This document shows positions 1-64,000 of a stretch of DNA of 64,000 bases, one piece after another (position 1 is the first letter of the stretch; every line of letters begins with the position of its first letter). The stretch is from Vulcanimicrobiota bacterium. GTDB lineage: Bacteria; Vulcanimicrobiota; Vulcanimicrobiia; Vulcanimicrobiales; Vulcanimicrobiaceae. A program made the translations under genes and the position numbers. The stretch lies in the NCBI GenBank assembly GCA_027452165.1, contig DAIDGX010000003.1, forward strand, positions 1 through 64,000. Direction: 5' to 3'. The notes beneath the pieces are model-generated. The model was not told the origin of the DNA and did not search any database. It worked only from the letters and a program-made list of their open reading frames with translations.

Positions 1-105
1 CCGGTGCCGCGTCGCCGCTGAAGAGAGAGGAGCGGCGCCAAGGAGCCATATTACCGTAGGTTCCGGCCAGGGGTCAACCGGTTGTGGCGGGGAAACGAGC
101 CAGCC
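1..105. other. Window start, upstream region of the patatin gene
   Basis: No gene was recognised here. An inverted repeat CGCCGCT (13-19) / AGCGGCG (31-37) with an 11-nt loop could be the hairpin of a transcript entering from the left, but no T-tract follows it. A purine-rich stretch at 89-93 is a weak ribosome-binding site for the gene starting at 106. Confidence 0.3.
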
Positions 106-1329
106 ATGCCCGCCTCACCCCTCTCTCGAGCCGACTTCCTCGCCTGGGGGGCCGCGGCGGCCGCGACCGCGAGCGCCCTGCCGGCGGCGGCCGACCCGCC
201 GATCGACCCCCTGCACCCGCAGCGTCGCGGCTATGCCCTCGTCCTGAGCGGAGGGGGTGCCCGAGGCGCCTACGAGGCCGGGCTCGTGGACTATCTGCGC
301 CTGGCGCAAGGCCTTGCGGACTTCGCGCCGCTCGCCCCCTACGGCATCGTCTGCGGGACCTCGATCGGCGCCCTCAACGGCTACTTCGTGGCGACGGGGC
401 AGTACGATCTGCTGCGGGCGCTCTGGTACGGCATCGCCCGCCAGGACGCCGTGCGCCTCAAGCCGCGCTATGCAAAGATCGGCGACCCGGATGCCGGCGT
501 CGGGACGCGCATCGCCGCCGCGATGCGTCTCATCCTGAGCCTGCGCTCGCACGAGACCGGGGTGATCGACGGCGAGCATCTGCGCGAGTGGATGGCGCGC
601 TACGTCGACCCGCAGCGGCCGGTCCTGATTCCACTCGTCTGGCCCGTGACGAACCTCTCCACGCAGTCGCCCGAGTTCTTCTATCTGATCGATCGCCGCT
701 TGGGTGGCGAGCAGCGCGAACGCGCGGCGCACGCGCTTCGCGTCGTCGTCGGCCCGAATGCGGTCTTGCGCGAAGCGACGCCCGATCTGCTGATCGACGC
801 GCTGCGCGCCTCGGCCGCAATTCCGGTCGCGTTCGATCCGGTCGAACTGCCTTCGGCACGCAATCCCGACGTCATCGATCAATACGTCGACGGCGGCGTC
901 ACCGCAAACACGCCGGTCAGCGCGGCGCGCGCCGCGGCGCGCAACGTGCACGTCGTGATGCTCGACCCGCCGTTCGAGCGCGAACGCTATGCGAACGCCT
1001 TCGACATCGGCTACGGCGTGTTCGGAGCGATGCAGCGACGCATCCTCGACGCAGATCTGCGCGCCGCGTATCTGGAGACCTTCGGCAAGCGCGCGATGGA
1101 TACGCTCTCCGCGAGCGCGAGCGCCTATGCGGCCGCGCATCACGTCGACCTTACCGCGCTGCAGACGTTCGCCGCACGGCTCTACGACTCCGATATCTCG
1201 ATCGTGCGCCCGACGAGCGAGCTGCCCGTCTCGGTCGTCGGATTCGACGACGCGGAGAACATCTTCGCGACGTACCGTCTCGGGTTCGAAGCCGCGCGCG
1301 GGGGTTTCGAACCGTACGTCTTTTCCTAG
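106..1329 (+). CDS. Patatin-like phospholipase, probably exported
   Basis: Patatin-family lipid acyl hydrolase of 407 aa, using a Ser-Asp dyad. The oxyanion motif GGGARG lies at residues 49-54, the nucleophile Ser86 in CGTSIGALNG, and the partner Asp262 in DGGV. The N-terminus (SRADFLAWG followed by an Ala-rich stretch and ALPAAA) looks like a signal peptide. It resembles a Tat leader but has only one Arg of the pair. A TTG codon 24 nt further upstream is in frame; ATG 106 is preferred because the leader then begins normally. The gene is monocistronic and is followed by a hairpin that separates it from a convergent gene. The substrate cannot be told from sequence. Confidence 0.85.
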   Translation: MPASPLSRADFLAWGAAAAATASALPAAADPPIDPLHPQRRGYALVLSGGGARGAYEAGLVDYLRLAQGLADFAPLAPYGIVCGTSIGALNGYFVATGQYDLLRALWYGIARQDAVRLKPRYAKIGDPDAGVGTRIAAAMRLILSLRSHETGVIDGEHLREWMARYVDPQRPVLIPLVWPVTNLSTQSPEFFYLIDRRLGGEQRERAAHALRVVVGPNAVLREATPDLLIDALRASAAIPVAFDPVELPSARNPDVIDQYVDGGVTANTPVSAARAAARNVHVVMLDPPFERERYANAFDIGYGVFGAMQRRILDADLRAAYLETFGKRAMDTLSASASAYAAAHHVDLTALQTFAARLYDSDISIVRPTSELPVSVVGFDDAENIFATYRLGFEAARGGFEPYVFS

Positions 1330-1356
1330 GGAACGCGCACGGGCAACCACGACGAA

Positions 1357-1385
1357 ACGGGCCCGGCAGATACTGCCGAGCCCGT
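1357..1385. terminator. Hairpin between convergent genes, likely bidirectional terminator
   Basis: ACGGGC (1357-1362) plus CGGCAG (1364-1369), a 3-nt loop, then CTGCCG (1373-1378) plus GCCCGT (1380-1385). The stem has 12 pairs and one mismatch. It lies in the 90-nt gap between the ends of the patatin gene and the outer-membrane barrel gene. There is no strong T-tract on either side, so termination efficiency is uncertain. Confidence 0.55.
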
Positions 1386-1419
1386 CGCCGTTCGCCTCAC
1401 CCGGCGAATTCCGATTCGA

Positions 1420-2724
1420 CTAGAACTTGATTCCGAGACCGAGGTACGGACCGTTGGCCGAGATATCGCTCGGTGCATTGGTCTTGTTCTTGCCGTTGAT
1501 GCCCTGCCATCCGAGGTCGAGGAAGACCGGGCCGCCGCCGAACACGTAGTTCAAGCCGAGTTGGTACTTCAGGATGTTGTACGAGAGATCGTAGTTGATG
1601 CCCGTACCGGGATCCGTGAAGTTGCCCTTGGCGTTCGGATAGTAGTACGCGCTACCGTACACCGAGAACGGCTGATTGAGATCCGGGAGTTTCTCGGCAC
1701 CGAAGCCGAAGCCGCTCTCCTTGGGATAGCCGTAGTTGTTGGTACGCCACAGGTAGCCGACGCCGACGTAGATGCGCGGATCGGCGACTTTGAGCCCGAA
1801 GCGGGCATCGAAGTCTTGGTCGCGAGGCGTGAAGGCCGGCACGAAGACCTGACCCGTCCGCCCGATCGTCGTCACGTTACACTGCGGATCGCCGACACCC
1901 GCGCAATTGTGCGGATATTGGTACTGTTCGAAGTTGCCTTCGAGCATCCACGGCAGGTTGAACGCGTTGAATTCGAGCGCGCCGCGCACGCCGTACGAAC
2001 CGCTCTTACCCGTGTTGCCGGGGCTGAACTCGTTGTACACCTTCGGCGAGAAGATATAGTCGCCGGCGATGAATGCGTCCTTATAGGGCGTCGCAACCGG
2101 AGCCGGGGTAGGCGTCGGTGCGACCGTCGGTGCGACCGTCGGAGCTTCCGTCGGAGCGGGAGTCGGCGGCGGCGTCGGCGGCAGATAGCGAACCACGACG
2201 AGTTGTTTGTCGGGAACCCACTGCACGTACGCGCCCATGCCTTCGGAGATCACGCGGATCGGCACGAGCACGCTGCCCTGGTAGATCATCGGCGGCACGT
2301 CGAGCGGACGCGACTCGCCGTTGATGACGACTTCCGGCTTACCGACGGTGACCTTCACCTCGGCGCCGGGTTTGGTGACCGTCACCGTCTTCGTGCTCGC
2401 GTCGTACGACACCGAGGCACCCATTTGTTCGAACATCGAACGCAACGGGATGAGCACGGTGCCGCCCTTGACGAGCGCGGCGAGAACGCGTCCCGACTTC
2501 AGCGTGTCGGGCTTGGTGTACACGTGATGGTCGTTGAAAAGAATCGGAATTTGTCCGGACGGCGGAGTTCCGAAGTTCGCCGCCGGCATCGAGCCCGACG
2601 CTTGTGCAACCACAGCTTGTCCGTTGTTTCCCTGTGCTTGCGAAGACGTCGGCGCTGCCACCGCGGAGAGCCCGCAGGACACTGCTACGAGTGCCGCCAG
2701 GACTCCGGTGCTCAGTCGTTTCAC
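1420..2724 (-). CDS. Outer-membrane protein: N-terminal copper-amine-oxidase-like stalk domain plus C-terminal beta-barrel
   Basis: 434 aa. Residues 1-30 form a signal peptide (MKRLSTGVLAALVAVS, then AQA). Residues about 75-180 show two copies of the Cu-amine-oxidase N-domain ('stalk') pattern, VLIPLRSMFEQMGASVSYD and VLVPIRVISEGMGAYVQW. Residues 181-212 are a Pro/Thr/Ala linker. Residues 213-434 are rich in alternating aromatic and Gly segments and end in GLGIKF, with the terminal Phe typical of outer-membrane barrels. The start is GTG, with a strong AGGAGG site 5 nt upstream. Stalk domains are otherwise known from cell-wall-associated proteins, so this may be an outer-membrane protein that contacts the wall, comparable in layout to SLH-barrel OmpM proteins. 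That role is inference. Confidence 0.75.
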   Translation of the reverse strand: MKRLSTGVLAALVAVSCGLSAVAAPTSSQAQGNNGQAVVAQASGSMPAANFGTPPSGQIPILFNDHHVYTKPDTLKSGRVLAALVKGGTVLIPLRSMFEQMGASVSYDASTKTVTVTKPGAEVKVTVGKPEVVINGESRPLDVPPMIYQGSVLVPIRVISEGMGAYVQWVPDKQLVVVRYLPPTPPPTPAPTEAPTVAPTVAPTPTPAPVATPYKDAFIAGDYIFSPKVYNEFSPGNTGKSGSYGVRGALEFNAFNLPWMLEGNFEQYQYPHNCAGVGDPQCNVTTIGRTGQVFVPAFTPRDQDFDARFGLKVADPRIYVGVGYLWRTNNYGYPKESGFGFGAEKLPDLNQPFSVYGSAYYYPNAKGNFTDPGTGINYDLSYNILKYQLGLNYVFGGGPVFLDLGWQGINGKNKTNAPSDISANGPYLGLGIKF

Positions 2725-2836
2725 GAAAGCCTCCTAGTATATGTTCATCAGTGCATGCGGAATGTCGCCCACTCCGCACAGCCTATGAACGCATGGCCCG
2801 CTCTTCCGGTTTCCATGCAATCATGAGCCTTTGGCC

Positions 2837-4036
2837 CTATTTCCCGTGATGACGACTGGGTAAACGCCAAATCCACGCGGCGCCGATGAGAATTTCGATA
2901 GCGGAGATCGCAAATGCAAGCCGCGGTGCGGCCATCGATTCGAGCATCTTGAAGTGCGCGAGCGTTAATGTTGCGATAATCGGCGCGAGCATCTGCGGGC
3001 CGACGATTGCAAGGTTCCACACCGCCATCGTCGTCGCGAGCGACGCGCGCGGCAGAAGCCGGCAAGCGAATGCCCAGTCCGCGCAGATGAAGACGCCCCA
3101 TCCCGCGCCGGCGACGGCGATTGCGAAGGGCAGAGCGAGCAGGGAGTGGATCGCCGCGAGCGCGGCGACGCAGAGCGCAACGATGCCGCCGCCCAGGGTG
3201 ACGACGACGCGCTCGTCTATGCGATCGGCCGGCTTCGCGCCGAGCACCGCACCGAGCGCCCCCGCGAGCGTGAAGAGCAGGATGCAGATGCCGCTCGCGG
3301 TCGTCGGCGCCACATGCGCACCCGCCGGAACGAGGTCGCGCACGTAAAAGAACAGATAGCCGAGCAGCGTGTAGAAGCCGAGGAAGAACAGCGCGCGCGA
3401 GATGAAGAGATCGCCGAGCGTGCGAGAAAACGCGAGCCGCTCTTCTTCCCGTACGTTGCGCAGCGGCAGCGCTCGCAGACGAGCGATCGTCACGGCCGCC
3501 GCGCCGAGCAGCACGATGGCGATCGCGATGCCGAGGCGAGCGCCCGCGAGGATGCTTGCGAGAATCGCACCCGCCGCGTTTCCGCCGCTCTGCATCGCCG
3601 CCATCCATCCCGAGGCAACGCCGAGACGGTCGTCGGCGATCGTGTCGGGCAAGATCGCCTGATAGGGTCCGATCGCGACGTTGAGCGCGACCTGCAGCGC
3701 GACGAAGGCGATCGCAAGCGACGCCACGCTGCTTGCCAGATAGAACGCGATGACGGCGCATGCGCCGCCCGCGGCGCCGATTGCGTAGAACGCCGCGCGA
3801 CTATCGCCGCGCAGACGCAGCCGATCGGACCACGGCCCGACGACCAATTGCACGATCGCTGCCGCGAGCGCGCCCGCAAACGAGATCTTGCCGTACGCCG
3901 CGAGCGAGCCCGCGCCCGCGAGCTCGGCACAGCGCGCCTGCAGCGAGATGCCGAGGATCGCGCCCCACACGAGTTGCACGCCGAACCACAGCGCGGCCAG
4001 GCGCGCAGGGTTCGCGCTACGCACGCTCGCGCGCAT
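2837..4036 (-). CDS. Major facilitator superfamily transporter
   Basis: 399 aa with about 12 hydrophobic segments. The segment after TM4 (GPYQAILPDTIADDRLGVASGWMA split over that stretch) and the SDR signature VGPWSDRLRLRGDSR resemble GPH/SLC45-like sugar-type MFS carriers. The start at ATG 4036 overlaps the 3' end of the upstream nucleotidyltransferase gene by 20 nt, so the two are co-translated. A longer in-frame extension upstream is Arg/Ser-rich and lies inside the neighbour, so it was rejected. Substrate unknown. It is the last gene of the SRAP - nucleotidyltransferase - MFS operon. Confidence 0.8.
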   Translation of the reverse strand: MRASVRSANPARLAALWFGVQLVWGAILGISLQARCAELAGAGSLAAYGKISFAGALAAAIVQLVVGPWSDRLRLRGDSRAAFYAIGAAGGACAVIAFYLASSVASLAIAFVALQVALNVAIGPYQAILPDTIADDRLGVASGWMAAMQSGGNAAGAILASILAGARLGIAIAIVLLGAAAVTIARLRALPLRNVREEERLAFSRTLGDLFISRALFFLGFYTLLGYLFFYVRDLVPAGAHVAPTTASGICILLFTLAGALGAVLGAKPADRIDERVVVTLGGGIVALCVAALAAIHSLLALPFAIAVAGAGWGVFICADWAFACRLLPRASLATTMAVWNLAIVGPQMLAPIIATLTLAHFKMLESMAAPRLAFAISAIEILIGAAWIWRLPSRHHGK

Positions 4037-4751
4037 ACCGGTACTCCTGTGCCGTGTCGGCGTCGTACCCGAGCTCCGGCGCACAGCCGCGCACCGCGAT
4101 GACGTCGATGCCGAGCACCGCGCGCGCACGCGCCTCGAGCGACGCTATACCGAGCCGCCCGAACGCGAAGCGCAGCAAGAGCGGCAGCCCTGCGATCGAC
4201 GCCATCTGCCACGGAGCTTTGCGCGCTTCGAAGAGCCGTGCCGCGACATCCGCAATGCGCGCGCACGCTCCCGCCGGAATGACGAAGGCGCCGCCGTTGA
4301 CGACACGTTCACCGGCAAGCGTGATGCCGAAGGGCGGCGCGCGGGGAAACCGGCGGGCAAATGCGTCGTGCTCGGCAAGCGGCATCGTAAGGGCGCCGGC
4401 GGGCGAGCGAGCGAGGAGATCGCGCAGCGCATCGGCATCGAGGAACGGCATGTCGCACGTCAGATAGAGCAGCGCCCCCGCGTCGTCCGGCCACGCCTCG
4501 AGCGCTGCGCGCACGTTTCCCGAACCCGTTCCCGTATCGGCGACGATGTGTACGGGGCGCGCCGCGCAGGCACGCGCGATCTCGCGGTTGCCGACGACGG
4601 CAATCGCATCGATGCCGAGCGCTTCGAGCACGTCGAGCGTGCGCGCGAGCATCGTCGTCGCGCCGATCGGCGCGAGCGCTTTGAGCGTCGTCCCGGCAAG
4701 GCGCGCGTATTCGCCGTCAATCGGCGCGCCCGCGGTGATCACGGCCCTCAT
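4017..4751 (-). CDS. NTP-transferase domain protein (MobA/GlmU-like fold)
   Basis: 244 aa. The start MRAVITAGAPIDGEY replaces the usual LAGGxSxRMG loop of MobA-like enzymes but keeps a glycine-rich nucleotide site and the following K (LKAL). A metal-binding segment LTCDMPFLDADAL matches the family 'D-x-P' pattern, and VVNGGAFVIP matches the NGG pattern. It probably transfers a nucleotidyl group to a small phosphorylated acceptor; the acceptor is unknown. The ATG overlaps the stop of the upstream SRAP gene (ATGA, 4748-4751), and its own stop lies inside the MFS start region. Confidence 0.75.
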   Translation of the reverse strand: MRAVITAGAPIDGEYARLAGTTLKALAPIGATTMLARTLDVLEALGIDAIAVVGNREIARACAARPVHIVADTGTGSGNVRAALEAWPDDAGALLYLTCDMPFLDADALRDLLARSPAGALTMPLAEHDAFARRFPRAPPFGITLAGERVVNGGAFVIPAGACARIADVAARLFEARKAPWQMASIAGLPLLLRFAFGRLGIASLEARARAVLGIDVIAVRGCAPELGYDADTAQEYRYARERA

Positions 4752-5392
4752 CCGAAGAGATCGCCCTGGTGCGGCGGCCGCACCTCGCGGGTGAGCGCCG
4801 GATCGTCGTTGCTCACGCGATTCACGGCGAGCGAGACGGGATAGGCTTCGACGCGGTAATCGCCACGCGCGAGCACGTCGAGCGCGGACTCGGAACTCAC
4901 GGGCCCCGGCGCGAGCCACGCGGCGCGATCGGCGTCATCGAGCATCACCGGCATGCGATGGTGAATCGCTCGCAGCGCCGGCAGCGCGTCGGTCGTTACG
5001 ATCGCGCACGTAACGACGGGTCCGTCCGGCGAGGATTCCGATTCCCAGAGTGCCGCAAAGGCGAACGGGGCACCGTCGGGGCGATGCACGTAGTACGGCT
5101 GCTTGCCGTCGCCGCGAACCTGCCATTCGTAGTAGCCGTCGGCGAAGAGCAGCGCGCGGCGTTCGCGCAGCGCGTCGCGGAACGTGGGCTTCGTCGCGAC
5201 GGTCTCCGCGCGCGCGTTGATGTTGCCGCGCAAGCCCCAGATCAGGAACTCCGCCTCGGCGTGCCCGTTGCGGACGCCGAGCACCGGCTGGGTAGGCGCG
5301 ATGTTATAGCGCGGGGCGACCTCCGGAAAGCGATACTCCGGGAACGCCGAGATTAGTCGTTTCGCAACGGTGAGCGTATAACGTCCGCACAT
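4748..5392 (-). CDS. SRAP-family (HMCES/YedK) abasic-site-processing protein
   Basis: 214 aa, beginning MCGRYTL. After removal of Met1 the catalytic Cys2 forms a thiazolidine crosslink to abasic sites in single-stranded DNA. Other family signatures are RYNIAPTQPV, NARAETVATKPTFRDAL with the conserved Asn and Glu, and HHRMPVMLDD with the active-site His. Length matches YedK (about 220 aa). It is the first gene of a three-gene minus-strand operon and begins just after the terminator hairpin of the r-protein operon. No LexA-like box was identified in the 8-nt space before that hairpin. Confidence 0.93.
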   Translation of the reverse strand: MCGRYTLTVAKRLISAFPEYRFPEVAPRYNIAPTQPVLGVRNGHAEAEFLIWGLRGNINARAETVATKPTFRDALRERRALLFADGYYEWQVRGDGKQPYYVHRPDGAPFAFAALWESESSPDGPVVTCAIVTTDALPALRAIHHRMPVMLDDADRAAWLAPGPVSSESALDVLARGDYRVEAYPVSLAVNRVSNDDPALTREVRPPHQGDLFG

Positions 5393-5400
5393 AAAGAGTC

Positions 5401-5423
5401 AGGCCCGGCATTTTGCCGGGCCT
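5401..5423 (-). terminator. Terminator of the S10-spc operon after rpsM
   Basis: AGGCCCGGC (5401-5409) and GCCGGGCCT (5415-5423) form a perfect 9-bp stem with a 5-nt loop, 8 nt after the rpsM stop. On the minus strand it is followed by CTCTTTATG, a weak T-rich tail. It marks the end of the ribosomal operon right after rpsM, so rpsK, rpsD, rpoA and rplQ do not follow. Confidence 0.7.
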
Positions 5424-5431
5424 GCTCGATC

Positions 5432-5815
5432 TTACTTCTTGGCGACCTTCTTCTTACCGGCCACCGTGCGCTTGGGACCCTTACGGGTACGCGCGTTCGT
5501 CTTCGTCCGCTGGCCGCGCACCGGCAGGCCGCGACGATGCCGCAGGCCGCGATAACAGCCGATATCCATCAGGCGCTTGATGTTGCCCTGAACCTCGCGG
5601 CGCAGGTCGCCTTCGACGCGCAGCTGGAGCGCGTCGATCGCGTCGCGCAGCTTCTTCTCGTCGTCCTCGGTGAGGTCTTTGACGCGCAGGCTCGGGTTCA
5701 CGCCCGAGTGCGCCATCAGCTTCGCGGCAATGGCGGGGCCGATGCCGTAGATATACTGCAGACCGATTTCGATGCGCTTTTCGCGCGGCAGATCGATACC
5801 AGCGATACGAGCCAT
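5432..5815 (-). CDS. rpsM: 30S ribosomal protein S13
   Basis: 127 aa. It starts [19 protein letters not shown] and contains [10 protein letters not shown] and the C-terminal [27 protein letters not shown] region (quoted in part) that contacts 16S rRNA and P-site tRNA. It has a Lys-rich tail. It lies 20 nt after rpmJ and is the last gene of the operon, which is unusual because rpsK normally follows. Confidence 0.98.
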
Positions 5816-5835
5816 TCTCTAAATAATTCCTTTGC

Positions 5836-5952
5836 TCAGCCCTGCACTTGCTTGTGCTTGGGATTGACGTCGCAGATCACGCGCACTTTGCCTTCGCGGC
5901 GGATGACCTTGCACTTTTCGCAGATTTTCTTGACGGACGGACGTACTTTCAT
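5836..5952 (-). CDS. rpmJ: 50S ribosomal protein L36
   Basis: 38 aa. [19 protein letters not shown] followed by [19 protein letters not shown]. It has the zinc ligands Cys11, Cys14 and Cys27 and His33 of the C+ form of L36. It sits between map and rpsM as usual, but infA, which normally separates map from rpmJ, is absent. Confidence 0.97.
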
Positions 5953-6064
5953 CTCGATCTACCTTATCGTTGTTGTCGGCGAAGGTTCTTAACGGTAACC
6001 GTTGGCCACGGCGACGTCTTCCGCGACGAGCCGTTTACACTCCCCTTGGGGTCCCTCTGCACGA
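5953..6064 (-). other. map-rpmJ gap with small hairpins; infA missing
   Basis: This 112-nt gap is too short for the roughly 72-codon infA normally found here, and no IF-1-like reading frame is visible. It holds CCCC-TT-GGGG near 6043-6052 and an inverted repeat CTCTGCA (6055-6061) / TGCAGAG (6068-6074) that overlaps the map stop codon. These may slow or partly terminate transcription between map and rpmJ. Confidence 0.5.
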
Positions 6065-6877
6065 TCATGCAGAGACTCCCGATCCTTCAGCTTCCGGGGC
6101 GTACTTGATGACGTCGGGATGCTCGCCGAAAGACCGCAGCGTCAAAATCTTGGGCCCGGTTTCGGTGACCGCAATCGTATGCTCGAAGTGCGCAGCGAGT
6201 TTACCATCTTCCGTGACGACTGTCCAGCCGTCCTTGAGGATCTCGACCGCGTAATCGCCTTCGGTGATCATAGGCTCGATCGCGAGGACCAGCCCCGGGC
6301 GCAGCTCCATGCCGGCCCCGGCCTTGCCGTAATTGGGGACCTGCGGCTCCTCGTGCATCTCGCGGCCGACCCCATGGCCCACGAGCTCGCGCACCACGCC
6401 GTAGCCGTTGCTCTCGGCGTGCTGCTGGACCGCCGCACCGATGTCGCCGACGCGGTTGCCCTTCTGCATGGCCGCGATCCCGACCATCAGGCACTCTTGG
6501 GTGACCTCGAGCAGGCGGCGGGCGTTCTGCGGGATCGTGCCGACCGCGACCGTCACGGCCGTGTCGCTCACGTAGCCTTCGAAGGTCGTCCCGATATCGA
6601 TCGAGAGCAGATCGCCGTCGCGCAGCACGCGATCGCCCGGAATGCCGTGGACGACCTCGTCGTTGACCGACGCGCAGATCGAGCCGCTGAAGCCGTGGTA
6701 GCCCTTGAAGGTCGGGATGCCGCCGAGCCCGCGGATGCCGCGCTCGGCCATCTCGTCCAAGTACAGCGTCGTGATGCCCGGGCGCACGGCCTTCATCAAG
6801 TCCGTGAGCACCTTCGCGGTGATCTTCCCGCTGCGGCGCATCGCCTCGAGCTCGCGCGCCGACTTGAGCGTGACCAT
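6065..6877 (-). CDS. map: Methionine aminopeptidase, type I
   Basis: 270 aa. Removes the initiator Met from nascent proteins. The dinuclear metal ligands are visible: Asp in LSIDIGTTF, Asp in VSDTAVTV, His in GHGVGREMHEEP, Glu in IEPMIT, and Glu in FEHTIAVTE. The substrate-binding His is in YHGFSGSIC. No N-terminal zinc or SH3-binding extension is present, so it is the short type Ia form with about 15 extra residues at the C-terminus. It lies 1 nt after adk. Confidence 0.97.
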   Translation of the reverse strand: MVTLKSARELEAMRRSGKITAKVLTDLMKAVRPGITTLYLDEMAERGIRGLGGIPTFKGYHGFSGSICASVNDEVVHGIPGDRVLRDGDLLSIDIGTTFEGYVSDTAVTVAVGTIPQNARRLLEVTQECLMVGIAAMQKGNRVGDIGAAVQQHAESNGYGVVRELVGHGVGREMHEEPQVPNYGKAGAGMELRPGLVLAIEPMITEGDYAVEILKDGWTVVTEDGKLAAHFEHTIAVTETGPKILTLRSFGEHPDVIKYAPEAEGSGVSA

Positions 6878-6878
6878 G

Positions 6879-7532
6879 TTAGTGGCCGTGCTCCAACCCG
6901 AGCGCGTGGATCAATTGGTGGGTAACTTCGTCGACGGGCAGCGTGGCGTCGATCGCGACGAGGCGATGCGACTTGCCGCGGCCGTAGTACTCGACGAGCG
7001 GCATCGTCTGCGCCTCGAAGACGTCGAGACGACGCTTGATCGTCTCGGGCTTATCGTCGTCGCGCTGCACGAGCGGTCCGCCGTCTTCGTCGTCGATGCC
7101 GGCGACCTTCGGCGCGTTGAACGTCTCGTGATAGACGCGTCCCGTGCGCGGATTGGTCCACCGGCCGCGCAGACGCTCTTCCAGCAGCGCGCGATCGATT
7201 TGAAAGTAGACGGCCCCCGGGGTGCCGCGGCCGCGCGCATCGAGCAGCGCATCGAGCGCCTCGGCCTGCGCGACGGTGCGCGGAAACCCGTCGAAGAGCA
7301 CGTCCGCATCGTCGCGAAGCTCGCCTTCGACCATCTTGATGATCAATTCGTCCGGGACGAGCTCGCCGCGCTTCATGAAACCCTCGGCGGCCTTCCCGAG
7401 TTCGGTGCCCCCATTGCGGTGCTCGCGCAGTAAGTCGCCGGTCGAGATCTGCCGATAGCCGAAGTGCTTCTGCAGAATCTGCGCCTGCGTTCCTTTGCCC
7501 GCACCGGGCCCGCCGAGAAGAACGACGTCCAT
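6879..7532 (-). CDS. adk: Adenylate kinase
   Basis: 217 aa. Converts ATP + AMP to 2 ADP. It has the P-loop GGPGAGKGTQ at residues 7-16, the AMP-binding region STGDLLREH, DGFPRTVAQAEALD, and a LID region beginning GRWTNPRTGRVYH. The LID lacks the four zinc cysteines seen in many Gram-positive and actinobacterial enzymes and uses the polar form. Its ATG overlaps the secY stop (TAATG), and map follows after 1 nt. Confidence 0.97.
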   Translation of the reverse strand: MDVVLLGGPGAGKGTQAQILQKHFGYRQISTGDLLREHRNGGTELGKAAEGFMKRGELVPDELIIKMVEGELRDDADVLFDGFPRTVAQAEALDALLDARGRGTPGAVYFQIDRALLEERLRGRWTNPRTGRVYHETFNAPKVAGIDDEDGGPLVQRDDDKPETIKRRLDVFEAQTMPLVEYYGRGKSHRLVAIDATLPVDEVTHQLIHALGLEHGH

Positions 7533-8866
7533 TACTTCTTGATGAACCCGCGGTAGTCGCGCATCGCGAGACGCGCTTCGATCTGCGTGATGGTGTCGAG
7601 CGCGACGCCGACGACGATCAGGAGCGACGTCGAACCGAGGTAGAACGTCGTGACCGACAGACCGCGCTGCAGCGCGCCCGGAATGACCGCGAGCAGGCCG
7701 AGGAAGATCGCGGCGGCGGTCGTCAGGCGGAACAGGATCTTGTTCAAGTAGTCGACGGTCGGCTGTCCCGGACGGATGCCCGGAATGAAGGCGCCCGTCT
7801 TCTTGAGATTGTCCGCGACGTCTTTCGTGTTGATCACGATCGAGCTATAGAAGAACGTGAAGATCACGACCAGGAAGAAGTACGCGATGTTGTAGATCGC
7901 GCCGTTCGGACTGAACCACACGTTGAGCGCTTCCGAAAGCGCCGCGATGTTGGTCGGGAATTCGACCGGGCCGAAGACGTGCGCCCAGGTCGGCGCCGCG
8001 CCGGCATGACCCGAGAACCACGTCAGCGCCTGCTGCGGCAGCAGCAGGATCGAGATCGCGAAGATGATCGAGATCACGCCCGCGTTGTTCAAACGCAGCG
8101 GAATGTAGGTCGAACGGCCGGCAAACATCTTGCGGCCGACGACGCGGCGGGCTTGCTGCACCGGCACGCGGCGCTGGCCCTGATACATGAAGACGATACC
8201 GACGATCACGCCGACCGCGAAAAGAATGTAGAGCACGAGGTTGAGCAGCGATTCGCCGCCCTGGCTCGCCGACGAGTACGTCTGCGCGACGTAGGTCGGG
8301 TAGCGCAGCACGATGCCGATGAAGATGATCAGCGAGACGCCGTTGCCGATGCCCTTGTCGGTGATCTGCTCGCCGAGCCACATCAGGAAGAGCGTTCCCG
8401 CCACCATCGCGATGATCGCGAAGAGCTGGAACCAGAGGCTCGTGTCGTAGAACACGCCCGATGCCTTCATGGCATTCGTCATGAAGGTCGCCTGCAGCAC
8501 CCCGAGCACGATCGTGAGCCAGCGTGTGTACTGGCTGATCGCCTTGCGGCCTTCCTCGCCGCCCTTCTTCGCCATCTCCTCGAGTTGCGGGAGCACGACC
8601 GTCATGAGCTGCATGATGATCGACGCGTTGATATAGGGCGTGATGCCCATCGCGATGATCGAGAGCTTCTGCAGCGCGCCACCCGAGAGAAAGCCGAGCA
8701 GGTTGTAGAACGTACCGCTCTGCAAGACGCGCTGCCACGCGGCCTCGTTCACGTTCGGCAACTGCACGTGGATCATGAAGATGAACCACGTAAAGGCGAA
8801 AAAGACAAAGCCCAGGCGCTTACGGATCTCCGGAACTAGTAGCGCCGCGCGGAGATTGTCGAACAC
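7532..8866 (-). CDS. secY: Protein translocase subunit SecY
   Basis: 444 aa with 10 predicted membrane segments, the channel of the Sec translocon. Signatures are GITPYINASIIMQL in TM2, the cytoplasmic loop EEGRKAISQYTRWLT, VPVQQARRVVGRKM, and the C-terminal SLLIVVGVALDTITQIEARL. It follows rplO by 3 nt and overlaps adk by 1 nt. secE is not in this window. Confidence 0.98.
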   Translation of the reverse strand: MFDNLRAALLVPEIRKRLGFVFFAFTWFIFMIHVQLPNVNEAAWQRVLQSGTFYNLLGFLSGGALQKLSIIAMGITPYINASIIMQLMTVVLPQLEEMAKKGGEEGRKAISQYTRWLTIVLGVLQATFMTNAMKASGVFYDTSLWFQLFAIIAMVAGTLFLMWLGEQITDKGIGNGVSLIIFIGIVLRYPTYVAQTYSSASQGGESLLNLVLYILFAVGVIVGIVFMYQGQRRVPVQQARRVVGRKMFAGRSTYIPLRLNNAGVISIIFAISILLLPQQALTWFSGHAGAAPTWAHVFGPVEFPTNIAALSEALNVWFSPNGAIYNIAYFFLVVIFTFFYSSIVINTKDVADNLKKTGAFIPGIRPGQPTVDYLNKILFRLTTAAAIFLGLLAVIPGALQRGLSVTTFYLGSTSLLIVVGVALDTITQIEARLAMRDYRGFIKK

Positions 8867-8869
8867 TGG

Positions 8870-9439
8870 CTATTTGCTTTCTTGCGGAAGCTCTGCGCCT
8901 GCGGCCTGGAGCGCTTGTGCGGCGCTCGCCGAGAAGAGGACGTCGCGGAAGCGCAGTCCGGACGGAAGCGACTTGCCGCTCTTTGCGCCACCGAGAATCT
9001 TCACGCCATCGCGCGTCGATTTCAGGATGCCCTTCGCGACGAGCGTTTCGGGCGAAACCTCGACCGCCACGTCCCAGCCGTCGAGCTGGTGCAGGTTGAC
9101 CACCGCGAACTCGCTGCGGAAGTGGCCGATGTCGCGCGCCTTCTGCGAATAACCACGACGATGCGGAAGACGACGGGCCCACGGCGTCTGGCCACCCTCG
9201 AACGCCGGCCCCTTGCCACCGCCCGAACGAACGGTCTGACCCTTGCCGCCTTCGCCGCCGGTCTTGACCATGCCCGAACCGTGTCCGCGGCCGATACGCT
9301 GACGCTTAGGCCACGAGCCCTTCGCGGGGCGCAGTGCGCCGAGCTTGAGAACGTTGCCCGAGGGCGCGTTCACCGCTGCGGCCTTCGCGCTGGACTTCGC
9401 GCTACCCGCAGCCTTCTTGGTCGTCTTCTTCTCTGCCAT
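8870..9439 (-). CDS. rplO: 50S ribosomal protein L15 with Lys/Ala-rich N-terminal extension
   Basis: 189 aa, against about 145 aa in E. coli. The first 30 residues or so (MAEKKTTKKAAGSAKSSAK, Ala-rich) are an extra basic tail of low complexity. The core begins VLKLGALRPAKGSWPKR and contains RIGRGHGSGMVKTGGEG, FEGGQTPWARRLPHRRGY and the usual C-terminal fold. It sits directly before secY. rpmD (L30), which normally precedes rplO, is absent. Confidence 0.95.
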   Translation of the reverse strand: MAEKKTTKKAAGSAKSSAKAAAVNAPSGNVLKLGALRPAKGSWPKRQRIGRGHGSGMVKTGGEGGKGQTVRSGGGKGPAFEGGQTPWARRLPHRRGYSQKARDIGHFRSEFAVVNLHQLDGWDVAVEVSPETLVAKGILKSTRDGVKILGGAKSGKSLPSGLRFRDVLFSASAAQALQAAGAELPQESK

Positions 9440-9528
9440 TGTTCTTTCTCAGATGGGTGTTAGCCGCACGATGCGGCTGAAGGTTCAGAGCACAGGAGGT
9501 GCGCCCGGCCACAGGCCGGCCGAACTGC
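9440..9528 (-). other. rpsE-rplO gap with two hairpins; rpmD missing
   Basis: This 89-nt gap lies where rpmD (about 60 codons) usually sits. It holds AGCCGC (9462-9467) / GCGGCT (9473-9478) and CCGGCC (9505-9510) / GGCCGG (9514-9519). No L30-like frame is present. The second hairpin lies about 10 nt after the rpsE stop and may protect or attenuate the transcript. Confidence 0.5.
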
Positions 9529-10044
9529 CTACGCGGCGAAGATATCTTTGACGGTCTTACCGCGCAAGGTCGCGACCTGCTCCGCGGTCTTGAGCGAACG
9601 CAGCGCGTCGATCGTTGCTAGCACGACGTTGATCGGATTGTTCGTGCCAAGGCACTTGGTGAGGATGTCGTGGATACCCGCGAGCTCCAGCACCGCGCGC
9701 ATCGAGCCGCCCGCGATCACGCCCGTACCGGGCGCTGCAGGCTTGAGCAACACGCGCGCCGCGCCGACCGTCAGTTCAACCTGATGCGGAATGGTCTTAT
9801 CGACCATCGGCACGGTCACGAGGTTCTTCTTTGCCTGCTCGACGGCTTTGCGAATCGCTTCGGGAACTTCGCCCGCTTTGCCGATGGCAAAGCCGACCTT
9901 CCCCTTGCGATCGCCGACCACGACGAGGGCACTGAAGCTAAAGCGCTTACCGCCCTTGACCACCTTCGCAACGCGATTGACGCGCACGACGGTCTCTTCG
10001 AATCCACTGTTGTCGCGTTCGCGACCACCACCACGATATTGCAT
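9529..10044 (-). CDS. rpsE: 30S ribosomal protein S5
   Basis: 171 aa. [20 protein letters not shown], then [28 protein letters not shown] (in part), [22 protein letters not shown] and [16 protein letters not shown] are the S5 double-stranded-RNA-binding fold and the mRNA-entry loop involved in decoding accuracy. The ATG overlaps the rplR stop in TAATG. Confidence 0.98.
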
Positions 10045-10409
10045 TAAAAATTCAGCCCCGCTTCACGCGCCGCATCGGCGAGTGCTTGCACGCGTCCGTG
10101 ATATTTGTAACCGCCGCGATCGAACACGACGTCCGAGATGCCGGCTGCCTTCGCTTTGGCGGCGATCGCCGCGCCGACGGCCTTGGCCGCATCGGTGTTG
10201 GTCTTCGAGGCGAGCGCATCGGCGATCGACTTGTCGCGCGTCGAAACCGCCAGGAGCGTGTGCCCCTTCGCGTCATCGACGAGCGTCGCATAGATGTGAT
10301 GCAGGGTACGCCGCACCATCAGGCGCGGGCAGTCCGAAGAGCCACTGAGCTTCTTACGAAGCCGCGTGTGGCGTGCGCGGCGCGAATCCTCGCGCGAAAT
10401 ACGCGACAT
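10044..10409 (-). CDS. rplR: 50S ribosomal protein L18
   Basis: 121 aa, 5S rRNA-binding. It has a basic N-terminus ([20 protein letters not shown]), [30 protein letters not shown] and the C-terminal [24 protein letters not shown]. It overlaps its neighbours on both sides by one base (TAATG). Confidence 0.98.
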
Positions 10410-10960
10410 TACTTCTTACCTGCCTTTCCGGCCTTGCCAAGCTTCTTACGAATAACTTCGCCTTCATAGCGAATGCCTTTACCCTTGTAGGGTTCCGGCG
10501 CACGAAGCTCGCGAATCTGCGCGGCGACTTGGCCGACTTGCTGCTTGTCGATGCCCTCGACGTGAATTTTGTTCGTGCCTTCAACCGAGAGCGTGATGCC
10601 CGCAGGAGCCTGAAAGACGACGGGGTGCGAGTAACCGAGGCTCAGGTTCAGGTTCTCGCCCGCCTTGGCGGCACGATAGCCCACGCCCTGAATCTCCAGG
10701 CTACGACGAAAGCCCTTCGTCACGCCCTCGACCATGTTCGCGATGAGCGTGCGCGTGAGGCCATGCGCGGAGCGATGCTCCTTCGCCTCGCCTCTGCGCG
10801 CAACGATGATCGCACCGTCGTTCATCGTCACATCGACGACGTTCGAGAGCACGTGCTGACGCAACTCGCCCTTCGGACCCTTAACGACGACTTCGCCGTC
10901 GCCGATCGTTACGTTGACGCCGCTCGGGACGGCAACGGGCAATTTACCAATACGCGACAT
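10409..10960 (-). CDS. rplF: 50S ribosomal protein L6
   Basis: 183 aa. MSRIGKLPVAVPSGVNV, two L6 repeats, GVGYRAAKAGENLNLSLGYSHPV in the second, and the C-terminal PEPYKGKGIRYEGEVIRKK. It binds helix 97 of 23S rRNA near the elongation-factor site. Its start lies about 20 nt past a short dispersed repeat that follows rpsH. Confidence 0.98.
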   Translation of the reverse strand: MSRIGKLPVAVPSGVNVTIGDGEVVVKGPKGELRQHVLSNVVDVTMNDGAIIVARRGEAKEHRSAHGLTRTLIANMVEGVTKGFRRSLEIQGVGYRAAKAGENLNLSLGYSHPVVFQAPAGITLSVEGTNKIHVEGIDKQQVGQVAAQIRELRAPEPYKGKGIRYEGEVIRKKLGKAGKAGKK

Positions 10961-10982
10961 GATTACAACGTTTCCTTATCAA

Positions 10983-11001
10983 TCCTGAGCATGTCGAAAG
11001 G
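10983..11001. repeat. Short dispersed repeat, copy 1, directly after rpsH stop
   Basis: TCCTGAGCATGTCGAAAGG, an imperfect palindrome beginning 2 nt past the rpsH stop codon. It differs at a few positions from the copy at 26957-26975, which lies 1 nt past the rpsL stop. Sequences of this type (CCTTCGACAGGCTCAGG on the other strand) recur in intergenic regions of many GC-rich genomes. Confidence 0.6.
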
Positions 11002-11003
11002 CC

Positions 11004-11405
11004 TTACCACACGTACGCCAGGACTTCGCCGCCGACGCCGAGCTTTTTGGCCCGCTTGCCGGACATGATGCCCTGGGAGGTAGACATGATAACGAGGCCG
11101 AGACCGCCGAGCACGCGGGGGATCTCGGTCTTGCCCGTGTACACACGCAAGCCGGGCCGCGATATGCGGCGCAGGCCCGTGATGACTTTTTCTTTCTCCG
11201 GACCGTACTTGAGGTGCACGCGGATCGTGCCCTGCGGCCCTTCGCTCAGGCGCTCGAAGCGCTCGATGAAGCCTTCGTCGGTCAAAATTTGTGCAATCGC
11301 GGCCTTCACGCGCGACGCGGGAACATCGACCGTCTTATGGTTGGCCGTGTTCGCATTACGAATACGCGTCAGAAGATCGGCGACGGGATCGGTGATCGCT
11401 GCCAT
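11004..11405 (-). CDS. rpsH: 30S ribosomal protein S8
   Basis: 133 aa. [21 protein letters not shown], the central [12 protein letters not shown], and the C-terminal [15 protein letters not shown]-type motif, here [23 protein letters not shown], which binds helix 21 of 16S rRNA. In E. coli S8 represses spc translation; no matching target was sought here. Confidence 0.98.
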
Positions 11406-11422
11406 TAGTCCTTAAACCCCTC

Positions 11423-11608
11423 TTACCACGACGCCTTGGTCACGCCGGGAACCACGCCTTTGTGGGCGTTTTCGCGGAAGCAAATGCGGCACATGGCGAA
11501 CTTGCGCAGATAGCCGCGCGGACGACCGCACAGTTTGCAACGGTTGTGCTGCCGCACGCCGAATTTCGGCGCCCGCTGCGACTTGACGATCATGCTCGTT
11601 TTAGCCAT
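11423..11608 (-). CDS. rpsN: 30S ribosomal protein S14, zinc-binding short form (type Z)
   Basis: 61 aa, with the C+ zinc ribbon CKLC-x12-CRIC in place of the longer zinc-free S14. Starts [20 protein letters not shown]. The short zinc form is usual in Gram-positive and many terrabacterial lineages, which fits the suggested affiliation. Its ATG overlaps the rplE stop by 1 nt. Confidence 0.98.
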
Positions 11609-12159
11609 TACGCATTACCTTTCCGAAGCGGAAGCCCCATTGCGGTGAGGAATTCCGACGCCTCTTCGTCCGACTTCGCCGTCGTGACGATCGTGATGTC
11701 CATGCCGCGCGCCTTATCGACCTTATCGAAGTTGATCTCCGGGAAGACCAGTTGTTCGCGCAGACCCATGTTATAGTTACCGCGGCCGTCGAACGACTTC
11801 GGCGGGAGCCCGCGGAAGTCGCGAATACGCGGCAACACGATATTGAAGAGCTTATCGAGGAAGACGTACATGCGTTCGCCACGCAGCGTCACCTTCGCGC
11901 CGATGTTCATGCCCTCGCGAAGTTTGAACGCCGCGATCGACTTCTTCGCCTTCGTGACGATCGGTTTCTGACCGGTGATCTGCACCAGTTCGGCCACGGC
12001 GGCGTCGAGCGCCTTACCATTGGTGATCGCATCACCAACGCTCATGTTGATGACCACCTTCTCCAGTTTCGGAATCTGGTGGACATTGTCGTAAGCGAAT
12101 TTGTCTTGCAGCTTCTTGACGACTTCGGTCTTGTACTTTTCTTGCAAACGCGTAGCCAC
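11608..12159 (-). CDS. rplE: 50S ribosomal protein L5
   Basis: 183 aa from the GTG at 12159, chosen because it follows the rplX stop by 2 nt with a GGGAG site upstream. An ATG at 12201 would lie inside rplX and add non-homologous residues. L5 features are [35 protein letters not shown], and [22 protein letters not shown]. It binds 5S rRNA and contacts P-site tRNA. Confidence 0.97.
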
Positions 12160-12161
12160 GT

Positions 12162-12521
12162 TTACGCTCCCTTCGCCGATTCGCGGGCGGGTTCGCCACA
12201 CTTCACGCAGATGCGATGCGGCACCCCGTCTTTGGTGACGCCGCGACGAAGACGCGTCGGCGCCTTACACTTCTCGCACACGTACTGCAGCGCCGAAATC
12301 GGAAGCGCAGCTTCCTTCTCGATGATGCCACCGGTCTGCCGGGCGCCCATGTTGCCGCCGTCCTGCCCCTGCTTGGTGTGGCGCTTGACGATGTTCATGC
12401 CTTCAACCGTCGCCTTGCCGGCATCCGGGAAGACTGCTTTCACGACACCGCGGCGGCCTTTTTCTTTGCCGCGGCGCACCAGGACGGTGTCGCCTTTGAG
12501 GATATGCGTCTTCGCCGACAT
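12162..12521 (-). CDS. rplX: 50S ribosomal protein L24
   Basis: 119 aa. KOW-type N-terminus [20 protein letters not shown], then [13 protein letters not shown], and a C-terminal zinc-ribbon-like [13 protein letters not shown]...CVKCGE. It is a 50S assembly initiator. The gene lies 1 nt from rplN. Confidence 0.97.
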
Positions 12522-12522
12522 G

Positions 12523-12900
12523 TTAGAGCACCTCCGGCGCGAGCGAGGCGATCTTCAGGAAGCCGCGGTCGCGCAGTTCGCGCATGACCGGCCCGAAGAC
12601 GCGCGTGCCACGCGGGTCCAGGTTATCCTTATCGCCCTTGATGATGACGCAGGCGTTGTCGTCCGAGCGCACGACCGAACCGTCGGCGCGGCGAATCGGG
12701 GCGGTGGTGCGAACGATCACGGCTTTGACAACCTGACCCTTCTTCACGGCCGCACCAGGAATCGCGCTTTTCACGGTACCGACGACGATGTCGCCCACAT
12801 GCGCGTAGGCGTGACGGCTGCCGCCGCTGATGTGAATCACCAGCAACTCGCGGGCTCCCGAATTATCAGCGACTTTGAGTCGCGTTTCTTGTTGAATCAT
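12523..12900 (-). CDS. rplN: 50S ribosomal protein L14
   Basis: 125 aa. [20 protein letters not shown], then [22 protein letters not shown], and [22 protein letters not shown]. It lies at the subunit interface near bridges B5 and B8. The Ala- and Gly-containing loop around residue 27 is ordinary. It lies 13 nt downstream of rpsQ. Confidence 0.98.
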
Positions 12901-12913
12901 CGTACTTCTTCGC

Positions 12914-13174
12914 TTACTTCGCCCGCTCGACGATCTCGACCAAGCGCCAACGCTTGTCGCGCGAGAGCGGACGACACTCCATGATACGGACGATATCGCC
13001 GATATTAGCTTCGTTGCGCTCGTCGTGCGCTTTGAAGCGCGTCGATTTGCGGACGATCTTCCCGTAAGTACCGTGCGGAACGCGCGTTTCGGTCACGACG
13101 ACGATCGTCTTGTCCATCTTGTTCGATGCAACGCGCCCCTGCTTGACGCGGCGGGCTACATTACGCTGCTCCAT
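12914..13174 (-). CDS. rpsQ: 30S ribosomal protein S17
   Basis: 86 aa. The core is [19 protein letters not shown] and the C-terminal half is [36 protein letters not shown] (quoted in part), a primary 16S-binding OB-fold protein. The start overlaps the rpmC end by 14 nt; a later start would cut the conserved N-terminus. Confidence 0.97.
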
Positions 13175-13382
13175 GCTGCTCCTCGGCGATCTTTTTCTCG
13201 GAAATCACGGTCTGAATTTTGGCGTACGCGCGACGCATCTCACGGATCTTGCTGAAGTCCGTCAGATGTCCGGTGCGTAGCGCAAAGCGCAGATTGAAGA
13301 GCTCTGACTTCGTGTCGCGAGCCTTCTGCTGCAACTCCGCGACGGTGAGGGCGCGCAGTTCGTTCAACTCACCCTTCTTCAT
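13161..13382 (-). CDS. rpmC: 50S ribosomal protein L29
   Basis: 73 aa, two-helix protein. It begins [20 protein letters not shown] and has [20 protein letters not shown] with the usual RRxYAKIQTV segment. It sits beside the polypeptide exit tunnel. The start overlaps the rplP stop in ATGA. Confidence 0.97.
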
Positions 13383-13798
13383 GCCGTGGCCTCCTCACGC
13401 GTGACGATCTTCGTGCCGATCGGCAGCTTGGCGGCGGCGAGACGGAGCGCTTCTTTGGCGACGCTCGCCTCCACGCCGGCGAGCTCGAAGAGCACGCGAC
13501 CCGGGCGAACGACGGCGACCCAGAACTCCGGGTTACCTTTACCGGCACCCATGCGCACCTCGGCAGGCTTCTTCGTGACCGGCTTATCTGGAAACACTTT
13601 GATCCACACTTTACCGCCACGTTTGATATGACGGGTCATCGCGATACGGGCCGCTTCGATTTGACGGTTCGTCATCCAGCACGGCTCGAGCGCCTGCAGA
13701 CCAAACTCGCCGAACGTCAGCGTACTGCCGCGCAACGCACGGCCCGTCATGCGGCCGCGGTGCACGCGGCGCCACTTGACTCGCTTAGGCGTCAACAT
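13379..13798 (-). CDS. rplP: 50S ribosomal protein L16
   Basis: 139 aa. [63 protein letters not shown] and [21 protein letters not shown] (all partial quotations). It is essential for A-site tRNA placement. It follows rpsC by 2 nt. Confidence 0.98.
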
Positions 13799-13800
13799 TG

Positions 13801-14655
13801 TTACTCAGCACTCCCTTCGGATGCAGCCGCTTCGTTCACGACGGCATCGGGGTCAACGGTCACTTCGGTAGTCGCAGCGGGCGCCACGGCCTGTTGGGGA
13901 CGCGGGCCACCGGTACGCGGACGACCGGCACCAGGACCACGGCCGCCACCGCCACCAGCGCCGCGACGATCGCGGAAGCCGCCGCCACCACCACCTTGGC
14001 GATCGACGGTGTTCGACATGCGCGGCTGATCGGGCAGCACTTCGCCGCGATAGATCCACACTTTCACGCCGATACGCCCGAACGTGGTGAACGCTTCGAC
14101 GTGCGCATAATCGATGTCGGCGCGCAACGTATGCAGCGGCACCTTGCCGTCGGCGTTGCGCTCGGTGCGCGCGATCTCCGCGCCACCCAGGCGACCGGAA
14201 ACCTGCACCTTTACGCCACGCGCGCCGGCCTTCATCGTACGCATGATCGCCTGCTTCATGGCGCGGCGGAACGCGATACGCTTCTCGAGCTGATCGACGA
14301 TGTTCTGACCGACGAGACGTGCATCCAACTCGGGATGCTTGATCTCCATCACGTTGACCTGAACGTTCTTGCCGGTAAGCTTTTCGAGGTTTTTGCGGAT
14401 ATCTTCGATACCCACGCCACGCTTGCCGATGATGATACCCGGCTTGGCCGTGTTCACGATGACGCGCGCTTGATTGGCACGACGCTCGATCTCGATCTTG
14501 CTGATTGCCGCCGAGCGCATCCACTTGTTAAAGAAGTTGCGGATCTTGACGTCTTCATGCAGCCAATCGATGTAATGTTTTTTCTCGAACCAGCGGCTGT
14601 CCCACGTACGCGTGATGCCCAGACGAAGGCCGACCGGATGAATCTTCTGTCCCAT
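13801..14655 (-). CDS. rpsC: 30S ribosomal protein S3 with Gly/Arg-rich C-terminal extension
   Basis: 284 aa, compared with about 210-235 in most bacteria. The start [20 protein letters not shown], the KH motif [15 protein letters not shown], and [27 protein letters not shown] are standard. After RMSNTVDR about 60 residues are Gly/Arg-rich and then Pro/Ala-rich, a disordered tail. With rpsD and rpsE products it forms the mRNA entry channel. Confidence 0.97.
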
Positions 14656-14658
14656 GTG

Positions 14659-15156
14659 TTACTCCGCAGCCCCCGCGCTCGCAGCAGCCGTTGACGTGGT
14701 ACGCGGACGACGCGTCGCCGCACGCTTGACCGCGACGCTCGCGCCGGCGCGCCGTTTCGGTTGCTTTTTGGGCGGCGCTTCGCCGACCACGACCGTCACG
14801 TGCGAGAGACGCTTGCGCTTGAAGTAGGCGCGACCTTGAGCACGCGGATCCAGGCGTTTGGTAAAGCGGCCACCGGGACCACCATCCACCGTGATGCGCG
14901 TGATGTAAAGATCGTCGGTATTCATGTTGTGGTTGTTACCGGCGTTCGCAACCGCACTACGTACGAGCTTCTCGATCGGCTCGGCCGCAAAGACGCCGGC
15001 GAACTGCAGCAGCACGAGGGCTTCACGCACGCTCTTGCCACGAATCGCATCGGCGACGCGGCGGAGCTTACGCGGGCCGACTCGCGCAAATTTGAGATGC
15101 GCGACCGCCTGCTGCTTCGCGCCGTTGTCTTCTTGATTTTTTTGAACGGCAGCCAT
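14659..15156 (-). CDS. rplV: 50S ribosomal protein L22 with basic C-terminal tail
   Basis: 165 aa, against about 110 in E. coli. Conserved are AHLKFARVGPRKLRRVADAI, the exit-tunnel loop region and ITVDGGPGGRFTKRLDPRAQGRA. After KRLSHVTVVV about 45 residues are rich in Lys, Arg, Ala and Thr (KKQPKRRAGASVAVKRAATR). Confidence 0.97.
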   Translation of the reverse strand: MAAVQKNQEDNGAKQQAVAHLKFARVGPRKLRRVADAIRGKSVREALVLLQFAGVFAAEPIEKLVRSAVANAGNNHNMNTDDLYITRITVDGGPGGRFTKRLDPRAQGRAYFKRKRLSHVTVVVGEAPPKKQPKRRAGASVAVKRAATRRPRTTSTAAASAGAAE

Positions 15157-15431
15157 TACTTCACACCAGCCTTATCGCCGCCGTGCCCCTTGAAATGGCG
15201 CGTCGGGGCGAACTCGCCGAGCTTGTGCCCGACCATGTTCTCGGTGACGTACACGGGAACGTGCGCTTTGCCGTTGTGCACGCCGATCGTGTGACCGACC
15301 ATCGACGGAACGATCGTCGATGCGCGGCTCCAGGTTTTCACGACTCGCTTCTCGCGCGTCTCGTTGAGCTGCTCGACCTTCTTCAGAAGGTGATCCGCAA
15401 CGAACGGACCTTTTTTCAGTGAACGACCCAT
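15156..15431 (-). CDS. rpsS: 30S ribosomal protein S19
   Basis: 91 aa. [20 protein letters not shown], the loop [22 protein letters not shown] and [19 protein letters not shown]. Stands in the head of the 30S beside S13. It overlaps rplB and rplV by one base at each end. Confidence 0.98.
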
Positions 15432-16258
15432 TACTTGGAACCCCGCTTACGAACGATAAACTTCGTCGTACGCTTGTTGCGACGCGTCTTTTTACCCATG
15501 GTCATTTGGCCCCACGGCGTCGTCGGCGGACGGCCTGACGTCGAACGCGCCTCACCGCCGCCGTGCGGGTGATCGACCGGGTTCATCGCGATGCCGCGCA
15601 CGCTCGGACGCTTGCCGAGGTGACGCGAGCGGCCCGCTTTGCCGATGACTTGATTTTCGTGCTCGATGTTGCCGAGCTGACCGATCGTGGCACGACATTC
15701 GATGTGGATCATACGCACTTCGCCCGAAGGCATGCGCACCTGCGAGTACTCGGTCTCCTTCGCCATCAGCTGCGCCGAAACACCAGCCGAGCGCACGAGC
15801 TTGCCACCCTGACCGGGACGCAACTCGATGTTGTGGATAACGGTACCAACCGGAATGTTTTTGATCGGCAAACAGTTGCCGGGTTTGATATCGGCAGCGG
15901 ATCCCGACTCGACCACGTCGCCCACCTTCAGACCGAGCGGCGCGAGGATGTAGCGCTTCTCGCCGTCTTTGTAGTGCAGCAGCGCGATACGCGCCGAACG
16001 ATTCGGATCGTATTCGACGGTCGCAACCTTGGCGGGAATGCCGTCCTTGCCGCGCTTGAAGTCGATGATGCGATACTGCTTGCGCGTGCCGCCACCCTTA
16101 TGGCGGACGGTGATGTGCCCGTTGTTGTTGCGGCCCGAGTGCTTCTTGCGAACCTCGATGAGCGACTTCTCAGGTTCGACCTTCGAAAGATCGGAGAAGT
16201 CCATCGACGTCAGGAAGCGTCGGCCGGGGCTGGTCGGACGATATTTTTTAACCGGCAT
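15431..16258 (-). CDS. rplB: 50S ribosomal protein L2
   Basis: 275 aa. [60 protein letters not shown], and the C-terminal [18 protein letters not shown] with the conserved His required for peptidyl transferase function. It is a standard bacterial L2 and overlaps rpsS by one base. Confidence 0.98.
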
Positions 16259-16260
16259 GA

Positions 16261-16569
16261 TTATTGCTCAAAATAATTGACGCCGCCGAGTTCGATTTTC
16301 TGACCCGGCTTGAGGGTGACAATCGCCTTCTTGAAATCGCTCTGCTTGCCGCTCGTGCGATTTCCGCGGCGCGCGAAGTTGCGCTTCTTTCCGCGCACGT
16401 TAACCGTGTTCACGGCAACCACGTTCACGCTGAAGACTTCTTCGATTGCGTGACGGATCTGCGTCTTGGTTGCCTCGGGGTGAACGACGAAGGTGTACTG
16501 CGTACCGAGCGCATTGGCCATCGATTTCTCGGTGATGCGCGGCGAGATGATGACGTCGCGTGCGTCCAT
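16261..16569 (-). CDS. rplW: 50S ribosomal protein L23
   Basis: 102 aa. [38 protein letters not shown] (in part), [16 protein letters not shown], and a C-terminal LKPGQKIEL. It is the docking site for trigger factor and SRP at the tunnel exit. It overlaps rplD by one base. Confidence 0.97.
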
Positions 16570-17228
16570 TACTTGCTGCTCCCGTTGCCGAGCGTCACGC
16601 CGGAGACGGCATCGAACGCGGCGGTCGTGAAGATGATGCGATCGTAGCGAAGCACGTCTTTGACGTCGAGCGCGCTCGTGTCGGTCACGCCGACGCGGCG
16701 CAGGTTACGCGCGACGCGATGGATCGCGTCAGCCTTCGCCTCACCCTTGCCAAGCACGACGAGCGTGGTCGGACCGGTCTTCGCATCCTTCGCGCTGCCA
16801 AAGACGAGCTTCGCAAAGTCGGCGGTCTTCGCAATCGCGAAGCTCGACGCATCGAGCACGGTGATCGCGCCGTTCTTGAATCGGTCGGAGAGCGCCGCGA
16901 CAAACGCGAGCTTGCGCTCCTTCTTATTCAAATCGGTGACATAGCTACGCGGCTGCGGACCGAAGACGACGCCGCCATGGCGCCACTGCGGCGAGCGGAT
17001 CGAACCTTGGCGCGCACGGCCGGTGCCCTTCTGCTTCCAAGGCTTGCGGCCACCACCGGCGATCTCGTCGCGCTTCTTGGTCGATGCGGTGCCGGCGCGC
17101 GGGCTCGCGAACTCGCGATAGACGGCGCGGAAGATCGTATGCGCCTTCGCGCTATAGTCGGCCTCGAAGATGGCGGGCGTCGCGACGTCGCGCACGACCT
17201 TGCCGTTCGAATCGATAACGTTAGGCAT
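16569..17228 (-). CDS. rplD: 50S ribosomal protein L4
   Basis: 219 aa. The core is [29 protein letters not shown] (in part), [18 protein letters not shown] and the C-terminal Rossmann-like half ending [18 protein letters not shown]. The tunnel-lining loop [12 protein letters not shown] is intact. In E. coli L4 controls the S10 operon via its leader; a hairpin is present in the leader here. Confidence 0.97.
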
Positions 17229-17230
17229 GA

Positions 17231-17863
17231 CTACGCTCCCGCCTTCGACTTGACGCTCTTGCGAACGACGACGAGGGCATTCTTCGGGCCAGGGATCGGG
17301 CCACGCACGAGCAGCAGATTGCGCTCGGTATCGGCCTTGACCACTTCCAAATTTTGATGCGTCGTGCGATCGACACCGTAGTGCCCCGGACGACGGCTGC
17401 CCTTCACGGTGCGTCCCGCGTTGGTATCGCCGTTCGAAGCAGGTTGACGGTGGATCATCGAGCCGTGGCTCGCGCCGCCGCCCGAGAAGTTGTGACGCTT
17501 GATGCCGCCCGAGAAACCGTGGCCTTTCGAGATACCAACGACGTCAACGCGATCGCCCGGTTCGAAACCGGCGACGGTAACGCTCTGCCCGACTTCGACG
17601 CCGTCGATGTCGGTGCGGAACTCGCGCACGAAGCGGGTGGCCTCGACGCCTTGTTTTTTGAAATGTCCAGCAAGGGCACGGCTGACGCGAGCTTTTTTAA
17701 CCGCACCGAAACCGAGCGCAACGGCGTCATAGCCATGCGTCTCTTTCGTGCGGCGCTCCACGACCGTGCAGGGACCGGCTTCGATCACCGTGACCGGCAC
17801 ATAGCGCCCGTCGTCGGTGAACACGCTCGTCATCCCAACCTTGCGGCCAAGGATGTTTTTCAC
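17231..17863 (-). CDS. rplC: 50S ribosomal protein L3
   Basis: 210 aa. MKNILGRKVGMTSVFTDDG, VVERRTKETHGYDAVALGFG, SKGHGFSGGIKRHNFSGGGASHGS (in part), and GRTVKGSRRPGHYGVDRTTHQNL with the methylatable Gln region. It is the first gene of the operon here, because rpsJ lies 4.5 kb away at the end of the str operon. Confidence 0.98.
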   Translation of the reverse strand: MKNILGRKVGMTSVFTDDGRYVPVTVIEAGPCTVVERRTKETHGYDAVALGFGAVKKARVSRALAGHFKKQGVEATRFVREFRTDIDGVEVGQSVTVAGFEPGDRVDVVGISKGHGFSGGIKRHNFSGGGASHGSMIHRQPASNGDTNAGRTVKGSRRPGHYGVDRTTHQNLEVVKADTERNLLLVRGPIPGPKNALVVVRKSVKSKAGA

Positions 17864-17928
17864 GAATGTATCCTCGTCCTACGATGTTGGTCAGCACACG
17901 GGCCCTGGCGTACTGACTGATATTTTCA

Positions 17929-17956
17929 CCGGCACGCGCGAAGAAGCGCGGACCGG
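17929..17956 (-). promoter_or_regulatory. Hairpin in the leader of the rplC operon
   Basis: CCGG (17929-17932), CA, CGCGC (17935-17939), a 6-nt loop, GCGCG (17946-17950), GA, CCGG (17953-17956). It lies in the predicted 5' leader, about 65 nt upstream of rplC and just past the predicted start of transcription. It could serve an autoregulatory role like the S10 leader of E. coli, but this is untested. Confidence 0.4.
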
Positions 17957-17974
17957 CTGGACCACAACCCCGGA

Positions 17975-18004
17975 ACTATATCAAGGGGCTGGAGCTCCAG
18001 TCAA
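17975..18004 (-). promoter_or_regulatory. Promoter of the rplC-rpsM operon
   Basis: Reading on the minus strand: -35 TTGACT (complement of 17999-18004), an 18-nt spacer, and -10 TATAGT (complement of 17975-17980). The -10 is preceded by TTGA, giving an extended TGn -10. The -35 lies inside the 3' end of the upstream ClC gene. The str promoter at 27508-27536 has almost the same spacer end, CCTTGA. Confidence 0.75.
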
Positions 18005-19579
18005 GGGCTTGAGGCGCAGTCGCCGCACCCGGCGCCGATCCGACTCTCCCTCCATCCCCATCCGCCAGGCGACCAGGAGCTCGGGCGCACCGATGATGCC
18101 CACCCAGTTCCCGTCCGCGTCGAGCACCGCGGCCTCGCTCACGCCCCCCTGCGCCATCAGGTTCGCCGCCGTGCGAACCTTGTCGGCCGTGCCGACCTCG
18201 AGCTGCGGCCGCACGCCTCCGGCAGCGCGCATAACCAGGCCCACGTCGATCAGCTCGAGCGGATGGACGGCATACTCGCGAGCGACATGCATACCACGGC
18301 GCGCCAGCTTCTCCGTTAGAATGGAGCGCGGAACGAAGACGACGGTGAAGGCGGTCGCCGCCACACAGGCGGCAAAGACCTCAGGGGCAAGGGCCCACGC
18401 GTGGGTCGTCTCGAGGGCGAAGAGCGTCCCCATGAAGGGTGCGCGCATCGTACCCCCCATCAGGGCCGCCATGCCGACGATCGCCCACAGCCCCCCGTCA
18501 TGTCCCGGGATCGCAAGGGCGCAGAGGGTGCCGACGGCAGCGCCAATCATCAGCAGGGGCGCGAGGACACCGCCGGAGGTTCCCGACGAGAGGCTAATCA
18601 CCCAGATGGCGACCTTCACGAGGATGACGCTGGCAACAAGCGTAAGGCCGAGCCGCCCGTTGACCATGCTCGCGATCGTGGGATATCCGACGCCGAGCGC
18701 CGCTGGCACGAACCAGCCGCCGACACCGACGAAAAGGCCGCCGATCGCCGGCCACCACATCCAATGGAGCGGCAGTTTGGCATAGCCATCCTCAGCCAGA
18801 TAGACGAGCTTGGTCATCAGCATCGACACGGCGCCGCCCGCGAAGCCGACTGCGACGGCCCATGGCACGAGGCCGAGTGCAGCGTCGTGCACGCCAAGTG
18901 CGACGAAGGGCGGCTGCGCGCCGATCAACGGCACGCGCAACATCGCCGCAACGAACGACGCCACCGCGACCGGCACGAAACTGCGCGGACGCCACTCGAA
19001 GAGCAGCAATTCGACGGCAATCAACACCGAAGCGATCGGAGCGCCGAAGGTTGCCGACATGCCGCCAGCCGCGCCGGCGACGAGCAACGTGCGGCGCTCG
19101 AGCGATGACAGGTGGAGAAATTGCGCAAAGAGCGACCCGAAAGCACCACCCGTCATGATGATCGGCCCTTCTGCACCGAAGGGGCCACCGGTGCCGATCG
19201 TGATCGCCGACGCGATCGGCTTCCAAAACGCCACACGCGCCTGGATGATGCTATCGCCTTCGAGAATCGCCGCGATCGCCTCGGGGATCCCGTGACCGCG
19301 AATTTTATCGGTCGCAAACTTGGCGATGAGGCCAACGAGCAGCCCGCCGATCACCGGAATCGCAATCGAGACCGGGCCGATGCGATGCGGATCCGGCTGG
19401 ACGAGGCCGCTCTGCACGCTCCCAAAATAGGCGAGATGCGTGATCAGCCCGATCAGGAGCAGGAGCAGCTTGGCGAGCAACGCCGACGCAGCGCCCACGA
19501 GCAGGGCGAGCGCGCATAGGATCGCTAGGCGCTTGGGGTCAGTCGTAAAGTCGCGAAGCGACGAGTCGTGCGGCAGCAT
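17981..19579 (-). CDS. ClC-family chloride channel/antiporter with C-terminal CBS region
   Basis: 532 aa. It has the three ClC selectivity motifs: GHGIPE (usual GSGIP, with His for Ser), GAEGP with the gating Glu, and GTSGGVLAP (GxFxP region). The gating Glu suggests a proton-coupled exchanger. Residues about 440-505 (HPLELIDVGLVMRAAGGVRP, then ADKVRTAANLMAQGGVSEAA) look like a short or single CBS module. Its 3' end overlaps the promoter of the S10 operon. It stands alone, with a 77-nt gap after the downstream-strand neighbour and no strong ribosome-binding site. Confidence 0.88.
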   Translation of the reverse strand: MLPHDSSLRDFTTDPKRLAILCALALLVGAASALLAKLLLLLIGLITHLAYFGSVQSGLVQPDPHRIGPVSIAIPVIGGLLVGLIAKFATDKIRGHGIPEAIAAILEGDSIIQARVAFWKPIASAITIGTGGPFGAEGPIIMTGGAFGSLFAQFLHLSSLERRTLLVAGAAGGMSATFGAPIASVLIAVELLLFEWRPRSFVPVAVASFVAAMLRVPLIGAQPPFVALGVHDAALGLVPWAVAVGFAGGAVSMLMTKLVYLAEDGYAKLPLHWMWWPAIGGLFVGVGGWFVPAALGVGYPTIASMVNGRLGLTLVASVILVKVAIWVISLSSGTSGGVLAPLLMIGAAVGTLCALAIPGHDGGLWAIVGMAALMGGTMRAPFMGTLFALETTHAWALAPEVFAACVAATAFTVVFVPRSILTEKLARRGMHVAREYAVHPLELIDVGLVMRAAGGVRPQLEVGTADKVRTAANLMAQGGVSEAAVLDADGNWVGIIGAPELLVAWRMGMEGESDRRRVRRLRLKPLTGAPAP

Positions 19580-19656
19580 GATTTCTCATGCTAGCGCCAC
19601 GCGCGTTTGCGTGCAGGAGGAAAAGTCAGGTTCCCGCGATGCGCTGGGTTATCGCC

Positions 19657-20844
19657 TTAGGTGAACGCGGCTATTCCGGTGATCTGCTGACCGATCACGA
19701 GGGTATGGACCTCGCTCGTCCCCTCGTAGGTCAGCACCGACTCCAGGTTGTTCATGTGACGAATCACCGGATACTCGAGCGTGACGCCGTTTGCGCCGAG
19801 AATCGTGCGGGCCTCGCGACAGATCTTTAGCGCCTCGCGAACGTTGTTGAGTTTACCGAAGCTCACCTGCGACGGATGCAGGCGGCCCTGGTCTTTCATG
19901 CGTCCGAGATGTACGGCGAGCAGCGAGCCTTTGCCAAGTTCGAGCAGCATGTTTGCGAGCTTCTCTTGCGTGATTTGGAAGCCGCCGATCGGGCGATCGA
20001 ACTGCACGCGCGTCTTCGCATACTCAAGCGCGCTTTCATAGCACGCGCGCGCCGCGCCCATCGCCCCCCAAATGATACCGAACCGTGCCTCGCTCAAACA
20101 CGCAAGCGGGCCCGAAAGTCCCTTTGCGTGCGGCAATTGCGCATCGGCGGGCAGCCGCACATCTTGCAGCACGAGTTCGCTCGTGATCGACGCGCGCAAC
20201 GAAATTTTCTTGTGAATATCCGACGTCGTGAAGCCGGGTGCGCCCTTCTCCACGATAAATCCGCGAATGCCGTCGTCGGTGTTCGCCCACACGATCGCGA
20301 GATCGGCGATCGAACCGTTCGTGATCCAGAGCTTCGTGCCGTTGAGCACCCAGTCGCTTCCGTCGCGGCGCGCGAACGTACGCATGCCGGCGGGATTACT
20401 GCCGAAATCGGGTTCCGTCAAACCGAAACACCCAATCGCTTCGCCGCGCGCCATGCGCGGTAACCAACGCTCCTTCTGCTCCTTCGAACCCCAGCGATGA
20501 ATCGCGAACATCGCAAGCGATCCTTGCACCGACGCGAAACTGCGCACGCCCGCGTCGCCCGCTTCGAGTTCCATGCACGCGATGCCGTAGGCAACGGCGC
20601 TCGCACCCGGGCACTCGTAGCCGTGCAGATGCATGCCGAGCAATCCGAGCTTCCCGAGTTCGCGACCAAGCTCGCGCGGTAGATACCCTGCTTCGAACCA
20701 TTCGCCGACGTTGGGCAACACGCGGTCGCGCACGAAGGTGCGGACGGTGTCGCGAATCAGGCGTTCCTCGTCGGAAAGCAGCGCGTCGATGCCGAGAAAA
20801 TCGACGGCATCGGGCGCCGCGGGAGTGTTGTGGGTGGTCGTCAT
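19657..20844 (-). CDS. gcdH: Acyl-CoA dehydrogenase, glutaryl-CoA dehydrogenase type
   Basis: 395 aa flavoenzyme. The catalytic Glu374 lies in LTYEGTSEVHTL, the closing pattern VIGQQITGIAAF is typical of glutaryl-CoA dehydrogenases, and Arg101 in GVRSFASVQGSL matches the Arg that binds the glutaryl carboxylate in the human enzyme. GLTEPDFGSNP and LWITNGSIADL are the FAD-domain signatures. It would oxidise and decarboxylate glutaryl-CoA to crotonyl-CoA in lysine, tryptophan or benzoyl-CoA catabolism. It lies 11 nt after a START-like gene on the same strand. The specific substrate is inferred from motifs only. Confidence 0.85.
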   Translation of the reverse strand: MTTTHNTPAAPDAVDFLGIDALLSDEERLIRDTVRTFVRDRVLPNVGEWFEAGYLPRELGRELGKLGLLGMHLHGYECPGASAVAYGIACMELEAGDAGVRSFASVQGSLAMFAIHRWGSKEQKERWLPRMARGEAIGCFGLTEPDFGSNPAGMRTFARRDGSDWVLNGTKLWITNGSIADLAIVWANTDDGIRGFIVEKGAPGFTTSDIHKKISLRASITSELVLQDVRLPADAQLPHAKGLSGPLACLSEARFGIIWGAMGAARACYESALEYAKTRVQFDRPIGGFQITQEKLANMLLELGKGSLLAVHLGRMKDQGRLHPSQVSFGKLNNVREALKICREARTILGANGVTLEYPVIRHMNNLESVLTYEGTSEVHTLVIGQQITGIAAFT

Positions 20845-20855
20845 GGGTTGCGGTC

Positions 20856-21281
20856 CTAGCGCTTGAGCACGCGAGCGATCTTCTCAAAGAGCGCGTCGGT
20901 TGAGCGCTCGAAGGCGTCTTCGAAGCGACGCCACAGCAAACGGCCGTCGGTATCGCTCAGCGACGCCTCGATACGATACTCGAGCTGCGTTTGTTTGCCT
21001 TCGCTCGTCAGGTAGAACCCGTGCGTGCCGTCGATGCCGTCGTTGAGGATGCGCCATACGATCCGTTCGTCGGGCTCAGCCTCCGCGAGCACCGCGTGCA
21101 GGCCCAAGTGCCACTCCTCGGTCTTCTCCGGAGCGAGTGGGCCCGGAGAGCGCATGAACGGTTGTGACGCGAACGGCCAAATCTGGTCGCCCGACGTCCC
21201 CATCTCTTCGAGCAGATGATAGATGCGGCGCTTGGTTCCGTGAAACGTACGGCTGCGGGACTCTCGAAGTGCGATCGGCAT
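20856..21281 (-). CDS. SRPBCC/START-like domain protein
   Basis: 141 aa from ATG 21281. The pattern RTFHGTKRRIYHLLEEMGTS at the N-terminus, EEWHLGLHAVLAEAEPDERIVWR in the middle, and a C-terminal helix beginning WRRFEDAFERSTDALFEKIARVL match the polyketide-cyclase/START fold used to bind or modify small hydrophobic ligands. A longer start at GTG 21332 overlaps the methyltransferase and cannot be excluded. It lies between a methyltransferase and an acyl-CoA dehydrogenase on the same strand. Ligand unknown. Confidence 0.65.
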   Translation of the reverse strand: MPIALRESRSRTFHGTKRRIYHLLEEMGTSGDQIWPFASQPFMRSPGPLAPEKTEEWHLGLHAVLAEAEPDERIVWRILNDGIDGTHGFYLTSEGKQTQLEYRIEASLSDTDGRLLWRRFEDAFERSTDALFEKIARVLKR

Positions 21282-21312
21282 GCCGCGTGGGTTCTCCCCC
21301 GCGTACGCTAGC

Positions 21313-22065
21313 TCATTCGACGCGTACACTTTCGTCGCGCTCGCCCATGTAGGCGGTTGCAACGAGCACGAAACGCGCGCTGCCGCCGGGCGGCGCATCG
21401 AAGAGTCCGCGTAGCGCCACCTCCATCGCATCGTATGCCGGCCCGCTCTTGGGCAGATACGAAGCCGAGCGCGAGAAACCGATAAGCGTCGCCCAATCGA
21501 GCGGGCGCTCGTGGCGGACGCAGACGCGACGCACGTCGCGCCAGCCGTGCCGCACCAGGTCATGCTCGACGGTGCCCTCGCGTGCGATACGCGCGCGCTC
21601 CGTCTCATCGAGCACAAAGCGATCGATGACACGCTGGTACGCAGCGGTGAAGGCGTCGTCGCGATCGCGCTCGTTCCATACCGCCGCGAAGCGCGCCGTC
21701 GTGCGCGTGATCCGCGCAACTTCGCGCAGGACGCGATCGGGGTCGAACCAGTGGTATGCCTGAAAGGCGGTTACCACATCGATGCTCGCATCCGCGAGCG
21801 TCGTCGCCTCGGCGGTAGCATCGATCGCAATCACCCCGTCGCCGGGCGCGATCGCCGCGCGCATCGGGCCGTTCGGCTCCACCGCATACACGCGCGCTCC
21901 GCACGCTGCGAGCAGCCAGGCCGAAATGCCGGTGCCGGCGCCGAGATCGGCGACCGCCGGTGCGGTGAAGCCATCGAGCACCGCCTCGACGAGCGCCCGC
22001 GGATAGCTCGGCCGAAACCGGGCATAATCCGTCGCACGCGCGCCAAAGCGGGTCGTTGGATCCAT
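21313..22065 (-). CDS. SAM-dependent methyltransferase (class I)
   Basis: 250 aa. The glycine-rich motif VADLGAGTGISAW, the acidic VYAVEPNGPMRAAI, and motif IV VVTAFQAYHWFDPD with the conserved YHWF are those of the Methyltransf_11 group. FGARATDYARFRPSYP is a common N-terminal signature in this class. Substrate unknown. The gene lies 7 nt after a small membrane protein and 31 nt before the START-like gene, so the three may be co-transcribed. Confidence 0.85.
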   Translation of the reverse strand: MDPTTRFGARATDYARFRPSYPRALVEAVLDGFTAPAVADLGAGTGISAWLLAACGARVYAVEPNGPMRAAIAPGDGVIAIDATAEATTLADASIDVVTAFQAYHWFDPDRVLREVARITRTTARFAAVWNERDRDDAFTAAYQRVIDRFVLDETERARIAREGTVEHDLVRHGWRDVRRVCVRHERPLDWATLIGFSRSASYLPKSGPAYDAMEVALRGLFDAPPGGSARFVLVATAYMGERDESVRVE

Positions 22066-22072
22066 CAGGGGC

Positions 22073-22306
22073 CTATTTCGCCGCCTTCTCGCGGTCCGCG
22101 AGCTTGCCGAGCGAGTTCACGACGACGATCGCGAGGATCGTCACGAGCACCGCATAGATCAATTCGGCGATGACGCCGCTTCCCGGTTTCAGGAATACCG
22201 CGATGACGTCGGCTATAAACTTATTCCACGCACCCGCCGCGATCAGACCGAACGCCACGGTCGCAAGCGAGATCATCGTTCCAAGATACGTCGGTTTTAC
22301 TTCCAT
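22073..22306 (-). CDS. Small membrane protein, DUF5654-like
   Basis: 77 aa from ATG 22306, chosen because a GGAGGG site lies 6 nt upstream; the frame extends further up but into the terminator. Two membrane segments are separated by a loop: ISLATVAFGLIAAGAWNKFI and LIYAVLVTILAIVVVNSLG, then a charged tail ADREKAAK. The AAxAWN pattern fits the DUF5654 family. Function unknown. It begins directly after the terminator of the str operon, so it starts a new transcription unit. Confidence 0.6.
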   Translation of the reverse strand: MEVKPTYLGTMISLATVAFGLIAAGAWNKFIADVIAVFLKPGSGVIAELIYAVLVTILAIVVVNSLGKLADREKAAK

Positions 22307-22333
22307 GAATAAGCCCTCCACTCGGAATCCGGC

Positions 22334-22366
22334 AAAACAAAAAGAACCCGAAGTTGCCTTCGGGTT
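22334..22366 (-). terminator. Intrinsic terminator of the str operon after rpsJ
   Basis: GAACCCGAAG (22344-22353), a 4-nt loop and CTTCGGGTTC (22358-22367 region, ending at 22366 or 22367) form a 10-bp stem followed on the minus strand by TTTTTGTTTT. It is the clearest intrinsic terminator in the window. A smaller hairpin CGGCGC (22396-22401) / GCGCCG (22405-22410) comes first, 8 nt after the rpsJ stop. Together they show that rpsJ ends the str operon. Confidence 0.88.
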
Positions 22367-22418
22367 CATCTAGGACCATTCCGCCGCGGATGGCTCGGCG
22401 CGTAGCGCCGATCCTTGC

Positions 22419-22727
22419 TTAAGCCTTGAGTTCGATATCGACGCCGGCCGGGAGATCGAGATGCATCAGCGCATCCATCGTCTTCGGCGACGCTTGGAGG
22501 ATGTCGATAAGCCGCTTGTGCGTACGCATCTCGAAATGCTCGCGCGACTTCTTGTCGTTGTTCGTCGAGCGCTGCACGCAGAACCGGTTGATCTCGGTCG
22601 GCAGCGGCACCGGGCCACTCACGAACGCGCCGGTACGCTTCGCCGTTTCGACGATACGCTCCGCACTCTGATCGAGCACCTTATGATCGAACGCTTTCAA
22701 ACGAATGCGAATCTTCTGTTTCGACAT
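22419..22727 (-). CDS. rpsJ: 30S ribosomal protein S10 (NusE)
   Basis: 102 aa. [38 protein letters not shown], and the [19 protein letters not shown] loop are standard S10, which also acts as NusE in antitermination. It is normally the first gene of the S10 operon. Here it is the last gene of the str operon, ended by an intrinsic terminator, and 4.5 kb separate it from rplC. A gap of 318 nt with repeats separates it from tuf. Confidence 0.98.
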
Positions 22728-22814
22728 CTCTTAAAAATCCTTAGTCTCTGTTGTCAATGATCGAACTCTGTGGCCAGCGAGCAGTCTATCACGCCCCGCT
22801 CGCCCTTGTCTATG

Positions 22815-22954
22815 CCAGCCCACCGCGAAGCGGAACTCCCCCCTCGCACGCCAGCCCACCGCGAAGCGGAACTCCCCCCTCGCATCAGCCAGCCCACCGC
22901 GAAGCGGAACTCGCCCCTCGCATCAGCCAGCCCACCGCGAAGCGGCACTCGCAG
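22815..22954. repeat. Tandem repeat of four 36-38-nt units, each with a small hairpin
   Basis: Units start at 22815, 22851, 22889 and 22927 (periods 36, 38, 38). Each begins CCAGCCCACCGCGAAGCGG and continues with AACTC-C-rich-CTCGCA; the last has GCACTC in place of GAACTC and is cut short. The core CCGC-GAA-GCGG is a self-complementary hairpin, so transcription through the array gives four stem-loops in a row. Two units also carry TCAG between copies. The array lies between tuf and rpsJ, and no conserved protein is encoded here. Confidence 0.85.
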
Positions 22955-22981
22955 CGGGTAGATTTTCGTTCAGAGTGAGGC

Positions 22982-23024
22982 GCGGTGGGGGTGACGTGGT
23001 CTAGGGACCACGATCCCCCACCGC
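22982..23024 (-). terminator. Long hairpin directly after tuf
   Basis: GCGGTGGGGG (22982-22991) pairs with CCCCCACCGC (23015-23024), and inside it CGTGGTC (22995-23001) pairs with GACCACG (23006-23012) around a 4-nt loop, giving 17 pairs with one small internal loop. It begins 21 nt past the tuf stop. No T-tract follows, so it may be a 3'-end-stabilising or partial terminator structure that tunes rpsJ relative to tuf. Confidence 0.6.
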
Positions 23025-23045
23025 AACGAAGCTCTGGGCGAAAAG

Positions 23046-24245
<1,200 letters not shown>

Positions 24246-24344
24246 GGTGTTTTGTTATGTCCTCGTTGGAGTATCCGCCGAATAACTCGACGGCGTGAGC
24301 TATGTTGTTGTGTTAGGAACCTCTAGCTTATGCCGCCGAGGTAG

Positions 24345-26450
24345 TTATGCCGGAGCACCCTTTTTGCCGGCTGACTTGGCCACGATTTCTTCCGTGACCG
24401 ACTTCGGAGCCTGCTCGTAATGAGAGAACTCCATCGTGTATGTCGCGCGACCCTGCGTTGCAGAACGCATGTCGGTTGCATACCCGAACATTTCCGAGAG
24501 CGGAACGTTCGCGGTGATTACCTGCGCGCCGCCCGGCGCCTCCTCCGTCGCCTGAATCATGCCGCGGCGGCGATTGAGATCGCCCGTGATCGCGCCCATA
24601 TAGTCTTTCGGCGTCGTCACTTCGACCTTCATGATCGGCTCGAGCAACACGGGACCGGCCGCGCGATTGGCTTCTTTCCAGCCCATCGACGCAGCGATCT
24701 TGAACGCCATTTCAGACGAATCGACGTCATGATAGGAACCGTCGAACGCGGTCACCTTGAAGTCGAGCACTGGGAATCCAGCGAGCACGCCGCTCTGCGA
24801 CGACTCCTCGATGCCCTGCTGCACGGCTTTCTGGTACTCCTTCGGAACCGCGCCGCCGACGATCTTCCATTCGAATTGGAAGCCGCTGCCCGGCTCGAGC
24901 GGTTCGACACGAAGCCACACGTCGCCGTACTGGCCCTTACCGCCGGACTGACGGACGAACTTGCCCTGCTTCTCGACGGTTTTGGTGATCGCTTCTTTGT
25001 AGGCGACTTGCGGTTTACCGACGTTCGCTTCGACTTTGAATTCGCGACGAAGGCGATCGAGAATGATCTCGAGATGCAGTTCGCCCATGCCGGCGATGAT
25101 CGTTTGCTGCGTCTCTTCGTCGGTCCACATGCGGAACGTGGGGTCTTCCTGCGCGAGGCGCTGGAGGCCCTTGCCCAACTGATCCTGATCGCCCTTGGTC
25201 TTCGGCTCGATCGCCTGCGAGATGACGGGATCCGGGAAGGTGATCGACTCGAGCACGATCGGATTCTTTTCGTCGCACAGCGTATCACCGGTGCGCGTAT
25301 CGGTCAGACCGACCGCCGCCGCGATGTCGCCCGCGCCGATCGAATCGATGTCTTCGCGATGGTTCGCGTGCATGCGCAGGATGCGCCCGATGCGCTCTTT
25401 TTTGCCCGAACGCGAATTATAGACGTACGAGCCCTTCTCGAGCGTACCCGAATAGACGCGGAAATACGTCAAGTTGCCATACGGATCGGTCGCAATCTTG
25501 AACGCGAGCGCCGCAAATGGTTCGCCATCATCGGGTTTGCGCACGATCTCCGCGTCCGACTTCGGCTCGGTACCGACGATCGCTTTTGCGTCCAGCGGCG
25601 AGGGCATATACTCGACGATCGCGTCGAGCAACGGCTGCACGCCTTTATTTTTGAACGCCGAACCACAGAGCATCGGCAACACCGTACCCGCGATCGTCGC
25701 TTTGCGCAGCGCCGCCTGCATGCGCTCGACCGGGAGGTCGTCGCCATTGAAGAACAACTCGAGCAGTTCGTCGTCTTGCTCGGCGATCGCCTCGACCAGT
25801 TCCTGACGCCACTTATCCGCCGTCGCCTTCAGTTCTCCGTCGGCGTCCGTAACCGGATCTTGCGCCATCGTCGATCCCAGATCGTCGGTGTAGATGATCT
25901 TCTTCATCGTGAAGAGATCGACGACACCTTTGAAGTTGTCCTCAGCGCCAATCGGCACCTGAATCGGAACCGCGCGCGCGCCGAGGCGCTCGCGAATCTT
26001 ATCGACGACGTTAAAGAAGTCCGCACCCATGCGATCCATCTTATTGACGAAGATGATGCGCGGAACTTTATACTTGTTCGCCTGACGCCACACGGTCTCG
26101 GACTGCGGCTGGACCGCAGCGACCGAGTCAAAGAGCGCCACCAGGCCATCGAGGACGCGCAGCGAGCGTTCGACCTCGACCGTGAAGTCCACGTGCCCAG
26201 GCGTATCGATGATGTTGATCCGGTTTTCGCGCCACGTGCAGGCGGTTGCGGCCGAGGTGATCGTGATGCCGCGCTCTTGCTCTTGGACCATCCAGTCCAT
26301 CGTCGCAGCGCCGTCGTGCACTTCACCGATCTTGTGCGTACGCCCCGTGTAGAACAGGATACGCTCAGTACACGTTGTCTTGCCGGCGTCGATGTGCGCG
26401 GCAATGCCGATGTTGCGGGTCCGGTCGAGCGGAAATTCTCTAGCAGCCAT
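24345..26450 (-). CDS. fusA: Elongation factor G
   Basis: 701 aa translocase. [23 protein letters not shown] (GTPase motifs), then domains II-V with GEGHLE-type [12 protein letters not shown] and the [18 protein letters not shown] segment of domain V. It ends at [18 protein letters not shown], with a short basic tail. It lies 12 nt after rpsG. Confidence 0.98.
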
Positions 26451-26462
26451 GATCCTTGAAAA

Positions 26463-26933
26463 TTACCAACGATAGTGGGCGAAGGCTTTATTCGCCTCGG
26501 CCATCTTATGCGTGTCTTCGCGTTTCTTGATCGTCGCGCCGGTGTTATTGGAGGCATCGAGCAGTTCGCCCGCGAGCTTCTCCTCAAACGAGCGACCGCC
26601 GCGCGCACGCGCGTACCCGATCAGCCAACGCATCGCCATCGCCTGGCGGCGGTCCGGACGCACTTCCATCGGCACCTGATAGGTAGCACCACCGACGCGT
26701 CGCGGGCGCACTTCGACGAGCGGCATCGCGTTCGATAGCGCCTGTTGGAAGATTTCGTACGGGTCGCGGCCCGTCTTCTCGGCGATGATGTCGAGCGCGC
26801 CGTACGTCACCTGTTCGGCAACCGACTTCTTCCCGTCGAGCATCACCTTGTTGATGAAGCGCGAGAGAATCTTCGAGTTGTACTTCGGATCGGCAAGAAT
26901 TTGGCGCTTCGGCGCTGGACCTTTGCGGGGCAT
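26463..26933 (-). CDS. rpsG: 30S ribosomal protein S7
   Basis: 156 aa. [44 protein letters not shown] (in part), [21 protein letters not shown] and [20 protein letters not shown]. It organises the 30S head and in E. coli represses the str operon. It is separated from rpsL by a dispersed repeat. Confidence 0.98.
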
Positions 26934-26956
26934 ATGCTTCTAAATTTCCTTTTTTA

Positions 26957-26975
26957 TCCTGAGCCTGTCGAAGGA
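26957..26975. repeat. Short dispersed repeat, copy 2, directly after rpsL stop
   Basis: TCCTGAGCCTGTCGAAGGA, an imperfect palindrome whose ends TCCT/AGGA are complementary. It starts 1 nt past the rpsL stop and matches the copy at 10983-11001 in 16 of 19 positions. Placement in the same way beside two different r-protein genes suggests insertion at stop codons or selection as a mild 3' element. Confidence 0.65.
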
Positions 26976-26976
26976 C

Positions 26977-27417
26977 TTACTTCTTCTTATCGCGCTTGGC
27001 GCCGTACTTCGAGCGCCCTTGCTTGCGGTTCGCCGTGCCGGCGGTGTCGAGCGTGCCGCGGATAATGTGGTAGCGCACGCCCGGAAGATCTTTCACACGA
27101 CCGCCACGCACGAGCACGACCGAGTGCTCCTGCAGATTGTGGCCGATACCGGGGATGTATGCCGTGACCTCTTCGCCGTTGGTCAGACGGACACGAGCGA
27201 CCTTACGCAGCGCCGAGTTGGGCTTCTTCGGCGTTACCGTCTTCACTTGCGTGCAGACGCCGCGACGCTGCGGGTTACCCTTGACCTCAAAGGCGCGGGT
27301 CGGAAGATCCGGGTGGCCCGGCTTCGGTCCGGTGAGGATCACGCGGAACGCGCGGGTCTTGACCTTCTTCTCCGTTTTCGCCCGGCCCCGGCGGACCAGC
27401 TGGTTGATCGTTGGCAC
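26977..27417 (-). CDS. rpsL: 30S ribosomal protein S12 with an N-terminal insertion
   Basis: 146 aa. Conserved parts are [44 protein letters not shown] (in part), [21 protein letters not shown] and the basic C-terminus. Between residue 21 and residue 47 there are about 21 more residues than in E. coli S12 ([15 protein letters not shown], then [12 protein letters not shown]), just before the PQRRGVC loop. The streptomycin-type Lys residues in TPKKPNS and GRVKDLP are present. It is the first gene of the str operon. Confidence 0.97.
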
Positions 27418-27437
27418 GAAGTTTGTATCCCCGAATC

Positions 27438-27454
27438 ACGGGCGGCAAGCCCGT
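27438..27454 (-). promoter_or_regulatory. Hairpin in the rpsL leader
   Basis: ACGGGC (27438-27443) and GCCCGT (27449-27454) with a 5-nt loop, in the 5' leader of the str mRNA about 20 nt before rpsL. A second small stem, CCGC-AGGT-GCGG on the minus strand near 27478-27491, lies closer to the transcription start. Role unknown. Confidence 0.35.
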
Positions 27455-27507
27455 CGTTGTAAGCACACACAAATTCGGCCGCACCTGCGGTGGGCCCGAA
27501 CCTGGGC

Positions 27508-27536
27508 AGTATATCAAGGCGGATGGGGCCCGTCAA
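27508..27536 (-). promoter_or_regulatory. Promoter of the str operon (rpsL-rpsG-fusA-tuf-rpsJ)
   Basis: On the minus strand: -35 TTGACG (complement of 27531-27536), a 17-nt spacer ending CCTTGA, and -10 TATACT (complement of 27508-27513) with an extended TGn. The predicted start is near 27501, giving a leader of about 85 nt before rpsL. The -35 overlaps the stop codon of the upstream GntR gene. Confidence 0.8.
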
Positions 27537-27934
27537 CGCCGTTTGAAGGGGTTTCCCTGTGGGTGCCGCGCGAGGACCAGCGCGATCTCGTCGTTCGTAT
27601 AGCCTCGATGACGCAAAACCGCAAGAAACTGCGCCACCGCCTCCTCAAGCGCATGGACCCGCGCGCGACGATCGGCGGCCGGAGTCTTCTCCGCAACGCG
27701 GGTCCCCCGCCTGCCCTCGCTCTGCAGCCAGCCTTCGGCTTGCAAGTCAGCGTAGGCCCGAGCCACCGTATTCGGTGCGACGCCGAGGTCGCCGGCCAGT
27801 TGCCGGACGGTCGGCAGCGCGGCTCCCGGCGCGAGCGAACCGCGCTCGATCGCCGCGCGAATTTGATCGACGATCTGCTGGTACGGCGGCGTCTCGAGGT
27901 CGTGGTCAACCGCGATCACGTCAGCCTCGCCCAT
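27533..27934 (-). CDS. GntR-family regulator, YtrA subfamily
   Basis: 133 aa. The winged helix-turn-helix occupies residues 15-82: PPYQQIVDQIRAAIERGSLA, then LPTVRQLAGDLGVAPNTVAR and AYADLQAEGWLQSEGRRGTRV (partial quotations). The remaining 50 residues form a short helical dimerisation region without a ligand-binding domain, which defines the YtrA type. It follows a membrane-protein gene by 2 nt, and an inverted repeat of the expected form covers the promoter of that pair. It is therefore likely to repress its own operon in response to an unknown signal. Confidence 0.88.
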   Translation of the reverse strand: MGEADVIAVDHDLETPPYQQIVDQIRAAIERGSLAPGAALPTVRQLAGDLGVAPNTVARAYADLQAEGWLQSEGRRGTRVAEKTPAADRRARVHALEEAVAQFLAVLRHRGYTNDEIALVLARHPQGNPFKRR

Positions 27935-27936
27935 GG

Positions 27937-28746
27937 CTAGCAGACCGGTCCGCGCGCCTTGACGCGAAAGACACGCACCCCGAGCTTCATGAAGCTCGCG
28001 CACCACACGGCGACGACGTACAAATACGCGACGAGCATCAGCAGGGTGAATGGATGCGAGCCCGCGCCCCCGAGACGAGCGGTCAACGGGCCAACCAGCG
28101 AAAAGAAGGCGAACGGGATCCCGAGCATCACCCCAAAGAGTCCTAGCGTGCGTCGTTCGCGCAGACGCGACTCGATCTGCATCTCGCACTCCGGGTCCTC
28201 GCCGCTCAAGAGCGCGGGCATATCCCGCACGACGACGACCGCTGCCCAAATGACGAGCGCAGCGAACGTCACGATTGCGCCGGAGAGCCGGTAGGCCGGA
28301 ATCCGCAGCGTGATCAGCGGCGCGAGACCCGCTAGCGCGCCAAGGACGAGCCAGACGCGGGAGAGGACGGCATCGGGTCGCCGCGGCGCGAGCACCGCGG
28401 CTCGACGGAGGCCGTGGTTTCGCAGGCGCGCAAATGTCCAGCCGAGCGGAAGCGCCAAGGAGGCACAGGCAAGGGCATAGCCGACGATGGGCCCGATGAC
28501 CCGGGTGAGGACGAGCGCCCCACAGAGCATCGCGACAGCTCCACCGACGCGCCAGGGCAGCGGAGAGAGCGACTCAAGATCGGCCCGTCGCGCAAGCGCA
28601 GCCTCGAGTTCGGGCGTGCGTTCGCCGCGACGAAAAAAGCGCCGGATGTCGTTGAGGCGCGCAGCGCCGACGAGTACCACCGCGCCGAACCCGACCAAAA
28701 ATGCCCCGTAAAAAAGCCGCATCGCATCCGCAAGCCAACTGTCCAT
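27937..28746 (-). CDS. Integral membrane protein of unknown function, GntR-controlled
   Basis: 269 aa from ATG 28746. About seven hydrophobic segments: near the N-terminus MRLFYGAFLVGFGAVVLVGA, then VAMLCGALVLTRVIG, two in the middle, VTFAALVIWAAVVVV, MLGIPFAFFSLVG and a C-terminal LLMLVAYLYVVAVW. Between them are charged loops with RRGERTPELEAALARRADLE. The frame continues upstream through the promoter and operator but that part cannot be coding. In other bacteria YtrA regulators govern ABC transporters; none is here. I do not recognise the family. Confidence 0.7.
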   Translation of the reverse strand: MDSWLADAMRLFYGAFLVGFGAVVLVGAARLNDIRRFFRRGERTPELEAALARRADLESLSPLPWRVGGAVAMLCGALVLTRVIGPIVGYALACASLALPLGWTFARLRNHGLRRAAVLAPRRPDAVLSRVWLVLGALAGLAPLITLRIPAYRLSGAIVTFAALVIWAAVVVVRDMPALLSGEDPECEMQIESRLRERRTLGLFGVMLGIPFAFFSLVGPLTARLGGAGSHPFTLLMLVAYLYVVAVWCASFMKLGVRVFRVKARGPVC

Positions 28747-28774
28747 ACGCTTGGATCGCCCCCCTGCCGCAGTG

Positions 28775-28798
28775 TTTGTATTATCGACATAATACAAA
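28775..28798. promoter_or_regulatory. Candidate GntR (YtrA-type) operator
   Basis: Perfect inverted repeat TTTGTATTAT (28775-28784), CGAC, ATAATACAAA (28789-28798). It is AT-rich in a GC-rich region and covers the -10 box and likely start of the promoter of the membrane protein-GntR operon. Its form and place match autoregulatory operators of YtrA-type GntR proteins. Confidence 0.75.
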
Positions 28799-28817
28799 AC
28801 CAAGGAGTTTGTGTCAA
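28789..28817 (-). promoter_or_regulatory. Promoter of the membrane protein-GntR operon
   Basis: Minus strand: -35 TTGACA (complement of 28812-28817), a 17-nt spacer, -10 TATTAT (complement of 28789-28794). This is a near-consensus housekeeping promoter; the operator overlaps the -10, so a bound repressor would block polymerase. Confidence 0.8.
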
Positions 28818-28844
28818 TAGGTTGCGACAAACACGCGCGCCGGG

Positions 28845-30017
28845 ATGACTCGTGTCGATGCATCGATAATGCACGACGCGATGTCAGAACGATTGGGCGT
28901 GCTCGACGGCATGCGCGGGATCGCGGTGTTGCTCGTGCTGTGGTTTCATGTGTGGGAGATTTCGTGGCTGCCGGCGCCCGCGCCGTGGCTCGAGTTTTTG
29001 CCCGAGACCGGCTTCATCGGCGTACATCTCTTCTTTTTTTTGAGCGGCTTCGTCATCGTCTATCCGCTTCTGCGCGCGCAGGCCGCTGGTTCGCAGGAGC
29101 CAGGCTGGTTGCACTTCGCATGGCGCCGTTTCATCAAGATCGCGCCATCGTACGCGCTCTCGATCGCTCTTGCATACGCGGTTGGCTACGCGGCGACCGA
29201 ACGCGCCGGTGCATCGCCATGGAACGAACTCTGGACGCACGCACTCTTCGTGCACACGTGGTGGCCGCAAACGTTCGGCTCGATCAACGGGGTGCTGTGG
29301 ACGCTCGCCGTCGAGGTGGAGTTCTACGCGATCTTTCCGCTGCTCTGGTGGTGCTTCAAACGCCGGCCGATCGTGACGTGGCTCACGATGCTCGTCGTCG
29401 CCTTCGCATGGCGCCTCTACGCGATGCACTGCTGCTCGATCTCGTTCCAAATGCTCGGCGAGAACCTCCCAGGATATCTCGACATCTTCGCGTGCGGCAT
29501 GCTCTCCGCATGGTTTTTCGTTCGCTACGGCGCGCGCATCACGGCATCGCGCCTTAAAGCGGCCATGCCTCTTTTGAGTTTCGCAGGCATCGTTGCCTTC
29601 ATCGCGCTCCTCGAATGGACGTTTTCACAGCGTTTCGACGCTAATTGGAAGGTGTACCCGCAGGTCCCGATGCGAGCGCTCTACGGCGTCACGTTCGGCG
29701 CCATCGCCATCGGCGCGCTTTGTGCGCCGGTTGCATGGCAACGCCTTTTCTCCAATGCTCCGCTGCGCTTTCTCGCGCTCATCTCATACAATCTCTATCT
29801 CTATCACCAAATGCTCGCGCGTGAACTGCTCGCATGGCATATCCCGCCGTATGTAGGCGATCCGCATGGCAACCCGCACTGGCAAGTCGCGTACACGGTC
29901 ATCGCCTTCGGCGTCTCCATCGGCGTCGCAACCTTGCTCACCTACGGCTTCGAGCGTCCGCTGCTACGCATCAGGGATCCGCGTCTCGTCGCTACGTCAT
30001 CCGGGCACTCACGATGA
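28845..30017 (+). CDS. Acyltransferase family 3 (OafA/YrhL-type) membrane protein
   Basis: 390 aa with about 10 membrane helices. The hallmark start LGVLDGMRGIAVLLVLWFH has the conserved H of TM1; FFLSGFVIVYPLL and the R-x10-H-like region WRRFIKIAPSYALS follow, as does NGVLWTLAVEVEFYAIFPLL. Such proteins transfer acyl groups from the cytoplasm to carbohydrates of the envelope. The start is uncertain: ATGs at 28845, 28869 and 28881 are all in frame and none has a good ribosome-binding site; the last leaves only four residues before the domain. It is divergent from the GntR operon and followed by pilin-like genes after 1 nt. Confidence 0.85.
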   Translation: MTRVDASIMHDAMSERLGVLDGMRGIAVLLVLWFHVWEISWLPAPAPWLEFLPETGFIGVHLFFFLSGFVIVYPLLRAQAAGSQEPGWLHFAWRRFIKIAPSYALSIALAYAVGYAATERAGASPWNELWTHALFVHTWWPQTFGSINGVLWTLAVEVEFYAIFPLLWWCFKRRPIVTWLTMLVVAFAWRLYAMHCCSISFQMLGENLPGYLDIFACGMLSAWFFVRYGARITASRLKAAMPLLSFAGIVAFIALLEWTFSQRFDANWKVYPQVPMRALYGVTFGAIAIGALCAPVAWQRLFSNAPLRFLALISYNLYLYHQMLARELLAWHIPPYVGDPHGNPHWQVAYTVIAFGVSIGVATLLTYGFERPLLRIRDPRLVATSSGHSR

Positions 30018-30018
30018 T

Positions 30019-30456
30019 GTGGGCGATGCAGAGCGCGGCGAGAGCCTGATCGGCGTCGTCGTTGCCGTCGCCGTCGTCGCGACCGCGACGACGGCGCTGC
30101 TCGCATGCACGCTCGCCGCGGTGCGTCACTTCGGGCCCGATCCGATCGCTGCCGCGCTCGAACGCAGCGCCCGGCGCGAGTTGCGAATCGCGGTCGATCT
30201 CCTCAAGTATCAAGGTGCCTCGGTTCCTGCGGCCAGTATCGCGACAACGATACCGCTGCCGAGCGCATCGCCCTTCGCGGCTGATCTCGATCTCGCACGC
30301 GTGACGCGCGCCGACGGTTCGCTCGTGGTCACGGTCGAGGCACGAAGCGTGTCCGACCCGGGCGAACGGGTCACGCTCTCGGCCTCGCTCGCCGCGCCGG
30401 CGCCGCTGCCATCGGCGCTGGTCCCCGCTGCGCGCGACGGCTCCGCGCCCGAGTAG
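30019..30456 (+). CDS. Type IV prepilin-like protein (minor pilin candidate)
   Basis: 145 aa from GTG 30019, 1 nt after the acyltransferase stop. The short leader MGDAERG precedes ESLIGVVVAVAVVATATTAL, a hydrophobic helix typical of type IV pilin N-termini with prepilin-peptidase cleavage after Gly7. Position +5, normally Glu, is Gly, and position +1 is Glu rather than Phe or Met. The rest is a Ser/Ala-rich globular part with alternating strands such as ARVTRADGSLVVTVEARS. It is probably a minor pilin or pseudopilin, but the odd +1/+5 residues leave doubt. Confidence 0.6.
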   Translation: MGDAERGESLIGVVVAVAVVATATTALLACTLAAVRHFGPDPIAAALERSARRELRIAVDLLKYQGASVPAASIATTIPLPSASPFAADLDLARVTRADGSLVVTVEARSVSDPGERVTLSASLAAPAPLPSALVPAARDGSAPE

Positions 30457-31122
30457 ATGCTGCTCCGCGCGATCTTTCTCATCGCGTTCATCGCGCTCTC
30501 GGTGGAGGCGATTGCACACGCTGCCGCCGCGCTTGCCGTGGCCACGCTCCACGCGCGGGCGCTCGATGCCGCGCGCATCGGCTATCTGGATGCCCAGACC
30601 GACGCAGAGCGCAGCCTCGCGCTCGCCATGCAGCAAGGCACGGGCCCCGCCGGTATGTCCTCGCCCGTTCCGCACGCAACCTGTGCGGCGAGCGACGCCG
30701 GCGGATGTGTGCTCACCGTGACGAGCATCGCGATTGCGCTCGCATCACCGGCGCCCGCGAGTTCGTGTAGCGCGCCCGCATGCGCGATCGCGCTGCAGGC
30801 CAACACCGCGGTCGCCGAATCCCGGGTTACGTTCCACCTGAGCAGCCAGGTGAGCGCCACGAATGGCGTCACGCTCGCCCACCGCGAAGGCGACGTGACG
30901 TTTCGCGCCTTCGCGTCGCCGCCGTACGCCACGCTCGCGGGCTCGCTCGACGGCTCAACCGGCGGCGGCGGCACGCCCGGTGACGACGGCGGTGCCGCGA
31001 CGACGCTCGTCACCGTCCTCTATCGGCCGGCCGGCGATCCGGCAGCCTCGCCGCTGCCGGGCAACGTGTGGTCGATCCGCTCCGATGGTCCGCTTCCCGC
31101 GCGCCCCGCCTGGAATCCCTGA
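30457..31122 (+). CDS. Membrane-anchored secreted protein, partner of the pilin-like gene
   Basis: 221 aa. It begins at the base after the upstream stop codon. One N-terminal hydrophobic helix (LLRAIFLIAFIALSVEAIAH) is followed by a helix with ARALDAARIGYLDAQTDAER, an Ala/Ser-rich region with four Cys (HATCAASDAGGCVLT, SSCSAPACAIAL), and a Gly/Asp/Pro-rich C-terminus. The arrangement after a prepilin resembles PilX- or PilW-like accessory genes, but there is no prepilin cleavage site. Function unknown. Confidence 0.6.
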   Translation: MLLRAIFLIAFIALSVEAIAHAAAALAVATLHARALDAARIGYLDAQTDAERSLALAMQQGTGPAGMSSPVPHATCAASDAGGCVLTVTSIAIALASPAPASSCSAPACAIALQANTAVAESRVTFHLSSQVSATNGVTLAHREGDVTFRAFASPPYATLAGSLDGSTGGGGTPGDDGGAATTLVTVLYRPAGDPAASPLPGNVWSIRSDGPLPARPAWNP

Positions 31123-31131
31123 GCAGCTCGA

Positions 31132-31923
31132 TCAGGGCGCGTGCGCAAACCGGGTGATGGCCGCCGCGATATCGTCGGGGCGCTCAACCGGAAGATTGTG
31201 GCCCACGCCGCGCAAAAGCACGAAGAGCGCGCCGCCGATCGCATCGGCTACGTCACGCTTGACCCGCGGCGAGGGCGCAAGCGGATCGCTGCCGCCGGCA
31301 ACGACGAGCGTCGGCACCGCGATCTCGGGAAGGCGTTCCGAGACGTCGATACCACGCCCGCGATCGTACCAGCCGATCCAATGCTCGTACTGCGCCACGA
31401 GCGCATCATCGACGATCCGCGTCATGCTCGCCGCATCGGGTTCGCGCACCATCGCCGCGCGTTGAAAGCGCTCGATCCGCGCGCGCGAGCCGTACGCCGC
31501 AAGCGTCATCTCGCGATGTTTGGCCGGGAAGCGCGTTGCGCGCGTGGAGCCGGGCGCGACCAGAATCATGCGCGCAAGATTCGCTGGGCGCTCCGCGGCT
31601 ACGAACTGCGCGAGCTTCCCGCCCATCGAATGTGCGACGAGCGTCACCGGCGCATCGATTGCGGCGAGCGCCGAGCGAAGATCACCGGCGTATCCCTCGA
31701 GATCGTGCCCCTCGAGCGGACGATCCGAAAGCCCGCATCCGCGAAAATCCAACAAGTGCGCCGTATAGCGCTCGCCGTCAAGCCGTTCGAGCACGTCGTA
31801 CCACATACGACGCGAGGATATCCACCCGTGCGCGAAGAGCACGTGCGTCGTGCCGGCTCCTCGCACCTCGCAACAGAGCCGTACGTCACCGTGGGCGACG
31901 AAACGATGCATGGAGTCGCTCAT
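31132..31923 (-). CDS. Alpha/beta-hydrolase
   Basis: 263 aa. Ser nucleophile in VAHSMGGKLAQF, Asp in VAGGSDPLAPSP and His in VGHNLPVE make the triad; FAHGWISSRRMW is the oxyanion-hole segment. Best resemblance is to general esterases and hydrolases of the MhpC/BioH type. ATG 31911 (MHRFVAHGDV) is an alternative start. It is convergent with the pilin pair and divergent, with a gap of about 23 nt, from the EamA gene, leaving very little room for two promoters. Substrate unknown. Confidence 0.88.
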   Translation of the reverse strand: MSDSMHRFVAHGDVRLCCEVRGAGTTHVLFAHGWISSRRMWYDVLERLDGERYTAHLLDFRGCGLSDRPLEGHDLEGYAGDLRSALAAIDAPVTLVAHSMGGKLAQFVAAERPANLARMILVAPGSTRATRFPAKHREMTLAAYGSRARIERFQRAAMVREPDAASMTRIVDDALVAQYEHWIGWYDRGRGIDVSERLPEIAVPTLVVAGGSDPLAPSPRVKRDVADAIGGALFVLLRGVGHNLPVERPDDIAAAITRFAHAP

Positions 31924-31946
31924 CGCCGCTCGAAGTGCGGCGCATC

Positions 31947-32867
31947 GTGTCGCGCCGCCTGCTGCTCCTGCCCGCCCTGCTCTACGTGATCATCGCCTGG
32001 GCCCTCAACACCGTCCTTGCAAAACAGGCGGTGACGCACATGGATCCGCTCGCCTTTACCTTCACGCGCTTTCTCGTGATGACGCCGCTTGCGTTCGGGC
32101 TCGCGCGCATCGGCGGCAACCCGATCCACGTCGAGCGCCGCGACATCCCGGCACTCGTGCTCTGTGGCACGTGCGGATACGGCGCCTACCAGTACTTCTG
32201 GATCATCGGCCTTGCGAATACGACGCCCTTTGCCTCGTCACTGCTGGGCGCCATGTCGCCGCTCTTCACGCTTGCGCTCGTGGCGCTCGTCGGGCAGGAG
32301 CGCGTGCGCAGCGGGCGCTGGCTCGGCGTCCTCGTCGCGTTTGCGGGAATCGCCATCTTCGAGGGCGCGTTGTCGGGTGCCGCAGCGTTCCGCATCGGCG
32401 ATCTGTTGACGCTCTGCGCGGCGTTGGTCTTCGCGGGATACAACGTCGTGAGCGCCCGCCTCCTCGACCGCTACACGCCGCTCGAGCTGCTCGCGATCAC
32501 AATGGCGATCGGCACGGCGATCATCGCGCCGGGCGGCATTCCCGCACTCCTTCACACGCCGTTCGCAACGCTCGGGTGGGGAGTGTGGTGGCGCCTGCTC
32601 TACGCAACGGTCTTCCCCATCTTGCTCACCTATCCGGTCTGGAGTTACGCCATCAGCGCGCTCGGCGCGGCGCGCGTCTCGATCTTCAGCTTCCTGACGC
32701 CGGTCCTCACCGGGCTCTTGAGCATCCCACTCTTGCACGCGTCGTTTCCCCGTTATGAGATCGTGGGCGGTGCGGTCTGCATCGCCGGCATGCTGCTCGC
32801 CAACCTCCTCGGCCGCTTCTCCCTGACCAGTCTCTGGGCGCAACGCACACTGCCCATGGAAAGGTGA
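31947..32867 (+). CDS. EamA-family (drug/metabolite) transporter
   Basis: 306 aa, ten membrane helices made of two EamA repeats. The first repeat has VIIAWALNTVLAKQAV with FTRFLVMTPLAF, the second LLTLCAALVFAGYNVVSARLL with ARVSIFSFLTPVLTGLLSIPLL (quoted in part). GTG at 31947 or 31935 is the start; both lack a good binding site. It probably exports an amino acid or similar metabolite. It is followed 29 nt later by a DUF3311 gene on the same strand. Confidence 0.85.
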   Translation: MSRRLLLLPALLYVIIAWALNTVLAKQAVTHMDPLAFTFTRFLVMTPLAFGLARIGGNPIHVERRDIPALVLCGTCGYGAYQYFWIIGLANTTPFASSLLGAMSPLFTLALVALVGQERVRSGRWLGVLVAFAGIAIFEGALSGAAAFRIGDLLTLCAALVFAGYNVVSARLLDRYTPLELLAITMAIGTAIIAPGGIPALLHTPFATLGWGVWWRLLYATVFPILLTYPVWSYAISALGAARVSIFSFLTPVLTGLLSIPLLHASFPRYEIVGGAVCIAGMLLANLLGRFSLTSLWAQRTLPMER

Positions 32868-32896
32868 GCACTTCGGGCACACCTAACGTCGGCGCG

Positions 32897-33091
32897 ATGA
32901 AGAAACGCGCGTGGTATGCGCTGCTCGTGCTACCGTTCATCGGGACGCTGTTCCCGCAAATCTACAACCGCGCCGAGCCCGCGCTCTTCGGAATCCCGTT
33001 CTTTTACTGGTACCAACTCGCGTGGGTGATCGTCACGTCACTGCTGCTTGGGATCGTCGTCATCGCGACGCGGAGGCGCGACGATGTCTAG
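32897..33091 (+). CDS. DUF3311 small membrane protein, symporter partner (copy 1)
   Basis: 64 aa with two helices, YALLVLPFIGTLFPQIYNR and WYQLAWVIVTSLLLGIVVIA, and the family pattern N-R-x-E-P-x-x-F-G-x-P-F-F-Y. DUF3311 proteins are normally encoded just upstream of a sodium:solute symporter and are thought to be its small subunit. Here the last 8 nt overlap the symporter start. A second pair occurs at 42452-44067. Confidence 0.88.
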   Translation: MKKRAWYALLVLPFIGTLFPQIYNRAEPALFGIPFFYWYQLAWVIVTSLLLGIVVIATRRRDDV

Positions 33092-34583
33092 CGGGACGAT
33101 CATCTTCGCCCTGCTCGTCATCGGTGTCACCGCGCTCGGATTTCTGGCATCGCGCTGGGGAAATCCCAATCTCGGCTCGCTCGATGAATGGGCGCTCGGC
33201 GGACGACGCTTCGGCACGCTCGTCTCGTGGTTTCTGCTCGGCGGCGATCTCTACACCGCCTATACCTTCATTGCCGTGCCTGCGCTTGTGTATGGCGTGG
33301 GCGCGCTCGGCTTTTTCGCGGTCCCCTACGCGACGATCGCCTATCCGATCGCCTTCGTCATATTGAGCCGCTTCTGGGGCATCGCGCACCGGCGTGGGTA
33401 TCTTACCGCGGCCGACTTCGTACGCGACCGCTTCGGCGATCGCACCCTTGAGATCGCGGTTGCGAGCACCGGTGTTCTTGCGGCGTTGCCGTACATCGCG
33501 CTGCAACTCGACGGTATGCGCGCGGTCTTTGCGAAGATCGGCGGCGCCTTCGCCGCGAGCGACGGGCTGCTCGCGCTCGTGGTCGCCTTCGTCCTGCTCG
33601 CCGGGTACACGTACACGAGCGGCTTGCGAGCTCCGGCGATGATCGCTTTTGTGAAAGACACGCTGATCTACGTAACGGTGATCGCCGCGATCACGATCAT
33701 CCCCGCGCGCTTGGGTGGATGGGCGCACATCTTTTCGGTATCACAGCAAACGCTGGCCGCGCGACCGAAAGCCGACAGCACGCTCCTCGCTCCGCAGCAG
33801 TACTTTGCCTATGCCACATGGGCGTTCGGTTCGTCGCTTTCGCTCTTCATCTACCCGCATTCGATCACGAGCGTGCTCGCCGCGAAAAGCCGCGGCGTGA
33901 TCCGGCGCAACGCGGCGCTGCTGCCAATCTACTCGCTGCTGCTCGGCTTTCTCGCGCTCTTAGGCTTTTGCGCGATCGCGGCGGGTATCGTCACCAGCAA
34001 CAGCTCGAGCGTCGTGCCGACGCTGATCGACCGCTTCTTTCCATCGTGGTTTGCCGGGATCGCACAGGCGGCCATCGTGATCGGCGCACTCGTACCGGCG
34101 GCGATCATGGCGATCGGATCGGCCAACCTCTTCTCCTCGAACATCGTCGCCGGTTTCACGGCCTCGCGCGCGTCGGGAAACGCGACGTTGGCGAAACGTC
34201 TGACGCTGGGCTTCTGTGCGATCGCGCTCCTGCTCGTCATGGTGGTTCCGGTGCAGTACGCGATCTACTTTCAACTGCTCGGCGGGGCCTGGATGCTGCA
34301 GATTTTCCCAGCCTTCGTCTTCGGAATGTACACGCGTTGGTTCCATCCCAAAGCGCTGCTGCTTGGATGGGTCTGTGGGATGACGGCCGCAACGGCGATG
34401 GCGGCCGCGACCGGCTTCACGCCGAACATTACGCTCCATGTGGGGGGCACGGCGATCACGGGATTTCTCGCCTTGTACGCGCTCGCGATCAACCTGGCGG
34501 TTGCGGCGCTCGCCACGCTTGCGATGCGGGCGATCCGCGCCGATGCCGGAATCGATATGACGACGGAGGCCGACTACGCATGA
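33084..34583 (+). CDS. Sodium:solute symporter (SSS family)
   Basis: 499 aa from ATG 33084, inside the end of the DUF3311 gene. About 13 membrane helices. The family signature region includes DEWALGGRRFGTLVSWFLLGGD with YTAYTFIAVP, RDRFGDRTLEI, and GSANLFSSNIVAGF. SSS carriers paired with DUF3311 take up organic acids or similar solutes; the solute is not evident. Its end overlaps a RidA-family gene (ATGA), tying the two together. Confidence 0.9.
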   Translation: MSSGTIIFALLVIGVTALGFLASRWGNPNLGSLDEWALGGRRFGTLVSWFLLGGDLYTAYTFIAVPALVYGVGALGFFAVPYATIAYPIAFVILSRFWGIAHRRGYLTAADFVRDRFGDRTLEIAVASTGVLAALPYIALQLDGMRAVFAKIGGAFAASDGLLALVVAFVLLAGYTYTSGLRAPAMIAFVKDTLIYVTVIAAITIIPARLGGWAHIFSVSQQTLAARPKADSTLLAPQQYFAYATWAFGSSLSLFIYPHSITSVLAAKSRGVIRRNAALLPIYSLLLGFLALLGFCAIAAGIVTSNSSSVVPTLIDRFFPSWFAGIAQAAIVIGALVPAAIMAIGSANLFSSNIVAGFTASRASGNATLAKRLTLGFCAIALLLVMVVPVQYAIYFQLLGGAWMLQIFPAFVFGMYTRWFHPKALLLGWVCGMTAATAMAAATGFTPNITLHVGGTAITGFLALYALAINLAVAALATLAMRAIRADAGIDMTTEADYA

Positions 34584-34969
34584 CGGCGATCAATCCCGAA
34601 GGCTGGGCGCGACCGCGCGGCTATAGCAATGCGATCCTTGCGCAGGGCCGCGTTCTGAGTATCGCGGGACAGATCGGCTGGAACGAACGATGCGAATTCG
34701 AAAGCGACGCATTTCTCGCGCAGGCCGAGCAGGCGCTCCGCAACATCGTCACGATCCTGCACGCCGCGGGCGGCGAACCCTCACACCTCGTGCGGCTCAC
34801 CTGGTACGTCACCGACAAACAGGCGTACCTCGCAGCCGCACCGGAGCTCGGCACAGCCTATCGCCGGATTCTCGGGAACGTCTATCCGGCGATGACGCTC
34901 GTGCAAGTGGCAGCGCTGCTCGAAGATCGCGCCAAAGTCGAGATCGAGGCGACGGCGGTGCTGCCCTAG
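34580..34969 (+). CDS. RidA-family protein without the catalytic Arg
   Basis: 129 aa from ATG 34580, which overlaps the symporter stop. RidA fold: GYSNAILAQGRVLSIAGQIGW, LRNIVTILHAAGGEPSHLV, and YPAMTLVQVAALLEDRAKVEIEATAV (partial quotations). The Arg that in E. coli RidA lies in PARSCVEV is Met here (PAMTLVQV), as in Rid subfamilies other than the 2-aminoacrylate deaminase. Homologues of this type occur in gene clusters for CoA-dependent aminobenzoate breakdown, and that operon starts just beyond the convergent M23 gene. The stop codon overlaps the M23 stop in CTAG. Confidence 0.85.
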   Translation: MTAINPEGWARPRGYSNAILAQGRVLSIAGQIGWNERCEFESDAFLAQAEQALRNIVTILHAAGGEPSHLVRLTWYVTDKQAYLAAAPELGTAYRRILGNVYPAMTLVQVAALLEDRAKVEIEATAVLP

Positions 34970-35760
34970 CCCAAGCGGTCGCCGGCTTCGAGCAGCATCG
35001 GCTCGCGCGCGCCGCGATCGAGAAAGGCAATCGGCACGCCTTCGGCCACGTCGATGCTCTGCGAGGGTTGGCTCTGCGCATGAATGTGCAGGTGCGCACC
35101 GCTGGTGTTGCCCGAGTTCCCGCAGCGCCCGAGTTCTTGGCCGACGGCAACCGTATCGCCGACGCGCACGGCGACACTTCCAGCTTGCAGGTGCGCGAGG
35201 ATCACGTAACCGCGCGGGGTTTCAATTGAAACATAGTTTCCGAAGGGCCGTTTGTAATTGCGGCGTGCTTCGTTTGGCGGCGCATCCTCTTCGCGATTTT
35301 CGACGTGCACCACCATCCCCGCACACGGCGCAAGGATCGGTGCTCCCCACGAGTCGCCGCCCTCGCGCAAAAAATCGTACGCAAAGTATTGATCGGTCAC
35401 GACCATGTGATGATTGCGTCGCGGGTCGGGTCCGCCCGCCGCGACGCGCCAGCGATCGCCGAACGGCGGATGCAGCACGATCGGCGATTGCGAAGCTCGC
35501 TCGAGCCACCGGCGCCGTGCGCCGGCACGGTCGAACCATGCCCAGCCACCCAAACTCGTGCTGAGCGCCGCGCACAGCCAGTACCCATCGATGCGCAAGC
35601 GCGGCGAGATACTGGCCGCAAAGCCCGCGATCACCGAGAGAAAGACCACAACGATCATCGCGCGGTACTGAAAGGAGCGCGGCCGCATCGTGAGCATTGC
35701 TCCACATGCGAGAACGAGATAGACGCCGAATGCGAGCGTCGCGTTATTCAGCAGCTGCAC
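34966..35760 (-). CDS. Membrane-anchored M23-like (LytM) peptidase, possibly degenerate
   Basis: 264 aa. Three N-terminal hydrophobic segments (residues about 7-25, 33-50, 58-75), then an M23 domain with NHHMVVTDQYFAYDFL, GMVVHVENREED, YVILAHLQAGS, and SGNTSGAHLHIHAQ. The HxH motif is intact (HLHIH), but the usual first ligand motif HxxxD reads YFAYD, so the first His is missing unless NHH takes its place. It would face the periplasm and act on peptidoglycan, or serve as a non-enzymatic regulator. GTG start within the end of the upstream ligase gene (17-nt overlap), so it belongs to the same transcript. Confidence 0.75.
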   Translation of the reverse strand: MQLLNNATLAFGVYLVLACGAMLTMRPRSFQYRAMIVVVFLSVIAGFAASISPRLRIDGYWLCAALSTSLGGWAWFDRAGARRRWLERASQSPIVLHPPFGDRWRVAAGGPDPRRNHHMVVTDQYFAYDFLREGGDSWGAPILAPCAGMVVHVENREEDAPPNEARRNYKRPFGNYVSIETPRGYVILAHLQAGSVAVRVGDTVAVGQELGRCGNSGNTSGAHLHIHAQSQPSQSIDVAEGVPIAFLDRGAREPMLLEAGDRLG

Positions 35761-37366
35761 GTTGTCGTAGTTTGAAGCGCTGCACTTTGCCGGTCTCGGT
35801 GCGCGGCAACTCGCTCACGAACTCGATCTCGCGCGGGGCCTTGAACGGCGCGATCAACCGCTTGCAGTGTTCGCGAAGCTCATCCGCCTTCGCCGGATGG
35901 TACTGCTCGGCAGAGATCAGCACCACGTAGGCTTTTACAATGTGCGTATCGTGCTGCGGATCGGGCTTTGCGACCACCGCAACCTCTTTGACGTGCTCGT
36001 GCACGAGTAGCGCTTGCTCGACCTCGGGGCCCGAGACATTGTATCCCGAGGTCACGATCATATCGTCGGTGCGGGCGACGTAGTAAAAGTACCCTTCGTC
36101 ATCCATGCGGTAGGCGTCGCCGGGATAGTTCCACCCGTTGCGCACGTACGTCGTCTGACGCGGGTCATCCAGATACTTGCACCCGGTCGGCCCCTTGACG
36201 GCAAGACGCCCAACCACGCCGGGCGGCTGTGGCTTGCCCTCGTCATCGTGAATCTCCGCAATGTATCCCGGCACCACTCGGCCGGTCGAACCGGCACGCG
36301 CTTCGTCGCGCGGGCTCCCGATGAAGATGTGGAGCATCTCCGTTGAACCGATGCCGTCGAGGATCTTCACGCCCGTCGTGCGTTCCCAGGCTTCGAATAC
36401 CGATGCCGGCAGCGTTTCGCCTGCCGATACGCAGGCACGTACCGTAGAAATGTCGTGACGATGCATCATCGTGAGCATCGTGCGATACGCGACCGGCGCG
36501 GTAAAGAGGACGCTCGCCCCGAACTCGGCGACCCCGCGCATCAAATCTTCGGGGCCCGCTTTCTCCAGCAGCAGCGTGGCCGCTCCCGCGTCGAGCGGGT
36601 AGAGCAAGAGCCCACCAAGCCCGAACGTGAACGCGAGCGGCGGCGAGCCGGTCACCAGATCGTCTGCGCGCAGGCGCAGAACGTATTTTCCATAGCTATC
36701 GCAGGACGCAAGCAGATCGCGATGGGTGTGCACGGCCGCCTTCGGGGCACCGGTCGTGCCCGAGGTGAACGCGATCAGTGCAACGTCCTCGGCTCCGGTC
36801 TCAACGTTTGCAAAATGATCGGCCTTCTCCAGCATGCGTACGTCGATGGCATCGGCATCACCGGAGTTGAAGCGAACGATCCGCACCTCATCGCCTGCAC
36901 ACGCGGCGGTGAGCTCATCGAGCAATCCCTCATCGCACAGCGCCAGATGCACGCGCGACTTCGCCATGATCACCCGCAATTCGGTCTCACGGTAGAGCGG
37001 CATCGTGGTTACTGCGATCGCCCCCGCCTTCAAAACGGCAAACCAGCAGGCCGCAAGCATCGGCGTGTTCGCCGAGCGCAGCAGCACACGCGCTCCCGGT
37101 ATCACGCCCAAATCGTCGCGCAGGACGTGCGCGATCCGATTGGCGACGCGCTGGAGTTCAGCGTATGTCCAGTCGATCTCACCCGGCGCAACCAGGCACC
37201 GGCGCGTCCCGCGTCCGTCCGTGACGTGACGGTCGAGCAAGCGCGTGACGGCGTTCAGACGTTCGGGATACTGCATCTCGGGCAGGTCGAAGCGCAACTC
37301 CGGCATCTGCGCCGGTGGCGGCATATGCTCGTCGGCGTAGCGATCGACATGCCCGGAATATCTCAT
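35744..37366 (-). CDS. abmG: 2-Aminobenzoate-CoA ligase (benzoate-CoA ligase family)
   Basis: 540 aa AMP-forming ligase. P-loop [32 protein letters not shown] (A5), [14 protein letters not shown] and [14 protein letters not shown] (A7/A8), and the catalytic Lys in [11 protein letters not shown]. The GSTE-MLHIF motif and overall length match benzoate and 2-aminobenzoate ligases. It activates the aromatic acid to its CoA thioester as the entry step of the pathway encoded by the same operon. It overlaps the acyl-CoA dehydrogenase upstream by ATGA. The aminobenzoate assignment depends on the neighbour at 40032-42347. Confidence 0.85.
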
Positions 37367-38493
37367 CGTACCTCCATACTCGCGCGCGCGATCACGACCT
37401 TCTGAACCTCGCTTGCTCCCTCGTAAATTCGCAACGCGCGCACGTCGCGGTAGAGCCGTTCCACGATCTCTCCCCGGGTGACACCGCGTCCACCGAAGAG
37501 TTGCACAGCACGATCACAGATGCGTCCGGCCGCCTCCGTCGCATAGAGCTTTGCCATCGCGGCTTCGCGCGTGACCCGAACAGCACCGGCGTCTTTCGTC
37601 CACGCGGCGCGATAGACGAGCAGGGCGCTTGCGTCGATGTCGAGTGCCATCTCCGCAATTGCCGCCTGCGTGAGCTGCAGTGCGGCGAGCGGCGCGCCGA
37701 AGAGCCGGCGCCCGGCGACATGGGTCCGGGTTTCATCGTATGCCCGGCGTGCAAAACCGAGTGCCGCGGCGCCGACCGTACTTCGAAAGACGTCGAGCGT
37801 CGCCATCGCGATCTTGAAACCGTCACCCTCCGCGCCGATTCGCTGCGCCGCGGGAATGCGGCATCCGGTAAAGCGGAGCGTCCCAAGCGGGTGGGGCGAG
37901 ATCGTCTCGATGCGCGCCGTCACCTCACAGCCGGGCGTGCGCGCGTCCACGACGAAGGCCGAGAGTCCTTTGGCCCCGTTCGGCGCCGTCCGCGCAAAGA
38001 CGACGTAGAAGTCCGCGATACCGGCGTTCGATATCCACGTCTTCTCACCGTCGAGCACGTAGGCATCCCCATCGCGAACCGCCGCGGTCGTGAGTGCGGC
38101 GACATCGGAGCCTGCCTCGCGTTCCGAAAGAGCAAACGCGGCGAGCGCATCGCCCGCGACGACGGGTGCGAGATAACGCCGGCGCAACGCCTGCGTGCCG
38201 AAGAGCGTGATCGCGCCGCTTCCCAAGCCCTGCATCGCAAAGGCAAAATCGGCAAGAGCCGAACGATACGCTAACATCTCGCGCACGATGCAGAGCGTCC
38301 GCACGTCGAGCCGAGCGCAGGCGTCCAACCATCCTCCGGCACCAAGCGCACGCACCCACGCGCGAACCGATCCGTCAACATCCTGCTCATCGTCGTGAAC
38401 CTCGACGCCCGTAAGCCAGGCCGCGAACGCGGTAGCAGCGCCGCGATGCACGTCGTCGAAGAACGGCCAGGCAAGATCGCTCGCGGGCACCAT
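37363..38493 (-). CDS. Acyl-CoA dehydrogenase (aminobenzoyl-CoA pathway)
   Basis: 376 aa from ATG 38493, which overlaps the hydratase stop (TGATG). FAD-domain signatures [15 protein letters not shown] and [34 protein letters not shown], and the C-terminal IYEGASEVQ with the catalytic Glu. It would carry out a flavin-linked dehydrogenation of the alicyclic CoA ester produced by the hydroxylase/reductase. It differs clearly from the gcdH-like gene at 19657. Longer in-frame sequence upstream is Arg-rich and lies over the hydratase gene. Confidence 0.88.
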
Positions 38494-39281
38494 CAGTTGC
38501 CCTCGAAACGCGGCTCGCGTTTGGCGATGAACGCTTCGTACGCACGGCGGAAGTCGTTCGTTCCCATGCACACGGCTTGCGCAGCGGCCTCGGCATCGAT
38601 CGCGGCGTCGAGCGGCATCGCCCACTCTTCGTGCAGCATCTTCTTCGTCATTGCATGCGCAAACGTCGGGCCCGCGGCAAGTGCGGCGGCCACCTCCACG
38701 GCTCGTCCGAGCACGCCGGACGGCTCGCAAAGTTCATTGAAGAAGCCCCACTCGTAGGCTTGCGTGCCGGGAAGCACGCGTCCGGTATAGAGCAATTCCG
38801 ACGCGCGCCCGTGACCGATCAGACGCGGCAGCATGGCACACGCGCCCATATCGCAGCCTGCGAGACCCACGCGCACGAAGAGAAACGCCACGTTGGATCG
38901 GGCGGTGCCGTAGCGCAGATCGGAGGCCATCGCGAGGATCGCACCCGCCCCGACGCAGACGCCGTCGATGGCGGCGACGATCGGCTGCGGCGCCGCGCGC
39001 ATCGCCTTCACGAGATCGCCCGTCATCTGGGTAAACGCATGCTGCTCGAGCGGGGAACGCTCGGTGAGCGGCCCAATGATGTCGCGGACGTCGCCACCGG
39101 AACAAAAATTCTCGCCGGCGCCCGTCAACACCACGCTCTTCACCGCCTCGTGCGCGTGGAGCCCGCGAAACCAGTCGCGCAACTCCGCGTAGAGATCGAA
39201 GGTGAGGGGGTTCTTCCGTTCGGGACGATCGAGCGTCACGATCGCGACACCCTCCCGCAGTTCGTATCGGGCACGAGTCAC
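38493..39281 (-). CDS. Enoyl-CoA hydratase/isomerase family protein
   Basis: 262 aa from GTG 39281 (GTGA overlap with the SDR gene). Crotonase fold: [20 protein letters not shown] as the first oxyanion loop, [21 protein letters not shown] as the second, and the [20 protein letters not shown] helix. The second oxyanion loop has GAG, and a Cys-Asp pair (GCDMG) is near the position of the hydratase Glu residues. It probably hydrates or opens the ring CoA intermediate. Similar genes accompany aminobenzoyl-CoA monooxygenases. Confidence 0.88.
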
Positions 39282-40042
39282 TGTTCTTCTCCGCCGGGGA
39301 TCACGAGCGCGACGCCGGTCTTCGGCGAACAGATCAACGCGAGCGCCGCATCCGCCACCTCCTCGACCGTGGCGATGCGCCCCTCGGGATTCATCTCGGC
39401 CAGCGTCGCGCGCGCCGACGCTTCGCTTGCGCCCGTGTGTTTGACGATCTTGGAGATCGCCTGGTGCATCATCTCGGTCTCGGTATAGCCGGGACAAAGC
39501 GCGTTCGAGGTGATGCCGGTGCCGTCGAACTCCGCCGCGACCGCGCGCGTCAGTCCGATCACACCGTGTTTGCTCGCACAGTACGCGGAGATGTACGGCG
39601 CGCCGTAGAGTCCCGCGATACTCGCCACGTTGAGGATGCGTCCGAACCGCGCAAGCACCATGTCCTGCACCGCCTCGCGCGCGCACAGGAACGTGCCCGT
39701 GAGGTTCGTCGCAATGATGCGATCGAAGAGCGATTTGCTCGTGCGGGTAAGCGGCGAAGAATCGGAGATACCGGAGTTGTTGACCAGCACCTCGACCGGA
39801 CCGTTGATCGCGCGACACCGCGCAAACGCCGTCCGCACGTCATCTTCGTTCGACACGTCCGCCTGCGCGCGCGTAAACGATGCTCCCTCGGCGTTTCCAC
39901 CGGTGACGGCCGAGCGGCTGACGATGCTCACGCGGGCCCCTGCTCGCGCAAGCGCCACCGCGATCCCAAGCCCGATGCCCCGCGCCCCTCCGGTCACAAG
40001 CGCGTGTTTTCCTGAGAGCATCGAAGAGTCGTTAGATGCCAT
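39278..40042 (-). CDS. Short-chain dehydrogenase/reductase (SDR)
   Basis: 254 aa from ATG 40042, 11 nt inside the end of the upstream hydroxylase gene. The NAD(P) motif [15 protein letters not shown], and catalytic Ser-Tyr-Lys in [22 protein letters not shown] are intact. The N-terminal pattern VSRS suggests NADP use but this is not firm. It would act as the 3-hydroxyacyl-CoA dehydrogenase step of the CoA pathway. Confidence 0.9.
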
Positions 40043-42347
40043 GCGTTGCTGCTGCTCCTTGCTCGCGCGCGAGCGCACGTTCCAATTGCGCTTTGCCGGG
40101 AAGATACTGCACGGGCCACGGAGCCTCCGCGTAGCCCAGGTGCGCCGCAGCGTGGAGCGTCCACGCAGGGTCGCTCAGGTGCGGGCGTCCCAGGGCGACG
40201 AGGTCGGCGCGACCCGCCGCCACGATTGCGTTGCCTTGATCGGCTTCGGTGATGTTGCCGACCGCCATCGTCGCGATACCGACTTCGTTGCGAATCGCAT
40301 CCGCATACGGCGTCTGGAACAGGCGACCGAAGACCGGTTGCGCGTCGGGATGCGTCTGGCCGGTCGAAACGTCGATCAGATCGGCGCCTGCGGCTTTGAA
40401 CGCCCGTGCGATCTCCACCGCGTCGGCACCGGTGATACCGCCCTCCATCCAATCCGTCGCGGAGATGCGTACCGAGATCGGGCGCTCGGCCGGCCACACC
40501 GCACGCATCGCCGTAAAGACCTCGAGCGGAAAGCGCAGGCGATGTTCGAGCGAACCGCCATACTCATCGGCTCGTTCGTTTTGCAAGGGCGTGATAAAGC
40601 TCGAGAGCAGGTACCCGTGCGCGCAGTGAAGCTCAAGCATGTCGAAGCCCGCCTCGATCGCCATTCGCGTCGCGTGCACGAACTCATCGCGGATCCGGTC
40701 CATCCCGACGCGGTCGAGCGCATGCGGCAGTTGGTTCTTGGGCGCGTAGCGATTAGCAGAGGGCCCGACGAGGGGCCAATTACCGGCGTCGAGCGGCTCG
40801 TCCATCCCCTCCCAAATGCGCTTGGTCGAGCCCTTCGGCCCCGCGTGTCCCAACTGCAAACAGATCTTCGCACCGCTCCACGCATGCACGAACTCGACGA
40901 TGCGGCGCCACGCGGGCACGTGTTCGGGAAGATACATGCCGCAGCATCCGGGCGAGATGCGTCCCTCGCGCGAGACACATGCCATCTCGGTAAAGACGAG
41001 CGCCGCCCCGCCGAGCGCGCGGGCACCGAGATGAACGAGGTGAAAATCGTTCGGCATGCCGTCAACCGCGCTGTACATGTCCATGGGCGACACGACAACG
41101 CGGTTGCGCAAGACCAGCTCGCGCAAGCGAATGGGCGTGAATATCGGCGGGATCGGCGCTGCGGACGTCATCTCGTCGAACGGCTGCACCTGGGCACGTG
41201 CCGTGGATGCAACCCATCGTTCCACTCGCTCGACATAGGATGTATCGCGCAAACGCAGGTTGTCGTGACCGATCCGCTGGCTACGCGTGAGCAGGCTGTA
41301 CGCGAATTGCTCGGGCGGCAGCGCCGCGTACCGCGCCACGTTTTCGAACCACTCGGTCGAATTGCGAGCCGCGTTTTGCAGCTTGCGCACTTCGACACTG
41401 CGCTCGGACTCGTACGCCCGCAACGCCGGCGCAAGCTCGCCGCCGTTGCCCAGGGCCTCGGCAAGTGCGATCGCGTCCTCGAGCGCGAGCTTGGTCCCCG
41501 ACCCCACGGAAAAATGCGCCGTATGTGCGGCGTCGCCGAGCAACACGACGTTCTCGTGAATCCACGAACGATTGCTCACCCGGGTAAAGTTGATCCAATC
41601 ACGGCCGCGCAGATGGCCCGTGTTCGCCATCAGCCGGTGGCCGCCGAGGTAGCTCGCAAAGAGCCGTTCGCAGAACGCGATCGTTTCATCCGTTCCGGCC
41701 CGGTCGAGGCCGTGCGCAAGCCACGTCTCCTCGCGGCATTCGACGATGAACGTGCTGGTCGCATCGTCGAAGCGGTACGCGTGAACGGTAAACCAGCCGA
41801 ACTCCGTCTGCTCGAAGATGAAGGTGAACGCATCGAGCGGCAGGGTGGTGCCGAGCCAGACGAAGCGGCACCGCCGTCGATCCAAATCCGGCTCGAACGC
41901 ATCGGCATAGGTGGCTCGGACACGGCTGTTGATCCCATCGCTGCCGACCAGCAGATCGCACGAGGAACGCAGCGAGGCCACCGACTCGATCTCGTGCTCG
42001 AAACGTAGCGCCACGCCAAGTTCGCGGGCGCGCTCTTGCAAGATTTCGAGCAGTTTGCGACGCGCGATACCCGAAAACCCGTGGCCGCCCGAGATCGTAC
42101 GCGTTCCGCGATAATAGATCGCGATGTCGTCCCAATGGGCAAAGGCGCGGGTGATCGCGCGGAATGTCGGCTCGTCGGCGGCGCGCAGATTATCGAGGGT
42201 CGCATCCGAAAAGACGACGCCCCAGCCGAATGTGTCGAACGGCCGGTTGCGCTCAAAGACCTCGATCGTCCATGCCGGATTGCGCTGCTTGGCGAGAATC
42301 GAGAAGTAGAGTCCGGCGGGGCCACCGCCGACGCATGCGATACGCAT
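40032..42347 (-). CDS. abmA: Bifunctional 2-aminobenzoyl-CoA (or salicylyl-CoA) monooxygenase/reductase
   Basis: 771 aa from ATG 42347, chosen for an AAGGG site 8 nt upstream. The N-terminal half is a flavoprotein monooxygenase (FAD motif [16 protein letters not shown] motif [23 protein letters not shown] in part). After about residue 395 follows an Old-Yellow-Enzyme reductase domain beginning [20 protein letters not shown] and containing [17 protein letters not shown] and [17 protein letters not shown]. This fusion is characteristic of the enzyme that both hydroxylates and reduces 2-aminobenzoyl-CoA in Azoarcus-type aerobic anthranilate catabolism; homologues are often labelled salicylyl-CoA 5-hydroxylase. 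It is the first gene of the operon, with SDR, hydratase, dehydrogenase and ligase after it. Confidence 0.88.
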
Positions 42348-42393
42348 GTCCGTGCCCTTACGCGGCGTCATCGCCGCTCCCTATGCGACACGA

Positions 42394-42416
42394 CGAAGGT
42401 ATTCCCGGGTACTTCG
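42394..42416. promoter_or_regulatory. Imperfect dyad between abmA and the divergent symporter pair
   Basis: CGAAG (42394-42398) and CTTCG (42412-42416) flank CCCGGG (42404-42409); flanking CACGA and TCGTG extend the symmetry. It lies in the 104-nt region between the divergent aminobenzoate operon and the DUF3311/SSS pair, so it is a candidate operator for both. No clear -35/-10 pair was seen around it, and no regulator is encoded next to the operon. Confidence 0.35.
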
Positions 42417-42451
42417 TGCGAACTGCGCGACAAGGGGTGCTTACTGCAGCA

Positions 42452-42640
42452 ATGCTTGGCCGTGTCCGGTTCATTCTCGCGGCAGTTCCGATGATGGCGC
42501 TGAGCGTTGCCGTGCCGTTTGTCAATCGCGTCGAGCCGCGTATTTTCGGCTTCCCGTTCCTGCTCGCGTGGATCGTCTTTTGGGTGCTCGTCACCCCGCT
42601 CTTCATCTGGTCGATCGGCCGCATCGAGCGCCGCTGGTGA
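42452..42640 (+). CDS. DUF3311 small membrane protein, symporter partner (copy 2)
   Basis: 62 aa with two helices: RFILAAVPMMALSVAVPFVN and AWIVFWVLVTPLFIWSIG, and the pattern NRVEPRIFGFPFLL. It has the same family pattern as the gene at 32897 but a diverged sequence. The stop overlaps the GTG of the next gene (GTGA). Confidence 0.85.
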   Translation: MLGRVRFILAAVPMMALSVAVPFVNRVEPRIFGFPFLLAWIVFWVLVTPLFIWSIGRIERRW

Positions 42641-44067
42641 ACGCGCTCATCGCCATCGGCACGACCGTCATCGTCGTGCTCGCAACGATCGTCTTTGCGA
42701 CCATCAGCGTGCGGCGCGTACGCATGTCTCCGCAAGAATACATCGTCGGCGGACGCGGGTTCGGCGCGGTCTTTCTCTGGGTATTGCTCGCCGGCGAAAT
42801 TTACACGAGCTTCACCTTTCTCGGAGCCGCGGGTTGGACGTACGCCTTCGGGGCTCCGACCTTTTACATTTTGGCGTACGGCACGTTCGGCTACATCCTC
42901 GGGTACTTTTTGCTTCCCTGGATTTGGGCGTTTGCCAAAGAGCGCGGATTGCTGACCGCACCGGATTTTTTTGCGGCGCGTTTCGGATCGAAATGGATCG
43001 CGACGCTCGTCGCGGTCGTACAGGTCGCCGCGGTCGTTCCCTACATGACGCTGCAACTCTCGGCCATCCAAATCTTCCTCAATATTGCCGGATATGGACA
43101 CGTCAACGCGCACCTGGGGGCGATCGTCAGCTTTGCGGCGATCATCGCCTTCGTCTTCGTGACCGGATTGCGCGGAACGGCCTGGGCGAGCATCGTCAAG
43201 GACGCACTCGTTATCGGCGCGCTGCTCTTCGTCGGCGTCGCGATTCCCCTGCATTTCTTCGGATCGTTCGGCACGATGTTCGATCAACTGCTTCGCGCCC
43301 ACCCCGACCATCTCGTCCTCGGCTCGCTCACCGCCCCCAAGGGCTCGCTTTGGTACGTCTCCACGGTCTTGCTTACCGGCATCGGCTTCTTCATGGGTCC
43401 GCATTCGATGGCGGCCATCTACAGCGCGAAAGACGCAAACGTCCTGCGCCGCAACGCGATGTACTTACCGCTCTACCAACTCGTCCTGCTGCTGGTCTTT
43501 TTCGCCGGATTCAGCGCGCTGCTCATCGCACCCGGCCTGCACGGCACGCAAGTTGACCGATCGTTCCTCGACGTTGTGTCGCGGTACTATCCGGCGTGGA
43601 TTCTCGGTTTCGTCGTAGCAACCGGCACGCTCTGCGCGCTGATCCCCTCCACTGCGCTCGTGCTATCGGCCGCGAGCATCGTCGCGAAGAACATTCTCGG
43701 CGATCTCTTCGGCCTCGCGCTCGACGATGCTGCGCGCTTGCGCGTGACGCGCGCCATGGTCATCGTCATCGGGCTCTTCGCGCTTGGACTCTGGCTCACG
43801 TACAGAACGACGATCGTCGCGCTCCTGCTGCTCTACTATAATGGCGTCACCCAGTTCGCGCCGGCGGTCATCATCGGAGCGTTGCAACCGCGAACGTCGG
43901 CCTGGGCGGTTGGCGCGGGCATCGTTGCCGGCCTCGCGGTCGCGCTTCCGCTCGCATTTGCGGGCCTGGCACCCTACGGCATCAACCCCGGCTTTCTCGG
44001 CCTGATCGTCAACGCGCTCATTGTGGGCGCATCCGCGTGGATTACGAGAAGCGCTTCGCCCGCGTAA
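42637..44067 (+). CDS. Sodium:solute symporter (SSS family), second copy
   Basis: 476 aa from GTG 42637. About 13 helices; matching regions to the first symporter are SPQEYIVGGRGFGAVFLWVL, AGEIYTSFTFLGAAGWTYAFG (in part), FFAARFGSKWI, GFFMGPHSMAAIYSAKDANV, and STALVLSAASIVAKNI. Its place divergent from the aminobenzoate operon suggests uptake of the aromatic acid or a precursor, but this is inference. The 3' end overlaps the convergent DUF962 gene by 26 nt. Confidence 0.88.
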   Translation: MNALIAIGTTVIVVLATIVFATISVRRVRMSPQEYIVGGRGFGAVFLWVLLAGEIYTSFTFLGAAGWTYAFGAPTFYILAYGTFGYILGYFLLPWIWAFAKERGLLTAPDFFAARFGSKWIATLVAVVQVAAVVPYMTLQLSAIQIFLNIAGYGHVNAHLGAIVSFAAIIAFVFVTGLRGTAWASIVKDALVIGALLFVGVAIPLHFFGSFGTMFDQLLRAHPDHLVLGSLTAPKGSLWYVSTVLLTGIGFFMGPHSMAAIYSAKDANVLRRNAMYLPLYQLVLLLVFFAGFSALLIAPGLHGTQVDRSFLDVVSRYYPAWILGFVVATGTLCALIPSTALVLSAASIVAKNILGDLFGLALDDAARLRVTRAMVIVIGLFALGLWLTYRTTIVALLLLYYNGVTQFAPAVIIGALQPRTSAWAVGAGIVAGLAVALPLAFAGLAPYGINPGFLGLIVNALIVGASAWITRSASPA

Positions 44068-44473
44068 GCGCGTCAAACAGTTCTTCGAAAATATAGAGCG
44101 GTCCGATCGCGAGGTACACCAGGTTTTCCAAGAATTTCGGCTTGGTGCCCTCGAATCGGTGTCCGACGAGTTGGAAGATCCATCCGAGCACGAAGGCGCC
44201 TAACGACTCCTGCCACGTGAGGTGCGTCGCGAGCGCATAGAGTGCGGCAAAGATCACGAGCGAGACGGCGGCGCCTCGAAGATCGATCGCCGCATAATAG
44301 ATCAGCGTCGCTGCCGCGATTGCGATCGCGAGATCGATCGGACCGATCGTCCGCAGATGCGCGACACCCATGACGCCGAGCACGATAAGCGGGATTCCGA
44401 CCGCGTGGCAGGCCCGATTGCGCCGTTCCTGATGGTAGGCGCCATATTCCGCAAAGAGCATCACTTTGTCCAT
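44042..44473 (-). CDS. Mpo1-like (DUF962) membrane protein
   Basis: 143 aa from ATG 44473, with GGAGAGG 7 nt upstream. The family His residues are in EYGAYHQERRNRACHAVGIP and FQLVGHRFEGTKPKFLEN. Four to five membrane helices. Yeast Mpo1 is a dioxygenase acting on 2-hydroxy fatty acids with Fe(II); bacterial members are largely unstudied. It is convergent with the symporter and divergent from the M20 gene. Confidence 0.85.
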   Translation of the reverse strand: MDKVMLFAEYGAYHQERRNRACHAVGIPLIVLGVMGVAHLRTIGPIDLAIAIAAATLIYYAAIDLRGAAVSLVIFAALYALATHLTWQESLGAFVLGWIFQLVGHRFEGTKPKFLENLVYLAIGPLYIFEELFDALTRAKRFS

Positions 44474-44576
44474 CGTGCGCACCTCTCCTCAACGTCCTGG
44501 CCGCATCTGCGCCCCGGGAAAGCGCGGTCCCTTCTCCACAGGGGTGTTCGCACTGCCACGCAGAAAGGCCGCTTGC

Positions 44577-45755
44577 ATGCCCGGTACGATCGCGGTACCA
44601 GACCGCCTCATCGATGACGTCGTGCTCATCCGGCGCGACCTACACATGCACCCTGAACTCGGCTTCGCCGAGCATCGCACCGCCGGCATCGTTGCCGACC
44701 GGCTACGAGCACTCGGATACGACGTGCACGAGGGCATCGGTCGAACCGGCGTGGTCGGCGTGATGCGCGGAACGCGACCCGGCCGCACGATCATGCTGCG
44801 CGCCGACATGGACGCACTTCCGATGACCGAAGAACGCGAGCACACCTACCGCTCGCAGGCCGAGGGTCGCATGCACGCCTGCGGGCACGACGGCCACGTT
44901 GCCATGCTCTTGGGTGCAGCCTCGCTCATCGCCGACCGCAAGGACGAACTCGCCGGCACCGTCTGCCTCGTCTTTCAACCCGCGGAAGAGGGCTTGGCCG
45001 GTGCACGCGCGATGATCGAGGACGGCCTGTTCGAGCGTTTTTCCATCGAGCGCGCGTACGGACTGCACTTGGCCTCGAAGTATCCGACCGGCGTGCTCGG
45101 ATTTCGAGAGGGACCGATGTACGCCTCGAGCGATTCGATCGAGATCGAGGTCAAGGGCGTCGGCGGACACGGCTCCGCACCGCACGATACGATCGATCCG
45201 ATCTATACGGCGGCGAATTTCGTCACCTCGGTCCAGTCGGTGGTCTCGCGCATGATCGACCCACTTGAGCCGGCCGTGGTCACCGTCGGTGCAATTCACG
45301 GAGGGACCACGCACAACGTGATACCGCGCACGTGCTCGATGCTCGGCACGGTACGCGCTTTCAACACGAACGTGCGCGAGCAGATGCCCGAACGCATCGA
45401 ACGCGTCTTGCGCTCGTGCTGCGATGCATCGGGGGCATCGTACGACTTTCGCTACCTGTGGCGCTATCCGGTCACCTCGAACGATCCGGCTCAAACCCAG
45501 TACGCACGCGCACTTGCGATCGAACTCGTCGGCGATGCACGGACGATCGAGGTGTCGCGCTTGATGGGCGCCGAGGACTTTTCATTTTATGCCGAGCGCG
45601 TGCCGGCGTGCTTTTACACCCTGGGCTCGGGTGGCGGGCCCGATACGAGCCATCCGCACCACTCGAGCTTCTTCGATATCGACGAACGCGCGCTGCCGAC
45701 GGGCGTCGCCATGATGACTGCACTCGCCTTCGACGCACCGTGTAACGCGCCGTAA
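44577..45755 (+). CDS. M20-family amidohydrolase (hippurate hydrolase/N-acyl-amino-acid type)
   Basis: 392 aa from ATG 44577. Metal-binding motifs are MHACGHDGHVAMLLG, FQPAEEGLAGARAMIEDG and GLHLASKYPTG, with AEDFSFYAERVPACFYTLG and HHSSFFDIDERAL near the end. IGRTGVVGVMRG and RADMDALPM are the family's first domain signatures. It cleaves an N-acyl or N-aroyl amino acid. Close to the aminobenzoate operon it might release an aromatic acid, but the substrate is not shown. Confidence 0.9.
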   Translation: MPGTIAVPDRLIDDVVLIRRDLHMHPELGFAEHRTAGIVADRLRALGYDVHEGIGRTGVVGVMRGTRPGRTIMLRADMDALPMTEEREHTYRSQAEGRMHACGHDGHVAMLLGAASLIADRKDELAGTVCLVFQPAEEGLAGARAMIEDGLFERFSIERAYGLHLASKYPTGVLGFREGPMYASSDSIEIEVKGVGGHGSAPHDTIDPIYTAANFVTSVQSVVSRMIDPLEPAVVTVGAIHGGTTHNVIPRTCSMLGTVRAFNTNVREQMPERIERVLRSCCDASGASYDFRYLWRYPVTSNDPAQTQYARALAIELVGDARTIEVSRLMGAEDFSFYAERVPACFYTLGSGGGPDTSHPHHSSFFDIDERALPTGVAMMTALAFDAPCNAP

Positions 45756-45765
45756 CTGCCCCGAT

Positions 45766-46278
45766 CTACGCGTCGAACTCTCGCGAGCGTCCTTGCGAGC
45801 GCGCGAGCTCGACCATCTCGCGCATGCGCGGATGCGTACCCGGGATCGTCGCGACCCACGGCTCGAAGCGCGGCACGGGCTCACCGACGCGAAAAAGGAT
45901 GTACCAGACGCTTAAATCGCCCACATAGGTAAAGCGGCGCTTGAACTCGCGCACCCGCGCCTCATAGCTGTCGCCCGCGCGCAGAAAACGTGCAAACCCA
46001 CCGAACTCGCGGTCGGCCTGCAGCAGCGCAGCGGCATTGTGGATCGTCGCACGAACCTTCCGCGGCGCGCGTAACGTCCCCGGCGTCGCAAGCACGCGAT
46101 CCACATCGACGTCATCGAACGCCGCCACGAGTTGTGGATCGAATCCTGCGAAGGCCGCGCGATACGCGTCCCACGGCACCGCGATCTGCTTCCACGAGAC
46201 GCCGGCCTGAAAGACGGCACGAGCGATCACCTCGAGATAGTCGGCGAGCGCCTGCGGCTCGATGACCTCGGGGATCAC
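45766..46278 (-). CDS. DNA-3-methyladenine glycosylase I-like protein lacking the usual Glu and zinc ligands
   Basis: 170 aa from GTG 46278 (GTGA overlap with the TonB receptor gene). The Tag family core is visible: FQAGVSWKQIAVPWDAYRAAF, GFDPQLVAAFDDVDVDRVL, and RKVRATIHNAAALL. E. coli Tag has Glu38 just before FQAG and a Cys/His zinc site; here the residues before FQAG are ARAV and no zinc ligands are seen, so glycosylase activity is doubtful. It is the last gene after RR, HK and TonB receptor. Confidence 0.7.
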   Translation of the reverse strand: MIPEVIEPQALADYLEVIARAVFQAGVSWKQIAVPWDAYRAAFAGFDPQLVAAFDDVDVDRVLATPGTLRAPRKVRATIHNAAALLQADREFGGFARFLRAGDSYEARVREFKRRFTYVGDLSVWYILFRVGEPVPRFEPWVATIPGTHPRMREMVELARSQGRSREFDA

Positions 46279-49200
46279 GAGCGCGGCGGCTGCGGGCGCA
46301 CGATGTAGATGCCGAACGCCTGCGTGTAGTTGAGCCCCGGGGGTAGCACGCCGTCCCATCCCTTGCCAACGATCGCGCCCGCACTCGCCGAAGCAACCCG
46401 TCCGCACAAGAGGAGCGCCGGGATGACCGATGGATCGCCGGGTTCGAGTTGATACCATGTGCCGCTCTTGGCCGCGTGCGGTGTAATCGTCCAGAGCGCG
46501 GGTGTCGTGCCGCTCGAAAAATAGGCTCGCAGTTCACCGATCGCTTCGGTCGCCGTATTGCGCAAATCCGTCGTACAGCTCGGCGCGGTCGTCCGGATCT
46601 CGAACGGATCGCTCGGAGGCGTCGCCGGCAGTGCGTACACGCGGAAGCTCTCCTGTCCCGCTTGGGGCTGACGCATCTCGATGTACATACCGACCGACGG
46701 CATGAAGACGATCGGACGCGAGAACGGTCCGCCCGGCGCTTGATAGAGATGACGCGATCCAACTTCGCTGGCCGTCGCGACGTGCAGCGGCAAACAGCCT
46801 ACGAAGATGCGAAACGCGCCGCCGCGCGCGGCATTGGGCTGCGCGCTCGTTGCGGATGTACCGGAGAGCAATGTCGAAGCAAAGACCGGCGCACCCGACG
46901 GCACGCCGAATTTCGGCGCGATCGAAAGCGCGTAGGTGGTGCCTAGCCCGTGGTACGTCACCGTAGCGCTCGCAAACGATGCTGCGGGCATCGTGGCTGG
47001 ATAACCGGCCGCGGTCTTCGCCGCTTCCACGCGAGCGACATATGCCTTCAACTCTCGTGCCAGCGTGCTCGCGTCGCCGGATGCATCCGCCGGACACAAC
47101 ACCGATCCCGATTGCACGGCAAAAGGCTCGCGTGGCGGCGTCTGCGGCAGCGGCGTGATGGCACGCCGGAATTCTCCGGGACCGCGCGCGTCTCCCGGAC
47201 CGCCGTGTCCGCCCGGGCCCATGAACGGTCCGCGCGGACCGCGCATCGCGAGCGGCGATGCCGCAGCGCTCCCGTTTGCGACGCCGCGTCCGAAACGTGC
47301 CGTGTAGGTGACAGCATAGCTGCGCGGTTGTAGCGGGCGCGCTAGGGTGGGGAGCGGGATGCCGTTCTGCGTCGTCAACGGCACGGCGTTCTGAGGGCTG
47401 GTAAAGATCCCCGCGTACACGTTCGTCAGATTGTTGGCAGCCAGCGTCAGCGTGCCATGCGTTAACTGCGCGCTCACGGCCGCGTCGAATTGCGTATAGG
47501 CGGGCAGGTTGTTCCAATTGTTCTTGGCCGTGTATTGAGCGTCGGCCAGCCACTCGAGCGCCGAACGCGGCGCCTTGTAATCGAGGACCACGCCCCCGCG
47601 CTGCAACGGCACGTTCGGCAACTGCTCGCCCGCGATCGTTAGTGAATAGGGGTTGTCGATGCGCGGGTCGTTCGAGACGAGCTTCGTCACGTTGACGTTC
47701 CAAAACGGCTGCAGCACCAAACGCCCGAACGTAAGATACCCCGTGAGCGAGCCGCCCTCGTACACGTGCTGCACGCCACCGATCGGCGTCGTGAAATACA
47801 ACTGTGCCGGAGAGAACGGCTTGGATGAATCGCATCCCGCGCTCGAAGCATAGGCGGAGGCGACCGCTGCGAGGTAGGCAGGCGAGAGGACGCCCTGGGC
47901 GGCCAAAACCGTTCCGTTCACCTGCACCGGCGACACCACACCGTTTTGCACTTGGCGATAGATCTGCAGCGAGAGCGATCCGCCGCGAAGTGCGCGCGTA
48001 TAGCCCACGCGCTCGGAGATCGACGAGCTTGGGCCGGGTTCATCGCCTGGTGCGCTTCCGTACGCGACGTTCGCGTTGCAATCAAACTGCAGCGATTGCG
48101 GTTCGGTCAGGGTGGTCGCACGGGTCGGCCCTGCAGCGGCGCCCCCGAGCGCATACGACGCCGAATAGGTGTCGCGCGTCGTCGGGCGCCATACCGCGCC
48201 GACGCTCTCGAGCGCACTCGCGCGCGCATTGGTTGAACGACTTATCCCCACCGATTCATCGAGCGTTAGCTTGTCGCTCGAATGTATCGTGTCGGTTACC
48301 TGCAGCGCCGAATAGGTGGACGTCTGCGCCGCGTTATAATAGGGAATCGCCGCCGGCACGAGGGGTGAGGTCGTTTGATCACTCCACGATCCATAGGCTT
48401 GGACGGAGACCGTGTGACGCAGGTGGGCAGGGAGCGTTGCGTTCAACGTGAAGCCGTGATTGCGCGAGAGCGAGGTAAAGCCAATCGGTTGCGGCACGCC
48501 GGCAACGTAACGATTTTGTTGGTTGTTGACCATGTCAAAGCTGCTCGAATAGACCGAAGCCGCAACGGTCGTCTCGCCCAGCAGCGCGTCGTCGCTTAGC
48601 GAATACAGTTGCACGCTGCCTTGATTCGTGTTGCCTGGTCCATATCCACATGGCAGGGCCTGCGACTCGCGCAAGCATACGATCTCCGTTTGCCGCGCCG
48701 AACTCAAGAACATCGCGGAGATCGCCTGCGAGTCGCTCACTTCATAGCGCAGTTTAGCCAGATTGCCGGTGATCGACGAGTCACCGTCGTGCACGTAATC
48801 GAGCCCACTTGCATCCGCGTAGCGCATGCCATCCACGAGGCTGGTGTTCAAACGATAGGTGCTTTGAAGAGCTACTCCTAGACGACCGAACGAGCCGCTC
48901 TCGGCAAAACCGTCGTTATATTTTCCATTGCTCCCGGTCGCGAGCGTCGCCTGCGACATCCACGTCAGCGTCGGCTCGAGCGTCGAGAAGTTTACGCCAC
49001 CGCCAAGGCCGCCGACTTGCGGGCCCGTGTGCACCGCCGCGCCGGAGAAGAGATCGGTCGCGAAAGCACCGAGATTTCCTGCGGTGCCCGGAGCGTTCAG
49101 GGGAATGCCGTCGAGTGTCAGCTGCGTTTGGCTGGCATCGTGGCCCTCGAGCGACACCGTCTGCGTCGCATCGCTATCGTCGCTGCTGGTCTGAACGGAG

Positions 49201-49664
49201 ACCCCAGAGAGTTTGTTCAACGCATCGGCTAGATCATTAGAAAGTTTCCGTTGTGCCGAATCGGGTCCAATCGACGACGTCGAGACGCTTGCTGACGAGT
49301 GGGCTACCACGGTTCCGATCACTTTGAGATTCTCGCTCGATGCGAGCTTGACGTCAACCGTCACCGCACTTGCGTTGATCACCTCGAACGGCGCAGAGGT
49401 GATGAACTGGTAGCCGCCCTTAGCGATGCGCGCGTGATAGATGCCGTCGGGAACGTCGGTAAAGAGTACCTGTCCGTTCGCGCCCGTTAGCTCGCTTGCG
49501 ATCACCGGCCCGTCGAGCACGACGCGTGCAAGGCCGATCGGCGTTTTACCGTCGACCTCGGTAACAACGATACGAATCGAACCCGAATCACTCTGAGCGA
49601 AACCGCCGATGGGCACGAGAGCAAGCAACAGACCGGCACATGCCGCGAGCACGCGAGGCATCAT
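46275..49664 (-). CDS. TonB-dependent receptor with duplicated C-terminal soluble extension
   Basis: 1129 aa. Signal peptide 1-23; carboxypeptidase-regulatory-like domain about 28-110 (IRIVVTEVDGKTPIGLARVV, FTDVPDGIYHARI); plug about 115-240 (RKLSNDLADALNKLSGVSVQ, LDGIPLNAPGTAGNL); barrel to about residue 793, closing SYAVTYTARFG. A further 336 residues follow. First comes a Gly/Pro-rich linker with RGPFMGPGGHGGPGD. Then come two related halves, about 847-1015 and 1020-1129, each with PF-(x) start, an ARELKAYVAR- or IGELRAYFSS-type helix and a pair of Cys (857/957; 1030/1087). A domain after the barrel is unusual and would be outside or periplasmic only if the chain crosses the barrel end. 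Ligand unknown. A two-component pair lies upstream on the same strand. Confidence 0.85.
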   Translation of the reverse strand: MMPRVLAACAGLLLALVPIGGFAQSDSGSIRIVVTEVDGKTPIGLARVVLDGPVIASELTGANGQVLFTDVPDGIYHARIAKGGYQFITSAPFEVINASAVTVDVKLASSENLKVIGTVVAHSSASVSTSSIGPDSAQRKLSNDLADALNKLSGVSVQTSSDDSDATQTVSLEGHDASQTQLTLDGIPLNAPGTAGNLGAFATDLFSGAAVHTGPQVGGLGGGVNFSTLEPTLTWMSQATLATGSNGKYNDGFAESGSFGRLGVALQSTYRLNTSLVDGMRYADASGLDYVHDGDSSITGNLAKLRYEVSDSQAISAMFLSSARQTEIVCLRESQALPCGYGPGNTNQGSVQLYSLSDDALLGETTVAASVYSSSFDMVNNQQNRYVAGVPQPIGFTSLSRNHGFTLNATLPAHLRHTVSVQAYGSWSDQTTSPLVPAAIPYYNAAQTSTYSALQVTDTIHSSDKLTLDESVGISRSTNARASALESVGAVWRPTTRDTYSASYALGGAAAGPTRATTLTEPQSLQFDCNANVAYGSAPGDEPGPSSSISERVGYTRALRGGSLSLQIYRQVQNGVVSPVQVNGTVLAAQGVLSPAYLAAVASAYASSAGCDSSKPFSPAQLYFTTPIGGVQHVYEGGSLTGYLTFGRLVLQPFWNVNVTKLVSNDPRIDNPYSLTIAGEQLPNVPLQRGGVVLDYKAPRSALEWLADAQYTAKNNWNNLPAYTQFDAAVSAQLTHGTLTLAANNLTNVYAGIFTSPQNAVPLTTQNGIPLPTLARPLQPRSYAVTYTARFGRGVANGSAAASPLAMRGPRGPFMGPGGHGGPGDARGPGEFRRAITPLPQTPPREPFAVQSGSVLCPADASGDASTLARELKAYVARVEAAKTAAGYPATMPAASFASATVTYHGLGTTYALSIAPKFGVPSGAPVFASTLLSGTSATSAQPNAARGGAFRIFVGCLPLHVATASEVGSRHLYQAPGGPFSRPIVFMPSVGMYIEMRQPQAGQESFRVYALPATPPSDPFEIRTTAPSCTTDLRNTATEAIGELRAYFSSGTTPALWTITPHAAKSGTWYQLEPGDPSVIPALLLCGRVASASAGAIVGKGWDGVLPPGLNYTQAFGIYIVRPQPPRS

Positions 49665-49723
49665 ATCGGGGTGAACGTTGCCAGAACTCCCTGATAGCGT
49701 GCTGAGGCGAACACCTCGCGTGG

Positions 49724-51178
49724 CTAAAACGTAATGAGGACGGTGGTACCGCGGTGGGGGGAACTCTCGATCGCGATCGTTCCGCCCGCGCGCTCCACCG
49801 CGCGCTTGGCGATCGCAAGACCGAGACCGCTGCCGGCGATCTCGCCCCGGCGATCTCCCCGGTAGAAGCGCTCGAATGCGTGGATGCGTTCCGATTCGGT
49901 CATACCCGGCCCCTCATCGATGATGGCGATCGTGGTATGCCCGTCAACACCTCGCGCCTGCAGGTGAATCGGTGAGTCGGGAGCGTATTTGAGCGCGTTT
50001 TCCACGGCATTCCATATCGCCTCACTCAATTCGGCACGATCACCGACGATCTGATCCACCCCTTCGACGCTGTAGTCGATCGCGCGCGACTCATCCAAGC
50101 GTTTCGCCGCTTCAACTTGCGTTCGCAGCAGGTCGCTCACGTCGATCGGTTCGCTGCGAGGCGGCGCCTCGCCGTCGAGGCGCGCCAGGCGCATCAAACG
50201 ATCGATGAGGCCGCGCATGTGCTCCTTCTCGATCGACATCGTACCGAGAATCTGCCGCGCGATGGTTGGTTCCTCGATCGCACCCCGCCGCAAAACGTCG
50301 ATATAGCCGCCGATCACGGTCAGGGGCGTGCGCAACTCGTGTCCGGCATCCGATACGAATTGACGCATCCGCTCCTCGGTCTCGCGGCGTTCGCCCATCG
50401 CCGAGGCCACGCGGGCCGCGGCATCGTTGTAGGCAGCCGTCAGCGTGCCGATCTCGTCTCCGCCCGGCGCAACGAAGCGCCGCTGCGTGAAGTCACCGTC
50501 CGCAAGCGCCCGCAACGAATCGGTCACGTCGGTAATCGGGTGCAACGCTTGACGTGCAAAGAGTCGTCCGACGAACCACGAGAGAAAGATCGCGACGACG
50601 GCGATCGTGAGGACGACGCGCCAATACGGCACGAGCGAGACGAGCAGCAGCGGAAGCGATGGAGCGAACGCGACAAAGCCGCCGTCAACCGCGGTCAGTT
50701 CGAGCGGTTCGGGGCGCGCGCGCATCGGACCATCGCGTACGATGAGCTGATACGCAAGGCCCCGTTTGTCGAGCGACGGTGGCCCCGGCATGCCGCGCAA
50801 TTCGATGGCATCGCCAAGCCGGACCGACGGCGGAATCATGTTCATGTGGCCGCGGATGACCGAGTCGAGCACCTTCGGGCGTAGCGTCTTGTCCCCGGCA
50901 AGATAGTTTCCTTGCCGATCGAAAACCGCGACGCGCAGGCCGATACCGCTCAGAGTATTGACGATTTCCGGTGCCGCTTGCCGAAGCGACATCCCCTCCA
51001 TCCGGTACTGTGCGGTGAGGAAGCGCGCCTCTTCATGCTTGGCGATAACGATGTCGCCGGTGAAGTTTGCCATCTCGAGCACGAGCGCTACGCCGGAGGC
51101 AAGGATCACGAGCACGATCGTGATCCCAAGCAGCGTGGCATAGAGCGCCGACAAGCGCGAGGCGAGCGAATGTTTCAT
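49724..51178 (-). CDS. Sensor histidine kinase (HAMP-HisKA-HATPase)
   Basis: 484 aa. TM1 at about 12-36, a periplasmic region of about 140 residues, TM2 about 175-205, HAMP (LHPITDVTDSLRALADGDFT), and the phosphoacceptor His280 in VSDAGHELRTPLTV. The ATP-binding part has NALKYAPDSPI, IIDEGPGM and GSGLGLAIAKRAVERAGG. Its stop is followed after 59 nt by the TonB receptor gene, and its ATG lies 3 nt after the response regulator. The signal is unknown; linkage suggests it controls or senses receptor substrate. Confidence 0.93.
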   Translation of the reverse strand: MKHSLASRLSALYATLLGITIVLVILASGVALVLEMANFTGDIVIAKHEEARFLTAQYRMEGMSLRQAAPEIVNTLSGIGLRVAVFDRQGNYLAGDKTLRPKVLDSVIRGHMNMIPPSVRLGDAIELRGMPGPPSLDKRGLAYQLIVRDGPMRARPEPLELTAVDGGFVAFAPSLPLLLVSLVPYWRVVLTIAVVAIFLSWFVGRLFARQALHPITDVTDSLRALADGDFTQRRFVAPGGDEIGTLTAAYNDAAARVASAMGERRETEERMRQFVSDAGHELRTPLTVIGGYIDVLRRGAIEEPTIARQILGTMSIEKEHMRGLIDRLMRLARLDGEAPPRSEPIDVSDLLRTQVEAAKRLDESRAIDYSVEGVDQIVGDRAELSEAIWNAVENALKYAPDSPIHLQARGVDGHTTIAIIDEGPGMTESERIHAFERFYRGDRRGEIAGSGLGLAIAKRAVERAGGTIAIESSPHRGTTVLITF

Positions 51179-51181
51179 CGA

Positions 51182-51874
51182 TTAGGGCTGCTGTGACAGT
51201 CCGTAGCCGACCCCACGCACGGTGCGAATGAACGACCCGCGCTCGCCCGGCCGGTCGATCTTTGCCCGCAGATATGAGATGTACGTTTCCACGATATTCG
51301 GGCCGCCCTCGAAGTCGTGTCCCCACACGATTTCAAGCAAGTGGTCTTTGCTAAAGACGCGTCGCGGCTCGCGCATCAGCACCGCCAACAATTCGAACTC
51401 GCGTTGCGTCAACTCGATGACGTCTTTCCCGCGAAAGAGCTCGTGGGTCTGCGGGTTCATCGAGACGTCGCGCCAGCGCAACACATGCTCTTCGATCAGT
51501 TGTGGGCGGCGCAGCTTCGCCTGCAAGCGCGCGATCAGTTCTTCGAAGACGAACGGCTTGACCAAGTAGTCGTCGGCCCCGGCGCTCAAACTGCGCACTT
51601 TATCGCCGGTGTCGCCCTTCGCCGTTAACATGAGAATCGGCGCTTGCGAAATCTCTCGCAGCTTCGGTAAGAGCGTGATCCCGTCGATCCGCGGCATCAT
51701 GATATCGAGTACGATCACCTCGGGGTCGAAGCGACGCACCAAGTCTAGCGCGGCGAATCCGTCGGCCGCCGTCTGAACGTCGAAGCCCTCGCGCGAGAGA
51801 CCGAGTTCGAGCATTTCGCGGACCATGCGGTCGTCGTCGATCACCGCCACGCGTGCATGAGGCATACTGAACAT
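51182..51874 (-). CDS. OmpR/PhoB-family response regulator
   Basis: 230 aa. Receiver domain with the acidic pocket IDDD at 12-15, phosphoacceptor Asp57 in VIVLDIMMPRIDG, Thr in LMLTAKGD and Lys in YLVKPF. The C-terminal winged helix has LTQREFELLAVLMREPRRVFS, VWGHDFEGGPNIVETYIS and TVRGVGYGL. The next gene downstream is its kinase. ATG 51865 is an alternative start. Confidence 0.95.
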   Translation of the reverse strand: MFSMPHARVAVIDDDRMVREMLELGLSREGFDVQTAADGFAALDLVRRFDPEVIVLDIMMPRIDGITLLPKLREISQAPILMLTAKGDTGDKVRSLSAGADDYLVKPFVFEELIARLQAKLRRPQLIEEHVLRWRDVSMNPQTHELFRGKDVIELTQREFELLAVLMREPRRVFSKDHLLEIVWGHDFEGGPNIVETYISYLRAKIDRPGERGSFIRTVRGVGYGLSQQP

Positions 51875-51917
51875 TAGTCCGATGGTGCGGCCTGCCCCTT
51901 GGAGGTGCCTGAAAGCC

Positions 51918-52373
51918 CTACGCTGCGCGCAGCGGATCGACCCAGCGTGAATAGGTCCCTCCGCTTATCAATGCGGCCTGGCGGATCGCCTCGAGCGGGT
52001 GCACGACGAGGATCACCCCTTCGCGCTCGAGCGCCGCGGTCATCACGTCGTCGGGGAGCCAGCGGGCAAAAAGATGCACCTCGGGCGAGCCCGCAGCCCG
52101 GGCCAACCGGACGAGGACCTCGACGAGGGTGCATGCGGCCTTTGCCAAGAGCGGCCGAACGATCTCGCTCTCGACACGCCGGGCGTTCCAGCCAACCGCT
52201 ACCAGGACGACCTTCGAAAGCTCGGCAATGCGCGGGGACTCAAAATCCACCAGGGCCGCACGAACCTCGGCCGCTACCGCCGGGTCGGTCTGGGCGTGGA
52301 GTGAAGCGGCGGCGATCGTCGCGATTGGTCCGGCCGTCAAAATCGCGCCCGCGCCGATGACATAGTCGTTCAT
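51918..52373 (-). CDS. Hypothetical protein, alpha/beta
   Basis: 151 aa from ATG 52373. It begins with a hydrophobic segment (VIGAGAILTAGPIATIAAAS), then ALVDFESPRIAELSKVVLVAVGWNARRVESEIVRPLLAKAA (quoted in part) and a second half ending LISGGTYSRWVDPLRAA. I do not recognise the family. Two stretches, VVLVAVGWN and GVILVVHPLEA, look like buried strands. It lies 43 nt from the response regulator and shares its strand; the HD-GYP gene is upstream beyond a terminator. Confidence 0.55.
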   Translation of the reverse strand: MNDYVIGAGAILTAGPIATIAAASLHAQTDPAVAAEVRAALVDFESPRIAELSKVVLVAVGWNARRVESEIVRPLLAKAACTLVEVLVRLARAAGSPEVHLFARWLPDDVMTAALEREGVILVVHPLEAIRQAALISGGTYSRWVDPLRAA

Positions 52374-52415
52374 AGAGCCAGTATGCGAGTTGCTGGTGCC
52401 ATCTGTGTGGCATGC

Positions 52416-52449
52416 AAAAATTAAAGAGGCGCCGCAAACCGGCGCCTCT
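52416..52449 (-). terminator. Terminator of the HD-GYP gene
   Basis: AGAGGCGCCG (52425-52434), a 5-nt loop and CGGCGCCTCT (52440-52449) form a perfect 10-bp stem. On the minus strand it is followed by TTAATTTTT. It separates the HD-GYP transcript from the hypothetical gene and the two-component genes. Confidence 0.85.
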
Positions 52450-52492
52450 CGCCCACCACCCGATATAGCGGGGATTTCCCTCCACATGGACG

Positions 52493-53485
52493 CTATGCGG
52501 AGGAAAGTTGAATTGCCGTGTGCGGGACGATGGTCGTCCGGCGGCTGAACATGCCGAGCATCGCATCGACCACATCGGGGTCCCACTGCGTGCCGCGCCC
52601 TTCTTCAAGAATCGTGAGCGCCTGGCGAGGCGGGATCGGCTTGCGATACGGTCGTTCGCTGATCATCGCGTGGAAGGCATCGGCCACCGCGACCACCCGC
52701 GATTCGAACGGAATATTCGTGCCGATCAACCCATCTGGGTAGCCGGCTCCATCGAACCGCTCGTGGTGCGCGCGCACGACGATCGCGCAGCGCTGCAGCG
52801 ACGGAACTTGGTTCAAGATGCGCGCACCGGCGGCCGCGTGGTCGCGCATGACGTCCCACTCGGCAGCATCGAGCGGACCGGGCTTCGAGAGCACCTCGTC
52901 CGGGGTCGAAATCTTTCCGATGTCGTGGAGCAGCGCGCAGAGGGCGATGAACTCGCTGCTCTCCGGCCCACATCCCATTGCGATCGCGAGGCGGCGCGCC
53001 CACTCGGCGGTCGCCTTTGAATGACAACAGGTGCCGTAATCCCGTTCCGCAAGCATCGCGAGCAGCGCCGCGACACCTTCGGCCGTTGGATGCGACGCCT
53101 GAGCGGCCTCGCCATCGTCGGCGCCGAGCGCCGAACGCTCGATCTCCTGCGCCAAAACATCAAGGAATGAGAGCAGACGGCGATGATCGACATCGTACGC
53201 GCCGGCGGCGAGCGTTACCGCGTGGGTTGCGGCATTCGACATATCGACGACCGCGGCGCGCCCAAGGCGTTGCACCTCGCGCTCGGCCCAGCCCGTGAGG
53301 CCAACGGGCTTCGCAAGCGTCAAGGAGAGGCAGAGGCGATCGAGGAGGACCTCAAGACTCTCCTCGACGTCCGGGTCGTTCGCCACTGCGGACAACGAGA
53401 GTCCTTGCACCGCGCTGCCCGCGAGTGCCGGGATCTCCTGTCCGAGTGCGGCCCCGAGGGCCGTAAGCGTGCGAACCGCGGACAT
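52493..53485 (-). CDS. HD-GYP domain protein (cyclic-di-GMP phosphodiesterase type)
   Basis: 330 aa. Residues about 1-150 are an uncharacterised helical region. The HD-GYP domain has HSKATAEWARRLAIAMG, LLHDIGKISTPDEVLSKPG, DVMRDHAAAGARIL, HHERFDGAGYPDGLIG and VVAVADAFHAMISERPYRK. The HHExxDGxGYP signature is complete, so it should hydrolyse cyclic-di-GMP or a related dinucleotide. A very small ORF precedes it by 8 nt, and a terminator follows it. Confidence 0.92.
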   Translation of the reverse strand: MSAVRTLTALGAALGQEIPALAGSAVQGLSLSAVANDPDVEESLEVLLDRLCLSLTLAKPVGLTGWAEREVQRLGRAAVVDMSNAATHAVTLAAGAYDVDHRRLLSFLDVLAQEIERSALGADDGEAAQASHPTAEGVAALLAMLAERDYGTCCHSKATAEWARRLAIAMGCGPESSEFIALCALLHDIGKISTPDEVLSKPGPLDAAEWDVMRDHAAAGARILNQVPSLQRCAIVVRAHHERFDGAGYPDGLIGTNIPFESRVVAVADAFHAMISERPYRKPIPPRQALTILEEGRGTQWDPDVVDAMLGMFSRRTTIVPHTAIQLSSA

Positions 53486-53493
53486 CGCTCTAC

Positions 53494-53571
53494 CTAACCT
53501 GCCGTCGGACCCGGGGTATCCGAGGTCAGAATGCCGATCGCGATGATCGTGATAATGGTTGCGGTAAGCAT
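53494..53571 (-). CDS. Small hydrophobic peptide ORF upstream of the HD-GYP gene
   Basis: 25 aa: MLTATIITIIAIGILTSD followed by TPGPTAG. It has a GGAGA site 7 nt before the ATG and ends 8 nt before the HD-GYP start, so it would be translated from the same mRNA. Half of the peptide is one hydrophobic segment of Ile/Thr/Ala. I do not recognise it; it may be a leader peptide, a membrane micropeptide or a signal peptide precursor. Confidence 0.45.
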   Translation of the reverse strand: MLTATIITIIAIGILTSDTPGPTAG

Positions 53572-53660
53572 GTGTCGTTCTCCGAAAGTGTTGTGGACTA
53601 CGACGACAACGTACCGCATTTCGTGGGCCGAAGGCCCTACTGAAATTTAAGTAGGGACGT
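53572..53660 (-). other. Gap between the LuxR gene end and the small ORF, with overlapping stems
   Basis: GGGCC (53625-53629) / GGCCC (53633-53637) and CCCTACT (53635-53641) / AGTAGGG (53650-53656) share the CCC at 53635-53637, so only one stem can form at a time. The second begins 4 nt past the LuxR gene stop. They may end the LuxR transcript; a promoter for the HD-GYP unit must lie in the remaining 50 nt but none is clear. Confidence 0.45.
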
Positions 53661-56303
53661 TTACTGGAGCCCCTCCAGATACCCTAACCGGCGCGCAACC
53701 GCAATCGCCTCCGCTCGCCCATGGCAGCCGAGCTTCTCCGTGAGATTCTGGATGTGCGTCTGTACGGTATAGACCGAACGCCCCATCTCTGCCGCGATCT
53801 CCTTCGGAGAGAGGCCGGAGGCGAGTTCCCGAACGATCCGCGCCTCAGACGGCGTCAACGTTACGACGGCAACGTGGTCCCGCTGCCGCTCGATCGACGA
53901 AACAACGTGGCTCACGTAGGCGACGTACCCACCGAAGCCTTGCTCGCGCAGGGTCGCGAGCATGCTCTCCAACTGTTCCAACGAGAATACCGGATTCTTG
54001 GCAGCGCGCAGCAACTCGTCGGCAACGCCTTTGAACGCTTGAGCGACAGGGTGGAGGTTCTCGGGGATGCGCTTGAGTATCCGCTGCGCCGAGGTGAGGC
54101 GCCCCGAAGCAATCTCGGCAAAGACGAGCAGCACGTTTGCGACGTTCGCGAAGAGTGCTTCGGCCGCACTCGTCTCCTGTGCCGCCGGAAATAGGTCCAG
54201 AGTTTTCTCCACAACGGCCGAGCTCTGCTTTGACATCCCATCCAACGCCAAGCAAAGCGCGTAGGCGGCACGATTCAACATTCGGTCCGAAACGTGGATT
54301 TGGCGATCGACAATGGCCCCGAACAGGCGATGTGCCTCCGCGTATCTTCCTGCCCACGCGTGCCGATGCGCTTGACTCGATGCAATATAATTCATGCGCT
54401 GGGCATCATTGAATCGAAGCTCGCCGATCTGTTTTTCGATCTGCGCGGCCCGCTCCCCGTTCCCCCTACGCGTCTCCAAGCTCAGCATCATGAACAGCGC
54501 GCCTTGCAATTCCACGTACTCTCCGGCTCGCGTCGCCGCGGCAGCCGCTTGTTGCGCGTACCACAAGCTCATCGCCACGTCGGCGTCGGCATAGAGCACC
54601 AGGAGCGATAGATTGAAGAACGCTTTTGCCACCACCGACCACAGGGCGTTTTCTTTGCCGATTTCCACCGCTTTGTCGAGTGCTTCACGAGCTCGCCGTG
54701 CATCGCCGAGTGCCATGTATACCGTGCCGGCACGAAACTCAAGGCGCGCCTGTGCATCCCGGCGTACGAGCTCGTGACGCCGTGCGATCACCTCGGTCAT
54801 GACCGCCTTTGCCGCATTCAGATTTCCGACGCGGGTATGACACACGGCCAGCAGCGCCTGGGCCTCGATACGGTCCGCATCGGCCACCTCGGGATCGTCC
54901 GCGATTTCGAGGAGCAGCGGTTCGGGCCGGCCACTGTGCATTGTCTCAGCCACCGCAAGTTGGAGGGTCACCTCCGTTCTGCATCGCTTCGGAAGTCCCG
55001 CATGCAGCGCTTCGTACACGGCCGCCTGACCGGAACGAAATTCGCCGCGTGTTATGTCGATGAGGCCACGCAGCGCTTTGACCACCGGCACGTTCTGGAA
55101 TTGCCAAATGGCCGACGTGACGGCAAGGTGTACGTCGTCGGCGTGTCCACGCCCGATGAGGCCAACTCCGTCGCTCTCGAGGAGACGGCGGAGTTGTTCG
55201 GTCGCACCGTATTCCGCGTACAGGCGCAGTGCGGCTGGGAGTTGGCCGGAGTTCTCCATGACCACCCCGATGCGGATGGCACGCGCTTGCAGAACGTCTT
55301 CACCGCGCTTGCGTAATTGGTGCAGTACGAAATCGCGAAAAAGATCGTGAAGGCGATAGATACCACCCTTATCCGTCTCCTGAATGAACGCGACACGTTG
55401 TCGTAATTCTTCGATCGCGACGACGGCTCGCTCGAAGCCCGCAGCCACCAGAAGTTCTACATGTATTTCGGGCAGCAGCGCCGCGGTTTCGATCAACTCG
55501 CGCTCGGCCTCGTTGAGGCCGCTATACACTTGCTCGGCCAGATACCGATAGATCATCTCGCGCGTCATCGTCGAGATGTTACGCAGATCGACCGAGCGCG
55601 TGGAGGAGCGCAGCGCGAAACTCATCGCCGTCGCCCAACCATCGGTCAAGTTGAGCAGTTCGTAGAGCTCCTCGTCACGAACGCCGAGACGAAACGTCTT
55701 CGCGGCGTCGCGTGCCTCTTCGAACGAAAATTTGAGGTCGTGCTCGTCGATCGCAAGGTCGCTCTCACCGTACGCAAGCCACGTTCCGATCGGCAAGCCG
55801 AGCGCGGTTCGTGAGGCGATGATCCACTGCACGCGCCCTTTTGTGCGCTCGATCAACGAGGCGAGAAACCGCGTTACCTCACGGTCGTCTTGCGCTACGT
55901 GTAAATCGTCGATGGCGATGATGCCGCGATGCCCTTTGAGGTGCGCGTGCATCCACATCGCAAGGTCCGCACCCGGCTGGTCCGATCCGGCATTTCTTTC
56001 GTACGCGCCCGCAAGCGTTGCCCGTGCGTCCGGCGCGATCTCGATCAGGGCATCGGCGAAGCCACGTAGGAAGCCGAGCAGGCCGCCGTTATCGGGCAGC
56101 ACGTCGTACCGGACGCACGGTTCGGGGATCGAATCCAAGAATTGCCGCAGCGCGACCGACTTACCGTACCCTGCCGGAGCGATGACGAGCACGATACGCT
56201 GCATCGCCGCCGAGGCTAAACGCTCCAGCACGCGACGGCGCACGACCGGAACGAAGACTCCGCCGGTTTCAATGGTACCGTCGGGGCGAACGGGCCGAAT
56301 CAC
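53661..56303 (-). CDS. Large ATP-binding LuxR-family (MalT-type) transcriptional regulator
   Basis: 880 aa from GTG 56303. Walker A IAPAGYGKSVAL at 41-52, a Walker B-like GIIAIDDLHVA, then a winged-helix linker and a long helical TPR-like region (about 350-800). The last 65 residues are a LuxR DNA-binding domain: LTPSEARIVRELASGLSPKE then IAAEMGRSVYTVQTHIQNL. MalT-type proteins are STAND ATPases that oligomerise on binding an inducer. The gene follows the ABM-domain gene by 6 nt. Inducer unknown. Confidence 0.9.
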   Translation of the reverse strand: MIRPVRPDGTIETGGVFVPVVRRRVLERLASAAMQRIVLVIAPAGYGKSVALRQFLDSIPEPCVRYDVLPDNGGLLGFLRGFADALIEIAPDARATLAGAYERNAGSDQPGADLAMWMHAHLKGHRGIIAIDDLHVAQDDREVTRFLASLIERTKGRVQWIIASRTALGLPIGTWLAYGESDLAIDEHDLKFSFEEARDAAKTFRLGVRDEELYELLNLTDGWATAMSFALRSSTRSVDLRNISTMTREMIYRYLAEQVYSGLNEAERELIETAALLPEIHVELLVAAGFERAVVAIEELRQRVAFIQETDKGGIYRLHDLFRDFVLHQLRKRGEDVLQARAIRIGVVMENSGQLPAALRLYAEYGATEQLRRLLESDGVGLIGRGHADDVHLAVTSAIWQFQNVPVVKALRGLIDITRGEFRSGQAAVYEALHAGLPKRCRTEVTLQLAVAETMHSGRPEPLLLEIADDPEVADADRIEAQALLAVCHTRVGNLNAAKAVMTEVIARRHELVRRDAQARLEFRAGTVYMALGDARRAREALDKAVEIGKENALWSVVAKAFFNLSLLVLYADADVAMSLWYAQQAAAAATRAGEYVELQGALFMMLSLETRRGNGERAAQIEKQIGELRFNDAQRMNYIASSQAHRHAWAGRYAEAHRLFGAIVDRQIHVSDRMLNRAAYALCLALDGMSKQSSAVVEKTLDLFPAAQETSAAEALFANVANVLLVFAEIASGRLTSAQRILKRIPENLHPVAQAFKGVADELLRAAKNPVFSLEQLESMLATLREQGFGGYVAYVSHVVSSIERQRDHVAVVTLTPSEARIVRELASGLSPKEIAAEMGRSVYTVQTHIQNLTEKLGCHGRAEAIAVARRLGYLEGLQ

Positions 56304-56309
56304 CGAACG

Positions 56310-56642
56310 CTACACCGTCGTGTCGAGCGGCGGCTGATACTCCTCATCGCCTTCATAATACCCTAGCAAGAGCTCCTCGAGATACAGCATGCGCAGGTCG
56401 CGGTCCAGGCGCGCATAGTCCCAGGCGTTGGCGCTTCGGAACGCCTCCCAATCGGCCTTCGACTCCCACACATCGACCGCGATGTAGATGCCGCTCTCGT
56501 TCTTGCTGCGGAAGAGGCGCAGACGCCGGAACCCCGGGTGGCGGCGGAAGAGCGCGGCCCAGGGCCCGTCCGGCCCATATGCGTGCTCGAATGCCCGGAC
56601 CTGCGCCGCATGGACGCGATACCGGTACAGAACCTCGATCAT
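56310..56642 (-). CDS. ABM-domain (antibiotic biosynthesis monooxygenase-like) protein
   Basis: 110 aa from ATG 56642. The ferredoxin-like ABM pattern is RYRVHAAQVRAFEHAYGPDG, HPGFRRLRLFRSKNE, IYIAVDVWESKADWEAF. Small proteins of this kind act as oxygenases, haem-degrading enzymes or sensors. It lies between two regulators on the same strand, 55 nt after the BTAD gene and 6 nt before the LuxR gene. The position suggests a role in the signal they respond to. Function otherwise unknown. Confidence 0.7.
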   Translation of the reverse strand: MIEVLYRYRVHAAQVRAFEHAYGPDGPWAALFRRHPGFRRLRLFRSKNESGIYIAVDVWESKADWEAFRSANAWDYARLDRDLRMLYLEELLLGYYEGDEEYQPPLDTTV

Positions 56643-56697
56643 TCGCAGCGCACCATAGGCTTCGAACTTGGCCGCACGTGACGGCTCCCCCTCGCGA

Positions 56698-59490
56698 TCA
56701 TGCGCGCACCAGGCGCGCAAGGCCAAGCGACGGCTCGACGCCTAATTCACGCTGCAGCGCGTCGCGATAGCGACGGTAGAGCCGCAGCGCCTCCCCCCGG
56801 TCGCCCCGCTTCAGAAGCGCTCGCAGGCCAATCTCGCACGCGGACTCGTCGCACGGGTCGAGCGCAAGCGCAGCGTTCACGTATTCAAGCGCCTCCTCGA
56901 CGCGCGCTGCCGCAAGCGCGTCGTTAGCTAGCCTCACGAAGATTCTATTTTTCGCATCATCCAGGGCGCGACGGTATGGCGCGAACCACTCCCACGCTTC
57001 GCTCGCGGGCGCAGCACCGGCGACGGCCATCGACAATACCTCGTGCAACCGAGCCCGTTCCACTTCGCTCAATTCCAAGCGAACCCGCGCGCGTTGCGAC
57101 GCACGCTCGATATCCCAAAGATCGACATGTGCGTCGCGAGGTAGACGATACACGTCACCGTCACGCTCGATCGCGCCGGCGCGACCGAGATGCGAACGCA
57201 AGCGATGGAGTTGCACGCTGAGCGCGTTGCGAGCGTCGCCTTCATCGACATCGGGCCACAGGAGCGAGCACAATCGGGCGCGCGTCGTTCCTTCGCGGCG
57301 CGCGGCGATCGCGACCAGCAACTCGAACTCGCGACCGGACACGCGCACGGCGTTGCCCTCAACGGCCACCTGCTCACGCAACACCTCGAGCGCGATCGGC
57401 GGCGTGCGCCGCACGCGCCGTCGCTCCACCGCGGCAATAAACGACGAGAGCATCCCTGCGTGCGCACGCCCGTCGCGCAGTTCCGCGATCGCGGCCGCAA
57501 GCGCGCTTGAATCGCAGCCGCGTGCCGTCTCGGCCGCCGCGGCGAGCGCATCGTCACGTTGTTCGTCGTCACAGAGCCCGTGCGCCACGTACGCGAGCAC
57601 GAGCAACAGCGGCGTCTCGATCCGCCGCGCGAGCGCGACGGCGGAACGCGCCATCGCGCGCCGGCGTTCGTCGTCACCCTCCTGTTCCAGGCGCATCAGC
57701 GTGCCGAACAACACGAATCGCGGGAGATCCGTGCCAGCCGGCTCGTCCGCGCGTCCGTTCGCCGACGCGGTGAAATACCGCAAGCCGTCGATCCCTGCGG
57801 TGACGACGATGGCATCGAGTCCTTCGGCGAGGGTGCGCACATGCGCATCCTCACCGGCAAGCCACGCCCCGGCAACCCCTTCAGCGAGCGCCGCCGCCAG
57901 GAGATTCTGCAACTGCGAGGCTTGCGCAAACTCGATTGCCCGCTCCAAAAATTGCCGTTCCAGAGCACGCTCACCACGCGCCCGCGCCACGTCCGCACCG
58001 AGCGCGAGATAGAGACCCGACGCGGGAATGACCTGTCCATCGACGTGCGCGAGCGCAACGTGCAGATCGCGCTCCGCGGCATCGATCATTCCCGCACGCG
58101 CTCGCACCGCGCCACGCTGCGCCGTTAGACGCTCGCGCAAAAGCTGCGGCGGCTCGCGCTGTGCGTGCAACTCCGCCTCAAATGCATCGACTGCCGCGAG
58201 CGCCTCCCCGGTTCTCCCAGCCGCGAGCATCGCGCTGACGCGCATGGCAAAGACGTAATAGCGATCGACGATCGGAACGTCGGCGGGCAAGGTCCTCCAC
58301 ACGAGCTCCGCCTCGTCAAGCAGCATGTGCGCGTGACCGCACGATAGCCGCACGAGCACGCTCACGCCCCATAAGCGCGGGTATCGCTGCACCGTCGTTC
58401 GCCCGAGACGCGAGAGCACGCGAAGGTAGTCGTGCGGAATCGTGCGCAGGGCGAGCATGTCGCCCTGCGCGAGCGCTCGCGCGGCTTCGTGCATCTCGCC
58501 GCATTCAAGATAGAGCTCGGCCGCGCGCACGAAGGCCCCCGCGGCATCGCTTGCCCGCGCGAGCTCGCGCCGCATCACCGCGCCGCGCTCGGGCAAACGT
58601 TCGCGAACATGCCGTGCAATGATCGGATGCACGGTAAACGTATCGGAGGCCGCCCGCGCGACGAACGGCGAATGCCCCGCGTAGGCAACTAAATGGTCGA
58701 ACGCCGGCGTATCGGGAAAAGCCAGACGGATGTCGCGTTCGCTCGCATCCGGCAACGCCACGCAGACCGCGATCCCGCGCGCCACATCGGGATCGAGCGC
58801 CGAGAAGATCTCGTCGGCCAGGTATTCGCGTAACTCGTCGGCAAGGACGCCCACGGGGTCGGCAAGCAGGTCGGCGTGCCGGCCTTCCGCGGCCAGGCGT
58901 TTGAGCAACAGCGCGGCGATCGGCCAGCCCTGCGTCGCCTCGATCCCCGCCGCCGTCAAGGCGGCGTCGTTCGTCTCAGCCAGCAACGACGCAAGCTCAT
59001 CCTCGGAGAAGGCGAGATCGCGTGCGCGTAGCGAGCAAATCTCGTGGGGCGCCGCAAAGCGCGTCAACGTCACCGGCAAGGGTGTGCGACTCACGAGCAC
59101 GAGGCGCGTCGAGGGCGAGCGCGCCTTCAAGAAGCGCGCGAGCGCCGCAAGCGCGGCGTCGTTTCCTATAAGGGCATCGGCATTTTCGAAGACCGCCGCG
59201 CGCGGGCTCACATGCCACGACTCGAGGGCGTGCTCGACGCGCTCAGCGGTCGTCCGGCTCCCGTCATCCAGCTCAAGGGCGAGCTCCGGCACCAGGGCCC
59301 GCGCCATGCGCAGTTCGTCGAATCCCGGCGCGCAATCGCAGACGACGGCCAATGGCGCGTCGGCGAGAAACTGCCGAACGAGGGTCCTCTTGCCGTACCC
59401 GGCCGGGGCCGTCACCGCGATCAACAAGGGATCGACCCGGCGGAGCCGAGCTAGCGGAGCTTTCCGGATCAGGTCGCCGGCCGTACGCAT
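56698..59490 (-). CDS. Large ATPase regulator with C-terminal winged helix and BTAD domain
   Basis: 930 aa from ATG 59490. Walker A APAGYGKRTLVRQF at 28-41, sensor-type ATPase with LVLVSRTPLPVTL, then a long Ala-rich TPR-like middle (about 330-690). About 720-790 is an OmpR-type winged helix (NAVRVSGREFELLVAIAARRE, GDARNALSVQLHRLRSHLG) and the final 140 residues are a BTAD domain with PASEAWEWFAPYRRALDDAK, LALDPCDESACEIGLRALLK and LYRRYRDALQRELGVEPS. BTAD/SARP regulators usually have the DNA-binding part at the N-terminus; here it follows a MalT-like ATPase. Upstream lies a set of 11-bp-spaced repeats. Confidence 0.88.
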   Translation of the reverse strand: MRTAGDLIRKAPLARLRRVDPLLIAVTAPAGYGKRTLVRQFLADAPLAVVCDCAPGFDELRMARALVPELALELDDGSRTTAERVEHALESWHVSPRAAVFENADALIGNDAALAALARFLKARSPSTRLVLVSRTPLPVTLTRFAAPHEICSLRARDLAFSEDELASLLAETNDAALTAAGIEATQGWPIAALLLKRLAAEGRHADLLADPVGVLADELREYLADEIFSALDPDVARGIAVCVALPDASERDIRLAFPDTPAFDHLVAYAGHSPFVARAASDTFTVHPIIARHVRERLPERGAVMRRELARASDAAGAFVRAAELYLECGEMHEAARALAQGDMLALRTIPHDYLRVLSRLGRTTVQRYPRLWGVSVLVRLSCGHAHMLLDEAELVWRTLPADVPIVDRYYVFAMRVSAMLAAGRTGEALAAVDAFEAELHAQREPPQLLRERLTAQRGAVRARAGMIDAAERDLHVALAHVDGQVIPASGLYLALGADVARARGERALERQFLERAIEFAQASQLQNLLAAALAEGVAGAWLAGEDAHVRTLAEGLDAIVVTAGIDGLRYFTASANGRADEPAGTDLPRFVLFGTLMRLEQEGDDERRRAMARSAVALARRIETPLLLVLAYVAHGLCDDEQRDDALAAAAETARGCDSSALAAAIAELRDGRAHAGMLSSFIAAVERRRVRRTPPIALEVLREQVAVEGNAVRVSGREFELLVAIAARREGTTRARLCSLLWPDVDEGDARNALSVQLHRLRSHLGRAGAIERDGDVYRLPRDAHVDLWDIERASQRARVRLELSEVERARLHEVLSMAVAGAAPASEAWEWFAPYRRALDDAKNRIFVRLANDALAAARVEEALEYVNAALALDPCDESACEIGLRALLKRGDRGEALRLYRRYRDALQRELGVEPSLGLARLVRA

Positions 59491-59498
59491 AGGTAAAG

Positions 59499-59542
59499 TG
59501 TAAGCGATTTGTAATTTATATGTAAGTACCCCGTAATAGCAG
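59499..59542. promoter_or_regulatory. Four 11-bp-phased direct repeats in the BTAD/NarL intergenic region
   Basis: TGTAAGCGATT (59499), TGTAATTTATA (59510), TGTAAGTACCC (59521) and CGTAATAGCAG (59532): TGTAA at the head of three units and CGTAA at the fourth, with exactly 11 bp between starts. OmpR-type DNA-binding domains of SARP/BTAD regulators bind direct repeats spaced by one helical turn next to the promoter, which fits this place between two divergent regulators (59490 and 59598). Confidence 0.6.
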
Positions 59543-59597
59543 AGAAAGCAGGACGCTTTAGCGTATTTGTTGCCAGCCGAGCCACGGAAAGGCAACC

Positions 59598-60077
59598 ATG
59601 AGCGTCCTCCCACAGGCTTTTCTGCCTGCGGCCGTCTCAGTCGAAAGCGCTGACCCTACCGTCGTAACGGCGGTCACGCGACTCCTCGCCCTCGACCCGG
59701 GCATCTCGGTCGTAAGTACGGCCGCCACCATCGAGTCTATCCGCGTTGACGAGCACTTTCTCGAACAATTCCGCGACCGCACGGTTGGCGAGTTGCTCGA
59801 TGCGCTCAAACGCATGCCACGCACGGCGAGGGCCGCATCAAAGCGTCACTTGCAGCCGGTTCCAGGCAGCGCTCGAGAACTGCGATCCCTGTTGTCCGAT
59901 CGCGAATTTCAGGTCGTGCGACTCGTCGCTGAGGGTCTCTCGAACAAAGAGATCAGCCGGCGTCTCGAACTCTCGGACAAGACCGTCAAGAATCATATTT
60001 CGCACATCCTCGCAAAACTGAATCTGTCAGCTCGCACGCAAGTGGCGGTCCACGCGCTGCGCGCCGGCATCGTCTAA
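59598..60077 (+). CDS. NarL/LuxR-type DNA-binding regulator without a receiver domain
   Basis: 159 aa. Residues 98-159 are a LuxR-type helix-turn-helix: LSDREFQVVRLVAEGLSNKE, ISRRLELSDKTVKNHISHIL and AKLNLSARTQVAVHALRAG. The first 95 residues (PAAVSVESADPTVVTAVTRL, ESIRVDEHFLEQFRDRTVGE) do not contain the Asp, Lys and Thr of a receiver and are of unknown fold. It is divergent from the BTAD gene across the 11-bp repeats. The last 51 nt overlap the convergent gene at 60027. Confidence 0.85.
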   Translation: MSVLPQAFLPAAVSVESADPTVVTAVTRLLALDPGISVVSTAATIESIRVDEHFLEQFRDRTVGELLDALKRMPRTARAASKRHLQPVPGSARELRSLLSDREFQVVRLVAEGLSNKEISRRLELSDKTVKNHISHILAKLNLSARTQVAVHALRAGIV

Positions 60078-60563
60078 CAGCACACGCACCGAACCAGACG
60101 AGAGATCATAGACGAGGACGCCCGCAAGCGGCGTCCTCGTCGCCGTTCTTGCCGCGACACGCAGACGCTGCAGCAGGTCGAGACGGCGGCCGCCGCGTGG
60201 GAGACGCCGCAGGACCACGGCATAACAATACCCGTGACGGTTACGCACGATCGCATCGATCGGCGCGGCGCCGCGCCCCACGGCGATCAGATCGCGCCGC
60301 GGCAACGCGGCGAGGCGCGCAGCGATGCGTCCATCGAGAAAGCCACGCACCTCGCGCACGATCCGGTCGCGTTCGCCGAAGAGTAGCGCCGGCCGAACGC
60401 CATGCGACGCCTCGGCCTGCACGGCGCGCTCGAAGCGAAGGAGCGCATCGTCGATCACGCCGCGCGGCGTGATACGGCCGCGACCGAGCGCCGCAAGGAT
60501 CGCGGCGCGCATGGCTCGCTCGGCAAGGACGGGGAGGCGACGTACGGCGAGGAGGGGATCCAT
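60027..60563 (-). CDS. Hypothetical protein, possible nuclease-like fold
   Basis: 178 aa. The N-terminal half is helical and Arg/Ala-rich (RRLPVLAERAMRAAILAALG); the second half has strand-like segments: PIDAIVRNRHGYCYAVVLRRL and LAGVLVYDLSSGSVRVLLDD. The hydrophobic strands around IDAIV and CYAVVL recall PD-(D/E)xK folds, but the ExK pair is not clear. It overlaps the NarL gene by 51 nt at the 3' end. A plus-strand frame crosses the same place but has weaker codon structure. Real-gene status is probable, function unknown. Confidence 0.45.
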   Translation of the reverse strand: MDPLLAVRRLPVLAERAMRAAILAALGRGRITPRGVIDDALLRFERAVQAEASHGVRPALLFGERDRIVREVRGFLDGRIAARLAALPRRDLIAVGRGAAPIDAIVRNRHGYCYAVVLRRLPRGGRRLDLLQRLRVAARTATRTPLAGVLVYDLSSGSVRVLLDDAGAQRVDRHLRAS

Positions 60564-60658
60564 GCGCTCATGCTACGCCGATGGGGTGCCAAGGGGCTGG
60601 CACAAATTTCGCATCCTGGTAGCGGAGCCGGCCCCTAGCGCCTTGAAACCCGCCCGCC

Positions 60659-61546
60659 ATGCAACACAGACCCAACTGGGCCACCGCGATCGCCCTGAGC
60701 ATCGTTCACCTGGGCGCACTTCTCGCGCTCTTTCCGCAGTTTTTCTCGTGGTCGGCCGTCGTAGCCGCAATCGTCGTCACCTATGTTACCGGCGGCTTCG
60801 GGATCACGCTCTGTTATCACCGCGCTCTTACGCACAAGGCGCTACGCATGGTGAAGCCGCTCGAATATGCGACCGCGATCTTCGGCACGCTTGCGTTTCA
60901 AGGCGATCCCATCGGCTGGGTTGCAACGCATCGCATCCATCACGCGCACTCGGACCGCAAGCGCGATCCGCACAGCATCCGCCGCGGCCTCAGTTGGGCC
61001 CATCTGACGTGGCTCGTGCGCACGAATGAAAACCTGCCCTCCGCCGCGCAGGAAGAGCGCTACACTCCCGATCTGTGGGGAAGTCGCTTCTATCAAGCCC
61101 TGCGCTATCTCCACGTGCCGCTCCAACTCGCGCTGCTCGTCCTGCTCTTCGCGCTCGGCGGCTGGTCGTGGGTCGTGTGGGGCATCTTCGTGCGCCTCGT
61201 CTTCACCTACCATGCGACGTGGCTGGTCAACAGCGCGGCGCACTTCACCGGCTATCGCACCTATCGCACGACGGATCGTTCGGTGAACTCGTGGTGGGTC
61301 GCCCTGCTCTCGTGGGGCGAAGGTTGGCATAACAACCACCACGCGTTTCCGTTTTCCGCGCGTCACGGATTGCGTTGGTTCGAAATCGACGTCACGTGGT
61401 GGACGATCAAACTGATGCGCACGCTTCGCCTGGTCGATAAGATTCGCGTACCGACGCGCGAGATGCGCGCACGCCTCGCGATGGCGCAACAAGAAGTGGA
61501 GCGTCGCTACTTCCGTCGCCGGCAATCGGCGCTCGATATCGCTTAG
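60659..61546 (+). CDS. Acyl-CoA desaturase (delta-9 type fatty-acid desaturase)
   Basis: 295 aa. The three His boxes are HRALTH, HRIHH and HNNHH, which bind the diiron centre. Four membrane helices: near 8-40, 72-90, 150-175 and 178-195. GEGWHNNHHAFPFSARHGL is typical of stearoyl-CoA-type desaturases. It inserts a double bond in saturated acyl chains using O2 and electrons from a ferredoxin or cytochrome b5 type donor. It is monocistronic, between a hypothetical gene and the rpoC end, with an intrinsic terminator after it. Confidence 0.92.
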   Translation: MQHRPNWATAIALSIVHLGALLALFPQFFSWSAVVAAIVVTYVTGGFGITLCYHRALTHKALRMVKPLEYATAIFGTLAFQGDPIGWVATHRIHHAHSDRKRDPHSIRRGLSWAHLTWLVRTNENLPSAAQEERYTPDLWGSRFYQALRYLHVPLQLALLVLLFALGGWSWVVWGIFVRLVFTYHATWLVNSAAHFTGYRTYRTTDRSVNSWWVALLSWGEGWHNNHHAFPFSARHGLRWFEIDVTWWTIKLMRTLRLVDKIRVPTREMRARLAMAQQEVERRYFRRRQSALDIA

Positions 61547-61565
61547 GCTCACGGTCGCATACGAG

Positions 61566-61596
61566 AACGGCCCGGCGTCATCGACGCCGGGCCGTT
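61566..61596 (+). terminator. Terminator between the desaturase gene and rpoC (bidirectional)
   Basis: AACGGCCCGGCGTC (61566-61579), loop ATC, GACGCCGGGCCGTT (61583-61596), a perfect 14-bp stem. On the plus strand it is followed by TTGTTG after the TT of the stem, a modest T-tract. On the minus strand it lies 23 nt after the rpoC stop, so it can end both genes. Confidence 0.85.
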
Positions 61597-61618
61597 TTGT
61601 TGCAATCCGCAATCTGCG

Positions 61619-64000
61619 TTACAGATCTTCGGGGTTGATCCCCTTGATTCGATCGTACTGCGTCTTTTTGGGTGCGGCGTGGACGGCCACATGGTCGTCG
61701 TACTCGCCTTCGTACTGCACCGTGAGCGGCTCCCGGTTGCGTTCGTACGCACTCATGAGCCGGTTCACGCCGTCGCCGGTCGCTCCACCCATGACCTCCG
61801 CAAGCGCCGCTTCATCAGCGGTCATACCTGCGTAGCCATTGACCAGTTCGAACTGCTGACGGGGACGTCCGTCGTCGTCGATATCCTGACCCTCCGGTTT
61901 GATCTCGATGTTGCGATACCGCGACATACCGGTACCGGCCGGAATCAGTTTGCCGATGATAACGTTTTCCTTGAGGCCGAGCAACGGATCGTACTTGCCC
62001 TTGATCGCCGCATCGGTGAGGACGCGGGTGGTCTCTTGGAACGACGCTGCCGAAAGGAACGACTCGGTCGCAAGCGATGCCTTGGTGACGCCGAGCAGCA
62101 CCGGGTTGGCCGTCGCCGGCTCCACGTTCGCCGCTTTGGCGCGATCGTTTGCTTCGCCGAACGCCGACGCTTCTACGACTTGTCCCGGAAGCAACTGCGT
62201 GTCGCCGCCTTCGACGATCTTCACCTTGCGCATCATGGCTCGAACGATGACTTCAACGTGCTTGTCGTTGATATCCACGCCTTGCGAGCGATAGACCTTC
62301 TGCACTTCTTGAACCATGTAGTTCTGCAGTGCCGTCTCGCCCTTGAGACGCAAAATGTCGTGGGGGTTGAGCGGACCCTCGTTGAGTTGGTCTCCCGGAA
62401 CGACGGTTTTGCCCTCGGGCACCGCAAGATGCGTGCCCTGCGGAATGTCGTACTCGTGCTCTTCGCCCGTCTCGTCGGTGATGACGACCGTGCGATGTGC
62501 CTTGTCGGGCCCGAACTTGACCGTACCGCCGACCTCGGTGATGACGGCTTGCCCCTTCGGCTTACGTGCTTCGAAGATTTCTTCGACACGCGGGAGGCCG
62601 GTGATGATATCCTCGGTAGCGACGCCGCCGGTGTGGAACGTGCGCAACGTAAGCTGCGTGCCCGGTTCACCGATCGACTGTGCTGCAATAATACCAACCG
62701 CCGTACCGATGTCGGTATGGCCGGCCGTCGCAAGATCGCGGCCGTAACAGAGCGAGCACACGCCGTACTTCGACTGACACGTTAGCACCGAGCGGATCTT
62801 GATCGTTTCGATACCCGCGTCAACGAGCGCCTTGGCCTTCTCTTCGTCGATCTCTTCGCCACGCGAGACGATTGTGGCCCCGTCGTGCTTGATATCTTCG
62901 ACCGAGCGGCGGCCGACGATGCGGTCGCTGAGCGGCTCGATGATCTCCTTGCCGGCACGGATGTCGGAGACGGTAATGCCGTTGGGCGTTCCGCAATCCT
63001 CTTCGCGGATGATGACGTCTTGCGCGACGTCCACGAGACGACGCGTGAGGTACCCCGAGTCTGCCGTACGCAACGCCGTATCGGCAAGCCCCTTACGCGC
63101 GCCGTGCGTTGAGATGAAGTACTCGAGCACCGTCAAGCCTTCTTTGAGCGAAGCTTTGACGGGGATCTCGAGAATACGGCCCGACGGATCGGACATGAGG
63201 CCGCGCATACCGCCGAGTTGCTTGACCTGCGCGATCGAACCGCGCGCGCCCGAGGTCGCCATCATGAAGACGGGGTTGAGCGGGTTTTGTGCGGCCTGCA
63301 TGGCGCTCGTTACAGCATCGCCGGCCTTCGACCAAATCTCAATCGTCTTGTTGTAGCGTTCGTCGTCGGAGATAAAGCCTTGGTCGAAGAGCTTGTGCAA
63401 CTCATCAACCTCGCCCTGAGCCTGATCGAGGATGTCGTGCTTGGCCTGCGGCACCACGATGTCGCTGATCGAGACGGTCGTGCCGGAAACGGTCGCATAG
63501 TGGAATCCGAGTTCCTTGATCGCATCCAGGAAGCGTGCCGTTTCGGCGTTGCCGTAGCGACGGTAGCACTCGGTGATGAGCTTCTTGAGCGCACCTTTGT
63601 CGATGGTACGGTTCACGAACTCTTTGTTCCACTTCGTCGGGAACGCGAGGTTGAAGATCGTGCGACCGATGGTCGTTTTGATCAACTCGCCCTTCCAACG
63701 GATGTAGATCCACTCCTGAAGCGTGGCGCTTTGCGTATTGTACGCCATCACCGCTTCCTTCGGATCGTAGAACGTGGGCAGCGCGCCCGGCGCATCGGCG
63801 CTCGGCGCGTTCTTCTTCTTCGCGCGCGCGATGTTTGCGAAGTCTTCGGTCACCTCAGCCTTCGCCGGCCCCGCGTACTCATCGCGCTGGAAGGTTAGGT
63901 AATAGAGACCGAGCACCATGTCTTGCGTCGGAATCGAGACGGGGTTACCGTACGCTGGCAAGAGGATGTTGTTGCTCGAGAGCATGAGGATGCGCGCTTC
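61619..64000 (-). CDS. rpoC: DNA-directed RNA polymerase subunit beta' (C-terminal part; 5' end outside the window)
   Basis: 794 residues of the C-terminal part are in the window. The bridge helix and F-loop region [20 protein letters not shown] (with RGLMSDPSG after it), the trigger-loop area [20 protein letters not shown], the second zinc site [13 protein letters not shown], and [16 protein letters not shown] are intact. It ends [15 protein letters not shown]. rpsL, which normally follows rpoC, is about 34 kb away. Confidence 0.97.

Follow-up and report, generated by a model that had tools for sequence, protein, structure and literature searches.

A TonB-dependent receptor of a Vulcanimicrobiota bacterium carries a tandem, putatively periplasmic domain pair after its beta-barrel

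The window (the whole stretch of DNA that was analysed, 64,000 nucleotides, positions 1 to 64,000 of contig DAIDGX010000003.1, assembly GCA_027452165.1) contains an open reading frame of 1129 amino acids on the reverse strand (46275-49664) that encodes a TonB-dependent receptor with a post-barrel extension, hereafter the tail. All features of the window described below lie on this strand. Immediately upstream, separated from the receptor gene by 59 bp, lies a sensor histidine kinase gene (49724-51178), which is itself preceded by a gene for an OmpR-type response regulator (51182-51874). Upstream of these two-component genes, positions 52493-59613 encode a protein with an HD domain as well as two large proteins of 880 and 971 aa that, as read from the sequence, are putative ATPase-type transcriptional regulators; several relatives (L062-L065, L068) keep the order of the genes for the HD-domain protein and the 880-aa protein. 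On the other side of the receptor, a methyladenine-glycosylase-like gene (PF03352, 45766-46277) has an apparent GTG start that overlaps the receptor stop codon (GTGA). A similar glycosylase-like gene is convergent with the receptor in relatives such as L063 and L064, so the local orientation differs. Gene calls in relatives are open frames picked by length and third-position GC, their genomes being assemblies of which many are incomplete; signal peptides were assigned, and loop lengths counted, by eye.

The protein is a TonB-dependent receptor, as the first-pass annotation had proposed, by its plug, its 22-strand barrel and the presence of TonB in the genome, where seven TonB_C matches exceed the cut-off. 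Omp85 and VKOR are encoded there as well. A signal peptide (residues 1-24, MMPRVLAACAGLLLALVPIGGFAQ, 49593-49664) was read by eye. The Plug domain (PF07715, residues 124-216, 49017-49295) was matched in Pfam with an E-value of 6.9e-9 and 36.6 bits against a cut-off of 23.9, and no STN match to the receptor was found in Pfam up to an E-value of 1. A candidate TonB box lies in the LKVIGTVVAH region (residues 112-119, 49308-49331), assigned by position and resemblance only; in the alignment, a consensus LKxIGxVxV precedes the plug and is kept among relatives. Residues 30-107 (49344-49577) resemble a CarboxypepD_reg domain, a sub-threshold Pfam match (E = 1.2e-4, 22.8 bits against a curated cut-off of 32.3). 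A domain of this type is found N-terminally in Oar (PMC6434023), and the receptor might on that ground be grouped with the Oar-type receptors, its tail recruiting a protein for secretion. This is very improbable: the match is below the cut-off, nothing here points to an exported partner, and the chaperone-usher outer-membrane ushers PapC and FimD, which act in pilus assembly, form a different barrel family, with no Pfam match of the receptor to the usher barrel or usher C-terminal domain families.

The full-chain structure model contains 22 barrel strands (residues 236-792, 47289-48959, delimited by the model strands and Foldseek), a low-confidence linker (797-833) and two domains outside the barrel. 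A tail folded within the barrel was rejected on this model. Foldseek searches with the full model returned Cir, PirA, BtuB, FepA/PfeA and other TonB receptors, with E-values down to 2e-27. In TonB-dependent receptors the barrel usually ends at or near the C-terminus, although this does not strictly define the family. Here the chain continues beyond the strand ending in ARFG, as had been noticed from the sequence, and 336 residues follow position 793. That such an addition is unusual was borne out within the source genome, in which this receptor alone carries the domain; the other nine plug proteins have no such tail and end in barrel-like strands, as read from their C-termini. Moreover, three paralogues without a tail stop 3-16 residues past the strand-22 position, with the same motif. 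The BAM signal is described as located in the final strand (PMC10945584), and strand 22 (residues 782-792, 47289-47321, placed by the model and the paralogues) would therefore hold this presumed signal at an internal site. The strand (YAVTYTARFG...) has a hydrophobic alternation and the Phe/Val/Ile/Leu-Gly ending, but the internal Gly of the full consensus was not seen in it by eye.

Hand counts from the model show that the loops 1-2, 3-4 and so on to 21-22 are mostly of 11 to 40 residues, with two of 3-5, whereas the even-numbered turns are all of 3-6 residues. Because long loops are found only at odd-numbered, external positions and the even-numbered ones are short, the last of the 22 strands is predicted to run inward, which would place the tail in the periplasm; topology gives the side only, not the placement relative to the barrel. 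The cysteine pairs of the tail and the signal-peptide-like starts of separate copies of its domain fit a periplasmic location. The earlier idea of a surface domain is not supported by this topology, and a tail at the cell surface was rejected on the strand number and loop-length pattern. As to the accompanying idea of ligand capture, capture of an extracellular ligand is unlikely because the tail is periplasmic by this topology, while cargo or a partner may be bound on the periplasmic side.

The tail begins with a Gly/Pro-rich flexible linker (residues 793-841, 47142-47288; pLDDT below 50 at 797-833), which is followed by two compact halves delimited by profiles, model and alignment. Domain 1 (h1) spans residues 842-1012 (46629-47141) and contains Cys857 and Cys957; domain 2 (h2) spans residues 1013-1129 (46278-46628) and contains Cys1030 and Cys1087. 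This is the arrangement, and these are the cysteine positions, that the first-pass annotation had described, and its view that the halves are related was confirmed. When profiles of 35 sequences each were compared, half 1 (840-1012) and half 2 (1010-1129) gave an alignment of 114 columns at 24% identity, with a score of 128.6, a probability of 99.46 and E = 3.1e-22; in 200 controls in which the columns of half 2 had been shuffled, the score averaged 11.1 and never exceeded 22.0. Between the halves, the PF start, the LKAY/LRAY helix and the Cys pair each fall at aligned positions, within a common pattern PxxPPxxPFA...C...helix...strands...C...YxPxxGLY. Modelled alone from a 35-sequence alignment, the tail folded confidently (pLDDT 83.8, pTM 0.76), and both halves show the same order of elements: a single long helix is followed by two paired strands, then by additional short helices and strands, and last by another pair of strands. 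The tail consists of a tandem repeat of an alpha/beta domain that is about 110-140 aa long and has an invariant Cys pair in each copy. In a domain tree half 2 is separated from half 1 with support of 100/99, and the duplication therefore predates the divergence of the sampled families.

All eight cysteines past the signal peptide (330, 339, 529, 611 and the four of the tail) are invariant in 34/34 relatives, and the tail is kept in three families. Disulfides within the tail pairs are plausible, since VKOR is encoded in the genome. Identities to the two nearest relatives are 64/62% for the tail against 72/73% for the entire receptor; such faster divergence might be the case for a tolerated, lineage-specific decoration of no specific function. 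The retention of the tail in three families of the class, its invariant cysteines and its occurrence as separate secreted proteins all speak against this, and make it the least credible of the readings considered here. Beyond single His and Trp positions, near-invariant polar residues are few, which fits binding better than catalysis and makes an enzyme less likely.

No useful match to the tail was found in Pfam, NCBIfam or PDB sequences, and a Foldseek comparison of its fold with the PDB returned nothing significant. The domain family is thus so far undescribed in the databases searched. Across 35 tails there was likewise no OmpA, LysM, SPOR or other peptidoglycan-binding family, the best being SPOR at 0.097 in one member. 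This bears on the reading of the tail as an anchor that holds the receptor to peptidoglycan or to some other part of the envelope, like the C-terminal domain of OmpA, whose position past the last strand, on a flexible linker and on the periplasmic side, the tail shares. Secreted solo copies without an anchor would also make little sense under such an arrangement, and we regard anchoring as improbable.

A profile of the tail matched 96 of the 149 genomes of the phylum, mostly in receptor-length frames. The matching genomes are from the family, order or class of the source genome only, and none was listed among the sampled genomes outside the class. Two peptide patterns were also scanned against a collection of 84,980 species, a limited test of absence elsewhere, and yielded 24 loci with titles of Eremiobacterota/Eremiobacteria or only 'bacterium'. 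The extension occurs both fused and alone in related genomes: the domain forms a tandem tail in most cases and now and then a secreted protein of its own, encoded upstream of a related receptor. With a profile from which all solos had been left out, six short stand-alone frames matched in its half-1 part (8.3e-16 to 2.8e-4), the L167 solo being the one at 8.3e-16. Four of the six read cleanly (L167:4040-4567, L168:4459-4962, L169:1467-2078 and L170:2635-3210), are 167-203 aa long and have a signal-peptide-like start and a Cys pair. In L167 and L168 a tailed receptor gene follows the solo gene on the same strand after 20 and 28 bp, respectively; in L171 and L166 the upstream copy is broken, that of L171 being just before the receptor gene, and no receptor gene adjoins the solos of L169 and L170. 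The solos group with half 1 in the domain tree, but on long branches. The occurrence of the module in fused or separate form supports an autonomous exported domain.

In one subclade there is, judging from the sequences, apparently a single tail domain that groups with half 2. The apparent single-domain receptors are L080 and L081, relatives within the family (half-2 grouping 97/90 for the pair), with weaker matches in G005, G009, G016 and others. Together with the neighbouring loci L183-L188, this pair shows a seemingly single half-2-like tail domain and a long Gly/Pro-rich insert. Genome G129 (loci L168, L172, L190) contains 11 matches to a single-domain profile; the matches suggest that tailed receptors may have expanded in its genus.

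We favour, with moderate confidence, a tail that serves as a tethered periplasmic docking or hand-off module on a standard TonB receptor. The two tail domains would be held beneath the barrel mouth by the flexible Gly/Pro linker and would bind either the cargo being imported or a partner protein in the periplasm when the substrate emerges, and such binding would keep hand-off or sensing local to the receptor. To computed features, i.e. the receptor fold, the tail outside the barrel, its duplication, its conservation and the separate secreted copies, this reading adds a presumed periplasmic side, presumed disulfides and presumed docking. As the domain has no known relative, docking is argued from location and context only. 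The secreted solos with a Cys pair beside paralogous receptors are consistent with it; however, solo copies are few, diverged and long-branched, and two of the six are not beside a receptor gene.

The gene neighbourhood brings in trans-envelope signalling, in which the periplasmic tail would inform the sensor kinase encoded next to it whether the receptor is occupied, and so be the C-terminal equivalent of the signalling domains that FecA/FpvA-type receptors carry at the N-terminus. A homologue of the window's kinase is found directly upstream of the receptor at 19/19 family-f1 orthologue loci examined (L003-L020, L023), and in the roughly 5-7 kb examined on each side of the other nine plug genes of the source genome, no homologue of a kinase or regulator was detected. 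At the examined f2 and f3 orthologues a kinase homologue was not found directly upstream. Two-component genes are present in other arrangements near the tailed receptors of G042, G046, G052, G010, G016 and G021, and in two cases a BlaI-type repressor and BlaR1 (M56) replace the two-component pair directly upstream of the tailed receptor (L172:267-2056, L174:164-1836). No two-component neighbour was detected for several tailed orthologues and paralogues (L177, L178, L181, L067, L069-L072, L076), and the tail therefore needs none encoded beside it. Genetic linkage of tailed receptors with sensory systems is frequent, but not universal. Kinase adjacency as proof of signalling was rejected, several tailed receptors being without a kinase; moreover, adjacency may mean only transcriptional control of the receptor gene, and orthologues are non-independent observations. 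Signalling thus seems unlikely, if with a real minority chance. More doubtful still is the wider proposal of a new class of TonB-dependent transducer, in which tandem C-terminal periplasmic domains would act on a cognate two-component kinase (or BlaR1) in place of an N-terminal STN domain acting on an anti-sigma factor. Of these readings, docking or hand-off is ranked ahead of signalling to the kinase, with anchoring in third place.

Accounts of the diversity of receptors in this superfamily usually go by the accessory domains at the N-terminus, and a class-wide, conserved tandem C-terminal module represents a second place to attach function to the barrel. Such a module also requires that the signal for barrel assembly can act from an internal position. 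A domain family without a match in the databases searched here gains a clear cellular address, and the secreted solos beside paralogous receptors make the role of the module testable with purified protein.

In plug and 22-strand barrel the receptor is like Cir, BtuB, PirA and FepA/PfeA. The chains that match it best in structure have about 544-771 residues, however, and here another 336 residues follow the last strand. The best Foldseek match of the tail itself is the type IV pilin 4d40, at a non-significant score (E = 0.61, probability 0.85, 51 columns) and with no sequence match, other pilins being lower; the solo proteins begin, as judged by eye, with ordinary signals of the Sec type and not with a prepilin (class III) signal. 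In OmpA, too, a flexible linker after the barrel leads to a C-terminal domain in the periplasm (PMC5071624), but the barrel is of 8 strands and the domain binds peptidoglycan, and a match to the OmpA family is absent from the tail. Within the parts of the literature consulted, no description of a receptor with a C-terminal periplasmic extension was found, and the portion consulted of a 2024 receptor review mentions none. A survey of 34,893 receptors, based on N-terminal domains alone, divided them into classes by five N-terminal architectures (PMC6434023). FecA/FpvA (STN type) and Oar (CarboxypepD_reg type) bear an extra periplasmic domain on the receptor, as is proposed here, but their accessory domains are N-terminal, whereas the present receptor has them in tandem at the C-terminus, and the family to which they belong is unmatched.
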